NCBI GenBank assembly: GCA_022648165.1
Contig: JALCLX010000006.1
Span: 1-64,000, forward strand
Length of the DNA: 64,000 nt
Reading direction: 5' to 3'
Source: Ancrocorticia sp.
GTDB taxonomy: Bacteria > Actinomycetota > Actinomycetes > Actinomycetales > Actinomycetaceae
Made by a program: the position numbers and the translations under genes. Positions 1 through 64,000 of the stretch are shown here, piece after piece (the first letter of the stretch is position 1; every line of letters begins with the position of its first letter). Below the pieces are notes generated by a model that was not told where the DNA came from, did no database searches, and saw nothing but the letters and a program-made list of their open reading frames with translations.

Positions 1-181
1 CCCAAGTGCCATGACTCATGGTGAATTCTTGCGAGCGGATCATAAAAGCCGCCATAAGATCCGCCTTGCCCAGCGGGTATTCGTCTTTCATAAACTGTGA
101 GTACCGGGCTTGCCTGTCTTCGCATCTCAATTCGAGTTCCCCAAGCATGGCATACAGGTCTAACTCACGTTTCTGGTCACA

Positions 182-204
182 ATGGCTACCCCTATGGCTA
201 CCCC
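182..204 (+). repeat. Left copy of integrase-flanking repeat ATGGCTACCCC-T-ATGGCTACCCC
   Basis: Tandem 11-bp half-sites; 21/23 identical to 1474-1496. Confidence 0.9.
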
Positions 205-239
205 TCAGCACCCCGAGTATCAGGCATACGATTATTGGC

Positions 240-1457
240 ATGTCTGAGGGAAAGCAGCGAGGCAAGGGCACTGGTTCTATCTATCGGAATTCGCGAGGGC
301 AATGGGTAGCCTCGATTGAGGCTGGGTGGACAGAACGGGGAACTCGTCGTCGTATTACACTGAAGGCGCGCACAGAAGCTGCCGTGCGGCACCGCCTTGC
401 CGAGGCCCAGAAGCTCATTGAAGCGGGAGGTATTTCGGCACAGTCGTTCTGCAGTATCACAATGAAATGTTGGGCAGACCGGTGGCTGGAACAGCGTCAA
501 CTCATTGTGCGGCCTGGTACGTATGTTTCCGACCGCGCAGGTGTACACCGATGGATAGTTCCAACCATCGGCCATATCCGGCTTGAAGCCTTGACCCCGA
601 GAGACATCCGGAAAGTGGCGGCCGCACAAGAATCAGCTGGGCTTGCCTTGCCCACGATGCAGCGCACCCACGCAGTCCTCGGAAAACTTCTGTCCGATGC
701 TGTTGCCGAAGGATATAGAGTTCCACAACGCGCTCGGGAGGCCGGTAGTCCAGGTGTTGGAGCCTCTCCTCGGCAGCCTCTAGGCGCACAGGATGCCACA
801 AGAATCCTCTCTGTGGCTGCCCACCGCCCAGACGCATCGCGATGGTTTGCCGCCCTCCTCCAAGGGCTACGCCCTGCGGAGGCGCTAGGCCTGACGTGGG
901 ATATGGTGGATCTCGACGCCGCAACGATCACGTTGGCGTGGCAGCTCAAAGCGTTGCCTTATATTCAATTCCGAGAACCCGAAAGCGGTTTCCGCGTTCC
1001 CAGGGGCTTTGAATATCGCCAGATTCATGGCGCATACCACCTAGTCCGTCCCAAAACACGCGCTGGGAACCGCGTCATCCCGCTTGTTCCGAGGCTTGTG
1101 AGCGAGCTGGAATCGTGGGCACGCCATGCACCGCGATCAGAGTGCGGGCTTGTGTGGCCGCGTGAAGACGGTACTCCGCGCTCCGCCGAATTCGACCGCC
1201 GGCAGTGGTATGAAATCGCGGAGGAAGCCGGTGTGACGGTCACTCTTCCAGATGGCAGCACAAGAAGGCCACTCTTGTACGAGGCGCGGCATACGACGGC
1301 GACCTTACTTCTTGCCAACGGAACGGACGAAACCACTATTAAAGCTGTGCTGGGCCATTCCTCAGTACTTAGCACGCAGTCGTATCTGCATACAGATACA
1401 ACGCGCACGCGCGCAGCTTTGGCTGCTGCCGCGAAATTGGTCGGGCTCGGTGAGTAA
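240..1457 (+). CDS. Phage-type tyrosine recombinase/integrase (start probably at the ATG at 240, not the ORF start at 18)
   Basis: N-terminal MSEGKQRGKGTGSIYRNSRGQWVASIEAGWTERGTRR typical of actinobacterial integrases; catalytic-type motifs LRPAEALGLTW, YEARHTTATLLLANG (HxxR) and LGHSSVLSTQSYLHT (Tyr). Confidence 0.93.
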   Translation: MSEGKQRGKGTGSIYRNSRGQWVASIEAGWTERGTRRRITLKARTEAAVRHRLAEAQKLIEAGGISAQSFCSITMKCWADRWLEQRQLIVRPGTYVSDRAGVHRWIVPTIGHIRLEALTPRDIRKVAAAQESAGLALPTMQRTHAVLGKLLSDAVAEGYRVPQRAREAGSPGVGASPRQPLGAQDATRILSVAAHRPDASRWFAALLQGLRPAEALGLTWDMVDLDAATITLAWQLKALPYIQFREPESGFRVPRGFEYRQIHGAYHLVRPKTRAGNRVIPLVPRLVSELESWARHAPRSECGLVWPREDGTPRSAEFDRRQWYEIAEEAGVTVTLPDGSTRRPLLYEARHTTATLLLANGTDETTIKAVLGHSSVLSTQSYLHTDTTRTRAALAAAAKLVGLGE

Positions 1458-1473
1458 ACTTAGGCATGCGCAC

Positions 1474-1496
1474 ATGGCTACCCCAATGGCTACCCT
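1474..1496 (+). repeat. Right copy of integrase-flanking repeat ATGGCTACCCC-A-ATGGCTACCCT
   Basis: Same orientation as 182-204, just after the integrase stop codon. Confidence 0.9.
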
Positions 1497-1519
1497 TGGG
1501 TACGTGCGGGCACTAATCG

Positions 1520-2584
1520 ATGGCGAAAACAGACGCCCCTAATACTTTCTGGAAGGCAACTGGAGTGAAGACACTTGAACAGCTCGCTGTGGAACACAGA
1601 GAAGAATGGGCTCAACGTTCGCGCACGCAGCAGCGGCTGGAGATCGAGAACAACCAGGCTGTCGCTAAGCTCTACGACCTAGAGGATGAAATCAACTCCG
1701 ATGTTCCACTCGAACGCGTCTCACTCACCAACAACTCGGCATTCCGCTGGCCGGACAAGACGCAAGAAGAACGGGACACATTGTTCATCCAATCCGCTAT
1801 TGCTGACGTGGTTTCTTATGCCGTCGGTTGCATGTTTGGCCGCTACAGCTTGGATAAACCGGGCCTTATCCTGGCAGACCAGGGCGCCACGGTACAGGAC
1901 TACCTAGCGCAAGTACCACAGCCCACCTTCATGCCAGACGCGGACAACGTGCTACCGATCGTCGATGGCGACTGGTTTGAGGACGACGTCGTCGCCAAAT
2001 TCCGCGAGTTCTTGCGGGTCACGTTTGGCGAGGAACACTTCGAGGAGAACCTGCGGTTCGTAGAAGAATCGTTGGGCGTACAGACATTACGCGACTACTT
2101 CATTACAGGGAAAGGCAAATCGAAGTTTTATGAGGATCACGTTCAACGTTACAAGAAACGGCCAATCTATTGGATGTTCTCCAGCCCCAAGGGTTCCTTC
2201 AATGCGTTGATCTACATGCATCGGTACACGCCTTCCACAGTCTCGGCGGTTCTCAACGAGTATCTGCGTGAATATGAGGCGAAGCTCAACGTCAGCCTCC
2301 AAAACCTGGAACGTGACGCGAACAGTGGGAAGCTCCCCAGCAGGGGGGCTGCCGCAAAAGAGGCTGAACGCCTTCGCAAGATTTCTATAGAACTCAGTGA
2401 ATACGAACATGATGTGCTCTATCCACTAGCGTCGCGGCGCCTGGAGATTGATTTGGACGATGGCGTTCTAGTGAATTATCTGCGCTTTGGGAAGGCGCTC
2501 AAGGATATTGGACTTGAAAAGGAACGAAAGAAAGTAGAAGAGTGGACGTGGCCAAAGCACAAACTGGAGCCTGAAGATGCCTGA
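1520..2584 (+). pseudogene. pglX: C-terminal fragment of BREX type 1 adenine-specific methyltransferase PglX (no methyltransferase motifs)
   Basis: AVGCMFGRYSLDKPGLILADQGAT, FMPDADNVLPIVDGDWFEDDVVAKFREFLRVTFGEEHFEENLRF, KRPIYWMFSSPKGSFNALIYMHRY match the conserved PglX C-terminus; only 354 aa and no DPxxGSG/NPPY region. Confidence 0.85.
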
Positions 2585-2909
2585 GTGGCTGAACCTTGAT
2601 GCCCACGGCTATGTGACTGCGCATGAGGGTAAAACTCTTGAGTTTAAACGTGATCTATCTTCACCAACTAAGTTGTTGCGAACGATCGTCGCCTTTGCAA
2701 ATATGGAGTTTCTCCTCAAACATGCCTACAAGACGTCCGAGTTTGGCGAGGTTAAGCGGCGCGACGTTTACTCGATACCAGTGGAAGCAATCCGCGAAGT
2801 TATCGTCAATGCCATTGTCCATGCCAATTATGGCGAGCGCGGGACCCCGATCCGGGTCGGATTCTATGACGACCGCATCCAAGTGGACAGACAGGAGAGT
2901 AACAAATGA
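2577..2909 (+). pseudogene. AlbA_2/Schlafen-type putative ATP-binding (transcriptional regulator-like) protein, internally deleted
   Basis: N-terminal 'EGKTLEFKRDLSSPTKLLRTIVAFAN' (AlbA_2 start) joined to 'SIPVEAIREVIVNAIVHANYGERGTPIRVGFYDDRI' (GHKL-like segment); only 110 aa; overlaps both neighbours. Confidence 0.65.
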
Positions 2910-5401
2910 GCTCACTCACCTCGGTGCTCCCATACCTCGAAGAACAATTCACTTCACAGCGTCTAGTCTTTTGGCACGACCCCGAAAGCGACTATCTGGA
3001 AGATATTGATTCAATAGAGCTGCCAGACGTCACCGTTCTTGTAGTAGCCACCAACGAATTTGGGCTTAAGTATCGAATACTGCAGGAGGAACCTCACACC
3101 AAGTTCCTCATCTATCGAAACGGCACCATACCGGCGGAGATAGACAATTGGTTCCTTGACCTAGAATTGGCATACGGCGTATTCAGCGCTGATCGCACGG
3201 CATTACTCTGCCGTGATCTGGAACTGGCAGATGAAAACATTGCCATGGTACTTGAGCCCTACCAAAAGTTCTTCCGCTCAGGGAAACGAACCCAAGCCCT
3301 CAAAGCGCTTTTGAAACCAGACGATTCGGCCGATACAGTCCAGGCCAAGATGTGTGCCGTCTTATTGGGACAAACTGAACACAGCCTGCTGGAACTGATG
3401 CGCACGTTATTGAGCGAGAACGCGCACGGGGACGATTCGAAGTACCAATTGCTGCGTGAATATGGCCTGCTGGATTTTCATTGGCGTGGAGTGAAAAGGA
3501 TCTACGGTTATACTGCGGCAGCCCCAAGCATCGATGACTTTGTGCTGTGGATGTTTCGCCACGCTATTGATGACTTCAACAGCAATCAGCCAAACGAGTT
3601 CCGTCGGATTCAACTTGATTTCGAAAACCTGCGAAATGACCGGCGCAGCATGGCAGCACTCAAAACACTAGCCAGGCGCGCAGCACGTGACTTGGACTAC
3701 GCCAACACAATCCAAGATTCCAGTATTCCATCTCTCATTAGCAAGGATGTTTTCGAAGAGACTGAGCGGAAGATTATCAGCGCGTTAGCAAAACAAGTTT
3801 CTGATAGGACGATTAGCGCTCGGGAAGTTTCTGAGACTATCCGGCGCCGTCAATCCAGCATATGGGCGGATGATTATCGAGACCTCTATACAGCGATTGG
3901 CGCTGCATCTGAACTGCTTTCTCACTTAGCTAGTGATTCTTTTGAGATCCCCTCCTTTGATGATGGGCTGCAAAAGTACCAGCGAGAGTGGTTCCGGATA
4001 GACCAGCTTTACCGCCACTTCCAAGCAGCCTTGCGTACTGATGAACGCAGCGGTGCGGTAGATATGCTACGAAGCGAAATTGAGGCTCGTTACGTCAACA
4101 AGTATCTATTCGAGCTCGGTACACAATGGCAACACCACGTAGATGCCGCCAAAACATGGCAGTCACATACTCTGCCCCTGCAATCTGCCTTCTATCACGA
4201 TTGGGTAGAACCGATTATTGGCAAGGGAACGAAGAAGGCAGTTGTTATCGTCTCCGATGCTATGCGCTACGAAGTCGCGGACGAACTCGGTACCCGTATT
4301 CGGCAAGAAGATCGCTTTGACGCCACTGTAGATGCGATACTAGGAGTCTTGCCGAGCTACACCCAACTCGGCATGGCGGCACTTCTGCCACATCGGACAC
4401 TTGCGTTTTCCGAAGATGGAGACCCTGTGCTGGTTGATGGTGAGCGCTCCGACGGCACCGCGAACCGCAACAAAATACTCGAAACAGTAGATGGTTACGC
4501 GATCCAGGCCGAGGATATCTTGGCGATGAACAATAAAGACCTCAAACGGCTTTACACAGAGCATCACGTGTTCTACGTATTTCACAACGGAATAGACGCA
4601 GCAGGTGACAAGGCATCAACGGAGCGTTCTGTTTTTGAGGCAGCTAAGACGGCTATCGACACCCTGGTTAAGTTGGTAAAGAAGCTAGCGAGTGCAAATG
4701 CAACAAACATCTTTGTGACCACAGATCACGGTTTTCTGTACCAAGAGAGCCCCTTGGCGGACGCCGGCTATCTTTCGACCAAACCTTCCGGCGATAACTG
4801 TGTAGTGATCAACCGCCGTTACGTTCTGGGGCGGGGTTTGAAGGAAGATCCTGCATTTGCGCTTTTTGAGCCGCAACAATTGGGATTGGGAGGTGACCTG
4901 CAAGTGCAGATCCCCAAGTCGATACATCGGCTACGCTTGAAAGGCTCTGGCTCAAGATATGTCCATGGTGGGGCGGCGCTTCAAGAGGTCGTGATACCGG
5001 TGGTAGCAGTCAACAAGAAGCGTAAGAGTGACGTCCGCGAGGTCAACGTCGAGGTGCTGCCCGAAACGGACAAGATCACAACCGGACAGCTGGTAGTGAA
5101 GCTCTATCAAAGCGAACCAGTGAACGAAAAAGTTCAACCACGCACGCTCCGGGCAGGCCTTTATGCTGGTGAAACGCTCATTTCAAACCAGCCTGAACTA
5201 ACCTTTGATCAAGCGTCTGACGACGTGCGGGATAGATATCAAAACGCAAAGATTCTGCTCGGCAAAGAGGCCGACGCGTTCAATAACCATCAAGTGGAAT
5301 TCCGGCTAGAAGAAAGGATTCCAAACACCACAAATTGGCGGGTCTATCAACGAGCCTCATATATGTTGCGCCGCTCATTTACCACCGATTTCGATTTCTA
5401 G
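2906..5401 (+). CDS. pglZ: BREX type 1 alkaline phosphatase superfamily protein PglZ
   Basis: 831 aa; KKAVVIVSDAMRYEVADEL and TDHGFLYQ motifs; downstream of pglX fragment, upstream of brxL. Confidence 0.92.
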   Translation: MSSLTSVLPYLEEQFTSQRLVFWHDPESDYLEDIDSIELPDVTVLVVATNEFGLKYRILQEEPHTKFLIYRNGTIPAEIDNWFLDLELAYGVFSADRTALLCRDLELADENIAMVLEPYQKFFRSGKRTQALKALLKPDDSADTVQAKMCAVLLGQTEHSLLELMRTLLSENAHGDDSKYQLLREYGLLDFHWRGVKRIYGYTAAAPSIDDFVLWMFRHAIDDFNSNQPNEFRRIQLDFENLRNDRRSMAALKTLARRAARDLDYANTIQDSSIPSLISKDVFEETERKIISALAKQVSDRTISAREVSETIRRRQSSIWADDYRDLYTAIGAASELLSHLASDSFEIPSFDDGLQKYQREWFRIDQLYRHFQAALRTDERSGAVDMLRSEIEARYVNKYLFELGTQWQHHVDAAKTWQSHTLPLQSAFYHDWVEPIIGKGTKKAVVIVSDAMRYEVADELGTRIRQEDRFDATVDAILGVLPSYTQLGMAALLPHRTLAFSEDGDPVLVDGERSDGTANRNKILETVDGYAIQAEDILAMNNKDLKRLYTEHHVFYVFHNGIDAAGDKASTERSVFEAAKTAIDTLVKLVKKLASANATNIFVTTDHGFLYQESPLADAGYLSTKPSGDNCVVINRRYVLGRGLKEDPAFALFEPQQLGLGGDLQVQIPKSIHRLRLKGSGSRYVHGGAALQEVVIPVVAVNKKRKSDVREVNVEVLPETDKITTGQLVVKLYQSEPVNEKVQPRTLRAGLYAGETLISNQPELTFDQASDDVRDRYQNAKILLGKEADAFNNHQVEFRLEERIPNTTNWRVYQRASYMLRRSFTTDFDF

Positions 5402-5416
5402 GAGGAGCGCATCGAC

Positions 5417-7615
5417 ATGGACGTTTCAGACCTGGATCCAACAAGCACTATCAGTGCGGAGACTCACGACGCAGAATTGAACCACCCACAACAGAGCGAA
5501 CTGGACCAAAAGATCAACCGGTATTTCCCCGGCGTCGTCGTTCGCAAAGATTTAGTGAGAGCGGTCAAGGGCAATGCGATCGTTCCCTCCTATGTGCTGG
5601 AATACCTGTTGGGGCAATATGCGGCATCTGATGATGAAGCCACCATTCGGGCAGGGATTGAAGCGGTGCGGAAGATTCTGGCCGCCCACTACGTTCACCG
5701 CAACGAATCCGAGCTAGTTAAATCGATGATCCGAGAAAAGGGACGCCACCGAATCATAGACAGAGTCAACGTAGTACTCAACGAAAAGGCAGACACCTAC
5801 GAAGCTTCGTTCGAAAACCTGGGAATTCGTGGGGTGATTATCGATCCAGATACCGTCAAAGCGAATAAAAAACTGCTGGTGGGCGGCGTGTGGTGCATCT
5901 GCGACATCGAATACTCTCATTCTGATGATCCACGAGTAGTGCCCTGGATCTTAGGCTCACTCAAGCCAATCCAGATGTCGAGTTTCGATTTTGACGGGTA
6001 CTTAGCTGCTCGGCGCGAGTTCACAAATGATGAATGGGTAGATCTTCTCATCCAGACCATTGGCTTCAATCCAAAAATGTTCGGGCGCCGGGCAAAGCTG
6101 CTCCAACTTGTACGGCTTATTCCTTTCGTAGAGCGCAACTATAACCTCATCGAACTTGGGCCCAAGGGAACCGGAAAGTCTCACATATTTTCCGAATTCT
6201 CACCCCATGGAATGCTGATCTCCGGTGGCGAAGTGACGGTTCCAAAGCTATTCGTGAACAACTCCAACGGAAAAATTGGTTTGGTCGGCTACTGGGACGT
6301 GGTGGCATTCGATGAGTTCGCGGGCAAGAAGAAGCGCACAGACAAGGCGCTTGTCGACATCATGAAGAACTACATGGCGAACAAGTCTTTCTCACGCGGT
6401 ACACAAACCATGGGTGCAGAGGCATCCATGGTTTTCGTTGGCAACACCTCACATACAGTGCCCTATATGCTCAAGAACTCAGATCTGTTTGATGAGCTTC
6501 CGGATGCGTACCATGACTCTGCATTCCTGGATCGTCTGCACTGCTACATTCCCGGCTGGGAAGTAGATACGATCCGCAGTGAGATGTTTTCCAGTGGATA
6601 CGGATTCGTAGTTGATTACATGGCAGAAGTTCTGCGATCAATGCGCAACAGCGATTTTTCTGACAAGTATCAGAGGTATTGCACTCTCGGATCTGCGATC
6701 TCTACGCGCGACAGAGACGGCATTCACAAGACGTTCTCCGGACTGATGAAGATCATCTACCCAACAGGAGAAGCCACTGAAGACGAGATTCAAGAGCTCC
6801 TGCGCTTTGCGATCGAAGGGCGTAAGCGGGTGAAGGACCAGATTCTGCGCGTTGACGCGACCTTTGATCCCGTCAAGTTCGGGTATTCCGACAGAGCAGG
6901 TGGCTGGCATCCGGTCACTACCGTGGAAGAGAACGAATATCCTGCGTTCTATTATCTGGGCCGCACGGTTGCACCACCCGAAGATGGATCTGGTGAATGG
7001 GAATCCTCTGCGAAATCAGACGCATCGGTTGCTACGGTGCAAGGAGAATCCGGCTTACTGGATAATGCAGCAGGCCAAGCTGACGCCACGGAACAGGACC
7101 GTACGAATGCTCCGTATGAGGCTCCCTTATTCGAAGGACAACGCGACTACGCAGAGAATCAACGCGGCGTATCGTATGAGGCTCTCTTCTTGCCGTATCT
7201 GCGTGGTGCAACTCAGATTGAAATCCACGATCCATACATTCGGCAACCTCATCAAGGGCGCAACTTGGTGGAGTTCCTGGAGCTTGTTGCCTCTGCCAAG
7301 GATCCCGCAGACGAGGTTACATTCACCCTCTATACTGTCGCCGACGACGATCCGGAATACCGACGGCGCCAACTACAAATGTTGAGAGATATACAAATAA
7401 GTGCGGCGCAGGAGGGCATCACCGTTAGTTTTGCGCAGGAAGCTGGCGCACACGACCGCTGGATCCATACCAATACCGGTTGGAGAATCAACCTCGGACG
7501 CGGCCTCGACATATTCCAAAAGTCGGACACTGGATGGTTTGATCTTGGGACCAGCCGCCAAGAATTTCGGCAGGTCAAAGCATTTGGTGTTACCTACATC
7601 AGGGAAGCTAAATAG
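5417..7615 (+). CDS. brxL: BREX system Lon protease-like protein BrxL
   Basis: 732 aa; GPKGTGKSHIFSEFSPHGMLISGGEVTVPKLFVN, GYWDVVAFDEFAG; C-terminal PLD-like 'ATQIEIHDPYIRQPHQGRNLVEFLELV'. Confidence 0.93.
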   Translation: MDVSDLDPTSTISAETHDAELNHPQQSELDQKINRYFPGVVVRKDLVRAVKGNAIVPSYVLEYLLGQYAASDDEATIRAGIEAVRKILAAHYVHRNESELVKSMIREKGRHRIIDRVNVVLNEKADTYEASFENLGIRGVIIDPDTVKANKKLLVGGVWCICDIEYSHSDDPRVVPWILGSLKPIQMSSFDFDGYLAARREFTNDEWVDLLIQTIGFNPKMFGRRAKLLQLVRLIPFVERNYNLIELGPKGTGKSHIFSEFSPHGMLISGGEVTVPKLFVNNSNGKIGLVGYWDVVAFDEFAGKKKRTDKALVDIMKNYMANKSFSRGTQTMGAEASMVFVGNTSHTVPYMLKNSDLFDELPDAYHDSAFLDRLHCYIPGWEVDTIRSEMFSSGYGFVVDYMAEVLRSMRNSDFSDKYQRYCTLGSAISTRDRDGIHKTFSGLMKIIYPTGEATEDEIQELLRFAIEGRKRVKDQILRVDATFDPVKFGYSDRAGGWHPVTTVEENEYPAFYYLGRTVAPPEDGSGEWESSAKSDASVATVQGESGLLDNAAGQADATEQDRTNAPYEAPLFEGQRDYAENQRGVSYEALFLPYLRGATQIEIHDPYIRQPHQGRNLVEFLELVASAKDPADEVTFTLYTVADDDPEYRRRQLQMLRDIQISAAQEGITVSFAQEAGAHDRWIHTNTGWRINLGRGLDIFQKSDTGWFDLGTSRQEFRQVKAFGVTYIREAK

Positions 7616-7703
7616 CGAAACCACGCGTATCAAGCAAAGCTGGCACCGTCGACACATCAAGACTTGGCTGCCTACTCCGTTGAGAGCGCGAGTTCAGCCG
7701 CCA

Positions 7704-7767
7704 CTTCAATTATGTATAGCGTTCGCCGTGCCTATATCGGCATAGCGAACGCTATACATAATTGAAG
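7704..7767. repeat. Perfect 23-bp inverted repeat with 18-nt spacer (large hairpin)
   Basis: CTTCAATTATGTATAGCGTTCGC (7704-7726) and its exact reverse complement GCGAACGCTATACATAATTGAAG (7745-7767). Confidence 0.95.
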
Positions 7768-7939
7768 GCACACAATCCGCCGCTCGCCAACCGCTTCCGA
7801 GAAGAACAAAGACTTACCGAGTGTAGATCTCGTGTAGTAGACGGTGAATTGATTGACCGTTTATCTGCGATGGGCGGAATCCTTGGAACGCCCGGCTCAA
7901 GTGCGCCTCCGGGAAACCAATGAGCCACCGGCCCATCAC

Positions 7940-8945
7940 TCAGCTCCGCCGCGATCGCCGGATCGCGCTTGTCACGAAGGCGGCCGCTGCAATCAGAAAA
8001 ATAATGCCAACACAGGCAACCACGACAAGCCACAACGGAATCGCAGAACCCACCATTACCGGATAATCGAGTGCTACAGCATTTCCCTGATCATCCCATC
8101 CATCAAGCGTCAACGTGTGCTGCCCTACGGGCAGATCGTCAGGAAACGTCACCGTGGGGTGGTCACTGTTCCATCCTCACCAACAGTTGCTGCATCGGGC
8201 GTCCGCATAGAAGCAAACACCGCGATCATGACAGTGCTCCCAGGATCTAGTCCCTAAAGCGGGATCGTGACACTATCGCCTCCACGCACCTGCATTTTGT
8301 CGCCCTCAGCCATCGCGGAGCCATCGTCGTCGGTTGGGCGCAACTGGGCATTCAACGTGTGTTGCCTCCCCAACACCGGCGTCGTCACGCAAGTGCTCAA
8401 CCAGCCACCATCACTTGAGGAAATCACTGGATCCTTCAGCGGCTGCGCATCGTTGAAAGTAACCACGAGGCGCCGTCCAAACGCAATTTCTTGAGGATCC
8501 AAACGCCACACCATATCGTCTAACATATCCCCCAGTGGCGTTGCGAGAGAACTGCACGAGCCTTGGCTCGGTAACCACAACAAATCCGGATACGGCGAGA
8601 CGATGACGGGAGCGATAGCGCCATCGCGTTGCTCAATGCGCGCCGCAGTGTTTGCCTCCGCTACCACCTCGCGGTATACCTGCCTCTGCTACAGATAGAT
8701 GGACGATAGCGGGAAGCGCTTCGCCTGCAGCAGGTTCTTGCGCAAGCACCGTGCCAGTTGCCTGCGTCGCTTGGAATTCATCCGTGGTCACCACTTCGGC
8801 TCCCAGCAGACGGAGCGTATCGATAGCGTCCGTTTCCGACATTTCCACCAGATCCGGCACATTCGCCTCCACTGAAAGCGTCAGGGAAATGCTGCCATCT
8901 ACCGGTTCTCCGACAACAGGATCCTGGGCGACGACGGTGCCGCCG
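7940..8945 (-). pseudogene. PASTA-domain surface/membrane protein, multiply frameshifted
   Basis: PASTA-like repeats 'GGTVVAQDPVVGEPVDGSISLTLSVEA' and 'NVPDLVEMSETDAIDTLRLLGAEVVTTDEFQATQATGTVLAQEPAAGEALPAIVHLSVA' in different frames; stop at 8254; C-terminal TM segment 'IPLWLVVVACVGIIFLIAAAAFV' in ORF 7940-8152. Confidence 0.7.
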
Positions 8946-8982
8946 AGCCTGCGTGATCCTCACCCAATTACTGTATTTCGTC

Positions 8983-9300
8983 TCATTCGCGAACGTGTTG
9001 CTCATACCCTCGCGTGAGACTCCACGCTAGCGGGAAATATGCAACAAATACTAGCAATCGAATGAGATCAGTATTCGATATCACCAGGGCAGCCGTTATG
9101 CAGATGCGGTAGATGATCGACCGTACCCAGCGTTGCGGATAACGCTGCCGTTCGTCCACCGCGGAATAGAACATAATTGCCGCGAATACGACAGCACAGA
9201 ACAGGTATATCCAGGAGAAAACGCTCCACGAAGAACTCTCTTCCGATGACCACTGCGCGAAGAACAGCAACAAGGCTCCATTGAATAGGCCTTCGGGCAT
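8983..9300 (-). CDS. Small putative membrane protein
   Basis: 105 aa with several hydrophobic helices (SWIYLFCAVVFAAIMFY, LLVFVAYFPLAWSL); upstream of the PASTA pseudogene. Confidence 0.45.
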   Translation of the reverse strand: MPEGLFNGALLLFFAQWSSEESSSWSVFSWIYLFCAVVFAAIMFYSAVDERQRYPQRWVRSIIYRICITAALVISNTDLIRLLVFVAYFPLAWSLTRGYEQHVRE

Positions 9301-9735
9301 CGGGGCCCTTTCTGTACCCTCCAGCTGAGGCGCCTTTCATCCATGTGGTGAGTGCTGCCGGCTACATAATTCGTGAGTCGATGAGGCTCTATTCTTCGGG
9401 GATCTGAAAATGCTTCACAGATCGTCGTTGATCTGGGACTGTAGCGGTTATTTCGTTGGAACAACTGCAGTTACAATAGAAACTGTCAAGGCCAAACTGA
9501 TTCCATCGATAGCCGGGGAAGAATCGACGACGACGGGGCCGCGGGCTTCCCTGCTGTATTGCTGAAAGCCGCGGTGCAAGCATCGGACACAATCTTTTGC
9601 TGGCACGATTGTGTCCGGGCCCCACGGTAGAGTTGCATGCAACGCCAACATCACCAGTGTTCTTGGTCCAAAGGGGTTCATCATGTCATGTGAGTTGAGA
9701 TCATTCGGCGTACTAGTAGATTGGACGGTTGCCGA

Positions 9736-10386
9736 ATGAATACCAGCAAAGAAGCCCAGCGCGCTGAGCTCCATAAGAATATCTGGCGGATAGCAAACGA
9801 TCTGCGTGGGAGCGTTGATGGCTGAGATTTCAAGTCCTATGTGCTGGGAATGCTGTTTTTCGGTTCATCTCTGAGAACTTGACATCCTACTTCAATGAGG
9901 AAGAACGGGCGGCAGGTAATCCCGATTTTGATTACGCGAAGATCTCTGATGCGGATGCTGAGTTTGGCCGTACAGATACGGTTTCCGATAAGGGTTTCTA
10001 TATCTTGCCGTCGGAGTTGTTTGAGAACGTTCGCCGGAAGGCCGCTACGGATGAGAATCTCAACGAGACTCTGGAACATGTTTTCACCAACATCGAGGGT
10101 TCGGCTAAAGGCACTGAGTCTGAGGATGATCTGAAGGGCCTTTTCGATGATTTGGATGTCAACTCTTCCAAGCTGGGGGCAACTGTTGCCACGCGTAATG
10201 AGAAGCTCGTCAAGCTTCTGAACGCTATCGGGGATCTCCAGCTTGGCACGTTCTCAGAGAATACGATCGATACTTTTGGGGATGCCTATGAGTATTTGAT
10301 GACGATGTACGCCTCAAGTACCGGAAAATCCGGTGGAGAGTTCTTCACTCCGCAGGAGGTTTCTGAGCTGCTTGCGAGGATAACAG
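9736..10386 (+). pseudogene. hsdM: N-terminal part of type I restriction methyltransferase HsdM, with TGG->TGA nonsense at 9823 and a 1-nt deletion near 9856-9860
   Basis: MNTSKEAQRAELHKNIWRIANDLRGSVDG* then (frame-corrected) RFISENLTSYFNEEERAAGNPDFDYAK...FGDAYEYLMTMYASSTGKSGGEFFTPQEVSELLARITV; SAM-binding and NPPF motifs absent. Confidence 0.85.
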
Positions 10387-10748
10387 TGGTGGTGCAAAAC
10401 AAGCTGCATTTCGCTGCTCACAAACACACTACGGCGGAGGTCATTGCGGCGCGCGCAGATGCCACCAAACCGAACATGGGCCTGACCACCTGGAAAAGTG
10501 CACCGAGCGGCAAGATTGTGAAAACTGACGTATCCATCGCCAAAAACTACCTCAGTGATCAAGAACTAGACTTCCTCAACCGGATCGTCACCATGTATCT
10601 GCACTATGCCGAACTCCACGCCGAAACCGAGTTCGAGAAATACCGCATCATCCAAGACCAGCAGTACGTCAGCGACTTCGACCGCTTCCTCCACCTTGAG
10701 GCCACCACAACAGAACTGACCGATAGCACTGAAGGAAGCGCCAAATGA
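10387..10748 (+). pseudogene. C-terminal part of RhuM family protein fused in frame to hsdM (same ORF 9879-10748)
   Basis: NKLHFAAHKHTTAEVIAARADATKPNMGLTTWK...GKIVKTDVSIAKNYLSDQELDFLNRIVTMYLHYAELHA...YVSDFDRFLHLE is RhuM-like. Confidence 0.75.
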
Positions 10749-10858
10749 GCCACATCAATGAGCTGAGCATCGGTTTGCCTGCGGAATTGGCTGCGCGTCG
10801 TAAGCAGTACGAGTATTATCGGGACAAGTTGCTGACATTCAAGGAGTTACCAGCATGA
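10745..10858 (+). pseudogene. hsdS: HsdS remnant (37 aa): N-terminus joined to extreme C-terminus
   Basis: MSHINELSIGLPAELAARRKQYEYYRDKLLTFKELPA*; C-terminus is the typical HsdS tail; ATGA overlaps at both ends. Confidence 0.75.
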
Positions 10859-11721
10859 GTGTCATACCCGTCAACGTGCAGATTCCAAGTGATCCGCACG
10901 CCCCGATGATCGCCGATTTTGTGGAACATGCGCTACGAATCGCGTATGTGGATCGCGACCATCTTGCGGCGATCCCCAGCGATGACTGGGATGTGCCGGG
11001 GGTCTATATCCTCCTCACCGGCGACGGCAGCGGACAGGTGTATGTGGGCCAGGCCCGGCGTATGAGACAGCGGCTGGGCCAACACAACAGCAGGCCGAAG
11101 CTGCCGTGGACGCGTGCCGTGATGGTCAAACGTGACACCACCAACGGCTTCAATACAGCAGAGATCGGCTACCTTGAGGGCCGCGTATCCGCTGAGGTGA
11201 AGGCACTCAAAGGCATTACGCTCATTGCCGGGCAGTCTGCTGGAGACGAGACTCTTCCCACCCACATGATGCTGTCACTCGATGCCTTCGTGAAGAGCAT
11301 CCTCACCGCGCTCCGGCTTGCTGGAGTAGACATCTCCCGAGCACAGCTAGAGGAGGCTGAGGAGGAGCAGCTTCACGTTCTGGAGAAGGGTGCAAGCGCG
11401 CAGGGATTGGCCAGTCGGGCGACGTTCGCGTGCACCGTTTCAGCCCTCGTATCGAGCGGATTGCTGCGTGCTGGTGAGGACCTCTACCTGCACCAGGGAA
11501 CCGTCAACGGCCACGGAACAGTCACGGCGGCCGGGGAGGTCATTGTCAACGGAGTGACATACATGACTCCGAGTGCGGCCGCTGTTGCCGCGCTCGGTCT
11601 GCAGTCATCGAACGGCTGGACCACCTGGCACGTGGGCTCGCTCGACGGCGTCACCCTGGACCAGCTTCGCAAGAAGTGGCAGCAGCGGCAGCGAGTTGAA
11701 CGGGCCGAGGACAACGCATGA
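10855..11721 (+). CDS. GIY-YIG nuclease family protein (C-terminal region DUF4357-like)
   Basis: PGVYILLTGDGSGQVYVGQARRMRQRLGQH; 288 aa, uninterrupted; within the type I R-M operon. Confidence 0.85.
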   Translation: MSVIPVNVQIPSDPHAPMIADFVEHALRIAYVDRDHLAAIPSDDWDVPGVYILLTGDGSGQVYVGQARRMRQRLGQHNSRPKLPWTRAVMVKRDTTNGFNTAEIGYLEGRVSAEVKALKGITLIAGQSAGDETLPTHMMLSLDAFVKSILTALRLAGVDISRAQLEEAEEEQLHVLEKGASAQGLASRATFACTVSALVSSGLLRAGEDLYLHQGTVNGHGTVTAAGEVIVNGVTYMTPSAAAVAALGLQSSNGWTTWHVGSLDGVTLDQLRKKWQQRQRVERAEDNA

Positions 11722-11965
11722 CTGCACCCAGCGCAAACAGCCCCGCCACGGCAACACCCCGTCACTATGCCCCTATCGCCATGCGTTCCGAAGGCACAGT
11801 GGTGGCGGAGTATGTGCCTGATGCTGCAACTGATGTTTCTTGTCAGTCTGAGGCAGCCCTTGAACGTGAGGTCATCGCCCAGCTAGAAAAGCTCAACGCG
11901 ATCACTTTCACGGATGCGGAGTGGGAGCGTTTCTTCCGGGATAGGGTTGCCGGGGCGAACACTCA
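11718..11965 (+). pseudogene. hsdR: HsdR N-terminal fragment (internally deleted, then truncated)
   Basis: HYAPIAMRSEGTVVAEYVPDAATDVSCQSEAALEREVIAQLEKLNAITFTDAEWERFFRDRVAGAN resembles HsdR N-terminus; R-M similarity ends near 11965. Confidence 0.7.
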
Positions 11966-13635
11966 TTCAGTCATGCGGTGGAGAGCCCGAGATCGAAGCC
12001 AAGATCAGGAACGCCGATCCGTGGATACTCAGCCTTCGGGTCGATGAATCTAGCGGTGAAGCGGTCGCCTACGCTCGCGTTCTTCACGTCTCCGATGCCA
12101 CTCATGGCGATCCTCACGACCGCGTGATCAAACTCGGACGGCTCCTCTTGCGCTGCTTTCCCAGAACCACACACGTCGACGTCAAGTTGCCGCTCCCAGG
12201 GGGCCACGATTATAAGATCGGCGACAACCAGTTCGGTTCCACTGAACTCCGCCGAGAGTACGATCACTCTGAACTATCGGTGGCCTGGAACCAAGAACGT
12301 ATGCGAGTCACCAACGCAGTGCTCGGGGCCACCGATACAGAACGTCTCTCGGCCGCGCTTCCCCTCATCGAGGCTGCTTCTCGACTCACACGCGTATTCG
12401 GAAACGCATTCACTGCTGCAGATGTACGAGGTATCGACACCAATCAGCTGGCGGAGCAGATAAACACTCTCGGTGAAGACGCCAAACAGATTCGTCCACG
12501 CATCAACGGACGTCGGCGAGTGGTTGACGCCATCGGGGATCAAGGAGCGTCATCCTTGACTGTAGACTCACACTCAGGTCTCGTGACAGACCTCACTGGG
12601 AATGTGTTCCCTCGGCTCACGAAACTGGACAACCTCGCGGCACTCGCGGCACTCGCGGCGCACCTGAGCGACCACGTGATCGCAACGTCGCTCCACCGCG
12701 CGCAAGAGGAGCCGTGGCACCTGCTGGGCTACGACACATTCCCCGATAGCCTGAGATCGCTCGAAGCCGATCTGTATCGCATCCTCGCCGTCATCGCCGC
12801 ACTTACTGCAAACTCATCTGCGAAGGCGACTCTTGCGCGCGCTGCGCGCGCCGGAAGGCGTGAGGGCGCACTCGGCAGAGCAGCCGACGCTGCCCGAACC
12901 CTTACAAGACGGAGGCTGCAAGCCCGGAAGTCCGAGCTGGAACAAGTCGGTAGGAGCATTGGCTGGCAATTCCATGTGCACATGCCTACGAGCGACCGAT
13001 ATCAACTGGTCCCCGAACGGCTTATAGCGCTCGATGTGCCGTCGCTGGTCACCTGGGGAAAGGCGCTTGAAGAGATTGTTAGTACCCTTCAGACGGTGGG
13101 ACTGCCCAGAGAGAAGTTTGTGCTCCTTCAGATCCGCAACGGGAAGCCCGTCGAATCGCTCACGATGTCCCTGATCACTTCACTACTACCAACCGGCGCG
13201 CTCGGAACCTGGGCAACCGAGCTTCCCGACCCGCACAGCATCCCTTTGACCGAGGCATTTGACGCGGCGCTCGCTTCGACTCAAGTTGCGTCAGGAGTCT
13301 TGGCGCTCAGTGTGCAACAGCGTGCGCACGACATTTTCGTTCAGGTTCTGGAGGATGCGAAGCAGGGATTCGCTCGATCGAAGAGGGCCGTCGAGCAAGC
13401 GCCAACGAACGCGGTAACTGAGCAGATTGTCTTGTTACTGGACGCCCTCGAAGAGGAGTTGACGAATGAGGAGTCTGGAGACGCCACTGGCGGTGGCATC
13501 GCCAGGCAGATGTGGCGGATGGTTACAGCGGGCGAGCAGACGGAACTCACCATCGCTCTGCCTGCGATGCGCCTCATGGCATTGGAGTGGGATATCGATC
13601 CCCACACTGCTCCAGGACTGCTTCAACTGTCTTGA
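11914..13635 (+). CDS. Uncharacterised 573-aa reading frame, probably 5'-truncated at the hsdR junction
   Basis: Long uninterrupted ORF with coherent composition from about EPEIEAKIRNADPWILSLRVDESSGEAVAYARVLHV; first ~20 codons overlap the hsdR fragment in another frame. Confidence 0.65.
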   Translation: MRSGSVSSGIGLPGRTLIQSCGGEPEIEAKIRNADPWILSLRVDESSGEAVAYARVLHVSDATHGDPHDRVIKLGRLLLRCFPRTTHVDVKLPLPGGHDYKIGDNQFGSTELRREYDHSELSVAWNQERMRVTNAVLGATDTERLSAALPLIEAASRLTRVFGNAFTAADVRGIDTNQLAEQINTLGEDAKQIRPRINGRRRVVDAIGDQGASSLTVDSHSGLVTDLTGNVFPRLTKLDNLAALAALAAHLSDHVIATSLHRAQEEPWHLLGYDTFPDSLRSLEADLYRILAVIAALTANSSAKATLARAARAGRREGALGRAADAARTLTRRRLQARKSELEQVGRSIGWQFHVHMPTSDRYQLVPERLIALDVPSLVTWGKALEEIVSTLQTVGLPREKFVLLQIRNGKPVESLTMSLITSLLPTGALGTWATELPDPHSIPLTEAFDAALASTQVASGVLALSVQQRAHDIFVQVLEDAKQGFARSKRAVEQAPTNAVTEQIVLLLDALEEELTNEESGDATGGGIARQMWRMVTAGEQTELTIALPAMRLMALEWDIDPHTAPGLLQLS

Positions 13636-13792
13636 TCTAAAGCGGAAACGGGTCCCGTTGAGGTTCTTCACTACAAGCTTCAGACGGGCCGTCTAGGCCT
13701 GATGCCATCAGAAACGTCATCAAACCCCACCGGAGGATGGTGCCGCTGGGGGAGTGCAGGCTGAGACGGCTTGCTCCCGGCAGCGGAGGGCA

Positions 13793-14449
13793 TCATCGCG
13801 TTGAGTTCGCTTGTCTCACCCAACCGGAGCGCTCGCCGTTCTCCTCGAGAATCCACCGTACATGGTCGCCAATGTAGCGCACGTTCGGCGTGAACCAGTA
13901 GGTCTGATCCGGGTCCCAGCCCGCGATAACGGTGGCGGTCTGCCCATCGATAGGGATTGCCGTTCCCGCTGCGGAGAGATACGCCTGTAGCTGGAGGTGC
14001 ACAGCGTCGTAGACTTCGGCGACTCCCACCCAGTCCGAGATCACCCAGGCACCGTCACGCCCGATGGTGCAATACCAGTCGTGTCGCTTCTGTGCGGTGA
14101 CCTCGATAGGGAAGCACGCACAGAGATCAGCCCACGCTTCGGCAGTGCCAATCTCGTAGATCCGCAACCCTGCGGGTATCCCCAGCGGCTGTGTGTCTGC
14201 CTGCTCCCAGCCGAGGCTGTCTTCCACGAGCCACAACCGGGCAGGGCTCCCGTCGAACAGCGTTCTGGTCGTTGAGGGAAGCTCCCATGGTGGACGTGAC
14301 CACCACGTTCCGTTCCAGTTCGCGGTCGCATCCGACGGACGATCCCGCGTAGCGAGAATCTCCTCCTCGGTGATCTCTTCTCGCGCCGTACGGAGAAACG
14401 ACAACGGCTCTGCCTTGATCGCGTGAGGCGGTGCGGTATCCCATTCCAC
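13793..14449 (-). CDS. Uncharacterised protein (218 aa)
   Basis: Coherent ORF, Trp-rich (WNGTWWSRPPWELP...DWYCTIGRDGAWVISDWVGVAEVYDAVHLQ); family not recognised. Confidence 0.65.
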   Translation of the reverse strand: MEWDTAPPHAIKAEPLSFLRTAREEITEEEILATRDRPSDATANWNGTWWSRPPWELPSTTRTLFDGSPARLWLVEDSLGWEQADTQPLGIPAGLRIYEIGTAEAWADLCACFPIEVTAQKRHDWYCTIGRDGAWVISDWVGVAEVYDAVHLQLQAYLSAAGTAIPIDGQTATVIAGWDPDQTYWFTPNVRYIGDHVRWILEENGERSGWVRQANSTR

Positions 14450-14518
14450 CTGCCATTGGGAGCATTCGGCGACCCCGCGGCCCCTGCATGAAGAGGCTTG
14501 CCAGTGAGGATGCCCCAG

Positions 14519-14821
14519 TCATACGATGACTTCCCATGGTGCGTAGGAGCAGCTCCCGCGCTGCACCCGCTCGAGGATGTTTCCGAATACGAGTATGACA
14601 CCGCTGCCATCGAACACCCCTGCAAGCCACGCATTCTCAACGGTCGCAGGCAACCACCACGACTCATCCCTGGCGTGGATACCGATCACATCAGCATCGT
14701 GATGCTCCTTGATGAAATGCGGGAAGCCTTCAACGAATGTCGAAGCGGCTCGGCAGCCGGCAGATCCCATGTCGCCTCGTCTCCAAGACGAACGCCAGCA
14801 CCGCAGCATATCTGCTTCCAC
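14519..14821 (-). pseudogene. Uncharacterised fragment in the same frame as, and upstream of, 13793-14449
   Basis: EGFPHFIKEHHDADVIGIHARDESWWLPATVENAWLAGVFDGSGVILVFGNILERV; stop at 14519. Confidence 0.4.
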
Positions 14822-14840
14822 TCACTCACGACCAGAATTC

Positions 14841-15095
14841 TTACACGTCAAGTCTGCGAACCGTCCCTGAGTGGTCAAACCCTTTTGACTGCTGTGTCGG
14901 TGCTCGAGTAATCCTTGGTGGTTCGGGGACCCGTGCAGTGAGTCCCTTGAGGTCAGGTTCGGTCACTTCCACGGTGATGGGGCGCCGATGCGACGGATGA
15001 TCGCCACGGTTGGGGAAGATTCCGATGATGTCAGTGCGCCGGCGCATCTCTCGGTTGAGGCGTCGTTCGGTTTGTTGGACTCGGGGTAAGCAGGC
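14841..15095 (-). mobile_element. IS256-family transposase C-terminal remnant
   Basis: 'QTERRLNREMRRRTDIIGIFPNR' resembles the IS256-family C-terminal motif 'ERLNREIRRRTDVVGIFP(N/D)R'; no upstream transposase body. Confidence 0.65.
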
Positions 15096-15255
15096 AAACC
15101 GTCATCTCAATTGAAAAGGTGCACTTCGATCCATCCCTTCCCCTTGCCTTCACAATGGCATCCGCCCTCGACCTAAAGCTCGAGGAGATCTTCATCTCAG
15201 CGAAACCACACTCCAACGCTTACCAGCCAGCGCGCCTTCAAACGGCACTGCATGC

Positions 15256-15324
15256 GCATTCAGCTACGCATACGGGGAGATATTGATATATATCGATCGT
15301 CAACCGAAATACGTAGCTGAATGC
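15256..15324. repeat. 13-bp perfect inverted repeat GCATTCAGCTACG / CGTAGCTGAATGC, right arm overlapping the permease 3' end
   Basis: 15256-15268 versus 15312-15324; imperfect similarity extends outward. Confidence 0.8.
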
Positions 15325-16904
15325 ACGGAAGAGAGGTCAGCTTCCTCCGGGCGCACCGCGGGCTCCCGCGTCACCAACTTGTGGCCCGCCCACAACGCCA
15401 GGAACAGCGGCAATCCAATATAGCTGGAGAGCAGAGCCACGATATCCCGATTCCCAATGAGCGCCTCATAGTTCTGCCCCACGATCACGAAGGTACACAT
15501 CGCGAGCGCCAAGAGCGGCCCAAACGGATAGAACTTTGCCCGGTACGGCAGCTCGGAAACGCTGTGGCCTTGGGCCACGAAGGCCTTCCGGAATTTCAGG
15601 TGCGACCAAGCGGTGCCTACCCACGTGATGAAGCCCGCCAAACCGGAGGCGTTGATCAGCCATGTATAGGCGGCGCCATCCCCAACCAGCGACGAAATGA
15701 AGCAGAGCGCGCCCACCGCCGTGGTTACCACTAAGGCAGGGATCGGGACGCCGTGCCTGCTGACCTTTTTCAGGATTGCCGGGGCGCTTCTCCGGTATGC
15801 CAGCGCAAACAGCATGCGGGTGGAGGCGTACAGCCCGGAGTTACCTGCCGAGAGTACCGAGGTGAGGATCACCGCGTTCATCACGGCGGCGGCCGCGGCG
15901 ATGCCAGCGCGCTCGAACACCAGGGTAAATGGGGAGAGCGAAATGCTGTCTACGCCCGCTTTCAGCAGGTCTGGGTCCGTGTACGGAATAAGGAAGCCGA
16001 TCACGGCGATCGCGCCGATGTAGAACAGCAGGATACGCCAGAAAATGGTGCGAATAGCGCGTGGCACGGTTTCCGTTGGGTTGTCGGCTTCGCCAGCGGC
16101 CACGCCAATCAGCTCGGTTCCTTGGAAACTGAAGCCCGCCACCATGAAGATCGCCAGAACTCCGAGGCCCCCATTGACGAAGGGCGCCTCCCCTACCGTC
16201 CAGTTTTCCGTCCCCACGGAATCTCCGCCCATCACGCCCACGATCATGAGCGTGCCGAGCACCAGGAATAGCACCACCGTAGTCACCTTAATCAACGCGA
16301 ACCAGAACTCGCCCTCGCCGTATGCCCGTGCGGAGAGGGCGTTCAGCACCACGAGGATCGTTAAGAACAGCGCTGACCACATCCAGCCCGGAGTATTCGG
16401 GAACCAGTATTTCATCACCAGTGCCGCCGCGGAGAGCTCTGCCGCCACGGTAATCGCCCAGTTGAACCAGTAGTTCCATCCGATGGCGAAGCCGAAGCTG
16501 GGGCTGATGAAGCGCGTGCCGTATTCGCCGAATGATCCTGCTACCGGCAGATACGTGGACATCTCGCCGAGCGACTGCATCAGCAGATACACCATCACGC
16601 CGATCAGCGAGTAGGCCAACAATGCGCCGCCTGGACCGGCTGTGGATACCGTTTCTCCCGAGGCCACGAAAAGGCCTGTGCCGATCGCTCCACCGATCGA
16701 AATCATGGTGAGATGCCGTGCCCGCAGCGAGCGGTGCAGCTGATGCGTACCGTCGCTCAGCTGCGGTTCTGGAACGCTCCGCGTGGCCGCTACGCTCCCC
16801 TCTGTTGCGCTTCCCACCTTTCTTTCGCGCGATTGTTCCTCGATACAGACGTGCGATTGCGCCATTGACATATCGCCTCTCGTGAGATGACGTTGCCCTT
16901 CCAT
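15300..16904 (-). CDS. APC-family amino acid permease (LysP/GabP-like)
   Basis: RHLTMISIGGAIGTGLFVASGETVSTAGPGGALLAYSLIGVMVYLLMQSLGEM; ~12 hydrophobic segments. Confidence 0.93.
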   Translation of the reverse strand: MEGQRHLTRGDMSMAQSHVCIEEQSRERKVGSATEGSVAATRSVPEPQLSDGTHQLHRSLRARHLTMISIGGAIGTGLFVASGETVSTAGPGGALLAYSLIGVMVYLLMQSLGEMSTYLPVAGSFGEYGTRFISPSFGFAIGWNYWFNWAITVAAELSAAALVMKYWFPNTPGWMWSALFLTILVVLNALSARAYGEGEFWFALIKVTTVVLFLVLGTLMIVGVMGGDSVGTENWTVGEAPFVNGGLGVLAIFMVAGFSFQGTELIGVAAGEADNPTETVPRAIRTIFWRILLFYIGAIAVIGFLIPYTDPDLLKAGVDSISLSPFTLVFERAGIAAAAAVMNAVILTSVLSAGNSGLYASTRMLFALAYRRSAPAILKKVSRHGVPIPALVVTTAVGALCFISSLVGDGAAYTWLINASGLAGFITWVGTAWSHLKFRKAFVAQGHSVSELPYRAKFYPFGPLLALAMCTFVIVGQNYEALIGNRDIVALLSSYIGLPLFLALWAGHKLVTREPAVRPEEADLSSVHSATYFG

Positions 16905-17031
16905 ACTGGCCCAATCGCATCAGCGCGGTGCGCGAGTTTTGCCATCTGGGACACAGGCACGGCAGCGCCGCAGCTTGCGCACCACCTGCCCAACGCCACC
17001 CGGCCACAGGCCCTGGCACTATTCTGGCGCT

Positions 17032-17922
17032 ATGGAGAGTTTTTCGAAGTCGGGAAGTAGGCCGGCAATCACCGCAGAGGCCGCCGGCCTGAAGGATCTG
17101 GCAGAGGCAGCTGTTCATGGTGCCGGCGCGCCCGTTGTCCGCCTCCTGAACGCTGCATCCACCACCATTACCACTGCTCGTTTGATGCCGGATTCACCCA
17201 CCGCCACAGCTGCCGAGGCATTCGGACGGCTCCTGGCGCACACGCACGCCTACAGCCCACATGGCCGCGTGTTTGGCGAACGGCCCACCGGTTTCACCGA
17301 ACTCACCGCCGCCATAGGCAACGCGCCGCTTCCAGTTGTGCCGCACGGATCGCCGGCGCGCACGTGGGGCAGCTTCTACGCCGAGGACCGCCTACTCCCT
17401 TACCTGCCCACCGCTCGTGCGAATGGTTCGATCGATGCTCGTGGCGCCAATATCATCGAACGCCTGGCCGAACAGCTGCGCGACGGCGCCTTTGACGCAC
17501 CCGAACCGGCGTTAGTCACCTCGGAAGCGGCTCTGCTTCACGGAGATTTATGGGGCGGTAACATCCTATGGTCCACCCCCGAATCGGCGCGCGAAAGCGC
17601 CATCCTTCCCCCGGACTTCAATAAGGCCGCCGCAACTGCGCACACCACCGCCTCACACCACGCGCCCGGGGGCGCCGTAGCCGTTCTCATCGACCCGGCG
17701 TGTCAGGGAGGGCACGCTGAATCAGACCTGGCTCAACTGCGTGTTTTCGGCGCGCCATACGTGAATCGCATCGTGGCAGCATACAACGAAGTGTCCCCTT
17801 TGAGCAACGGCTGGGAGGAACGAATTGGGCTCCACCAACTCCACATGCTCATTGTTCACGCAGCGCTTTTCGGCGGTGGCTACGGCACCGAGACCATAGA
17901 GATCGCCTCTCGCTATTGTTAG
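17032..17922 (+). CDS. Fructosamine kinase family protein
   Basis: HGDLWGGNILWS, DPACQGGHAESDLAQLRVFG, AYNEVSPLSNGWEERIGLHQLHMLIVHAALFGGGY. Confidence 0.92.
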   Translation: MESFSKSGSRPAITAEAAGLKDLAEAAVHGAGAPVVRLLNAASTTITTARLMPDSPTATAAEAFGRLLAHTHAYSPHGRVFGERPTGFTELTAAIGNAPLPVVPHGSPARTWGSFYAEDRLLPYLPTARANGSIDARGANIIERLAEQLRDGAFDAPEPALVTSEAALLHGDLWGGNILWSTPESARESAILPPDFNKAAATAHTTASHHAPGGAVAVLIDPACQGGHAESDLAQLRVFGAPYVNRIVAAYNEVSPLSNGWEERIGLHQLHMLIVHAALFGGGYGTETIEIASRYC

Positions 17923-17931
17923 GCTCATCCT

Positions 17932-18315
17932 ATGAAATTCGTGGTTCGCGCAATCGTCAACGCCCTTGCCTTGTGGCTGTGTGTGGTGCTCTTGCCAGGC
18001 ATAACGCTCACAGGCGCAACGCAATCGCCATATCTGGTGCTGTACTACTTAGCGGCGGGCGCCATACTGGCCGCGATTAACTTCCTGGTGCGGCCCATCC
18101 TGGTAGTATTGTCCATTCCGCTGTACATCGTGACGCTGGGATTGTTCTTCCTGGTTGTCAACGCAGTGGTACTGCTCATCGCCTCCTGGCTCACCGGCTT
18201 CCTCAACGTGGGCATCGCCGTGTACGGCTTCGGCTGGGCACTTCTGGGTGGAATTGTTATTGGCCTGGTCAACACCATCGTGGACTGGTTTTTACCCGCG
18301 AAGGTGCGCCGCTAG
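17932..18315 (+). CDS. Phage holin family (PF04020-like) membrane protein
   Basis: Four TM helices; FLVRPILVVLSIPLYIVTLGLFFLVVNAVVLLIASWL. Confidence 0.85.
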   Translation: MKFVVRAIVNALALWLCVVLLPGITLTGATQSPYLVLYYLAAGAILAAINFLVRPILVVLSIPLYIVTLGLFFLVVNAVVLLIASWLTGFLNVGIAVYGFGWALLGGIVIGLVNTIVDWFLPAKVRR

Positions 18316-18338
18316 GAGCACACCACTGCCTGGCGAAC

Positions 18339-19316
18339 CTAGATCCATCCCTGGCGTTTGAAAACAATCCACAGTATCAGCGCCGATCCCACCAGAAGTA
18401 GCGAGGAAAACACCCAGCCCGCGGGATCCCCGTATCCAAAGAAAGGCACATTCTGGCCAAAGTATCCGGTGATCATGGTGGGAACGGAGATAATTGCGGC
18501 CCAGCCAGCAAGCTTCTTCATGATCTCGTTCATGCGTGCATCTTGCAGTGAGAGGTTCGTCTCCACAATGAAGGAGATAGTATCGCGCAATGAGTCAATC
18601 CATTCGCTTGATCGCAGTGCGTGGTCGTAGGCATCTCCAAAATATGCCGTCAATTCTGGAACAGATGCAAAGTGCCGCGCAAAATCGTTAACAACTTCGC
18701 GCATCGGGGATGCGGATCTGCGCAACCGCGCTAGATCGCGCCGGATGTGGTAAACGGCGCGTTGCATCTCGCGCGAAAGCGACTCGTCAAACAACGAATC
18801 CTCTATGTCCTCCAGCCGATCTTCAAGCTGTTCAATTCCATGAAAATAGCCATTGACCAGGGAATCGCAAATCGCATACACCAAATATCCAGGCCCCAAG
18901 GTGAGTAGCCTACGCTCCTCTTCAAGCCTCTGTGAGAAATCCACAATTCCCATAACGCCGGCGCTGGCACGTATGGTGATCAGCGTCTGTCCGAATACGA
19001 ATCCCGATATGCGGACAAACTCGAATGCAATATCAACCGGTGAACCTGGCGGCGCCGCCTTCTCGTTGAGTGCGTAACATACGAAAGACAAGTGGTCGGA
19101 ATGCCGCACAACCTTAGTGCGCTCGTGAGGTGAAAGCACATCGTCAATACCCAGGCGGGTTATGCCAAAGTGCTGGCCAAATGTGGTGAGTTCATGTTCT
19201 GTGGGATCTAAAAGATCGATCCACAGTAAGTCGCCTGGAGTGACATCCCGGTACGCATCGTCCACCGGATCCTCAATCCGCACACTGTGGCCTTCGTGCC
19301 ACAACCTCACAGTCAT
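18339..19316 (-). CDS. corA: CorA family magnesium/cobalt transporter
   Basis: C-terminal 'MKKLAGWAAIISVPTMITGYFGQNVPFFGY' plus TM helix. Confidence 0.93.
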   Translation of the reverse strand: MTVRLWHEGHSVRIEDPVDDAYRDVTPGDLLWIDLLDPTEHELTTFGQHFGITRLGIDDVLSPHERTKVVRHSDHLSFVCYALNEKAAPPGSPVDIAFEFVRISGFVFGQTLITIRASAGVMGIVDFSQRLEEERRLLTLGPGYLVYAICDSLVNGYFHGIEQLEDRLEDIEDSLFDESLSREMQRAVYHIRRDLARLRRSASPMREVVNDFARHFASVPELTAYFGDAYDHALRSSEWIDSLRDTISFIVETNLSLQDARMNEIMKKLAGWAAIISVPTMITGYFGQNVPFFGYGDPAGWVFSSLLLVGSALILWIVFKRQGWI

Positions 19317-19373
19317 CTTGTCTCGCAGCGACATCATGTGAACCATGCTAATGCGATGTGGGAGAATTGCCCC

Positions 19374-20798
19374 ATGATCCTCGCTGACATAGAGCCCCCT
19401 ATTGCTTTGGGTCCACTTGATGGCCGCTACCGTGCGGTGGCTGCCCCCCTCGTCGATTACCTTTCCGAAGCCGCTTTGAACCGCGCCCGGATTAGAGTGG
19501 AAGCGGAGTGGCTGATCTTTTTGGCAAACAACCACGTGCTGCCTGGCGCTCCTGAACTGGATAGCGCAGAAATTGCTTACGTACGTTCTATCCCAGAAGC
19601 TTTTGGGCGTTCGGAAATAGAAGAACTCGCCGAAATCGAAGCGGAAACCCGCCACGATGTTAAGGCGGTGGAATACTTCATCAAGCGCCGCCTAGACCAT
19701 GCGGAAGAAGCCCTGGGACGGCCCACCGCATTGACGCGAATGCACGAGATTGTGCACATCTTCTGCACCAGTGAAGACATTAATAATCTCTCCTACGCTT
19801 TAGTGATCCAGGGTGCTATGGAAGCCGTGTGGCTCCCCGCAGCGAATGCGCTCGCACATACCCTGGCCGAGCTGGCGCATCAGAACGCCAGCCAGCCGAT
19901 GCTGGCGCACACGCACGGTCAAACGGCAACCCCCACCACTTTGGGTAAGGAGATGGCCGTTTTTGCCGCGCGGCTGCGGCGGCAGTTGCGCCGCATCGAG
20001 GCAACGGAATACTTGGGCAAGTTGAATGGCGCTACCGGCACGTTCGGCGCACACGTCGTCGCAGTTCCCAACGCAGACTGGCCAGCGTTATCGCGGAAAT
20101 TCGTAGAGAGCCTGGGGCTCACGTGGAATCCGCTGACTACGCAGATCGAACCCCACGATTGGCAAGCTGATCTCTATGCGGATGTGGCCCACTTCAACCG
20201 TATTGCCCACAACATTGCCACCGATTTCTGGACCTACATTTCGATGGGCTACTTTCATCAGAACCTGGCGGCGCAAGGCTCCACCGGTTCATCAACCATG
20301 CCACACAAGGTGAACCCCATACGTTTTGAGAACGCGGAGGCCAATTTTGAAATCTCCTCTGCTCTGTTAGAGTCACTCGCGGCAACACTCGTCACCTCGC
20401 GGATGCAACGGGATCTGACGGATTCCACCACGCAGCGCAATATTGGCGTAGCGCTAGGGCATTCGCTGCTCGCCATCGATAATCTGCGCCGCGGGATCGC
20501 CGGAGTTGACCCGAATCCGGTGCGGCTGCAAGCCGATCTTGATTCCTCATGGGAAGTCCTTGCAGAACCCATACAACAAGCAATGCGCGCCGCGCAGATC
20601 GCCGGTGCTACCGGTATGGCGAATCCATACGAGCGCTTGAAGGAGCTGACGCGTGGGCGGCGGGTGACCACAGAGGATATGCACGCTTTCATCGCAAGTC
20701 TTGGCCTCCCACAGGAGGTAGAGGAGCGGCTGCAGGCGTTGACGCCCGCCAGCTACACTGGACTCGCTTCAAAGCTTGTCGATTTTTTGAGTGAATGA
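19374..20798 (+). CDS. purB: Adenylosuccinate lyase
   Basis: MILADIEPPIALGPLDGRYRA; signature GSSTMPHKVNPIRFENAEAN. Confidence 0.96.
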   Translation: MILADIEPPIALGPLDGRYRAVAAPLVDYLSEAALNRARIRVEAEWLIFLANNHVLPGAPELDSAEIAYVRSIPEAFGRSEIEELAEIEAETRHDVKAVEYFIKRRLDHAEEALGRPTALTRMHEIVHIFCTSEDINNLSYALVIQGAMEAVWLPAANALAHTLAELAHQNASQPMLAHTHGQTATPTTLGKEMAVFAARLRRQLRRIEATEYLGKLNGATGTFGAHVVAVPNADWPALSRKFVESLGLTWNPLTTQIEPHDWQADLYADVAHFNRIAHNIATDFWTYISMGYFHQNLAAQGSTGSSTMPHKVNPIRFENAEANFEISSALLESLAATLVTSRMQRDLTDSTTQRNIGVALGHSLLAIDNLRRGIAGVDPNPVRLQADLDSSWEVLAEPIQQAMRAAQIAGATGMANPYERLKELTRGRRVTTEDMHAFIASLGLPQEVEERLQALTPASYTGLASKLVDFLSE

Positions 20799-20954
20799 AT
20801 CTTTTTAGAGTGAATGAGCCTTTTCTTGAAGTGAAAGAGCGTTTCTTGACGTGAGGGAGTAGCCCTGTTTACCGCACTGATACCCGTTTTTGTCGCATCG
20901 AGTGCCGATGCAGCGAGCCAACTTGACGGAATCGCCGCATGGGCGGTACGCATC

Positions 20955-21638
20955 ATGGACGCATTGGGAGGATTCGGAGCAGGGTTCCTCATAGCGCTGG
21001 AAAACGTATTCCCTCCACTTCCATCAGAGATCATCCTGCCATTAGCTGGCTTCACGGCGGGTGCAGGTGGTTCCTTCACGCTTGTGGAAGCGATTTTGTG
21101 GTGTACGGGCGGATCGATCGTGGGTGCGTGGGCGTTGTATGCGATCGGTGCGCTTTTGGGCCGTGAACGAACCAGGAGGTTCATGCGGGCACTGCCTCTT
21201 GTGAAGGAATCAGACGTCATCCGTACGGAAGCATTTTTTGATCGCCGCGGCGCATGGACCGTGTTCTTCGGCCGTATGATTCCAATCTTCCGCTCGCTGA
21301 TCTCTATACCCGCTGGCGTGACCAGAATGAACGCGGCAAAGTTCACGCTGCTCACAACGCTAGGTTCCGCGATTTGGAACACGATACTGATTTTCGCAGG
21401 CTACGCGCTGGGTGCGAATTGGGGCGTCGTCGAAAACTATGTTGGTGTGCTTTCGCGTATCGTTGTGGGCGGCGCAGTTATCCTGCTCGCGTGGTGGATA
21501 GCTCGCCGTATTATGCAGAATCGAAGGGAAGCCCGGCTGGAGATTGAGGGCGGCGATGCCGCAATTGAGCAGTTGGGCTTGGAGAAGAGACCCGGCGGCC
21601 ACGGCGAGAACGCGGAGCCAGATTGCACGAAAGAGTGA
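20955..21638 (+). CDS. DedA family membrane protein (true start may lie upstream, around 20865)
   Basis: ENVFPPLPSEIILPLAGFTA, FFGRMIPIFRSLISIPAGVTRMNAAKF. Confidence 0.92.
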   Translation: MDALGGFGAGFLIALENVFPPLPSEIILPLAGFTAGAGGSFTLVEAILWCTGGSIVGAWALYAIGALLGRERTRRFMRALPLVKESDVIRTEAFFDRRGAWTVFFGRMIPIFRSLISIPAGVTRMNAAKFTLLTTLGSAIWNTILIFAGYALGANWGVVENYVGVLSRIVVGGAVILLAWWIARRIMQNRREARLEIEGGDAAIEQLGLEKRPGGHGENAEPDCTKE

Positions 21639-23062
21639 GAACGGTGATCCACTATCAGTTGGCAGTTTCTCCAGCGCAGGCGAAATCATATCTAGAAAAT
21701 GGTTTCGATTTCTTCGGTGGTTTCGCAGTCAACGCTGCCGACGTCGTCGATATCACAGATGTTGCGGACCTCATTACGCTCTTAAATTGCGACATGCCCG
21801 GTTCGCCTTTCTCTCCGGACAAACCGATCGACATTCTGCACGTGCCCTCCGGTCCTTTTGTACAGGCCCGCCAGGCCGTTGGCCCTATGGATCCGCAAGC
21901 CTTTCTTGGCGGGATCATAGAGGCACCGCCATTTGACGGCTCAGGCGTAGCAAAAGTGAACGATATTTCCACACCCCTGATGTGGGTGGAACCAGCACGC
22001 TTGACCAACGGCACACAACTGTGGCGGTTTTATCCAGGTATATCAGAACCCGAGCTGCGCGGCGTGTACCACGGGGTCGCATGGGGCTGGGAAACGGTAA
22101 GAACCGGAAAATTCAAGGCGTGCGTACCCTCGCAGTTCATAGGGCCAGTCACGCTGCGCCCGTGGGGCTTAGCTCCGGTCGATGTGGAAGTGGATAAGGA
22201 CACGGGAACACTCACGGCAGTGACCATCGTGGCTCCCGGCAAACCGCCAGAAGAAGGTTTCGAACCGCTGCCAACTGGGCTGTGGGCAAAGCGAATTGCG
22301 TATCACGAAGGCCTTGACGTATTCGAGTTCCAGGCACAGGGCCGCTATCATTCGATCCCGGTGCGCATCTTGCGCCAGCTCTCCGACAGCCCGAACTCGA
22401 TCAAAGCCACGAAGGCTCAGGTGTGCGCCATGCTCCTGGACGCACCAGCCGCAGCAGCATCCGGCTTCAGCCGATACGCGCAGGGCATTCATACCGCGAT
22501 CGTGCCGATCGACGACGTCACCGAACGCATATCGCGTGAAGGGCGGCCTGCCACATGGGACGTCACCCAGCGCCCCGCAATCACCATCCACTCGGCCCGC
22601 ATTCGCGACAACACCGATACGCAATCGTTGGTCACAGACATCCTGACGCTGCTCGCTGCCGTGGCACCCGATGGGTGGCGCCACCTGCGGTTCCTCATAC
22701 AGATGATTGGCGATCAGATCCACTTCTCAGCGGCGGCCACGATACCACCTGCGAATGATGCAGACCCACATGAGGGCGAAAATGGCGATCACCTCATACC
22801 GCTTCGCCTCGTCCCCACCGCCACCTTGCACTATGCGCGGCAAATCAAGCGGAATCTGGCAAAGCCAAATGAAGGCGCCCCGTTTTCGATGCTGTTCCAG
22901 TTCACCCCGGAAGGCACTGCAAATGTGACGCTCAATACCACAGACGCTCCTCCATGGGCTGACGCGGTTACTCACGAGGCATGGAGTAAGGAGATAACGG
23001 CGTTCCCGCGTTCTGCGGAGCATACCCCCGAATGGTTGCGCTCCTTCCTCGAAGGCGAATAA
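21623..23062 (+). CDS. Uncharacterised protein (479 aa)
   Basis: Long ORF overlapping the dedA 3' end; coherent composition; family not recognised. Confidence 0.75.
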   Translation: MHERVRTVIHYQLAVSPAQAKSYLENGFDFFGGFAVNAADVVDITDVADLITLLNCDMPGSPFSPDKPIDILHVPSGPFVQARQAVGPMDPQAFLGGIIEAPPFDGSGVAKVNDISTPLMWVEPARLTNGTQLWRFYPGISEPELRGVYHGVAWGWETVRTGKFKACVPSQFIGPVTLRPWGLAPVDVEVDKDTGTLTAVTIVAPGKPPEEGFEPLPTGLWAKRIAYHEGLDVFEFQAQGRYHSIPVRILRQLSDSPNSIKATKAQVCAMLLDAPAAAASGFSRYAQGIHTAIVPIDDVTERISREGRPATWDVTQRPAITIHSARIRDNTDTQSLVTDILTLLAAVAPDGWRHLRFLIQMIGDQIHFSAAATIPPANDADPHEGENGDHLIPLRLVPTATLHYARQIKRNLAKPNEGAPFSMLFQFTPEGTANVTLNTTDAPPWADAVTHEAWSKEITAFPRSAEHTPEWLRSFLEGE

Positions 23063-23172
23063 CGCACCCGTATGGAATAAAACCAACGGTCTGAGCGTAT
23101 GTTTCAAAGACAGGTTAGATAATACTCACTCGCGCGCTGCGAGGCGTGGGAGTGCCAAAGTGAGGAGTACTC

Positions 23173-23409
23173 ATGGCATTTGATCGCACTATCGAACTGG
23201 ATCTGAAAGGCCTGACATGCGGCCACTGCGTGCAGCACGTGACTGACGAACTGACGGCGCTCGACGGCGTTGACAATGTGGTAGTGACGCTCAACAAGGG
23301 TGGCATCTCCAAGGCGGTTGTCTATTCGGATCACGACATCGCAGATGATCAACTTCGCGAGGCAATCGACGAAGCCGGCAACTACACAGTGGAATCGATC
23401 TCTCGATAA
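23173..23409 (+). CDS. copZ: Copper chaperone-like heavy-metal-associated domain protein
   Basis: LDLKGLTCGHCVQHVTDELTALDGVDNVVVTLNKGG; overlaps downstream copA by 1 nt. Confidence 0.9.
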   Translation: MAFDRTIELDLKGLTCGHCVQHVTDELTALDGVDNVVVTLNKGGISKAVVYSDHDIADDQLREAIDEAGNYTVESISR

Positions 23410-25739
23410 TGGACCAGACAAGCGCAGCTCCCGCATTTGATATCAAGTCGGCACCAGAAGGAGAAGTTGACCTTGCAGTATCAGGGATGACGTGTGCTTC
23501 ATGCGTGGCGCGTGTTGAGAAGAAGCTCAACAAGATGCCGGGAGTGAGGGCTGTGGTCAATCTCGCTACTGAGCAAGCTCATATTGAACTATCCGATGCG
23601 GCGATCTCTGACAAAGAACTGATCGAAACCGTACAGAAAGCCGGGTACGGCGCATCCATCATCCGGCGTACAGAAGTAGACGAATCCGGCACACGCCAAG
23701 CCGTTGATACAGGCGTGGATCCCGAGGAAGTGGAAAAGGCCGCCCAGCGCGCCGCCGCAGAGCGCGTTGCGGATCTGTGGCGCCGCTTCGTGGTGGCGAT
23801 CATCCTCACAGTTCCTATCGTGACAGTGTCGATGGTTCCGTCCTTCCAGTTCCGCGGATGGCAGTGGGCAACTGCGGCCCTGACGCTGATCGTGGCTTTC
23901 TGGTGCGGCTGGCCATTCCACAGGCAGGCGTTTCGCGCTGGCCGCCACGGCTCTACCACTATGGATTCCCTGGTCTCACTGGGTGTATTAGCATCCATGG
24001 GATACTCCTTGTGGGCGCTCCTATGGGGCGGCGCTGGCCGCATCGGCTACACGATGCACATGACGGGGATTCACGGTTTGGCGCATGCCATCGAACCTCA
24101 CCTGTACTTCGAATCGGCAGCGATGATCGTCGCTTTCCTCCTGCTTGGAAAATGGCTCGAAGCCCGATCCCGGCACAGTGCGGGCGACGCACTTCGATCG
24201 CTGCTCTCGCTGGGAGCAGACTCGGCCACGCGCGTGCAGCGTGCGGACGGCACCGCCGTCAATGAGATCATTCCCGCAGCAGAACTGGCAGTTGGAGATC
24301 ACTTCCTGGTGAAACCGGGAGAAAAGGTGGCCACGGACGGCGTCGTCGTCGCTGGCCGTTCTGCCGTTGATGCCTCGCTGCTCACCGGAGAGTCCGTACC
24401 CGTTGACGTCGCCGAAGGCGATACCGTCACGGGTGCAACGATCAACACATTCGGCTCCCTCACGGTAAAAGCTACACGCGTGGGCGAAGAAACCACACTG
24501 GCCCAGATGGGCCGGCTCTTGACCGAAGCGCAGGCGGGCAAGGCCCCGATCCAGCGCCTTGCAGATAAAATATCGTCTATCTTCGTTCCGGGCGTCATGA
24601 CGATCGCGCTGCTTACTTTGATCGTGCGTCTCCTCGTCGGGAACACCCTAGAAATGGCGCTGACCAGCGCAATAACCGTGCTCGTGGTGGCATGCCCGTG
24701 CGCGCTGGGGCTCGCAACACCCACCGCGCTCCTTGTGGGTTCTGGGCGGGCATCAAAGCTTGGCATCCTGATCTCCGGGCCGGAAGTACTGGAAGGCGCC
24801 CACTCTGTCGATACGATCTTGCTGGACAAGACGGGTACGCTCACAACGGGCGTCATGAGCGCAGACATCGTGAAACCCGCACCCGGATTCACAGAACACG
24901 ACGTTCTTGCCACAGCCGCCGCACTAGAGGCCGGTTCGGAGCATCCCATTGCCGCCGCAATCGTCCGTTCGGCACGCCACGGCGCGCTAGAAATCCCCAC
25001 AGTTACCGGATTCCGCGCCCATCCTGGCAATGGCGTCTCCGCAGTATTTCCTGACAATGAACTCGGCCGTGCCGGAACACTTCGGTGGCTCTCAGAAAAC
25101 GGCGTTGAGACATCCAATATCGCAGAAACCGCCCACTCCGTTGCGGCCTCGGGCGCATCAGCCGTGGTGATTGCGAAGGGAAGCGACGTCGTCGGTGTGG
25201 TGGGCGTGCGCGATACGTTGCGCCCTGAAAGCAAAGAGGCGATCTCCGAACTTACGCACCTCGGGCTCACTCCCGTACTAGTGACGGGCGATAACGAGGC
25301 AACAGCACGCGTGATCGCAAACCAGGCCGGTATCTCGGACGTACGCGCCGGGGTTCTCCCTGACGGGAAACTTGACGTCGTCTCCGCATTCCAAAAGGGT
25401 GGCCACCGGGTTGCCATGGTGGGCGACGGCGTCAACGATGCCGCAGCACTTGCGGGCGCAGATCTTTCTATTGCTATGGGTTCGGGTACGGACGTTGCGA
25501 AAGCTGCATCCGATATCACAATCGTGAATTCGGATGTCCGCGCCATCGCATCCGCGCTGCGGATCTCCGCCCGCACATTGCACATCATCAAAGAGAATCT
25601 GGCGTGGGCGTTCGGCTACAACGTGATTGCCATCCCACTGGCGGTGGGCGGCGTGATCGTACCCGGTATTGCCGCCGCAGCCATGGCCAGTTCGTCCGTG
25701 ATTGTGGTGCTCAACTCGCTGCGTTTACGCAATGCGTAA
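23409..25739 (+). CDS. copA: Copper-translocating P-type ATPase
   Basis: HMA motif GMTCASCVARVEKKL, TGES, CPC (VVACPCALGLATPTALL), DKTGTLT, GDGVNDAAAL. Confidence 0.96.
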   Translation: MDQTSAAPAFDIKSAPEGEVDLAVSGMTCASCVARVEKKLNKMPGVRAVVNLATEQAHIELSDAAISDKELIETVQKAGYGASIIRRTEVDESGTRQAVDTGVDPEEVEKAAQRAAAERVADLWRRFVVAIILTVPIVTVSMVPSFQFRGWQWATAALTLIVAFWCGWPFHRQAFRAGRHGSTTMDSLVSLGVLASMGYSLWALLWGGAGRIGYTMHMTGIHGLAHAIEPHLYFESAAMIVAFLLLGKWLEARSRHSAGDALRSLLSLGADSATRVQRADGTAVNEIIPAAELAVGDHFLVKPGEKVATDGVVVAGRSAVDASLLTGESVPVDVAEGDTVTGATINTFGSLTVKATRVGEETTLAQMGRLLTEAQAGKAPIQRLADKISSIFVPGVMTIALLTLIVRLLVGNTLEMALTSAITVLVVACPCALGLATPTALLVGSGRASKLGILISGPEVLEGAHSVDTILLDKTGTLTTGVMSADIVKPAPGFTEHDVLATAAALEAGSEHPIAAAIVRSARHGALEIPTVTGFRAHPGNGVSAVFPDNELGRAGTLRWLSENGVETSNIAETAHSVAASGASAVVIAKGSDVVGVVGVRDTLRPESKEAISELTHLGLTPVLVTGDNEATARVIANQAGISDVRAGVLPDGKLDVVSAFQKGGHRVAMVGDGVNDAAALAGADLSIAMGSGTDVAKAASDITIVNSDVRAIASALRISARTLHIIKENLAWAFGYNVIAIPLAVGGVIVPGIAAAAMASSSVIVVLNSLRLRNA

Positions 25740-25776
25740 CCTGAAATCCCGCTGATGAACCCGTAGACTGCTTCGT

Positions 25777-28536
25777 GTGACTGAGGAGCATTCAGGAGCG
25801 CCTGCACAACCTGATGGTGTGCGGCAGGAGGATTCTGGACGCGCGGGGCCCGCCGCGGGTCCCCGCCGCCGTGTCCTGCTTGTTGACGAAGCCGTGCGTT
25901 GGGTGCGCCACCCGCGCGACCTTTACCAAGCTGCCATTGCTCTCATTGCCATCATCTTGGTGATGCTCCTGGCAATTTATGGGCGTTCCACAACACTTGC
26001 CTTCACCCACGACGTGCAGAACGCCACGGCCCGCATACTCGAAACAGTGCTGTTGGTGCCCATCAATTTCTTGGAAGGTTTGCTCAGCTTCGTTCTGCCT
26101 GCCATGATCCTCATTGATCTGATGTGGCACCGGCGCTGGCGCACGCTCGCCACGGCCATCATCTCCGCCCTTTCCGCGGTGGCGATGGCTTATGCATTGG
26201 CCTGGTTCTTTGAGAAATACTTTCCGATCTCGCCGTTGACCGAACAGCTTGCGGATTCCCTGGAAGAACAAGCCTTCATCCGTCTGCTGCCCTACGTTGC
26301 CGTGATTTCTGCACTGTTGACTGTTGCCAGCACAGAAAAGGCGTGGAAGGCAACTTCGTGGGGATGGCCACTTCTCACAATTGCCCTCATTCTTTCGGTG
26401 CTCAAAGGCAACCAGTCGCTTCCAGGCGCACTCATTACGGTATTCTTGGGTATCTTTGCTGGCCAGCTAGCGCGCTACATCGCTGGCGACGTGCCCGAAC
26501 GCGCCACAGGCGCAAACCTCGTGGCAACGGTGCGCCGTGCAGGCTTAGACGCCACACAGATTGTTCGCATTGATGAGCTGCCCAACGACGTGCCGTTATA
26601 CGCATGGGATACCACGACGACGGCGCCATTGGGTTTCGTGGACCGCTTCGGTTTGGAGCAAATCCAGCAACTATTCAAGAAGGCGAGTTCCTCATTTGTT
26701 GGCGAAAAAATGCCGTCACGCAAAAACTCATCGCAGGCACATCACGCCGCTGATTCCGCTGAACCTGGGGATGAGGACGATGTCCTTGAGGAATTTGAAG
26801 GCTCCGATACCACCACGTTCGCGCTGAACAACGCCATCAACGCCTCAAAGCTCCGCGAGGAACTCCTCGCTACCTGGCACCCACCACTTGGTATCAATGC
26901 ATCACGAAACTATCTGGCCGTAACGGCAGATGGCAAGGCATATCACATCGCTTTCGTAGATGCGGATCGGCAAATCGTTGGTGTACTAGCCGCAGCGTGG
27001 AAAAAGATCGTCATGACCACCACCACACGGAAGGTAGAAAACACGATTGAGGCCACAGCAGACCGAATGGCTCTCATGACGTATGCCGCTATCCAGGCCG
27101 GTTTAGCTCCTGCCCAAGACGTCCGGGTAGCCAGCGGCGAAGCGTCTATGCTGCTTTCCTACGAAGTGGAAGGTTCCTATGCCCTGTCGCACTACACTGC
27201 CGATGAGATACCCGATGCAGCACTCGACCAACTGTGGGACACTCTGCAACAGGCGCACTTGCGCGGCATCAGCCACGGAAATCTCACCGCAGACACAGTG
27301 GCCTTACACGACGATAAGATCCGCATACTGCATTGGGAGAACGGAAGCGTTGCCGCTACCGAAATGGCCCGGAGAATCGATATGGCGCAGGCGCTGGCGC
27401 TCATCGCATCGCGCGTAGGCGTGGATCGCGCCGTCGCATCCGCACAGCGGTGCCTCCCCTTAGACCAGATCCTTTCACTCGCGCCCATTCTACAAAAGGC
27501 GATTCTGCCGGCGCGCACCCTCCACGACTTTGCTGACAAGAAGGAACTTCAGGCACTACGAGACGCTCTCGCTGCCACCGTCCCTGAAACAAGTGACGTT
27601 GAACTCGCGCAAGTGCGGCGTTTCTCCGTCAAAACAGTTCTCACCGTTTCTATCGGTCTCGTCGCCGTATACCTGCTCCTTGTCTCGATCAATCTCGACG
27701 AACTCAAAGAGACTCTTTCATATGCACGCCCCTTGTGGATGGTCGGTGCATTCGCCATTGGCCTCACGACCTATCTGGGCGCAGCCATGGTGCTTCAGGC
27801 GTACACTGCGGAACGCCTCAACCTGTGGGATACGTTCCTAGTCCAGATGGCCGCGTCTCTGGTGGGGCTAGTGGCACCTGCCGGTATTGGACCCGCAGCG
27901 CTCAACCTGCGCTTCCTGTATAAAAACAGGGTCAAAACCCCGGTTGCCGTAGCAACTGTGTCGCTGGTGCAAGTCGCTCAGTTCATCACAACTTTGGGGT
28001 TGCTCCTGCTCGTCGGCCTCATGACTGGCGACATGGGATCATTCTCAATTCCTTCGCAAACGATCCTCATCGTTCTAGCGGTACTCGTGGCGTTCGCAGC
28101 CGCGGTGCTCTTCATCCGCCCGTTGCGTGTATGGATCATGAAGAAAGTCGGCCCAACCCTCAACCAAATCTGGCCTCGGATCGTTTGGCTCGGCACCCAT
28201 CCAGGGCGTATCGCATACGGATTCCTCGGATCCCTCATCCAAACCGCAGGATTCGTTGGCGCGTTCGGAGCCAGCCTCGCGGCCTTCGGTTACCACTTAC
28301 CGCTCATAACGTTAGTTGTCACATACCTGGTATCGAACACGGTTGGCTCAATGGTTCCCTCGCCCGGCGGAATTGGCCCTGTAGAAGCCGCGCTGACGGG
28401 CGGCCTTACCCTTGCGCGGGTTCCCTATTCCATCGCCTTCTCAACTGCGCTGCTCTACCGCCTGGTGACGTTCTGGGGCCGCGTACCACTCGGCTGGATT
28501 GCGATGCGAGTATGCCAACGCAGAGACGTGATCTAA
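25777..28536 (+). CDS. Large membrane protein: degenerate protein-kinase-like domain fused to lysylphosphatidylglycerol synthase-type (flippase-like) TM region
   Basis: 919 aa; kinase-like 'GISHGNLTADTVALHDDKIRILHWENG'; C-terminal 'ASLVGLVAPAGIGPAALNLRFLYKNRV...GSMVPSPGGIGPVEAALTGGL'. Confidence 0.8.
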   Translation: MTEEHSGAPAQPDGVRQEDSGRAGPAAGPRRRVLLVDEAVRWVRHPRDLYQAAIALIAIILVMLLAIYGRSTTLAFTHDVQNATARILETVLLVPINFLEGLLSFVLPAMILIDLMWHRRWRTLATAIISALSAVAMAYALAWFFEKYFPISPLTEQLADSLEEQAFIRLLPYVAVISALLTVASTEKAWKATSWGWPLLTIALILSVLKGNQSLPGALITVFLGIFAGQLARYIAGDVPERATGANLVATVRRAGLDATQIVRIDELPNDVPLYAWDTTTTAPLGFVDRFGLEQIQQLFKKASSSFVGEKMPSRKNSSQAHHAADSAEPGDEDDVLEEFEGSDTTTFALNNAINASKLREELLATWHPPLGINASRNYLAVTADGKAYHIAFVDADRQIVGVLAAAWKKIVMTTTTRKVENTIEATADRMALMTYAAIQAGLAPAQDVRVASGEASMLLSYEVEGSYALSHYTADEIPDAALDQLWDTLQQAHLRGISHGNLTADTVALHDDKIRILHWENGSVAATEMARRIDMAQALALIASRVGVDRAVASAQRCLPLDQILSLAPILQKAILPARTLHDFADKKELQALRDALAATVPETSDVELAQVRRFSVKTVLTVSIGLVAVYLLLVSINLDELKETLSYARPLWMVGAFAIGLTTYLGAAMVLQAYTAERLNLWDTFLVQMAASLVGLVAPAGIGPAALNLRFLYKNRVKTPVAVATVSLVQVAQFITTLGLLLLVGLMTGDMGSFSIPSQTILIVLAVLVAFAAAVLFIRPLRVWIMKKVGPTLNQIWPRIVWLGTHPGRIAYGFLGSLIQTAGFVGAFGASLAAFGYHLPLITLVVTYLVSNTVGSMVPSPGGIGPVEAALTGGLTLARVPYSIAFSTALLYRLVTFWGRVPLGWIAMRVCQRRDVI

Positions 28537-30152
28537 TGGCAGAACGAGCGCCTGCGGACCTCCAAGAAGACGTCCAGATTTCTGCAATACCATCATCAAG
28601 CGTGACTCATACACCTCGGATCTTTGCCCGGTGGCACCCCGATCTGGTCGCCTGGGCCGTCGGCGTACTCACTGCCACGTTATATATCACGTACAACATT
28701 GCGCAATGGAATGCTTTTCTGGTTCCTTCATGGGATCTCGGCATTTTTACTGAACTAGCACAGCAATACGCTCACCTCAACGCGCCGATCGTTGATATCA
28801 AAGGCCCCGGCTTCAACCTGTTGGGCGATCATTTCCACCCACTCTTGTTTGTGCTCGGGCCTCTCTTTCGGTTGTTTCCTTCCGGGCTCACGCTGCTGAT
28901 CCTGCAATCTTTGCTCTTCGGATGGTCAGCCGTTCCTATCACACGATACGGGCGCACCAAGCTCGGCGCCCTTTGGGGCACACTAGCTGGCGTCGCCTAC
29001 GCCACCAGCTGGGGACTCACTGAGGCCGTGTCCGCACAATTCCACGAAATCGCATTCGCCGTTCCCCTTTTGGCATTCGGCTTGGTTGCGTGGCTCGAAG
29101 GCCACCACCGGCGCGGTGCTATTCTTCTTGGACTCCTCGTTTTCGTAAAAGAAGACCTCGGACTCACAGTTGCGATGTTCGGTCTGCTTCTCCTGTGGAC
29201 TGCGTGGGGGCACACATCCGCCCGTATGGAGGTGGAACAATCTGCGCAAACCGCACAGCCGGGTAGCACACGGCCCGGCGGCGCCATCGTCCCATTCCCG
29301 TTGCGCTCCTGGAAGTCCCTCCGCCGAACAATCATGGAACACAGTTCCACCCCGGGGCTCGCCTTCATCACATGGGGAATTTTCTGGTTTGTCGCCGCAA
29401 CGATGATCATCTTGCCACTGTTGAACCCTCATGGAACGTGGGATTACACCAACAACGTTGGCGAAACGGAACAGACCGTCGGTGGGATGCTCGGTTTCTT
29501 CATCAACCTTTTGGGGCCTGGCCAAAAAATCGTCACGGTGGGCTTGCTTATCTTCGCCCTTGGCGTTGCAGGGCTTGCAAGCCCTTTGTGGTGGTTGATG
29601 CTGCCCACGCTCGCCTGGCGATTCGCCGGTAATGTTCAGTATTACTGGGGTTGGGAATGGCACTATTCCGCCGTCCTCATGCCAATTGCCACACTCGCAC
29701 TGATCGACGGCGTCCTTCGTATCAAAGCCCGTCCCCGCCTTCGCGAATCATGGCGCAAGAAGGTCAGCGCGGCAGCTGTCTCCATAGCACTCGTCAGCTC
29801 ACTGGCCATGTTCTTCACCGCCGGACCAATGGAGAATCTGGTCCGCGGCCAGGTGACGACGTCGTCGGCCCGCTCAGAAGGCGCCCGGGGTGCACTGGCC
29901 GCCGTGGGGACCGGCAGAATTGTTGTATCGGATCTGACTCTCCTGGCGTACCTCGTTCCAGGCAACACCGTTTACTGGAGTGGCAGTGTGGGCGAAGCCC
30001 AAGTTGATACCATCGTGCGAAGTCCCGACCACTCGGAGGACGATCTGACACTCGACTCCACGGTATGGGCACATGAAAAGTACGGCGGCCAGTGGACCGA
30101 GGTGTACTCCGAATGGGGATTCGAAGTTCTCATGAAGAACGGGACTTTCTAA
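28536..30152 (+). CDS. DUF2079 domain membrane protein
   Basis: SWDLGIFTELAQQYAHLNAPIVDIKGPGFNLLGDHFHPLLFVLGPLFRLFPSG; TAATG overlap with preceding gene. Confidence 0.87.
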   Translation: MAERAPADLQEDVQISAIPSSSVTHTPRIFARWHPDLVAWAVGVLTATLYITYNIAQWNAFLVPSWDLGIFTELAQQYAHLNAPIVDIKGPGFNLLGDHFHPLLFVLGPLFRLFPSGLTLLILQSLLFGWSAVPITRYGRTKLGALWGTLAGVAYATSWGLTEAVSAQFHEIAFAVPLLAFGLVAWLEGHHRRGAILLGLLVFVKEDLGLTVAMFGLLLLWTAWGHTSARMEVEQSAQTAQPGSTRPGGAIVPFPLRSWKSLRRTIMEHSSTPGLAFITWGIFWFVAATMIILPLLNPHGTWDYTNNVGETEQTVGGMLGFFINLLGPGQKIVTVGLLIFALGVAGLASPLWWLMLPTLAWRFAGNVQYYWGWEWHYSAVLMPIATLALIDGVLRIKARPRLRESWRKKVSAAAVSIALVSSLAMFFTAGPMENLVRGQVTTSSARSEGARGALAAVGTGRIVVSDLTLLAYLVPGNTVYWSGSVGEAQVDTIVRSPDHSEDDLTLDSTVWAHEKYGGQWTEVYSEWGFEVLMKNGTF

Positions 30153-30291
30153 AGTTACCCACACGCATGAGCTTGCCCACAATATGGATGATTTCGAGCC
30201 AGAAACCCGGAGAAGCGTCTCAGTAAGTGGGCCATGCCGTCTAGACTCTCTCAGTGGCAACCGCACACGCCACACCCTTGAGGAGACCCCC

Positions 30292-31689
30292 ATGGTCATG
30301 CACTGGAAGTTGCACGGCAACGGCAAGAACGTCAATCCCAACGAAATCGTCCTCCCCGAAGAGCGCCTCACATGGGGACGCACGATCGGATTTGGTGCAC
30401 AGCACGTCGTCGCCATGTTCGGCGCCACATTCCTGGTACCACTCATCACAGGTTTCAGCCCAACAGCCACCCTGTTCTTTTCCGGCTTGGGCACATTGCT
30501 GTTCCTCGTCATCACAGGGAACAGGCTGCCTAGCTACCTTGGGTCGTCATTTGCTTTCATCGCACCCATCAGTGCCGCCACAGCTGCTCATATGGATGGC
30601 GGCGCCCCTACTGCCGAAGGCCTGGCCCGCGCATCCTTCGGGATACTCGCCACCGGCGTGCTTTTTGCACTGATCGGGTTGATTGTCATCAAGTGGGGCA
30701 CCGGCTGGATCAACGCGCTTATGCCACCCGTTGTCATGGGTACCGTGGTTGCCCTCATCGGTTTCAACCTGGCACCTGCCGTCAAAACCAACTGGGAAGG
30801 CGGCGGCGTCGAAGGTGCAAATCCCGTGCGCTCTTCTATCATCGCGGGCGTCACCCTGCTGGCGATCCTCCTCATTACGGTGTTCTTCCGCGGTTTGATC
30901 GGCCGGTTGTCCATCGTGATTGGCGTGGCTATCGGCTATATCGTGGCCGCATTCATGGGCGAAATTGATTTCACCCCAGTCAAGGAAGCAGCGTGGATCG
31001 GCCTGCCCGAATTCCACGCACCGGGAAATCCTTTCACCGATTCTTCCTTGTGGGGGCTGCTACCTGCGTTCTTACCCGTAGTGCTCGTTCTTATAGCCGA
31101 GAACGTAGGGCACGTGAAATCCGTTGGCCTCATGACTAACCGCGACACCGATCCGTTGACCGGGCGTGCGCTACTCGCTGATGGCATCTCCACGATCCTC
31201 GCTGGATTCGGCGGAGGTTCCGGAACCACCACCTATGGCGAGAACATTGGCGTGATGGCAGCGACCCGCGTTTATTCCACTGCCGCCTATTGGGCTGCCG
31301 GCGGGATGGCCTTGCTGCTCAGCTTTTCGCCGAAGATCGGCTGGCTCATCAAGTCAATTCCTGCGGGAGTTCTTGGCGGCGTGACCGTGGCGCTCTACGG
31401 CTTGATCGGTCTGATCGGAGTAAAGATCTGGATCGACAATCGCGTTGACTTCGCCAAGCCCGTCAATCAATTCTCCGCCGCAGTTGCCATGATCATCGGC
31501 ATCGCAGATTTCCAGCTCCACTTCGGCAACGTGGTGTTCAACGGAATCGCACTCGGCACACTCGCCGCCGTCATCGTCTACCACTTGATGGAGTTCATTG
31601 CCAAGTGGCGCGGAACTGATACGGAAAACCAGCCGGAATCTTCTGCCGTACAAGATGACGGGGCCGCCGTCGCCGCGATCGGGAAGTAG
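30292..31689 (+). CDS. NCS2 family uracil/xanthine permease
   Basis: LTWGRTIGFGAQHVVAMFGATFLVPLITGFSPTATLFFSGLGTLLF, GLMTNRDTDPLTGRALLADG. Confidence 0.94.
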   Translation: MVMHWKLHGNGKNVNPNEIVLPEERLTWGRTIGFGAQHVVAMFGATFLVPLITGFSPTATLFFSGLGTLLFLVITGNRLPSYLGSSFAFIAPISAATAAHMDGGAPTAEGLARASFGILATGVLFALIGLIVIKWGTGWINALMPPVVMGTVVALIGFNLAPAVKTNWEGGGVEGANPVRSSIIAGVTLLAILLITVFFRGLIGRLSIVIGVAIGYIVAAFMGEIDFTPVKEAAWIGLPEFHAPGNPFTDSSLWGLLPAFLPVVLVLIAENVGHVKSVGLMTNRDTDPLTGRALLADGISTILAGFGGGSGTTTYGENIGVMAATRVYSTAAYWAAGGMALLLSFSPKIGWLIKSIPAGVLGGVTVALYGLIGLIGVKIWIDNRVDFAKPVNQFSAAVAMIIGIADFQLHFGNVVFNGIALGTLAAVIVYHLMEFIAKWRGTDTENQPESSAVQDDGAAVAAIGK

Positions 31690-31947
31690 CGATACTGAAT
31701 GTGATGTGGGTTGGGGCCGCCTACTGTACGGCCCCCACTTGTACGGCCCCCACTCGTTATCGCGCTTGTGTGCGGCGTTATCGCGCCTAAGTGGACTTGT
31801 TCGTGTGCTAACAAAGTGACTGAAAGCGGACGGGGAACTTGTTACACCTGCGCGGGCTTGTTAGCCCTTTCCTGTTCCCACGAGCTGTGCCCACTGTCTT
31901 TCCCCGCTCGGCCTGCCCGCTGACTGCGCCCGCTGACTGCGCCCGCT

Positions 31948-31999
31948 GCCCGTTCCCAGCCGCCGCGCCCGCTGCCCGTTCCCAGCCGCCGCGCCCGCT
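31948..31999. repeat. Two perfect tandem copies of GCCCGTTCCCAGCCGCCGCGCCCGCT (26 bp)
   Basis: 31948-31973 and 31974-31999. Confidence 0.95.
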
Positions 32000-32119
32000 G
32001 TGCCCACTCTCTGCCCCCGCCCCAAATCACCTATGGCGTATCCACAGTTGTCACCCCGGCGTATCCACGACTGTCGATAAGCTACACATGAAGTGGCATA
32101 ATCGTGGCTCAATCAAGGT

Positions 32120-33178
32120 ATGGAACTGACAACTCACGATCTAGTCCTACTGGACAGGCAAACACCAACACGTCTACGGAAATTCGAGCAGCTAATCCGA
32201 ATACGCAGGGGCGTCTATCTACCAGCGGCATTACTCAATCCACACGAGAGCCCCTGGGTTCTGGCACGGTTAGTCGCATTAGCACGCAGCCTTGCCCCAG
32301 CGGCAATCAACGCCAATGAACCTCCAGCATTGACATTGGAAAGCGCGCTAATCATCCACGATCTTCCCACCTGGAACCGTATTCCACCGGTTACATACCG
32401 AACCAGTTCAAGCAACGGAACTGCCAGAACTCATCTTCCTGAAGTTCCGCTTTCATCAATCATCATTCGCGCGTCTACTGAGCGAACATCGCGAGCAGTT
32501 GCAACAACAACGGAAACCGTAGCTCGTCGTGGTGCGGTGACTGCGTCCTTGCCGCAGATCGCCATTGACTGCGCGCGATTTCTTCATCCACTCGCTGCAG
32601 TCGTTGCAACTTCCGGGATCCTGCGCCGCCTAAGCGAATTCGATCGCCGCGATCTCACAGCCTCCCGCGAAGGCGAATCGGCGGCGAAGGCCCACATTGC
32701 AGCACTTCTTGAACAGCACCCACATCTACCGCATACCCACCGAGCTCGTGCTGTCATAGACATTGCCAGCGGCGGTATTGAATCCCCCGGAGAAGCTGCG
32801 ATCTTGTGGATCTTGAAGACGGTACTCTGGAACACCGCCTCCGGCGGCGCCAATGTTGTAGTGCAGCAGCCTGTCGCGGTGGATGGAGAAACTTTTTTCG
32901 GCGATGCCTGCCTTGTGGCCGAGCGCGTGATCGTGGAATTCGATGGCTATAAGAAAGTCACATCGCGTGAACGCCACTTTGTGGAACGCCAAAGAAAGCT
33001 GACGCGCGCGGGCTGGAGGATCATGCGGATCGAGCTTGATCAGTTGCGGGATATCAATACCCTCATCACTTACGTCATTCAAGAGCTGCGGTCGCTGGGT
33101 GCATCCGCCGGATACCCCAAGGGCCCGGCATGGCAGGAAGTACCGCACGACGTCGCCGCCCAGTTTTTTGCATACTGA
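32120..33178 (+). CDS. AbiEi-like N-terminal / DUF559-like (VSR-type endonuclease fold) protein
   Basis: C-terminal 'VERVIVEFDGYKKVTSRERHFVERQRKLTRAGWRIMRIELDQL' resembles DUF559 core; N-terminal 'RIRRGVYLPA' antitoxin-like. Confidence 0.7.
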   Translation: MELTTHDLVLLDRQTPTRLRKFEQLIRIRRGVYLPAALLNPHESPWVLARLVALARSLAPAAINANEPPALTLESALIIHDLPTWNRIPPVTYRTSSSNGTARTHLPEVPLSSIIIRASTERTSRAVATTTETVARRGAVTASLPQIAIDCARFLHPLAAVVATSGILRRLSEFDRRDLTASREGESAAKAHIAALLEQHPHLPHTHRARAVIDIASGGIESPGEAAILWILKTVLWNTASGGANVVVQQPVAVDGETFFGDACLVAERVIVEFDGYKKVTSRERHFVERQRKLTRAGWRIMRIELDQLRDINTLITYVIQELRSLGASAGYPKGPAWQEVPHDVAAQFFAY

Positions 33179-33560
33179 CACAAGACCCTGCAAATCGAAC
33201 CCCGCACGGTTACTTACTGTTCCGCGACCCCGCGCCACTACCTACAATCTAGAGTTCCGCAATCCCCCTCGAGTTCCGCGACCCCGCGCGGAAACCTCAC
33301 GTGCCCCGGGCGGCGGCGCGCGGCCAAGATATGTAAACCACAATGGCTCAAATGCGGTAAGGGAGGCCACTTACTGAGCAACCTCCCCTACCGTCTATCC
33401 CCCACACACCAGTATGAGCAATCCCGCCGCAACGTGCTAGCCATCTTTGCGTAATCAGCTACCGCCACGCAGAACTCGCCAGCCGTATCACCGAACCTGC
33501 TGGCCTTTTGAATCTGCCAGCTGCGGAAATGTGCCAGCCAGGACTTCCCGAATGAGCCCG

Positions 33561-35054
33561 TCAGAACTTTGCGAGCCGCGTTCTGCACGCTTCTGCGGCC
33601 GCGGAGCGAACACCCTTCGTCACGATGATGTCGGCCAATTCTGCAACGCGCTCGTTGAAGGCGTCATATTGAACAAGATCGTCCGGGAAGAATCCGCCAC
33701 GCATGATTGCCATGACGTGGTCGCGCGTGGTCTGCGCACCGGCCGCCTCAACTGCTGCTCGGAGCGCATCACGCTTGGGTTCTACCATGGCATCCGCGAT
33801 GGCGCCCGGGGCAAATCCTGCTGGCGGACACACGCAGCAGATCCAGGCAGCTGCAGTAAGAGCCATCTGCTGTGGCATAATTCCCTGCTTGAGCAACCGA
33901 ATTGACGGCTCAGGAATGCGCTGCAGCAGTTTCACGGATCCGTCAGAGCCCACGCGAGCTGTCTTGTCCCCCAGGGAGAAGTTAGTCCAACGCTCGAAGA
34001 GCTGCGCGATATAGGCATCCGGATCGAATCCGTGCGGCAAATCGATCGATGGCAGATACTCATCGTACAGTGCGTTCCGCACGCATTCTTCCACAAAAGG
34101 CTGGGTGCGAGATGCAGGAATCGTATCCCGCCCGTCCAAGCCACCCAGATACGAGATCAACGAGTGTGAACCGTTCAACAGCCGCAACTTCACTACTTCG
34201 TACTTCTCAACCTCATCGGAGAAGATCACTCCGGTGGCGTGCTCCCATGCGGGCCTACCTGCGGCAAACTTGTCTTCAATCACCCACATCGTGAACTCTT
34301 CGGCGGGAACCGGGACGTCGTCGTGGAATCCAGCAATGCGTTCCACGGCCTCGCGCGTGGCATCTGTGGTTCCTGGAACGATACGGTCAACCATGGAGTT
34401 CGGGAAGGTAACAGACTTCTCGATCCATTGCGTGAGCTCGTCAGGTGCACCGGCTGCTTTCAAGAACTGCAGCACCAGCATGTGCGTCTGCGTTCCCGCG
34501 CTCTGCACGTTGTCGCAGGACAAGATGGTGATTGGCGCGCCAGATTCCTTGAACCGCTTCTCCAGGCCGCGCGCGATCAAGCCGATCGTCGTGACAGGCG
34601 GATTCCCGGCGACGTCGTCCTTCACTTCCGGATCTTCCAGGTTCAGATCGCCCGTGCGCGGATCCTTGTGGTATCCGTGCTCGGAAACTGTAATTGTCAC
34701 AATCTTGTGTTGCGGCTGCGCAATCGCATCAATGACGGCCTGCGGATCATCCGCCGCCACCAAGAACTTGCGGTGAACGTCAACAACTTGCACCGATTCG
34801 CCGTGCGGGGTGAGCTGGAGAATTGAATACAGCCCATCCTGCTTTTGCATGGCATCCACAATCTTGTGGTTGTGGCTGGCCACCCCCACGATGCCCCACG
34901 GGCCCGGTTCTGCCTCCAATGCCTGGGCAGTCGCGACCGCCGCGTGTGCGCGGTGGAATTGGGCAAGCCCAATGTGGACTATGCCTGTTTCTGCCGGAGC
35001 GCTTGCCCCCACCTGAAGTTCGTGAGGGAAGTTCTTCCTACTGAGCTGTTCCAT
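33561..35054 (-). CDS. Mannitol dehydrogenase family oxidoreductase (fructuronate reductase/mannonate dehydrogenase-like), paralog 1
   Basis: HIGLAQFHRAHAAVATAQALE, ITILSCDNVQSAGTQT, KLRLLNGSHSLISYLGGL. Confidence 0.9.
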   Translation of the reverse strand: MEQLSRKNFPHELQVGASAPAETGIVHIGLAQFHRAHAAVATAQALEAEPGPWGIVGVASHNHKIVDAMQKQDGLYSILQLTPHGESVQVVDVHRKFLVAADDPQAVIDAIAQPQHKIVTITVSEHGYHKDPRTGDLNLEDPEVKDDVAGNPPVTTIGLIARGLEKRFKESGAPITILSCDNVQSAGTQTHMLVLQFLKAAGAPDELTQWIEKSVTFPNSMVDRIVPGTTDATREAVERIAGFHDDVPVPAEEFTMWVIEDKFAAGRPAWEHATGVIFSDEVEKYEVVKLRLLNGSHSLISYLGGLDGRDTIPASRTQPFVEECVRNALYDEYLPSIDLPHGFDPDAYIAQLFERWTNFSLGDKTARVGSDGSVKLLQRIPEPSIRLLKQGIMPQQMALTAAAWICCVCPPAGFAPGAIADAMVEPKRDALRAAVEAAGAQTTRDHVMAIMRGGFFPDDLVQYDAFNERVAELADIIVTKGVRSAAAEACRTRLAKF

Positions 35055-35130
35055 TTTTACCTCTTCTTTGAGCCGTATGTGCACGTGAGCATTGAACCTG
35101 CCACGTGAGTAACTTGACCCGCCACACTGG

Positions 35131-36255
35131 TCAGCGCTGGACGCGTGCGCTTCCACCTGAAACAAGACGTTCCACTTCCGCCAACGTGGCCATAGACGTG
35201 TCACCGGGCGTCGTCATCGCCAAGGCTCCATGCGCGGCCCCATACTCGATTGCCGTTTGGAGGCCCTTTCCTTCGAGCAAGCCGTACACTAGCCCAGACG
35301 CGAACGAATCGCCCCCTCCCACTCTGTCGAGGATCTCCAGGTTGGGGCGTTGCACGGAGCGAACAAATCCACTTTCGCGTGACCAGCCCACGGCCGCCCA
35401 ATCATTCAACGTAGCTGTACGGACTTGCCGCAGGGTTGTGGCGATCACCTTGAAGTTCTTATATTCGCTGCTCACACGTCCGATCATCCGTTCGAATGCG
35501 GAGGTGTCCAGTTTTGATAGGTTCGCGTCCACCCCGTCTACGTCGAATCCTAGCGAAGCCGTGAAGTCTTCCTCGTTTCCGATCATGACATCCACAAATT
35601 GCGCCAGTTCGCGATTCACTTCGCGGGCCTTTTCCACTCCTCCGATGGATTTCCAAAGAGAGGGGCGGTAATTCAGATCGTAGGAAACGATCGTGCCGTA
35701 ACGCTTAGCGGTTTCCATCGCTACCCGTGCTGTTCGTGCGCTCGTCTCGGATAAGGCAGCGAAAATTCCGCCGGTGTGGAACCACCGCACGCCGCGCCGT
35801 CCAAAGAGGTCATCCCAATCCACTTCTTCTGGAGCCAGCTGGGAGATCGCTGTGGTACCCCGATCAGACACGCCTACCGCACCGCGCACGCCGAAACCGC
35901 GTTCTGTGAAGTTCAAACCGTTTCGCACAACGCGCCCAACACCATCGAAAGGTTTCCACGTGACCAGGGACGTATTGACTCCGCCCGCCAAGATCATGTT
36001 TTCAATGAGGTGCCCCACTTCATTATCCGCAAGGGCAGTCACTACGCCAGCCCGCTTGCCGAAGCAGCGGCTCAGCCCCCGCGCCACGTTGTATTCGCCG
36101 CCGCCTTCCCACACGTCGAAGCGCCGCGCCGTCCGGATACGGCTCTCGCCAGGATCCAGGCGAAGCATCACTTCTCCAAGCGAGACGATGTCGAACTCGC
36201 ATTCGTTTGCGTTTCGCGGCACAACTGGATTCTCTTGTGGGCTTCCGGTGCTCAT
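35131..36255 (-). CDS. kdgK: PfkB family sugar kinase, probable 2-keto-3-deoxygluconate kinase
   Basis: FDIVSLGEVMLRLDPGESRIRTARRFDVWEGGGEYNVARGLSRCFG; RVGGGDSFASGLVYGLLEG; next to Eda. Confidence 0.85.
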   Translation of the reverse strand: MSTGSPQENPVVPRNANECEFDIVSLGEVMLRLDPGESRIRTARRFDVWEGGGEYNVARGLSRCFGKRAGVVTALADNEVGHLIENMILAGGVNTSLVTWKPFDGVGRVVRNGLNFTERGFGVRGAVGVSDRGTTAISQLAPEEVDWDDLFGRRGVRWFHTGGIFAALSETSARTARVAMETAKRYGTIVSYDLNYRPSLWKSIGGVEKAREVNRELAQFVDVMIGNEEDFTASLGFDVDGVDANLSKLDTSAFERMIGRVSSEYKNFKVIATTLRQVRTATLNDWAAVGWSRESGFVRSVQRPNLEILDRVGGGDSFASGLVYGLLEGKGLQTAIEYGAAHGALAMTTPGDTSMATLAEVERLVSGGSARVQR

Positions 36256-36884
36256 CGTGTGATGTCCTTTGCTATCTCAACCGCTTCGCGCGACAAGGCC
36301 GAAATCTGTTCCCAACTGCCATTTTTGATGAGATCTTTTTTGACCATCCATGATCCGCCGCATGCCTTGACAGCTGGAATGGCCAGATATTCGGCCAGAT
36401 TCGCCTTGTTGACTCCCCCCGTGGGTATGAAACCAATCTGTGGGAAGGGGGCTGAGAGCGCCTTAATAGCGCTCGTCCCGCCCATGGCTTCTGCCGGGAA
36501 AAACTTCACGATGTCAATGCCGCGCGCTATCGCCCGCATGATCCACGATCCGTCTGTGCAGGCGGGAATCACCGGAATCCCCGCTTCTTGGCACACATCG
36601 ATCACATCGTCCGAATACCCCGGGGACACCACGTAGGTCGCGCCGGCGTCGATCGCCCGGTGTGCTTGTTCCTTGTTGATCACCGTTCCTGCCCCTACCG
36701 TGAGGCCGGAAATTTTCACCATCTCGCGTATCGCTGCTTCTGCGCCGGCTGTCCGGAATGTTACCTCCGCAGTGTGGATTCCGCCGGCAAGCAAGGCTTC
36801 ACCTACGTGAGCACCTTCAGTGGCGTTATCGACGACGACCACGGGTATCACTTTCTCCGCTGCCGTCAGTTCGCTGGTCAACAT
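36252..36884 (-). CDS. eda: KHG/KDPG aldolase
   Basis: EVTFRTAGAEAAIREM, VGAGTVINKEQAHRAIDAGATYVVSPGY, KFFPAEAMGG. Confidence 0.94.
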   Translation of the reverse strand: MLTSELTAAEKVIPVVVVDNATEGAHVGEALLAGGIHTAEVTFRTAGAEAAIREMVKISGLTVGAGTVINKEQAHRAIDAGATYVVSPGYSDDVIDVCQEAGIPVIPACTDGSWIMRAIARGIDIVKFFPAEAMGGTSAIKALSAPFPQIGFIPTGGVNKANLAEYLAIPAVKACGGSWMVKKDLIKNGSWEQISALSREAVEIAKDITR

Positions 36885-36904
36885 CGTTTTCACCTTTCTC
36901 CGTA

Positions 36905-38146
36905 TCACCAGTCGTACATCGTGCCGTCAGTGAGCCTATTAACCGGAAGGTAGGCGGCGGTATATGGGTATGCGGCTGCTAATTCCTCATCAAGTTCCAC
37001 TCCAAGGCCCGGAGTATCGCCAGGATGCAGGAATCCGTTCTTGAATGTGTACGACGTGTGGAATACCTTCAGGGTCTCTTCGCTATGCGGCATGTACTCC
37101 TGGATGCCGAAGTTGTGGATTGCCATGTCGATATGCAGCCCAGCAGCCATCCCGATTGGGGAAACATCAGTAGGCCCGTGAATCCCTGATTTGATTCCAT
37201 AAATCCCAGCGAAATCCAGGATGCGCTTGAGGCCCGTCACACCGCCTGCGTGAGTCACTGAGGACCGCACGTAATCGATCAGCCGCTCCGTGATGAGCGT
37301 CTGGTAATCGAAAACTGAGTTGAAAACCTCGCCTGTGGCCAGCGGCGTTGTCGAGGCGCGCCGGACCAGCCTCAAAGCTGTCTGATCTTCCGCAGGAGTC
37401 GGATCTTCCAGCCAGAACAGGTCACACGGTTCCAACTCTCGCGCAAGACGTGCTGCCTCTATGGGTGTAAGCCGATGATGGCCGTCGTGCAACAAGCGAA
37501 TCTCCGTACCCAGATCTTCGCGCAGGCGCTTGAATACTCCGGGCATGTAGTTGAGGTATGCGCGCGAATCCCACGTCTCCTCGGCTGGCCGCGTTGCGGC
37601 CGTGCCATCGGCCGACCGCAACGCGGGCTCGTAATTGTACTTTTCGCCGGGTTTGCTGGAAGCCACTCCATAGACTTGCCCCAGCCCAGGGATCCCTGTC
37701 TGAACCCGAACTGCAGTGATGCCCTGTGCCATGTAGCCACGGATTACATCGAGCAGATCCTCATATGTGGCCCCTGACGCATGGACATACGCCCGCAGGC
37801 CGCTCCGCGAAGCACCACCGAGGAGTTGGTAAAGTGGAACGCCCGCTTTCTTCGCTTTGATATCCCACAACGCCATGTCCACTGCGGCGATCGATGCCAT
37901 TGTGACAGGGCCACGCCGCCAGTATGGACCGCGATAGAGGTACTGCCATGTGTCCTCGATATTGTCTTCGTTTCGGCCGATTAAAGTGGGGCCAACATGG
38001 TCGCGCAGGTAGGCAACTACAGCAAGCTCGCGCCCGTTGAGCGTCCCGTCACCCCATCCAACGATCCCGTCGGACGTGGTTATCTTGAGCGTTACGAAGT
38101 TCCTGCCTGGGCTCGTGACGATAACGTCCACTTTCTCGATGCTCAC
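36905..38146 (-). CDS. Enolase superfamily dehydratase, ManD/RspA-type D-mannonate/D-gluconate dehydratase family
   Basis: [81 protein letters not shown]. Confidence 0.92.
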
Positions 38147-38185
38147 TGTGTGCCTTCCCGCTGAATTATCAATTGTTCTTGTTAC

Positions 38186-39592
38186 TTAGAGTGCACTGCG
38201 CGGATCCGTCAGGTCGCGCCCTGCGACTTCTGGCATGTAGATCGATGCTCCCAATGCGCACAGCGTAAAGAAGCCAACCATAATCGCTACCGGAATCCAC
38301 GATCCGGACATCGCCGCAACCAAGGCGGCAGCGATGATGGGGCCGAGGCCCGTAGCAAAAATTGCGGCAACCTCACGCGTCACAGCAGTGAGCGAGTAGC
38401 GGTTACGCGCTCCGAAGATCTCTGGCAAAGTCAAGTTCTCCATTGCTGCAAGCGCCATAACGGATACGTTGTGCAGAATGACGTAGCTGATAAGCAGCTT
38501 GTTCGGATGTCCTGATGCAATACCCATCATGGTAGGAATGATGAGGACCAGCGTAATGCTCGTCATGATTGTGTACATCCGCTTGCGGCCCACCTTATCG
38601 CCAAGCCAACCAATAACCGGCACGGTAATAAATGCGACGAGCGAGGAAATCATCACCATCTCGGTGGCAACCGACTTCTGCATTGCGAGTGTCACCGTGA
38701 CGAACGATGCCATGTACGTCTGGAGGATTCCAGAGTTACCAGCCTGTCCGAAGCGAAGCAAGAATGCTACCGCGATCGCCTTCTTCTGCGGCTGATGGAG
38801 AGCTTCGATCATGCGCTCGTCGCCCTCGGCTTCTGCACGCGCCTTGGTTTCTTCCTTTGTCAGTGCCTTGCCGTCCACGACGTCGTCCCGCTCTTCGAAT
38901 ACCGGGCTCTCCTTGAGCCGGAGCCGGATCCAAATGGCGAAAAGCATAATGACGAAGCTGCCGAGGAATGGAATACGCCAACCCCACGCGAGCAGCTGTT
39001 GATCATCGAGCACCCCAATCAAGAGAGCCCACAATGCAGACGCACCAAGTGTGCCGCAGTTTGTTCCAAGTGCCACCAAGGAAGCGATGAGTCCACGCTT
39101 CTTGGCGGGCGCGTACTCAGCAAGCATCACGCCTGCGCCGGAGATCTCCGCGCCAGCGCCGAAGCCCTGGACCAGACGGAGAACCACCAGGAGCAGTGGC
39201 GCAAGGAAGCCCACTTGCTGGTAGGTGGGAAGCGCACCGATCAGCGTGGTTGCAATACCCATCAGGGCGATAGTGACAAACAGGACGTGCGTACGCCCAA
39301 TCTTGTCGCCCAAGCGGCCGAAGTACCATGCGCCCAGCGGGCGTGCGATGTATCCCACGCCGTATGTGGCCATTGAAGCGACCACGGCAATTCCCGGGCT
39401 ATCGTTCGCAAAGAAAACTTCGCCAAACACCAGTGCGGCGGCCAGTGAATACAGCTGGAAATCCATGAATTCCAAGGCCGTTCCGAGCCATCCAGACACG
39501 GCCGCACGCACTAGATCCTTCACGGTGCGCTGAACGACGGTTGGCTTGACCTCAGCCGACGCGACGTCTCCTTCGGGGGATGTATGTGGCAT
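38186..39592 (-). CDS. MFS transporter, metabolite:H+ symporter (MHS) type
   Basis: GWLGTALEFMDFQLYSLAAALVFGEVFF, ARPLGAWYFGRLGDKIGRTHVL, VLRLVQGFGAGAEISGAGVMLAEYAP. Confidence 0.9.
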   Translation of the reverse strand: MPHTSPEGDVASAEVKPTVVQRTVKDLVRAAVSGWLGTALEFMDFQLYSLAAALVFGEVFFANDSPGIAVVASMATYGVGYIARPLGAWYFGRLGDKIGRTHVLFVTIALMGIATTLIGALPTYQQVGFLAPLLLVVLRLVQGFGAGAEISGAGVMLAEYAPAKKRGLIASLVALGTNCGTLGASALWALLIGVLDDQQLLAWGWRIPFLGSFVIMLFAIWIRLRLKESPVFEERDDVVDGKALTKEETKARAEAEGDERMIEALHQPQKKAIAVAFLLRFGQAGNSGILQTYMASFVTVTLAMQKSVATEMVMISSLVAFITVPVIGWLGDKVGRKRMYTIMTSITLVLIIPTMMGIASGHPNKLLISYVILHNVSVMALAAMENLTLPEIFGARNRYSLTAVTREVAAIFATGLGPIIAAALVAAMSGSWIPVAIMVGFFTLCALGASIYMPEVAGRDLTDPRSAL

Positions 39593-39649
39593 TTCTATTC
39601 CTATCGAGTTTTCAGATCGTCTTCGATCGTGATTAGTGGCCGTCCTGCG

Positions 39650-40654
39650 TCAGAACGCGATCAGAACCTTTCCTGACTCTTCTGAATTGCGTGCAATCTC
39701 GAAGGCTTTCACGGCCTCGTTTACGGGGACCTCGTGCGTGATGACCTTCTCGATCTCCGGGTGCTCAGCGAGCATCACAACGGCGTCATCTATCTCGTTG
39801 TAGAACCGGAAACTTCCGCGGACATCAATTTCCTTGGAAACCATGGCCGCAAGGTTGACCGGGCGCGCCTCGTCCGGCAACATACCGACCTGAACGATCG
39901 TTCCAGCCTTGCGGACCGCTTTGAACAGAGGAGAAATTGCGGCCGGAACACCTGAGCATTCAAAGACGATATCAAACGCCTCATCCGGCAATTTCTCTTC
40001 TGAAACCTGAAAAACAGCGTCGGCTCCGAGTGCCTTCGCCCGGCTCAACGGGCCTGGCAACACGTCCGACGCGGCGACGCTTGCCGCACCAGCGGACTTG
40101 GCGGCAGCAAGAACAAGCAACCCAATCGGACCGGCGCCCGAGACAAGGATGCGCTGGCCCTTTACTCCATGTGCGCGGTTAAGTGCATGGAGTGCAACCG
40201 AAAGGGGTTCAGACAGAGCCGCGCGCCGCACGGGCAGGCCTTCCGGAAGAACGCGGATCATGTCCTTATCAACGATGATGAATTCCTTCGCGCCGCCCTG
40301 GGTGTGCGGCCACGTGGATGCCGAACCAAGGTAGTCGCCTCCCGGCCACAGGTGAGGACGATCCTCGATACCTGGAAGTGAATGGCCAAAATGAGCGGGG
40401 TGGATCGTAACTGGCGTGCCCGCGGCGAACTGTCCGCTGGGATCCAGATCCACAACGCCGGAGAGCTCGTGCCCTGGCGACAGCGGCTCACGTACAACGT
40501 ATTCGCCATTCGCCCCGTTGAAATAATAATGGATGTCCGATCCGCAGATCCCGACATACTTAATCGCTACACGCACCTGGCCTTCCTTGGGCTCCGGTGT
40601 GGGGACATCGACGAGCTTCATGTCCTCTTTGCCGTAAATTGACAGTGACTTCAT
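39650..40654 (-). CDS. Zn-dependent medium-chain dehydrogenase (L-idonate/L-gulonate 5-dehydrogenase-like)
   Basis: VGICGSDIHYYFNGANGEYVVREPLSPGHELSG, LVSGAGPIGLLVLAAAKSAGA. Confidence 0.88.
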   Translation of the reverse strand: MKSLSIYGKEDMKLVDVPTPEPKEGQVRVAIKYVGICGSDIHYYFNGANGEYVVREPLSPGHELSGVVDLDPSGQFAAGTPVTIHPAHFGHSLPGIEDRPHLWPGGDYLGSASTWPHTQGGAKEFIIVDKDMIRVLPEGLPVRRAALSEPLSVALHALNRAHGVKGQRILVSGAGPIGLLVLAAAKSAGAASVAASDVLPGPLSRAKALGADAVFQVSEEKLPDEAFDIVFECSGVPAAISPLFKAVRKAGTIVQVGMLPDEARPVNLAAMVSKEIDVRGSFRFYNEIDDAVVMLAEHPEIEKVITHEVPVNEAVKAFEIARNSEESGKVLIAF

Positions 40655-40686
40655 CGTCTTTACTCCTTCGTTATCGTGTCTGAAGC

Positions 40687-41769
40687 TCAGCCGCGTTCTT
40701 TGATCTTGCTAATTGCCTCGTACAAACCGTTCAGATACACGGCACCAAGTGCCCTGTCATACAACGGGTAGCCTGGGCGTCCGGTCTCGCCCCAGATCAT
40801 GCGGCCGTGATCGGGCCGCACATACACATCCGGGCACGTATCGTGGATTGCCTCCATGATGGCTTCCATATCCAAACTGCCTGCAGCCGAAAGATGGGCA
40901 GATTCCTGGAAGTGCTTCTCACCCTCCAAGTACTTAACGTTGCGAACGTGCGCTGCAGCGATCTTGCCGCGCTCGCCAAATTCGCGGAATATCGCCGGAA
41001 CGTCGTTACTCGGCTTCGATCCAAGCGAACCGGAGCATATGCACAGGGCATTGGAATCTGAATCAACCATGCGCACAATCGCGTCCAAATCATCCCTGGT
41101 ATTGCAGATCCGCGGAATCCCAAACATATCCCACGCGGGATCATCCGGATGCACGGCCATGCGGATACCCGCCTTCTCACAGGTCGGGATGATTCCCTCA
41201 AGGAAGTACTTGTAGTTCGCGCGCAGCTTCTCCGGGGTCATACCCTTGTACAAATCCAAAACTTCGGCGAGTTTCCCCAGGCGTTCTGGCTCCCATCCAG
41301 GCAGCGTGAACCCTCCCGAATCCCTTGCCGTACGCTGCACGATCTCCAGAGGGGTCATCCCCTCCACATCGGCATGGTTATAGTACATGCACGTAGACCC
41401 ATCCTCGTTCTGGTGGTACAGCTCCGTACGCAACCAATCGAAGACGGGCATAAAGTTGTAAATCACAACCTTAATTCCGTACTTCCCCAGGTTCTCCAGT
41501 GTGGTGCAGTAATTGGCGATGTATTCGTCACGCGAAGGCAAGCCAAGCTTGATGTCTTCGTGGACATTGACCGACTCAATCACTTCGCATTCGAGACCTG
41601 CACCGTGGACCTCATCCACCAGGTTCTTGATCTCCTCTTCAGGCCACACCTCACCGGCCGCATACTGATCAAGGACCCCCATGATGCCGGTCATGCCCGG
41701 GATCTGCCGAACATACTGCAGCGGAATCGGATCCGACGCCTTGCCAAACCACCGGAATGTCATCTTCAT
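40687..41769 (-). CDS. uxuA: Mannonate dehydratase
   Basis: [62 protein letters not shown]. Confidence 0.94.
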
Positions 41770-43382
41770 GCGACATGCATCTCCTCATCGAGCGTCTTGC
41801 GAACTGCACCAACACCGGCGATCAACCGGCCGAAATACTTTTCCGCAGCCTTCCCCAAAGGCGTGGTGTACAGATCAACAGCGAAAATCGTTGGATTCGA
41901 AAGAATCGGGGCGAGTGTTTCGTGGATCTGCTCTGGCGTGAGCGAATCACCCAATGAAATTCCTGCTACGTGCGCCATCAGTTCGTCCAGTAGCGGATCG
42001 GTAGACGGAACGAAGGGGGCGCCGTCGTCGGCAATTCCCATCAAATAACGGCACCACAGGGCGAAAACTAAGGGCATTGCAGTCAGCTGGGACAGATCGA
42101 GGCCACGCGCGATATACGCCTTTATCGTCTCTCCAAATCGAATCGGAATCTTCTGTGAGGTATCCATAGCAATTCTGGCCGGATCATCAGGCAGATATGG
42201 GTTCGGGAAGCGCACATCCAAGACTTCGTGGAGGAACTTCGCCGGAGAAACGATGCCCGGATCAACCACAACGGGTAGGCCTTCATCCCAACCAAGCCGA
42301 TGTACCAGGGCAGAAAGCGCAGGATCGCGCATCTCCTCATCAATCGTGTGGAACCGCAGCAGACATCCCGATACCGCTAAGGCAGTATGCAGCGGATTCA
42401 GGCACGTTGTCACCTTCATGTGCTCAAAATCGTCGCATACGGAACGATCGGTGATGATTACACCGGTTTCTTCGAAAGGTGGCCGTTCTGCCGCGAATGC
42501 GTCTTCAACGATCAAGTACTCGGTTGGCTCCGAATTGACGAAACCCGCCAAAGGAGTACGGCCCAGCATCGTGATCTCCATGTCTTCGAAGCCCAGATCC
42601 TTCAGCTGCTGGGCGATTGAAGCGTTCGGCCGCGGCGTGATCTTGTCAATAACCGAGATTGGGAAACCTACATGATGCCGATCTTTTACCCATGCCACGA
42701 AATCGTCACTCACGGTTCCCGCACGATGCCAGCCTTCAACGATGGTGAGGATCGAATCTTTTAGAACATCGCCGTTGTGGCTGAAGTTATCACAGCTCAT
42801 AAGGGTGATTGGCGCAGCGCCCGATTCGAAGCGATGAAGCAGCAAGCTTGCCACCAGTGCCATCGTATGCGCCTGATAAACGTGCGGATCAGCCAGGAAG
42901 GTGTTGCGCACAACGGGCAATAAGGCACCAGCGGAGTCTTTCACCGCATAACCCTTCTCCGTGATCGTGAAACTGACAAGCGTCACCTCCGGGTTCTCAG
43001 CGATGCGAACAAGCCGTTCGAAATCTGCCGTGCGGCGTGGCGCCAGTCCTTCGCTAATTCCGGCGATCACTTGACGATCCTGCGTCCCATCCTCGTGGAG
43101 GATCACGCCCAAACTCATCAGATCGTGAGCCTTGAGTTGAATATCCAGCTCATTTGGATCCAAAGGGACAACTGCAGTGACCGGCCAGAAATGGCCCGCC
43201 TCGATCATCTGCTGGGCCAGGCGCGCCAAAAAGACTCGAAATATGTTCCCTGGGCCAAAGTGGATCCACCGCGGGCGCGCCGAACCCTGTTCTTGCATCT
43301 TCTGGACGTCAAATGACGGCATGACGATTCCAGCCTGTGTAAATGCGCCCGTATCCGCGAGCCCTTCGCAATTGAGTCTCAT
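41766..43382 (-). CDS. Mannitol dehydrogenase family oxidoreductase, paralog 2
   Basis: [47 protein letters not shown] overlap with uxuA. Confidence 0.88.
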
Positions 43383-43666
43383 TAGATCCTCGTTGAACTA
43401 AACTCACTGTTGTTCCGCTATGTGAAACTCTTGTTTCTGTGTGCGAAACTGACAATATCCGACAGATAGCAGAAATCCCATGCCCATCGCAAATATGAGA
43501 GATAGCTCATATATCGCGAAGTACGCCGTTGCCTGGTTTGTAAATGCGGTTGCGCGAAGTTCGGCACGCAAGCCGCTCTTGGTGCAGAACCGCGCAGATA
43601 GGCAAAGGCCGGCGTTTGCCACCTCCGGCCCCCAATGCGCGTTACCAGCAGGAAAGCGCGTCTACA

Positions 43667-44473
43667 ATGAAACGCATGACCGCAACGAAGCCGCTCGCCA
43701 GCGTCAGCCGGGCACTCACAATCGTGGAATACCTAGCCCGGAATGATCCTGACGGTGTACCACTCACACAGATCTCCAAGGATCTCAGCCTGAATAAGGC
43801 GACCGTGTACAACACGCTTGCCACCCTCCGCGAGCACACCTGGGTGGAACAAGATGCCGTTACGGGGTACTACCGCCTCGGCGATGGCATTCTTCCCATT
43901 GCCACCTACCGCACCGCGACTCAACGCATCGTTGATGATCTTCACCCATCCCTCATTGCCATCAGCAGGCGTTTCAACGAGCTTGTCCATCTTGGCAGGC
44001 TTTCCGGAACACATATTGTCTACCTGGACAAAGTTGAGCCCGATCGCCCCATCCGGGTGGTCTCCCGTATCGGGCGCGAGGCCGTGGCGGCGCGCACCAG
44101 CTTAGGACGCGCACTCATCGCAGCTCTTCCCCCGCAACAGCGCGATATCGATTGGTATCTCTCCGATGCCGGGATCAAGCAGCTGGACGCGCGCACGCAG
44201 GAGCACCTCAAAGAATCTTTCAAAGACAACATTCGGCTTTTTGAAACGCGCGGCTGGACGCAAGAAATCGAAGAGAACGAAGCCGGGATCGCTTGCGTTG
44301 CGGTTCCCGTCCGCCTGCCCGGCGGCAGCCACCTGGCGATTTCGATTTCCACTCCTGTGGAGAGAATGCCTGAAGACGTACGTCCACAGTTTGCCCGTGG
44401 CATCGCCGAAGAGCTCGCGAAGCTGCCGCAATCTGCCGGCATTAAAATCCCCCAGGCCGCGCTTCTGCCGTAG
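43667..44473 (+). CDS. IclR family transcriptional regulator
   Basis: SVSRALTIVEYLARNDPDGVPLTQISKDLSLNKATVYNTLATLREHTWV; C-terminal IclR effector domain; divergent from sugar-acid cluster. Confidence 0.92.
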   Translation: MKRMTATKPLASVSRALTIVEYLARNDPDGVPLTQISKDLSLNKATVYNTLATLREHTWVEQDAVTGYYRLGDGILPIATYRTATQRIVDDLHPSLIAISRRFNELVHLGRLSGTHIVYLDKVEPDRPIRVVSRIGREAVAARTSLGRALIAALPPQQRDIDWYLSDAGIKQLDARTQEHLKESFKDNIRLFETRGWTQEIEENEAGIACVAVPVRLPGGSHLAISISTPVERMPEDVRPQFARGIAEELAKLPQSAGIKIPQAALLP

Positions 44474-44534
44474 TTCTGCTATCACGGCAAAAGGCCTGCT
44501 ACCGCGGGCCGTAGTTCTGCTATCACGGCAAAAG
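44467..44534. repeat. Two perfect copies of GCCGTAGTTCTGCTATCACGGCAAAAG (27 bp), 14-nt spacer
   Basis: 44467-44493 and 44508-44534; first copy contains the iclR-like stop codon. Confidence 0.95.
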
Positions 44535-44643
44535 ATTCGCCAGAAATTCGGCATCACAGTTTGGCTATGAGTGCGCCATGAGTACGGCGATTCTGCCTCT
44601 GGTTGGTCAATGGCTGCCAGAGCACTGTAAGATGGTTGAGCCC

Positions 44644-44734
44644 GGAGACGTCGCATAGTCCGGTCGAGTGCGCCTTCCTGCTAAGAAGGTAGGGGTCTAA
44701 AGATCCCTCGCGGGTTCAAATCCCGCCGTCTCCG
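44644..44734 (+). tRNA. tRNA-Ser(GCT)
   Basis: GGAGACG/CGTCTCC acceptor stem, anticodon stem-loop CCTTC-CTGCTAA-GAAGG, long variable arm, GGGTTCAAATCCC T-arm. Confidence 0.95.
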
Positions 44735-44742
44735 CGATCAGG

Positions 44743-44773
44743 CCCCGGTATTCGTTGGAATACCGGGGTTTTT
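44743..44773 (+). terminator. Rho-independent terminator after tRNA-Ser
   Basis: CCCCGGTATTC GTTG GAATACCGGGG TTTTT. Confidence 0.93.
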
Positions 44774-45095
44774 CGTTGCAATGACACTAATTCGTTCCAA
44801 GTCCCATTGTGCACTAGTATGCTCGAACACGCTCCTCACAGCACAACCCAAGGCTTTCACTCCCGCGCTGAACTACCGAAACACAAACATGCCCCCAGTA
44901 CGTTGGCGTTCCCACGAACGTAGGCAGCTGCGCCGTCGTCCACAACTTTTTCTAGCTGAGGCGGACAAACGCCCAGCAAGCAGTGCCAGGTAAACGCTCC
45001 TGAGCAAGAAAAAGCACCGCGCCGCACCCCAGCAAAAGCACCGCAGCACGCCTGGGCAAGAAAAGGCGCCGGCTCCCTACCAAATAGATTGCGCC

Positions 45096-45105
45096 ACTAG
45101 CTAGT
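45096..45105. promoter_or_regulatory. Candidate PadR autoregulatory operator (palindrome ACTAGCTAGT, within outer ATAGA...TCTAT)
   Basis: Perfect 10-bp palindrome 18 nt upstream of the PadR start; outer inverted words. Confidence 0.4.
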
Positions 45106-45123
45106 TAGGCATACTATCTATAC

Positions 45124-45561
45124 GTGGAACAAGACTCAGGCCTCACAAGTGACCAGACAGGGACAGCCCGCGCCACCTGGCCCGCAGAATGGCTGCGCGG
45201 CGCCCTCGAGCTATGTGTGCTCGCGGTCATCGCCCGCGGCAGCACATACGGATACCAGATCAGCGCCGAATTGACCAAAACAGGTTTAGGACGGATCAAG
45301 GGCGGTACCCTCTACCCACTGCTGGCGCGCCTTGAAGAGTCGGAGCTCGTCACCGTCGAATGGCGCACGGGTGGATCTGGTCCCGCCCGCAAGTACTACA
45401 CACTTTCGGAAAAAGGACACGCATACTACGGCGAACGCAGGAAGGCGTGGCTGGCTTTTTCAGACGTTATCGGCGGCACCGTCGCCGCCCACCCGGCCAA
45501 AAGCAACGCCCAACCGAGCAACGCAATACCGGCGCCAACTCCCAGGAGCACTGAAGCATGA
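45124..45561 (+). CDS. PadR family transcriptional regulator
   Basis: LRGALELCVLAVIARGSTYGYQISAELTKTGLGRIKGGTLYPLLARLEESELVTVEW. Confidence 0.93.
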   Translation: MEQDSGLTSDQTGTARATWPAEWLRGALELCVLAVIARGSTYGYQISAELTKTGLGRIKGGTLYPLLARLEESELVTVEWRTGGSGPARKYYTLSEKGHAYYGERRKAWLAFSDVIGGTVAAHPAKSNAQPSNAIPAPTPRSTEA

Positions 45562-46409
45562 AATCACGAAACACAGAACCAAGCCTTGAACAACGCCTAG
45601 CGCCATCCGTAGATCCGCATTGGGCAGAGGACTTCATCGTTGAACTCCGTATAGAAGGAGTTGCGGGCTCCGCTATCGGTGCAGCCCTTGCCGAAGTCGA
45701 ATCGCATGTTGCAGAAAGCGGCGAGACTGCGCACGAAGCATTCGGTGACCCCGTCGTCTATGCGCGCACGCTAGAACTTCCACCGGACCCCCGCCAAAGT
45801 GCTACTCGAATCGTTGGCTACGTGTCCACGACGATCGTTCAAGTAGTGGGCATGTTCATCACATTGCTGGCATTTCCATGGAGCAGTAGCACTGTGGCCG
45901 TGAGCCTCGGGAACCTTATAGCCGCACTGGTTATTGTGCTCGCTATGCTGGGATTGACGTGGTTCCTGATCTACCACATGAACGTCTTCGTAGAGCACAC
46001 GGCGTTATCCAGCCTTCTCGCCGGTCTCTATGCCGCTGCCATCGTCACAATCTCCGCCGGGGCACACTACCTTTGGGGCGCCCACGCCATTCTTGCGATA
46101 TCACACGCTGCCGTTCTTGTGATCGGACTCGCGCTGTTGGCTGGCGGGGTGGCGGCTGCCGTCGCAATTCGGCGGCGTGACGGCATCGATCGCATCACTC
46201 GTCCAGAAGAGGCCCGTCCCATCACCGGTCCAGAAGAGGCCGGTCCCATCATCGGTCCACAAAAAGAAGCTCCGCAGCAGCACGCGCAACAGGAGACTCC
46301 GCAGCAGCACGCGCATTCGTTCTGGCAACGCACGCGCTCATTGTGGGAGGCGGCATTTATCCCGATCATCACCGTTATACTCACAGTTGCCATTCAGCTC
46401 TTCGCATGA
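45558..46409 (+). CDS. Membrane protein co-transcribed with PadR regulator (HAAS-like N-terminus), low-complexity repeats before the last TM
   Basis: ATGA overlap with padR; N-terminal helical HAAS-like; 4-5 TM helices; 27-nt coding tandem repeats 46201-46254 and 46266-46319. Confidence 0.8.
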   Translation: MKSRNTEPSLEQRLAPSVDPHWAEDFIVELRIEGVAGSAIGAALAEVESHVAESGETAHEAFGDPVVYARTLELPPDPRQSATRIVGYVSTTIVQVVGMFITLLAFPWSSSTVAVSLGNLIAALVIVLAMLGLTWFLIYHMNVFVEHTALSSLLAGLYAAAIVTISAGAHYLWGAHAILAISHAAVLVIGLALLAGGVAAAVAIRRRDGIDRITRPEEARPITGPEEAGPIIGPQKEAPQQHAQQETPQQHAHSFWQRTRSLWEAAFIPIITVILTVAIQLFA

Positions 46410-46417
46410 TGCGCGCT

Positions 46418-46474
46418 GGATGGTTCCTTTCCTGCCGGATGGTTCCTTTCCTGCCGGATGGTTCCTTTCCTGCC
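46418..46474. repeat. Three perfect tandem copies of GGATGGTTCCTTTCCTGCC (19 bp)
   Basis: 46418-46436, 46437-46455, 46456-46474. Confidence 0.97.
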
Positions 46475-46738
46475 ATCTACCTCCTAATGCGGTCCCTCTT
46501 GGATGCTTCGTTATCTGCCGCGGGAGTGGACTTGTTACGCGCAAGCGAACTTAGCGGGCGACGGCGTCGCCACAACAGGCCCCCGAGCAGACTTGTTACG
46601 CGCCGCTAGGAGTTGTTACGCCTGGACCGAGGATTTTCACTATCCCGCGCATAACACCTCGCACACTCAGCCAACAACTCCACTCAAGCCAAGGGTTTCG
46701 GCCTGCTTGGGCGCATCATCGTGACTTACGCGCAACAA

Positions 46739-46834
46739 GTCCACCAGCGCCCACCCAGCCCGGTGCGTACCCGCGTAATCATCCCGGTCCACCTGCGCCC
46801 ACCCAGCCTGGTACATACGCACGTAATCACCCCA
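46739..46834. repeat. Two 48-bp tandem units (~40/48 identical), reading PPAPTQPG(A/T)Y(P/A)RNHP in one + frame
   Basis: 46739-46786 and 46787-46834; looks like a remnant of a Pro-rich coding repeat. Confidence 0.8.
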
Positions 46835-47095
46835 GTTTGCCTGCGGGCAACAGACCGGACTACGGAGCTACGGCGCCGCGGGGCTTGAGGGTGCAGGTCA
46901 ACCGGCTGCACAGTCAACCGGCTGCACGCAGCAATCCATACGTGGATCGAGCGTGCGAAGCGGTCATCACCCCACCGGGTATTATTTCTTGCTCAGAGCC
47001 AGCCAAGTGGCACCCGATCCAGACCAGCCGCACAGCCCACCCATCCAGACCAGCAGCGAACCGAAAGCTTTCCCGAATCCGGTTTCCTAATCTCA

Positions 47096-47181
47096 CAGCT
47101 CCGCAAGCCTTCGGGCAGCTCTCCACACGCCTTCAGGCAGCCCTCCGCAAGCCTTCGGGCAGCTCTCAACAAACCTTCGCG
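47096..47181. repeat. Four degenerate 20-22-bp tandem units (CAGCTCTCCGCAAGCCTTCGGG-like)
   Basis: 47096-47115, 47116-47137, 47138-47159, 47160-47181. Confidence 0.88.
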
Positions 47182-47202
47182 CCACGTTCGCCCAACGGAA
47201 AA

Positions 47203-47227
47203 CCCCGGAATCTCAACGATTCCGGGG
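47203..47227 (-). terminator. Rho-independent terminator of tRNA-Ser(TGA)
   Basis: CCCCGGAATC-TCAAC-GATTCCGGGG followed on - strand by TTTT. Confidence 0.85.
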
Positions 47228-47235
47228 CGCATCAG

Positions 47236-47322
47236 CGGAAGGTGAGGGATTCGAACCCTCGGTACGGATTCCCGCACAACGGTTTTCAAGACCGTCACAT
47301 TCGGCCGCTCTGTCAACCTTCC
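47236..47322 (-). tRNA. tRNA-Ser(TGA)
   Basis: - strand GGAAGG...CCTTCC acceptor, anticodon stem-loop ACGGT-CTTGAAA-ACCGT, GGGTTCGAATCCC T-arm. Confidence 0.95.
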
Positions 47323-47550
47323 TTTACTACGTCTGCACAAGCGAACTGCCGGCACCGGCCTCAACCAACCGGACCACACAAATCCACCGAGCTACACGCA
47401 GCACAGCTATCCTAGTCGACGCATGGCCAATTAGTCGAAAGCACTCGCAGCACGTCGATAATACTGGCACGACGTCGCTACCGCACATTGCGCCGCCCAG
47501 CAGCAACGCCACACATTTGCACGACGTCGCCGCAATCCACCTGAAGCCGG

Positions 47551-47643
47551 CCTGTCAGTCCGCAACAATTCCAGAAGCTACCCTGTCAGTCCGCAACAAT
47601 TCCAGAAGCTACCCTGTCAGTCCGCAGCAATTCCAGGAGCTAC
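47551..47643. repeat. Three tandem 31-bp units CCTGTCAGTCCGCAACAATTCCAGAAGCTAC; third copy covers the metB-like stop codon
   Basis: 47551-47581 and 47582-47612 identical; 47613-47643 has 2 differences. Confidence 0.96.
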
Positions 47644-48825
47644 AGCATCCAATGCTGCGGCAAGATCGTCGATCAGATCTTGCGTATGCTCTAATCCCAC
47701 AGAAAAACGCAGTAAACCATTGCGCTGATAGATGGGGGCAAAGTTCTCCGTGTGTGGCTCGTCTTTGCTCACTTGGACGATCAGCGATTCGTCGTGGCCC
47801 AGGGAAACGGCGGATGTCACAACGCGTAACTCGGAAACGAAGCGGTTTTGTAGTGTCGCATCGCCCTTCAATGTGAAGGCAATCATGCCGCCTGCTCCAT
47901 GGGGGAACTGCCGCTGTGCAACGTCATATTGTGGATGATGTGGCAGCCCTGGATAGTCCACGCGGGCCACTTCGGGCCGGCTTGCAAGGAATTCGGCGAT
48001 CGCCTGCGCACTTTCGGCATGCTGCCGTAGCCTCAGCGGCATCGTCACAAGCCCGCGCGTGATGAGCCATGCATTGAATGGGCTGATCACGCCACCTACA
48101 TCAACTTGCACGTCCGCACGGATCGGATCAATCAGTTCCCGGTGCCCGAGCACCGCGCCTCCCATCGCATCGCCATGCCCATTCACGTATTTCGTGAGGG
48201 AGTGGACTACAAGATCGGCACCATCGCGCAGTGGCCAATACCACCCTGGAGGGGTGAAGGTTGAATCAACGGACAAAAGCGTTCCGGCCTCATGAGCGAT
48301 GCCCGCCAGGGCGTTTATATCCGCCACTCGATTGGTGGGATTTGCAATCACTTCCGTGTGGATGAGCTTCGTCTCAGGCCTTATTGCGGCGCGAACTACA
48401 CCTGGATCGGACGTGTCCACAAAAGTTGCCTGAATGCCATATTTCTTCGGCAAAAGATCTGCGAGTAGACGCCGCAGCGCCACATAACCAATATCTGTAC
48501 AAATCACGTGGTCGCCCGCAGAAAGCACGGAAAAGAACACGGCGTGAAGCGCAGCGACGCCACTGGCAAGCACGACGGCGTCCTCGGCACCCTCCAGCGC
48601 TGCCAACCGCTGTTGCAGGTCGCGTTGGTTAACACCGGTATTCCGCGTATATAACAGCGTATCGGTACCAGACCAATTGACTGTTGTTGGATCCTCCGGC
48701 AATTCGTACGAGTTCGCCATGGTGATCGGCGTTCGGATGGCCCCGCCCATGTGGGTATTCCCGGTGTGAATTGCAATCGTTCGCCAATCAAGCGTTTCAG
48801 GCTGCATTTTGTCTGGCCGTGCCAT
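47617..48825 (-). CDS. Cys/Met metabolism PLP-dependent enzyme (cystathionine gamma-synthase/lyase family)
   Basis: HTGNTHMGGAIRTPITMANSYELP, YTRNTGVNQRDLQQRLAALEGAEDAVVLASGVAA, ADLVVHSLTKYVNGHGDAMGGAV. Confidence 0.92.
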   Translation of the reverse strand: MARPDKMQPETLDWRTIAIHTGNTHMGGAIRTPITMANSYELPEDPTTVNWSGTDTLLYTRNTGVNQRDLQQRLAALEGAEDAVVLASGVAALHAVFFSVLSAGDHVICTDIGYVALRRLLADLLPKKYGIQATFVDTSDPGVVRAAIRPETKLIHTEVIANPTNRVADINALAGIAHEAGTLLSVDSTFTPPGWYWPLRDGADLVVHSLTKYVNGHGDAMGGAVLGHRELIDPIRADVQVDVGGVISPFNAWLITRGLVTMPLRLRQHAESAQAIAEFLASRPEVARVDYPGLPHHPQYDVAQRQFPHGAGGMIAFTLKGDATLQNRFVSELRVVTSAVSLGHDESLIVQVSKDEPHTENFAPIYQRNGLLRFSVGLEHTQDLIDDLAAALDAVAPGIAAD

Positions 48826-49088
48826 TGCGCCATTCTCCTCGTCATTTCCGAAGCCGCATCCGCTCGCCACGTCACCCGTTCATCACGAATGCTCTTGGTT
48901 GAAGGCTAACGCGTTTCTCCAGCACACAGTACCAACCGTGACCACATCCACATATTTACCTACCAAACAAATTGGTTGTAACAGCCTGCCAACTGGCACC
49001 GCGTTCCTCTGCCACCCAGCTGTGCTCCACGGCGCGCTTCCAGCCTGAACAATTCCATGCGAAACACAAATGATGGCACACTGATTGC

Positions 49089-49895
49089 GTGCCTATTTCG
49101 CAATTCCTCGCCGCAGATACATTCACTTTTTCCCACGCCTACAGCGTGATCCACCTCGATGGCCCGTCCTTTGAGGCCGGCGAACTGGACAGGGTGTATG
49201 CCCTTGCATCCGTCACGAAGACGCTCGCAGCATGGAGTGCTCTCATCGCAGTGGAACAGAAACTGATTGACCTGCGTGAACCCGCCGGCCCAGAAGGATC
49301 TACCTTCCGCCACCTGTTGGCACATGCCTCAGGCGTTCCTTTTGACAAAGGTGCCGTACTTGCACGCCCCGGCCAGCGGCGTATTTATTCGAATCGCGGC
49401 ATTGAGATTATGGGCGAAGTCCTTGCCGCTCACACAGGCACATCCATTCAGGAATGGATAACGCAGCGCGTCTTGATTCCGCTTGGAATGACGACGACGT
49501 CCGTGCCCGGCTCCCCCGCATACTCCGGCACTAGCACGATCCACGACATGGAAAAATTCGCGGCCGAACTACTCCACCCCAGCTTGATCAGCAACCAAAT
49601 GGCCGCTGAGGCAAGCACGGTACAGTTCCCCGGTATTTCCGGAGTTTTACCCGGTTACGGACGCCAGGAACACAATGATTGGGGTTTGGGGCTGGAGATA
49701 CGCGACCACAAGAACCCGCACTGGACAGGAAGCGCATTCTCACCGCGCACATTCGGCCATTTTGGACAGTCAGGATCCTTCATTTGGGTGGATCCCACAG
49801 CTCGCAAAGCGGGGGTGTTCTTGGGAGACAAGAAATTCGGTGACGAACACCGCGCGGTGTGGCCGGAGCTCACAAATCAGATGCGAGCTCTCTGA
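49089..49895 (+). CDS. Serine hydrolase (beta-lactamase/PBP4-like family)
   Basis: ASVTKTLAAWSALIAVEQ (SxxK), TFRHLLAHASGVPFD; GTG start. Confidence 0.88.
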   Translation: MPISQFLAADTFTFSHAYSVIHLDGPSFEAGELDRVYALASVTKTLAAWSALIAVEQKLIDLREPAGPEGSTFRHLLAHASGVPFDKGAVLARPGQRRIYSNRGIEIMGEVLAAHTGTSIQEWITQRVLIPLGMTTTSVPGSPAYSGTSTIHDMEKFAAELLHPSLISNQMAAEASTVQFPGISGVLPGYGRQEHNDWGLGLEIRDHKNPHWTGSAFSPRTFGHFGQSGSFIWVDPTARKAGVFLGDKKFGDEHRAVWPELTNQMRAL

Positions 49896-49921
49896 GCACA
49901 CACCGCGCGCCGTCACACACA

Positions 49922-52561
<2,640 letters not shown>

Positions 52562-52674
52562 AAGTTCCCCTTTCGTGAGGAAATGTCTGTGAAGTTCCAC
52601 TTCCCACCGAACTTCGCATGAGGGCACTTCCGCACGTGTTGCCCGGTGGTTCCAGATATTTCAACGCCACCAAA

Positions 52675-52695
52675 GTTGAGTCTATTCCACTCAAC
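52675..52695. promoter_or_regulatory. HAIR-like element (HspR operator): GTTGAGT-N7-ACTCAAC
   Basis: Close to the CTTGAGT-N7-ACTCAAG HAIR consensus with exact N7 spacing; upstream of clpB; HspR encoded at 61784-62290. Confidence 0.75.
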
Positions 52696-52746
52696 TTCGA
52701 AGTGGAATAGTGATACCCAGAATAACCGGTTTGGTACGCTAAAGTC

Positions 52747-53259
52747 ATGGCTAAGAACAAGGGAAAGAATTCTGCCGGAACACACGCCCTCCAAGTTTTG
52801 GCCAACGCGGGCGTTCCTTATGAACTAGTCGAATATGAGCACTCAATACACCAAGATCACGGGTATGCGCTGGACACTGCGAAAGTCCTGGGGCGCGACC
52901 CGGCCACAATCTTCAAAACTCTCATGGCACTGGTAGATGGCAAACCGGCCTGCGCCGTTGTTCCTGCCACCGGAATGCTCAACCTCAAATCACTCGCGAA
53001 AGCGCTTGGCGGCAAGCATGCGCAGATGATGGAACCGGCAAAGGCGGAACGTATAACGGGCTATGTGACGGGTGGAATTTCTCCACTGGGCCAACGCCAA
53101 AAAGTTCCCACTGTAATTGATTCTTCAGCGTTGGAACATGACACGATGCTCGTCTCTGGCGGCAAACGTACACTTTCCGTGGCGGTTGCAGCCAAAGATC
53201 TGGCCGCTCTCACGCATGCTACTTTCGCACCCATAGCGGATGAGCATCGGCATTTCTAA
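52747..53259 (+). CDS. ybaK: YbaK/EbsC family Cys-tRNA(Pro) deacylase
   Basis: HSIHQDHGYALDTAKVLGRDPATIFKTLMALVDG, YVTGGISPLGQRQKVPTVIDSSA. Confidence 0.93.
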   Translation: MAKNKGKNSAGTHALQVLANAGVPYELVEYEHSIHQDHGYALDTAKVLGRDPATIFKTLMALVDGKPACAVVPATGMLNLKSLAKALGGKHAQMMEPAKAERITGYVTGGISPLGQRQKVPTVIDSSALEHDTMLVSGGKRTLSVAVAAKDLAALTHATFAPIADEHRHF

Positions 53260-53362
53260 GACGACATCTCATCCAGAAAAGTGTTGTGCGCTTCATATAC
53301 CAAGCGCTAAATTAGCTCTAGGCGGCCACCCGTCCGCCTCACCCTAGGGAAAGGAGGCCTCA

Positions 53363-53552
53363 TTGGATATCTTCGACAAGGCTAAGGACGCGTTGAACAG
53401 TGCCGATATTGAACAGTGCCGATATTGAAGAAAAGTCGGATGAACTGTTGGATAAGGCCGCTGAGTTCGCCGAAGAAAAACTCGGTGCCGATAAGGCGGA
53501 TCACATTAAGAATGTCCGCGACGCCATCGATAAGAAGATCGGCGATCAGTAA
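53363..53552 (+). pseudogene. Small charged protein (MT0933/Rv0909-like antitoxin family by appearance), frameshifted by a 16-bp tandem duplication
   Basis: RBS AAAGGAGG then TTG GAT ATC TTC GAC...; duplicate-free reading gives (L/M)DIFDKAKDALNSADIEEKSDELLDKAAEFAEEKLGADKADHIKNVRDAIDKKIGDQ*. Confidence 0.7.
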
Positions 53553-53605
53553 ACCTTTCCCTGGTGTTTCCCCGGTGGAAACGCCATGAACGCAGACTTG
53601 AAGCC

Positions 53606-53640
53606 ACGCGGGCTCCCGGTTGCTTGCCGGGAGCCCGCGT
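53606..53640. terminator. Strong GC-rich hairpin, likely terminator between convergent genes
   Basis: ACGCGGGCTCCCGG-TTGCTTG-CCGGGAGCCCGCGT (14-bp perfect stem); no clear T tract. Confidence 0.7.
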
Positions 53641-53662
53641 CACGTCTGAGCTAATGCCACGT

Positions 53663-53893
53663 TTAGAAGATCGCCAATACTGACCACACGACGATCGCTA
53701 TGATAAGAAGCACCCCAACAATTGCGAAGAAGGGCTTCCAGGGTTTCTTCTTTGGAAGATAGTCTTCACCGGGAATGTATCCCCCGAAGTCGTAACCACC
53801 GCTCATGTACCGCGGACCTCCAGGTTCGGAATCGGGATCCTCCGGTGGCACATGCCATGCAGTCACAATTGAACCTCCCTCACTATCCATCAT
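53663..53893 (-). CDS. Small single-TM membrane protein (76 aa)
   Basis: C-terminal PWKPFFAIVGVLLIIAIVVWSVLAIF. Confidence 0.6.
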   Translation of the reverse strand: MMDSEGGSIVTAWHVPPEDPDSEPGGPRYMSGGYDFGGYIPGEDYLPKKKPWKPFFAIVGVLLIIAIVVWSVLAIF

Positions 53894-53983
53894 CGGTGTA
53901 GCTGCCCATCATTGGTCTATTACTCGTGCTCATCGCCGTGATATCGCGCTGAGCCCCATCATATACACGATGGCGCATATCCC

Positions 53984-54988
53984 CTACTCGGATTCTCGGA
54001 GTATGGTTCGCGGCCCTTTTTCCAGCAGTGCCGTGTCAACGATCCAAGGCCCGCATGCGAGTTTCGCTGCCTCAAGGTGTGTTTCTATATCACCGGCTCG
54101 CCGCGCCCCCAGTATTCCGAGCGATTGCCCGATGAGTTCGACGACGTCGCCGCTGCTCCACCCACATTCACGGAGCGCACGTAACGTGACGGCGCCGTCG
54201 CGCTTAGCCAGCCTCACTTTCCGGGTATTGAGAGCTAGCGGGACGTGGATGTACTTGGGTGTCGGTGCCGCAAGAAGCCGCTGGAGATACACCTGCCTAG
54301 GAGTGGACGGCAACAGGTCATCCCCGCGCACCACCTGCGCAATACCTTGAAGGGCATCGTCTACTACGGACACGAAATTGTACGAATAAACGCCATCGCC
54401 GCGGCGTATCACGAGGTCGTCCACGGCACCCGTATACGGGCCCGCCAGTTCGTCCACGACTGTGAGATCGTGACCATCCGTTCGCAACCGCATGGCGGGG
54501 CCACGATCCATGGAGGCAAGTTTGGCGCGGCCGGCATCGCGTTCACGATCCGTTAGGTCCCGGCACGTGCCAGGATAGGAACCCGGCGGCCGATGGGGGG
54601 CGGACGTGACGGCCGCTAACTCCTTGCGAGTGCAATAGCATTCATACAACAGGCCCTGGCGCATCATGTCTGTGAAGATCTCTGCATAGATAGGCATCCG
54701 CCGAGATTGATATATCACGGGCCCGTCCCAGGTGATCCCAATTTCTTCCAGATCATGCAGCTGTCGCGTCACGTATTGTGGACGGCTGCGTTCATCTAAG
54801 TCCTCCATGCGGATCAGAAAGTCTAGGCCCGCGTGGCGCGCGAATGCCCAGGCCAAGATGGCCGTGCGGAGGTTACCAAGGTGAAAATCGCCCGTGGGCG
54901 AGGGCGCGAATCTGCCTGCGTGGGGCTCTTTGAACTGAACGTGGGGCTCTTCGAGCTGAAACTGTGCGGACGTGATATCGCTGTACAC
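53984..54988 (-). CDS. gluQ: Glutamyl-Q tRNA(Asp) synthetase
   Basis: GRFAPSPTGDFHLGNLRTAILAWAFAR, LIRMEDLDERSRP; lacks anticodon-binding domain. Confidence 0.92.
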   Translation of the reverse strand: MYSDITSAQFQLEEPHVQFKEPHAGRFAPSPTGDFHLGNLRTAILAWAFARHAGLDFLIRMEDLDERSRPQYVTRQLHDLEEIGITWDGPVIYQSRRMPIYAEIFTDMMRQGLLYECYCTRKELAAVTSAPHRPPGSYPGTCRDLTDRERDAGRAKLASMDRGPAMRLRTDGHDLTVVDELAGPYTGAVDDLVIRRGDGVYSYNFVSVVDDALQGIAQVVRGDDLLPSTPRQVYLQRLLAAPTPKYIHVPLALNTRKVRLAKRDGAVTLRALRECGWSSGDVVELIGQSLGILGARRAGDIETHLEAAKLACGPWIVDTALLEKGPRTILRESE

Positions 54989-55043
54989 GTGTCTAGCCTA
55001 CCCACAGCCCGATAGACTCTGATGGCAAGGGAGAGGAGCCCAC

Positions 55044-56231
55044 GTGTCCATTATCGATTCCACGATATGGTGGCAAGTGTTTCCACTTGGCGCATGCGGC
55101 GCGCCAATCCGCGATCGCGAGGCCGATGATTCAGGGCATCGCCTACTGGCACTTGAACCGTGGCTTGATTATCTGATCGGCCTGGGCTGTAATGGATTGC
55201 TACTCGGCCCGATTTTTGAATCCGTATCACACGGCTACGACACGTTGGACCATTTCCGGATCGATCGGCGCTTGGGGAACGACGCCGATTTTGACCACCT
55301 CATGGAAGCCTGCGCGATTCGCGGAATCCGGGTGATGCTCGACGGCGTCTTCAACCACGTTGCCGCCTCGCATCCGCGAGCAGCCGAGTTAGGCGCGCGG
55401 GACGCTGCTGGAAAGCTGGTGAGCTGGGAGGGACACGATGAGCTCGTCACGCTGGACCACTCCAAGCCAGAGGTCGTGGATTTGGTGGTTGATGTGATGC
55501 TCACCTGGCTTCGCGCAGGTATCACGGGTTGGCGCCTCGATGTGGCCTACGCGGTACCCACCGAGTTTTGGCGCACAGTCGCTGCGCGGGTGCGCAGCGA
55601 CTTCCCCGATACTGTGTTCCTCGGCGAGGTGATCCATGGCGACTATGCATCGTTCGTTGAAGAATCCACGCTTGATACCGTCACTCAGTATGAGCTGTGG
55701 AAAGCCATCTGGAGTTCACTCAAAGAGGCGAATATGTGGGAGTTGGCCTGGAGCCTGGACCGCCATTCCATTTTCCAGAAAACTTTCGTTCCGCAAACGT
55801 TCATCGGTAACCACGACGTGGAACGCATCGCCAGCCAAATTGGGGAGAAGCGCGCCGCACTCGCGGCCGCGATCCTCATGACGGTTCCCGGGATGCCGTC
55901 AGTCTATTATGGCGACGAACAGGCGTTCCGTGGCCGCAAGTTGGAAGGTTTCCGCGCCGACGACGAACTTCGCCCACCTCTTCCCCGCACTCCGAAGGAT
56001 CTGTTTTCGGGTGGCGAGGCGATGCATCGCTTCTACCAAAGGCTCATCGCGTTGCGCCGCCAGCACCCGTGGCTCACTCGCGCTTCGCTTGAGGTGGTGG
56101 GAAAAGAGAACGAGTGGATCGAATACGCTGTGCACGGCAGAAGGGGAGAACATTTGGACGTGCGCATTGAGGTAGCTCCCGTTGAACGCCTCCACATCGT
56201 CGGCGCTGGAACCGATTTCCGCTGGTCGTGA
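55044..56231 (+). CDS. GH13 alpha-amylase family protein
   Basis: GVFNHVAASHP, GWRLDVAYAVP, FLGEVIHGDY, FIGNHDVERIASQ (GH13 conserved regions). Confidence 0.93.
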   Translation: MSIIDSTIWWQVFPLGACGAPIRDREADDSGHRLLALEPWLDYLIGLGCNGLLLGPIFESVSHGYDTLDHFRIDRRLGNDADFDHLMEACAIRGIRVMLDGVFNHVAASHPRAAELGARDAAGKLVSWEGHDELVTLDHSKPEVVDLVVDVMLTWLRAGITGWRLDVAYAVPTEFWRTVAARVRSDFPDTVFLGEVIHGDYASFVEESTLDTVTQYELWKAIWSSLKEANMWELAWSLDRHSIFQKTFVPQTFIGNHDVERIASQIGEKRAALAAAILMTVPGMPSVYYGDEQAFRGRKLEGFRADDELRPPLPRTPKDLFSGGEAMHRFYQRLIALRRQHPWLTRASLEVVGKENEWIEYAVHGRRGEHLDVRIEVAPVERLHIVGAGTDFRWS

Positions 56232-56240
56232 AGATATAAC

Positions 56241-57188
56241 TCAGCTACTGTGGATGCTCTCCACCGTTGTGGCAACACGGTCTCGCGGTGGACACGTTGC
56301 CGGACCGCTCACTGTGGTGGACAAGGCACCCGCTACGTTAGCCCACAACAGGGCCTCACAGAGCTCCATGCCCTCGGCCAAGAGAGCGCACAACACACCT
56401 GAATGCGTGTCACCAGCACCGTTAGTATCGATGGCTTTCACCGTATGTGTAGGAATGTGGCGTGGCTCCTCTCCGTTATGTGAATACCAGGCGCCCGCCG
56501 AACCTACGCGAACGAGAACCTTCCCCAGTTTTCGAGACAGTTTCCGGGCATTATCTGAGGCAGATCCTGCTACGCCTCCAAGCTGCGTGCACAGTAGCGA
56601 TGATTCGCGTTCATTCGTGGACCAGATTGGGGAAAGTTCCGCGATGGCTCGAAGGCTTGCCAACGGAATGTCCGCTACTACCGGCGAGGTGTCGAAAACT
56701 ACTCGTGGGATTGTCTGCGTATGTGCTCCTAGCCTTTCAAAGAGCCGCCCCAAGGCGCTTCTGTTTGCCGGATGGACCATTGAGTAGCCAGAGACATACA
56801 CCACGTCTTTTGAATCGAGGGTGAGGTTGTCAAATGCGCCCAATGGATCACGTGTTTCCGCTCCCCGGGTGGAGATGAAGGTCCGCTCAGAGCTTGCGTC
56901 TGTCACTGCGACAGAATAGCCAAGGTCTCCGGGCACGACTGGGCCGGTGTGTTGTACCCCAATCGCTGTGAGACCTTCACGTGCCGCATCGGAAAACGGC
57001 CCCCTGCCCAGCGAACCGGCGTACTCAACATCGGCGCCCATTTGCCGTGCCGCATAGATCACGTTGAACCCTCCACCGACGTGCATACCAGTGTCCTCGC
57101 CAAACACGTCGCCACCCGGCTCTGGTAACTGATCAAGTTTGATCGCCAAGTCCATGACAACTTGGGCTGTGTGAACAACACGTGGCAT
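56241..57188 (-). CDS. PfkB/ribokinase family carbohydrate kinase (YegV-like)
   Basis: QLPEPGGDVFGEDTGMHVGGGFNVIYAARQMGADVEYAGSLG; DTNGAGDTHSGVLCALLAEG. Confidence 0.9.
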   Translation of the reverse strand: MPRVVHTAQVVMDLAIKLDQLPEPGGDVFGEDTGMHVGGGFNVIYAARQMGADVEYAGSLGRGPFSDAAREGLTAIGVQHTGPVVPGDLGYSVAVTDASSERTFISTRGAETRDPLGAFDNLTLDSKDVVYVSGYSMVHPANRSALGRLFERLGAHTQTIPRVVFDTSPVVADIPLASLRAIAELSPIWSTNERESSLLCTQLGGVAGSASDNARKLSRKLGKVLVRVGSAGAWYSHNGEEPRHIPTHTVKAIDTNGAGDTHSGVLCALLAEGMELCEALLWANVAGALSTTVSGPATCPPRDRVATTVESIHSS

Positions 57189-58783
57189 TAGCGCATCTCC
57201 TTAGCGGTGAGCGATTCTGGAAGGCGCGCGCCGCCGAGAGTTGCGTAGAGTGCAGCACCGATAACCAGGGAAACCAACCATGCCAATCCGTTCTCACCAA
57301 TCACCGTACGGGAGAGCGGCCCCGAGAACCACACAACCGTGTCAGATACCCGCGCCGTGACAAACAGGAATCCAACAACCATCGCAACAATCCAGGCGCC
57401 AAACGAACGCCACTCGATTCCAGCGTGATACCAATATGCCGACGACGAGCTCAGATTCATCAACGATTCCTTGTCAAACGACGCCCGGCGAACCATATCC
57501 ACCAGGAAAATACCAATCCACGCCGTGAGCGGAACAGCCAGGAGGGAGATGAAAGTGATGAACGGTCCATAAAAACCGTCGGAAACAAGCATGAAGTAGA
57601 GAGCTCCAGTTGTCGTCACTACCACGTCGAGCACAACAGCATATGCGCGCGGTATGCGGATACCTAAAGTCAAAGTAGTCAATCCGGCGGAGTAGACGGA
57701 GAGGTGGTTGGAAAGAAGCAGACCTCCAAATGCCGCGATAAGATAGGGGACCGCAACCCATGCCGGAAGCGCTTCACGGACCGCCGCAATAGGATCGTCA
57801 GCCGATGCTATTGATGAGTTACCCGCCGTTAACGCACTTCCGAGCCCGATTATGAAGACCAATGGGATACCCGCGCCCGCGGATGCGGTGAGCACCAGTG
57901 AGAGTCCCGAGACACTCTTGTGCTGATAACGAGCCATGTCTGCACCCGAGGTTGCCCAGCCAATACCGGTGCCGGAAGCGATTGTCCCGATGCCGATAAT
58001 CACCGCGCTCATCGGCCCGGCCGATGCACCAATAAATGACGACCAATCTACCGTGAAGGCTAAGTAGAGCGCGACGAGCAGAGTCAAACCACCGAAGATC
58101 CACGTAGCCCATTTCTGCACCTTCAAGATAGTCGCGTGCCCCGCTGCAGCCACTGCCACTGTACATGCGACGAAAATCGCTACGCATACCACGGTGAGCA
58201 CCGCGCTCGCCTTTGCATCAGCGTTGGTGCGGAAGAATATCGCAGACAAGGAAAGTAGGGCGAACGCGCCGGTGACTGTGTTGACCGTCTCCCAACCCAA
58301 TCGAGACATGAGCGCTATCAACGTAGGCCCCATATTGCCGCGCACTCCGAAAATCGCTCGCGACAAAGTGAGTGAAGGTGCGCCACCACGCTTCCCAGCA
58401 ATCGAGACAATGCCCACCACAGCGAATGAGCCAAATGATCCTATAAAAGCGACGATCAGAGCCTGAAAGAGGTTCAGACCCAATGAAATAAGGGTCGCGC
58501 CCAGCGGGATCCCAAGAATAGAGATGTTCGCAGCAAACCACACCCAGAATAATTCTCCCGGCTTACCCTGCTGCTGCTCTGCTGGCACGGGTTCAATGCC
58601 GCGCTGTTCAACCTTTGATAGAACTCGGCCGTGTGTATGCACGAGACCATCAGACAGCTCTGCGCCTCCGGTCTCAGATGCGGCTATATACCCACTGGTG
58701 CTATTGGTGCTCATATCAGTCTCCTTTGAATTGATGAGCAACGAAAATGCCATATTTCTTGCACTACTCTGTGTTTGCCTCAC
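57188..58783 (-). CDS. NCS1 family purine/cytosine permease
   Basis: FWVWFAANISILGIPLGATLISLGLNLFQALIVAFIGSFGSFAVVGIVS; ~12 TM helices. Confidence 0.9.
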   Translation of the reverse strand: MRQTQSSARNMAFSLLINSKETDMSTNSTSGYIAASETGGAELSDGLVHTHGRVLSKVEQRGIEPVPAEQQQGKPGELFWVWFAANISILGIPLGATLISLGLNLFQALIVAFIGSFGSFAVVGIVSIAGKRGGAPSLTLSRAIFGVRGNMGPTLIALMSRLGWETVNTVTGAFALLSLSAIFFRTNADAKASAVLTVVCVAIFVACTVAVAAAGHATILKVQKWATWIFGGLTLLVALYLAFTVDWSSFIGASAGPMSAVIIGIGTIASGTGIGWATSGADMARYQHKSVSGLSLVLTASAGAGIPLVFIIGLGSALTAGNSSIASADDPIAAVREALPAWVAVPYLIAAFGGLLLSNHLSVYSAGLTTLTLGIRIPRAYAVVLDVVVTTTGALYFMLVSDGFYGPFITFISLLAVPLTAWIGIFLVDMVRRASFDKESLMNLSSSSAYWYHAGIEWRSFGAWIVAMVVGFLFVTARVSDTVVWFSGPLSRTVIGENGLAWLVSLVIGAALYATLGGARLPESLTAKEMR

Positions 58784-58785
58784 GG

Positions 58786-59802
58786 CTAGATCCGTGCGTA
58801 ACGCAATTCCACGAGTTGTTCTGATACGCTTGCGAGCTCAAGGCCCGAAACGGCGCTGACGCGTTCAAGTTGGGCATGCGGGAACGCCTCCGGCCCAGAG
58901 GAAGCCCCCAGTATCGCGCCTGCTATCGCCGCGATCGTATCTGTGTCACCCCCCAAATTTGCGGCAACGCACAGCCCCTCGAAGGGATTCTCTGCATAAG
59001 CTTCGCAAATGCAAAAAGCTGCCGGAATACTCTCCGTCGCATCCACTGAAGTTCCCACATAATCCCGCACCACATCGGCGAAACTCTCTCTAGAGGCCGC
59101 GCGCGTGACGTCAAGGGCCTGCCTAGCCCTTGCTAAGACAGACGCTTTAGCGCTCCAGACTCCATGCCTTGGAGCTCTCTGAACGAAGTCGAGTGCCTTC
59201 GCAATCGCTTCATGGGTTTGTTCACCGTTGATGCCGAACGAGACCGCAGCTGCAACAAGCAATGCGCTTTCCCAACCTTGGAAAGTATCGTGTGTCACCA
59301 GGCATGACTCGTAGACGGCTTCCGTGAACCGTTCAGCCACAGTGACATCATTCGCTATGCCAACAGGCGTTACGCGCATCGCTGCGCCGTTCGTGGTACC
59401 CAAGGTACCCGTCGTCGTCGGATCTTCCCCATTTCTTACGCGTTCGAGTGCCGACTTCGTGGATGGCCCCAAAAGATCCAGCGAGCCTCGGGCGATCATG
59501 TCATCTTCCCATGCCAACAGTGCCTCAGCGAAGCTCCTCGGCGCCATATGCCCCTTCCCCTCGATCAGTAGGTGAGAGACAACCAACGCCTGCTCCGTAT
59601 CGTCCGTTACTGACCCTGCCGGCATGGAAGGCGCTATTGGTTGGTACGCCACAGCATCCCGCAGTGTTCTAATGCTCCCGTACGCAGCCGCAGTCTGATC
59701 AGGACTCATCGACTGAGTTGGCATACCGAGAGCATCTCCCAGCGAGAGCCCTTGCAGTGCCGCCAAACTCCGCCGTGAGGCCTCAGACATGGATATTGAC
59801 AC
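58786..59802 (-). CDS. ADP-ribosylglycohydrolase family protein (YegU-like)
   Basis: LQGLSLGDALGMPTQSM, GSVTDDTEQALVVSHLLIEG, NLGGDTDTIAAIAGAILGA. Confidence 0.94.
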   Translation of the reverse strand: MSISMSEASRRSLAALQGLSLGDALGMPTQSMSPDQTAAAYGSIRTLRDAVAYQPIAPSMPAGSVTDDTEQALVVSHLLIEGKGHMAPRSFAEALLAWEDDMIARGSLDLLGPSTKSALERVRNGEDPTTTGTLGTTNGAAMRVTPVGIANDVTVAERFTEAVYESCLVTHDTFQGWESALLVAAAVSFGINGEQTHEAIAKALDFVQRAPRHGVWSAKASVLARARQALDVTRAASRESFADVVRDYVGTSVDATESIPAAFCICEAYAENPFEGLCVAANLGGDTDTIAAIAGAILGASSGPEAFPHAQLERVSAVSGLELASVSEQLVELRYARI

Positions 59803-59805
59803 GGT

Positions 59806-60534
59806 TTACTCCTTAAAACTCAAATGGAATGTAAAGTGTTCGGGGTTCAGCCACGATTCAACAAACTCGGAGAATTCATCACTTTCGTCAAAACCAATGC
59901 GACGCGATACCAGTACCCGTTCTCCCGCAGGAATACTCAGCAGCTCAGCTCGCTGATCGTCCACCGCTTCTGAGGAAATATCCTGAAATCCGTGAGTCAC
60001 ATTCATGCCAGTGGCGCGAAGTGTTTTGGAGACCGATCCTCCCAGCAAACCAAACTCCATAATGGTTTTAATGCGGTCGTTTACCGGAATCATTGACACT
60101 TCAAGCGATATTGGTTCTTCCGCCAGAAACCGGCGCCGCGCAATGCGATAGACCTCTGGCATGAGGCAATAATCAGTGAGTGATTCTGGTGTTGGTATGA
60201 TCGTCGATTCCAAGATTTCGGTTGTCGTCGGATGCCCGGCTACGCGCGTGGCAACGGTCCATCCCTCTGTGCCCGCCAAACTCGCACCATGGAATGCCAC
60301 AAAACTACCTGCTCCGGGTCTGGTACGAACCATGTCTGAATCTTTCAGAATCGCTAGGGCCCGCCTAATGGTCCCACGGGATGCCCCATATTCCTCTGCG
60401 AGTTGTTGCTCCGATGCGAGTTGATCTCCTGCCTTGAGCTCACCCTTGAGTATCTGCTCAGAAAGATCCCGGGCTACTCGCTCCGATTGCGTGTAACCAT
60501 CTGATGTCGACCTTGTCACCATGCAGACCATCAT
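59806..60534 (-). CDS. GntR family transcriptional regulator, UTRA domain (YegW-like)
   Basis: LSEQILKGELKAGDQLASEQQLAEEYGASRGTIRRALAILKDSDMVRTRPGAGSFVA. Confidence 0.93.
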   Translation of the reverse strand: MMVCMVTRSTSDGYTQSERVARDLSEQILKGELKAGDQLASEQQLAEEYGASRGTIRRALAILKDSDMVRTRPGAGSFVAFHGASLAGTEGWTVATRVAGHPTTTEILESTIIPTPESLTDYCLMPEVYRIARRRFLAEEPISLEVSMIPVNDRIKTIMEFGLLGGSVSKTLRATGMNVTHGFQDISSEAVDDQRAELLSIPAGERVLVSRRIGFDESDEFSEFVESWLNPEHFTFHLSFKE

Positions 60535-60537
60535 AGG

Positions 60538-60563
60538 ACAGGTATATACCAGTTACAACCTGT
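60538..60563. promoter_or_regulatory. Candidate GntR operator: ACAGGT...ACCTGT with internal palindrome GGTATATACC
   Basis: Inverted words directly upstream of the divergent GntR/RlmC genes. Confidence 0.5.
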
Positions 60564-60623
60564 ATCTTTGGCGATGTTCTCCGCAGTGAGTTTCGGTTTC
60601 CGCCGCGCGATAGTCTTGAATCT

Positions 60624-61787
60624 ATGCAGTGCCACTACTTTGACGCCGGAGTTTGCCATTCCTGTACTTTGATGGGTGTGCCCTACGCCGAGCAAGTGGC
60701 AACAAAGGAAATGCGAATACGCACACTTCTTGGGCGGTGGCCGGATATCACATGGCTTTCGCCGAAGCTCTCAAACGAATCCGCTTTTCGCAACAAGGCC
60801 AAGCTCGTTGTGGGTGGTACATCTGGATCTCCTACCCTTGGAATCCTCGATTCTGTTGGCCGCGGAGTGGATTTGCGCAGTTGCGGGCTTTACGAGCCGG
60901 CACTTGCCGCACTCTTGCCCAGGCTCGCAGATTTCATTGCGCGCGCGAATCTTGACCCCTTCGATGTGCCAACCGGAAAGGGTGAACTGAAGAACATCCT
61001 CATTACCATCGCACCCTCTGGCCAGGCGATGGTGCGATTCGTGCTCCGCTCCACAGGCACAGTGGCACGGATACGTAAACACCTTCCTTGGCTGCTACAC
61101 CTCTCACCTCAGCTGCGTGTAGTGAGCGCCAATATCCTGCCGGAACGTAAAGCTGTTCCCGAAGGAGAGCAAGAAATCTTGCTCACTGAACACGATGCGC
61201 TGCCAATGCTGATTGCAGCGTCCGGCATCACGTTGTACTTACGCCCGCAATCCTTCTTCCAAACAAATACTGCCATTGCGGAAGCCCTCTATATGCAGGC
61301 GCGCGCGTGGGTTCAACGGATTGCCGAACAAGAAGAACACCCTCCCACCATCACCGATCTGTATTGCGGAGTGGGAGGATTTTCCCTCCACTGTGCAGGC
61401 CCGGGCCGGCGCGTACACGGCATCGAAATCTCGCATCAGGCCGTAGAAAGTGCACAACTTTCCGCCAACTTTGCCCACCTTGACGCACAGTTCTTTACGG
61501 GTGACGCCACCGCCTGGGCACCGTCGGAAACTGATGTGCTGATCGTGAATCCGCCGCGGCGAGGCATCGGGCCACTCACCCACTCGATTGCGCGTTCAGC
61601 GGCGCGGCATCTGATCTACTCCAGCTGTAATGCTGAAACGCTTGCGCGCGACATGGCGAATATGCCGGAATTCTCGCCACTTGAAGCGCGGTTCTTTGAC
61701 ATGTTCCCACAGACACGCCATTCAGAAACAATGGTGCTGCTCAACCGCAACCCCGGTAAGGCGCAGTCTCTCCCAAGAATCCGCTAA
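60624..61787 (+). CDS. rlmC: 23S rRNA (uracil(747)-C(5))-methyltransferase RlmC
   Basis: MQCHYFDAGVCHSCTLMGVPYAEQ (Fe-S cysteines), DLYCGVGGFSLHCA, VNPPRRGIG, LIYSSCNAETLARD. Confidence 0.95.
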   Translation: MQCHYFDAGVCHSCTLMGVPYAEQVATKEMRIRTLLGRWPDITWLSPKLSNESAFRNKAKLVVGGTSGSPTLGILDSVGRGVDLRSCGLYEPALAALLPRLADFIARANLDPFDVPTGKGELKNILITIAPSGQAMVRFVLRSTGTVARIRKHLPWLLHLSPQLRVVSANILPERKAVPEGEQEILLTEHDALPMLIAASGITLYLRPQSFFQTNTAIAEALYMQARAWVQRIAEQEEHPPTITDLYCGVGGFSLHCAGPGRRVHGIEISHQAVESAQLSANFAHLDAQFFTGDATAWAPSETDVLIVNPPRRGIGPLTHSIARSAARHLIYSSCNAETLARDMANMPEFSPLEARFFDMFPQTRHSETMVLLNRNPGKAQSLPRIR

Positions 61788-62290
61788 TCGATCTCGATAA
61801 TCGGACCGGGACGCCACACAACCAACTCCGCGCTGGAGCCATGGCCTTGATCTCTAACCACGCGATGCGCCTGTGCCCGCAACTGCTCTCGGAGCGCCCG
61901 CACGCGTGCAAACATGACCAGGTCACCATCGCGGCCGGCTGCAAAGATCCGCTGGTCACGCGCCGCGCGCTCGTCAATGAAAGCTTGCTGCTCCGCCACG
62001 CGTTTGCGCAGGTGAGCATTCTGCTTCTTCAGATGTTTCACCTGTTCGCGCAGCTCCATGATGCGCGATATTCCAGCGAGGTTGATACCCTCATTGTGCG
62101 AAAGATCTTGAATCTCAAGCAGCTTGTCAACATCCGCAAGGCTGTAGCGCCGCCCACCACCACGGGTTCGCTTCGCGGGGACCAGCCCCATCCTGTCATA
62201 CTGCCGCAGAGTTTGGGCGTGCATGCCCGCCAGTTCGGCCGCAACCGAAACCGTCAGTATCGGAGCGTCACGCCCCGTCACATTCGTCAT
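61784..62290 (-). CDS. hspR: MerR-family heat-shock repressor HspR
   Basis: ILTVSVAAELAGMHAQTLRQYDRMGLVPAKRTRGGGRRYSLADVDKLLEIQDLSHNEGINLAGISRIMEL. Confidence 0.94.
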   Translation of the reverse strand: MTNVTGRDAPILTVSVAAELAGMHAQTLRQYDRMGLVPAKRTRGGGRRYSLADVDKLLEIQDLSHNEGINLAGISRIMELREQVKHLKKQNAHLRKRVAEQQAFIDERAARDQRIFAAGRDGDLVMFARVRALREQLRAQAHRVVRDQGHGSSAELVVWRPGPIIEID

Positions 62291-62308
62291 GTCACCCTCC
62301 TTCTCTTC

Positions 62309-63058
62309 TCAGTTCTGATCCTCGGCACCACACACGGCCAGCCGTTCGGATCGCAGCTCCGCCACGCCCGGCACTTCGAGTGGTTCTAGTGCACCAAGTA
62401 CCTGCGATAACAGATAATCAGCCAACTCCGGATTGCGTGCAAGTGCAGGACCGTGCATATACGTCCCGATCACACTGCCCTGTACCGCACCCTCGTAGCG
62501 TGGTTCCGGCTCTGGAAGATTCGGATCGAACGCGCCATTGCCAGCACCGTAGAGCACGCGCCCCAATGGTTGCGCCGCACTGCCCAGAGTGGTTCCACCT
62601 CCGTGGTTTTCAAATCCGGTGAGGCGCTGCGTGAGCCCCGAGACGAGAGGAGTGGATACAAGTTCGCCGATCGCGCGTTTGCCGCGCGGACGGGTCACCA
62701 CGTCCAGAAGCCCGAGCCCAGCGACAATCCTGCCGGCTGCATCGGTGTATTCGGTGCCCAGAACCTGCAGCGCTGCGCAGATTGCGAGTACGGGGGCTCC
62801 CCGCTCCGCAGCGACCGCGAGGCCGTTAGACACTCGCATACGTGCTGCGGCTATCGCCTGAGCAGAATCTTCGCCGCCACCCAACGTATAGATATCCAGG
62901 CTGGAAGGAACTGCGCTCCCGAGATCGATCTGGACGATCTCTGCCGCCACGCCACGCCTCCGCGCGCGTTCGGCGAGCACAATGGCATTACCACCATCGC
63001 CGTATGTTCCGAGCACCGCCGGGTAGACCACTCCGATGCGCAGAGTTGACTCACTCAT
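62309..63058 (-). CDS. gatD: Lipid II isoglutaminyl synthase glutaminase subunit GatD
   Basis: LRIGVVYPAVLGTYGDGGNAIVLAERARRRG, VLAICAALQVLG, FENHGGGTTLG; overlaps murT. Confidence 0.93.
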   Translation of the reverse strand: MSESTLRIGVVYPAVLGTYGDGGNAIVLAERARRRGVAAEIVQIDLGSAVPSSLDIYTLGGGEDSAQAIAAARMRVSNGLAVAAERGAPVLAICAALQVLGTEYTDAAGRIVAGLGLLDVVTRPRGKRAIGELVSTPLVSGLTQRLTGFENHGGGTTLGSAAQPLGRVLYGAGNGAFDPNLPEPEPRYEGAVQGSVIGTYMHGPALARNPELADYLLSQVLGALEPLEVPGVAELRSERLAVCGAEDQN

Positions 63059-64000
63059 GGTCCGCCTCCTCTGCCAATCTTTCCAGTTCCCGCTTGAGAT
63101 CACGGAATGCCGTGTAATTCGCTAGAACCTCCACGGCCCCCGGTTGGAACTTCTCAATCGCATCCAGAAGGCTGCGAACTACGCGGCACGGCAGCTGCGC
63201 GTACTCCAGCCGTACGGCTAAATCTGCCGCACGCTCGCCAGAAGCGATGATTGAGCCTACGTTTGCCTTCTTTAAGGCCGCAAAGTCCACATCCCACAAC
63301 CAGGAAAGATCCTCGCCGTCTGGAACCTGGCCATTCACTGCGATCACGAGTTGCGGCACACTGGGCGTCACCATTGTCATCGCCTCTTGCCAACCTGCCG
63401 GGTTCTTGGCCACGAGCAGGCGCACGGAGCGCCCGTCAACGTCGTAGACCTGATACCGGCCGGCCACACCTGTGACGTTGTGGAGCGCCCGTGCCACGGC
63501 GGCCGAAGTGACGCCTAAGCGCAGCGCAGCAACTGCCGCCTGTGCCGCATTGCCACGGTTGGCACGCCCGGGAAGCCCCGGAGCAATCCGAATTCGGGTC
63601 CCGTTTGTCCCCACGAGCAAGAAACGCCCGGTGGGCTCAACGTCTGAAATGGTCCAATCCGGGTCAGGGCGCGCATAGACATCCGAACCTTCCACGCGCC
63701 ACTCGTCCCCATCGCGAATCACTACTGTGCCCGTGCGCGGGAATACGGCAGAATCCGCAAGCCAGGGAGCGCCAACGGACACCCATTCCACGTGGTGCGC
63801 ATCCCACGCAGCAGACGCGATCAGGGGATCGTCACAATTTGCGACGACGACGGCGTGCGGCGCGTTGTCCACCGCCTCGCGGATACGATTTTCTACAACG
63901 CCGATCTCGCCGATGCGATCCAGCTGGTCGCGAGACAGATTCAGCAAGACAATGGCGTGCGGATCAGTCGCTTTCACGATCCGCGGCAGATGCATCTCAT
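63051..64000 (-). CDS. murT: MurT (Mur ligase-like subunit of lipid II isoglutaminyl synthase), 5' end beyond the window
   Basis: VLLNLSRDQLDRIGEIG, VVANCDDPLIASAAWD, GRANRGNAAQAAVAALRLGV, adjacent gatD. Confidence 0.92.
   Translation of the reverse strand, partial: EMHLPRIVKATDPHAIVLLNLSRDQLDRIGEIGVVENRIREAVDNAPHAVVVANCDDPLIASAAWDAHHVEWVSVGAPWLADSAVFPRTGTVVIRDGDEWRVEGSDVYARPDPDWTISDVEPTGRFLLVGTNGTRIRIAPGLPGRANRGNAAQAAVAALRLGVTSAAVARALHNVTGVAGRYQVYDVDGRSVRLLVAKNPAGWQEAMTMVTPSVPQLVIAVNGQVPDGEDLSWLWDVDFAALKKANVGSIIASGERAADLAVRLEYAQLPCRVVRSLLDAIEKFQPGAVEVLANYTAFRDLKRELERLAEEADHE

Follow-up and report, generated by a model that had tools for sequence, protein, structure and literature searches.

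A tyrosine recombinase beside a split PglX points to a probable nested inversion system at an actinobacterial BREX type 1 locus

Introduction

In a BREX type 1 locus of Lactobacillus rhamnosus, a site-specific integrase separates a full-length pglX (1198 aa) from a partial one (743 aa) (PMC7513527), and that report likened its locus to the L. rhamnosus GG locus of Goldfarb et al. 2015. The inversion of hsdS in type I restriction-modification has been well studied, for example at the cod locus of Streptococcus pneumoniae with its recombinase PsrA (PMC4948785, PMC7096588).

The locus analyzed here resembled that of L. rhamnosus in that both belong to BREX type 1 and have a second partial pglX beside a site-specific recombinase, an arrangement for which pglX phase variation has been proposed. 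In contrast to the full-length PglX of L. rhamnosus, the genes for the N- and C-terminal parts flank the integrase in the present locus and up to three conserved internal sites are found, a distinction drawn from the published description. The hsdS systems also have a tyrosine recombinase at a methylation locus, and inversions between their recognition genes reassort target recognition domains (TRDs); however, the target here is the BREX protein PglX, whose TRD lies within the methyltransferase, and the recombinase and sites are different. Recombinase-linked pglX cassettes are thus known in lactobacilli, while the split, the multiple sites and the actinobacterial clade look new; no description of a split PglX or of a multi-site or three-site BREX form was found in the literature searched, to which Goldfarb et al. 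2015 did not belong. Based on the sequence comparisons below, we propose, with a probability of about 0.85, that a nested site-specific inversion system reassorts the recognition segments of PglX and that a switchable and a constant subunit together make up the split PglX.

Results

The window holds the right half of a BREX type 1 locus

The window, which is the whole stretch of 64,000 nucleotides that was analyzed (C6:1-64000), comes from a genome of 2.18 Mb in 18 contigs. At its left edge (position 1) contig C6 ends, a fact that had been overlooked when the sequence was first read. The features at this end are as follows.

1-99, minus strand: first part of a pglX cassette in inverted orientation, which reads left from 99 and off the contig
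75-99, minus strand: proposed recombination site I (CACAGTTTATGAAAGACGAATACCC); the same site is at L007:14653-14677
182-203, plus strand: paired 11-bp repeat ahead of the integrase, a proposed arm-type binding site
240-1457, plus strand: locus-dedicated tyrosine recombinase (Pfam match, invariant R/R/H/Y, 11 homologous loci)
1474-1495, plus strand: second paired repeat, following the integrase gene
1520-2584, plus strand: pglX-C, constant C-terminal subunit of the split PglX; the GTG at 1565 is its probable start
2577-2909, plus strand: decayed accessory gene of AlbA/Schlafen type, with 110 of about 493 aa remaining
2906-5401, plus strand: pglZ (BREX-1 type A; TIGR02687, 738 bits against a cut-off of 270)
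5417-7615, plus strand: brxL (TIGR02688, 621 bits against a cut-off of 329)

The family matches confirmed pglZ and brxL on the same strand downstream of pglX-C, as the earlier note on this DNA had stated. That note had also asked whether brxA, brxB and brxC lie elsewhere in the genome, and contig C5 was found to carry all three intact (BrxA, PF08849; BrxB, PF08747; BrxC, NF033441), followed by the N-terminus of pglX (NF033452), which is cut by the contig end. The complete BREX type 1 gene set (brxA, brxB, brxC, pglX, pglZ and brxL) is present on C5 and C6, save for a gap inside pglX, and the window holds the 3' half of this complete locus, which a contig break has divided. The gene order in relatives, rather than any sequence across the gap, indicates that C5 and C6 are probably adjacent. 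The end of C5 was the only other strong PglX match in the genome. A search of the smaller contigs, the smallest being 11 kb, for the missing cassette DNA gave no further notable pglX match, and the second copy of 1520-2584 that had earlier been envisaged was not found in the genome.

The neighboring genes showed several additional features. The product of the decayed gene at 2577-2909 mapped mainly to residues 1-42 and 247-308 of an intact homologue in L017, which contains SLFN_AlbA_2 and HATPase_c_4 domains; this slot between pglX-C and pglZ is variable, being occupied by an AlbA-type gene in L017 and a RhuM-type gene in L008. BrxL has a PLD-like MIT_C domain at its C-terminal end. Further downstream, the gene at 9879-10748 joins an N-terminal part of HsdM (residues 1-175) to a C-terminal part of RhuM (171-275), possibly as a fusion or relic, and the gene at 10855-11721 encodes GIY-YIG-like and RAMA domains and matches the PADLOC candidate PDC-S14 at 4e-103.

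PglX is encoded in two parts

The open reading frame at 1520-2584 matched positions 901-1209 of the 1210 in the BREX-1 PglX model NF033452 (5e-108), in agreement with its earlier description as a lone PglX C-terminus, and aligned with the C-terminal residues 913-1194 or 929-1214 of solved PglX/BrxX chains. The GTG at 1565, with GGAAGG upstream, is the likelier start because the homologues begin at the same (L/V)KTLEQ. The pglX-C gene is under purifying selection (dN/dS 0.10-0.21).

The PglX-N of this genome covered model positions 1-693 up to the contig end. Among the homologous loci, the PglX-N reading frame of L013 corresponded to positions 1-903 and its inverted cassette to 522-904, and the pglX-C of L017 corresponded to 905-1209. 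As the N-terminal (1-903) and C-terminal (905-1209) parts tile the model, the split loses nothing. The module at 1520-2584 encodes the constant C-terminal subunit; it is not the switching cassette, and PglX-N and PglX-C would be expected to assemble. BREX type 1 is characterized by a single full-length PglX of about 1200 aa, whereas two reading frames were found here; judged by its sequence, the locus is better treated as a BREX type 1 variant than as the canonical form. The domain roles of PglX were taken from PMC11842806 and PMC11341690, and the published boundaries in Salmonella PglX give residues 662-849 for the TRD and 850-960 for the spacer helices (PMC11341690).

The tyrosine recombinase is bracketed by paired repeats

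The integrase frame at 240-1457 was intact and contained a Pfam Phage_integrase domain (5e-13) and a SAM-like N-domain. In an alignment of 13 homologues, R211, R350, H373 and Y382 (numbering of the window protein) were invariant, which bears out its initial identification as a tyrosine recombinase, and dN/dS values of about 0.05-0.10 indicated purifying selection. The selection on both the integrase and pglX-C argues against decay. The nearest integrase relatives found outside BREX were 52-54% identical and came from viral contigs (IMG/VR, L055-L057); they shared the active-site residues but differed in their viral setting and in having no GGCTACCC pairs beside them. No plasmid match was found at 1e-40, and the sister genomes of the genus had no close integrase or PglZ, hence no empty site was available for comparison.

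We found that a paired repeat, ATGGCTACCCCnATGGCTACCC, which had escaped notice in the first reading, brackets the integrase at 182-203 and 1474-1495. These two copies were the only ones in the genome, with 0 expected by chance from shuffles of the window. Similar GGCTACCC pairs were located upstream of the integrase in all 10 other loci for which upstream sequence was present, and several loci had a second such pair downstream. We propose from their position only that these pairs are putative recombinase binding sites. The integrase lies alone between the 22-bp repeats, which do not bound other element genes as the attL and attR of an integrative element would, and its position is conserved across genera. 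The earlier note had called the integrase phage/ICE-type and had taken this to favor an element that cut the locus; the viral relatives uphold the phage-type assignment but the element reading did not hold, and on sequence evidence the integrase appears to be a resident component of the system, maintained by purifying selection.

The same layout recurs in other actinobacteria

We identified 11 close relatives of the integrase (70-81% identity over the best segment) in other actinobacterial genomes and MAGs, in addition to two distant ones at 22%. All 11 close relatives had pglX fragments beside the integrase. The six loci with full context (L008, L009, L012, L013, L016 and L017) each contained brxABC, pglX-N, an inverted cassette, the integrase and pglX-C, and the remaining loci were cut by contig ends. 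The order was brxA-brxB-brxC-pglX-N with cassette A, then cassette B inverted and tail-to-tail with A, then the recombinase and a separate pglX-C, so that in the full-context loci the recombinase gene adjoins the presumably invertible DNA, as in inversion systems. The pglZ and brxL genes followed in five of the six and lay further right on the other strand in L012. The forward cassettes L009:6153-8686 and L012:6033-8640 appeared to be frameshifted, which may reflect off-states, decay or sequence errors.

Apart from this genome, five in a sample of 395 from the class contained a PglX C-terminus, in open frames of 721-1208 aa, the shortest of which sits on a 3.6-kb contig. None of these five genomes had an integrase match at 1e-70.

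Inverted cassettes share two or three conserved sites

Window positions 1-99 were 100% identical over 99 bp, in inverted orientation, to L007:14653-14751 on C5. This fragment, also missed at first, matched the PglX models just past the NPPY motif and is an inverted copy of the start of the pglX variable segment. The switching cassette is on the minus strand to the left of the integrase and continues past the contig end. The less favored reading of the earlier note, a switchable pglX with its partner to the left, was right in kind, but it had assigned the switching role to the wrong module, 1520-2584. Cassettes A and B span model positions of about 522-904.

Inverted-repeat analysis and cassette alignment yielded three conserved stretches, I (CACAGTTCATGAAGGACGAGTACCC), II (CCGATCGTCTACTGGCTCAGTGAAAAGATGCG) and III (ACGTACTTTTCACCGTCCGTGTCATGGTC), which occur as inverted copies at the segment boundaries. 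Site I follows the NPPY motif, site II lies at the hinge between the methyltransferase and the TRD, and site III is in the middle of the TRD in some loci; when aligned to Salmonella PglX, the three sites map near residues 524-531, 657-666 and 772-781, respectively. No site III was found in L008, L013 or L014_A. In this genome site I was seen in both copies and site II in one; the assembly lacks the rest of both cassettes beyond the end of C5. The two or three short sites common to the cassettes are conserved at the nucleotide level beyond coding need: where amino acids were identical, codon identity was 0.87 at site I, 0.79 at site II and 0.65 at site III against a background of 0.46, values from sites chosen in the same data and from sliding windows that were ranked (I and II on top) with no formal significance test. 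Full-length pglX genes in other genomes of the class lacked the sites and showed an overall codon identity of 0.465.

Comparisons between species revealed opposite orientations with breakpoints at sites I and III. L008 and L009 were collinear at 87% up to site I, after which L008 7603-8071 matched L009 9861-9393 in inverted orientation at 90.7%, the A cassette of one corresponding to the B cassette of the other, and collinearity returned at the other copy of site I. The same pattern was observed for L012 and L016 with breakpoints at site III, where the first segments matched A-to-A and B-to-B and the last segments A-to-B and B-to-A. Segment types are thus reassorted between the A and B positions.

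Contigs also broke off at or near the sites: L015 stops exactly 24 nt into site I, L018 stops within site II, the end of C6 is 99 bp away from where site I starts, and C5 continues for 54 nt beyond site II. These ends suggest switching within strains, although such breaks may also stem from plain repeats, and for C5 and C6 a fixed copy of the cassette's first segment would account for the break as well. We infer switching in this particular strain.

A simpler explanation is a two-state switch in which site I is the only recombinase site, with sites II and III kept by coding constraint or gene conversion. The conservation of site I is the strongest, its homology boundary (CACAG, just after the NPPY motif) was identical in all loci compared, and site III is absent from some cassettes, as this explanation would allow; however, the site III breakpoints of L012 and L016, the codon conservation of II and III above background and the contig end inside site II of L018 do not fit, and we consider it unlikely. 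Alternatively, the cassettes could be shuffled by RecA-dependent recombination, with the integrase as a bystander. Near-identical inverted A/B stretches of 180-300 bp in some loci would suit such a process, but the conserved cores span only about 25-32 bp in most loci, an integrase accompanied every split or cassette-type pglX examined (the loci having been found through the integrase) and the sampled genomes with full-length pglX yielded none, which makes this alternative improbable. The reading favored by the earlier note, a static remnant in which an integrative element inserted into pglX and brxA, brxB, brxC and the pglX N-terminus were lost, drew on the phage-type integrase and on a window that contains only the 3' half of the locus, and we rejected it as highly improbable, since the upstream genes are present and syntenic on C5 (including pglX and brxC, whose absence from the whole genome had been envisaged), the integrase stands beside a split or cassette-type pglX in 11 other actinobacteria in many lineages, and integrase and pglX-C are under purifying selection.

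Discussion

In the proposed nested inversion system, the recombinase, aided by the neighboring GGCTACCC pairs, would invert the DNA between matching sites. Inversion at site I would swap the whole cassette, and inversion at sites II and III would swap inner segments, which could generate up to four PglX-N variants with two sites or eight with three sites. Each variant would join the constant PglX-C to form a functional BREX methyltransferase and specificity factor, and the cells of one population would methylate, and exclude phage by, different motifs. The recognition variants, the pairing of the N- and C-terminal parts and the altered methylation are predictions made from sequence. Taken to its full extent, the proposal describes a BREX specificity shufflon, in which a domesticated phage-type integrase, three nested site pairs, up to eight PglX-N variants and a separately encoded constant PglX-C would make anti-phage specificity combinatorial within a single clone, and would do so across actinobacteria; we regard the odds of this complete version as about even.

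Alignment to Salmonella PglX puts the natural split of PglX at the spacer helices, close to residues 890-930, which suggests that the C-terminal domain is able to act as a separate subunit and bears on the assembly of PglX with BrxB, BrxC and PglZ. The locus supplies defined sites and a defined recombinase for testing. If the proposal is true, BREX specificity would be varied by programmed recombination, like that of type I restriction systems.
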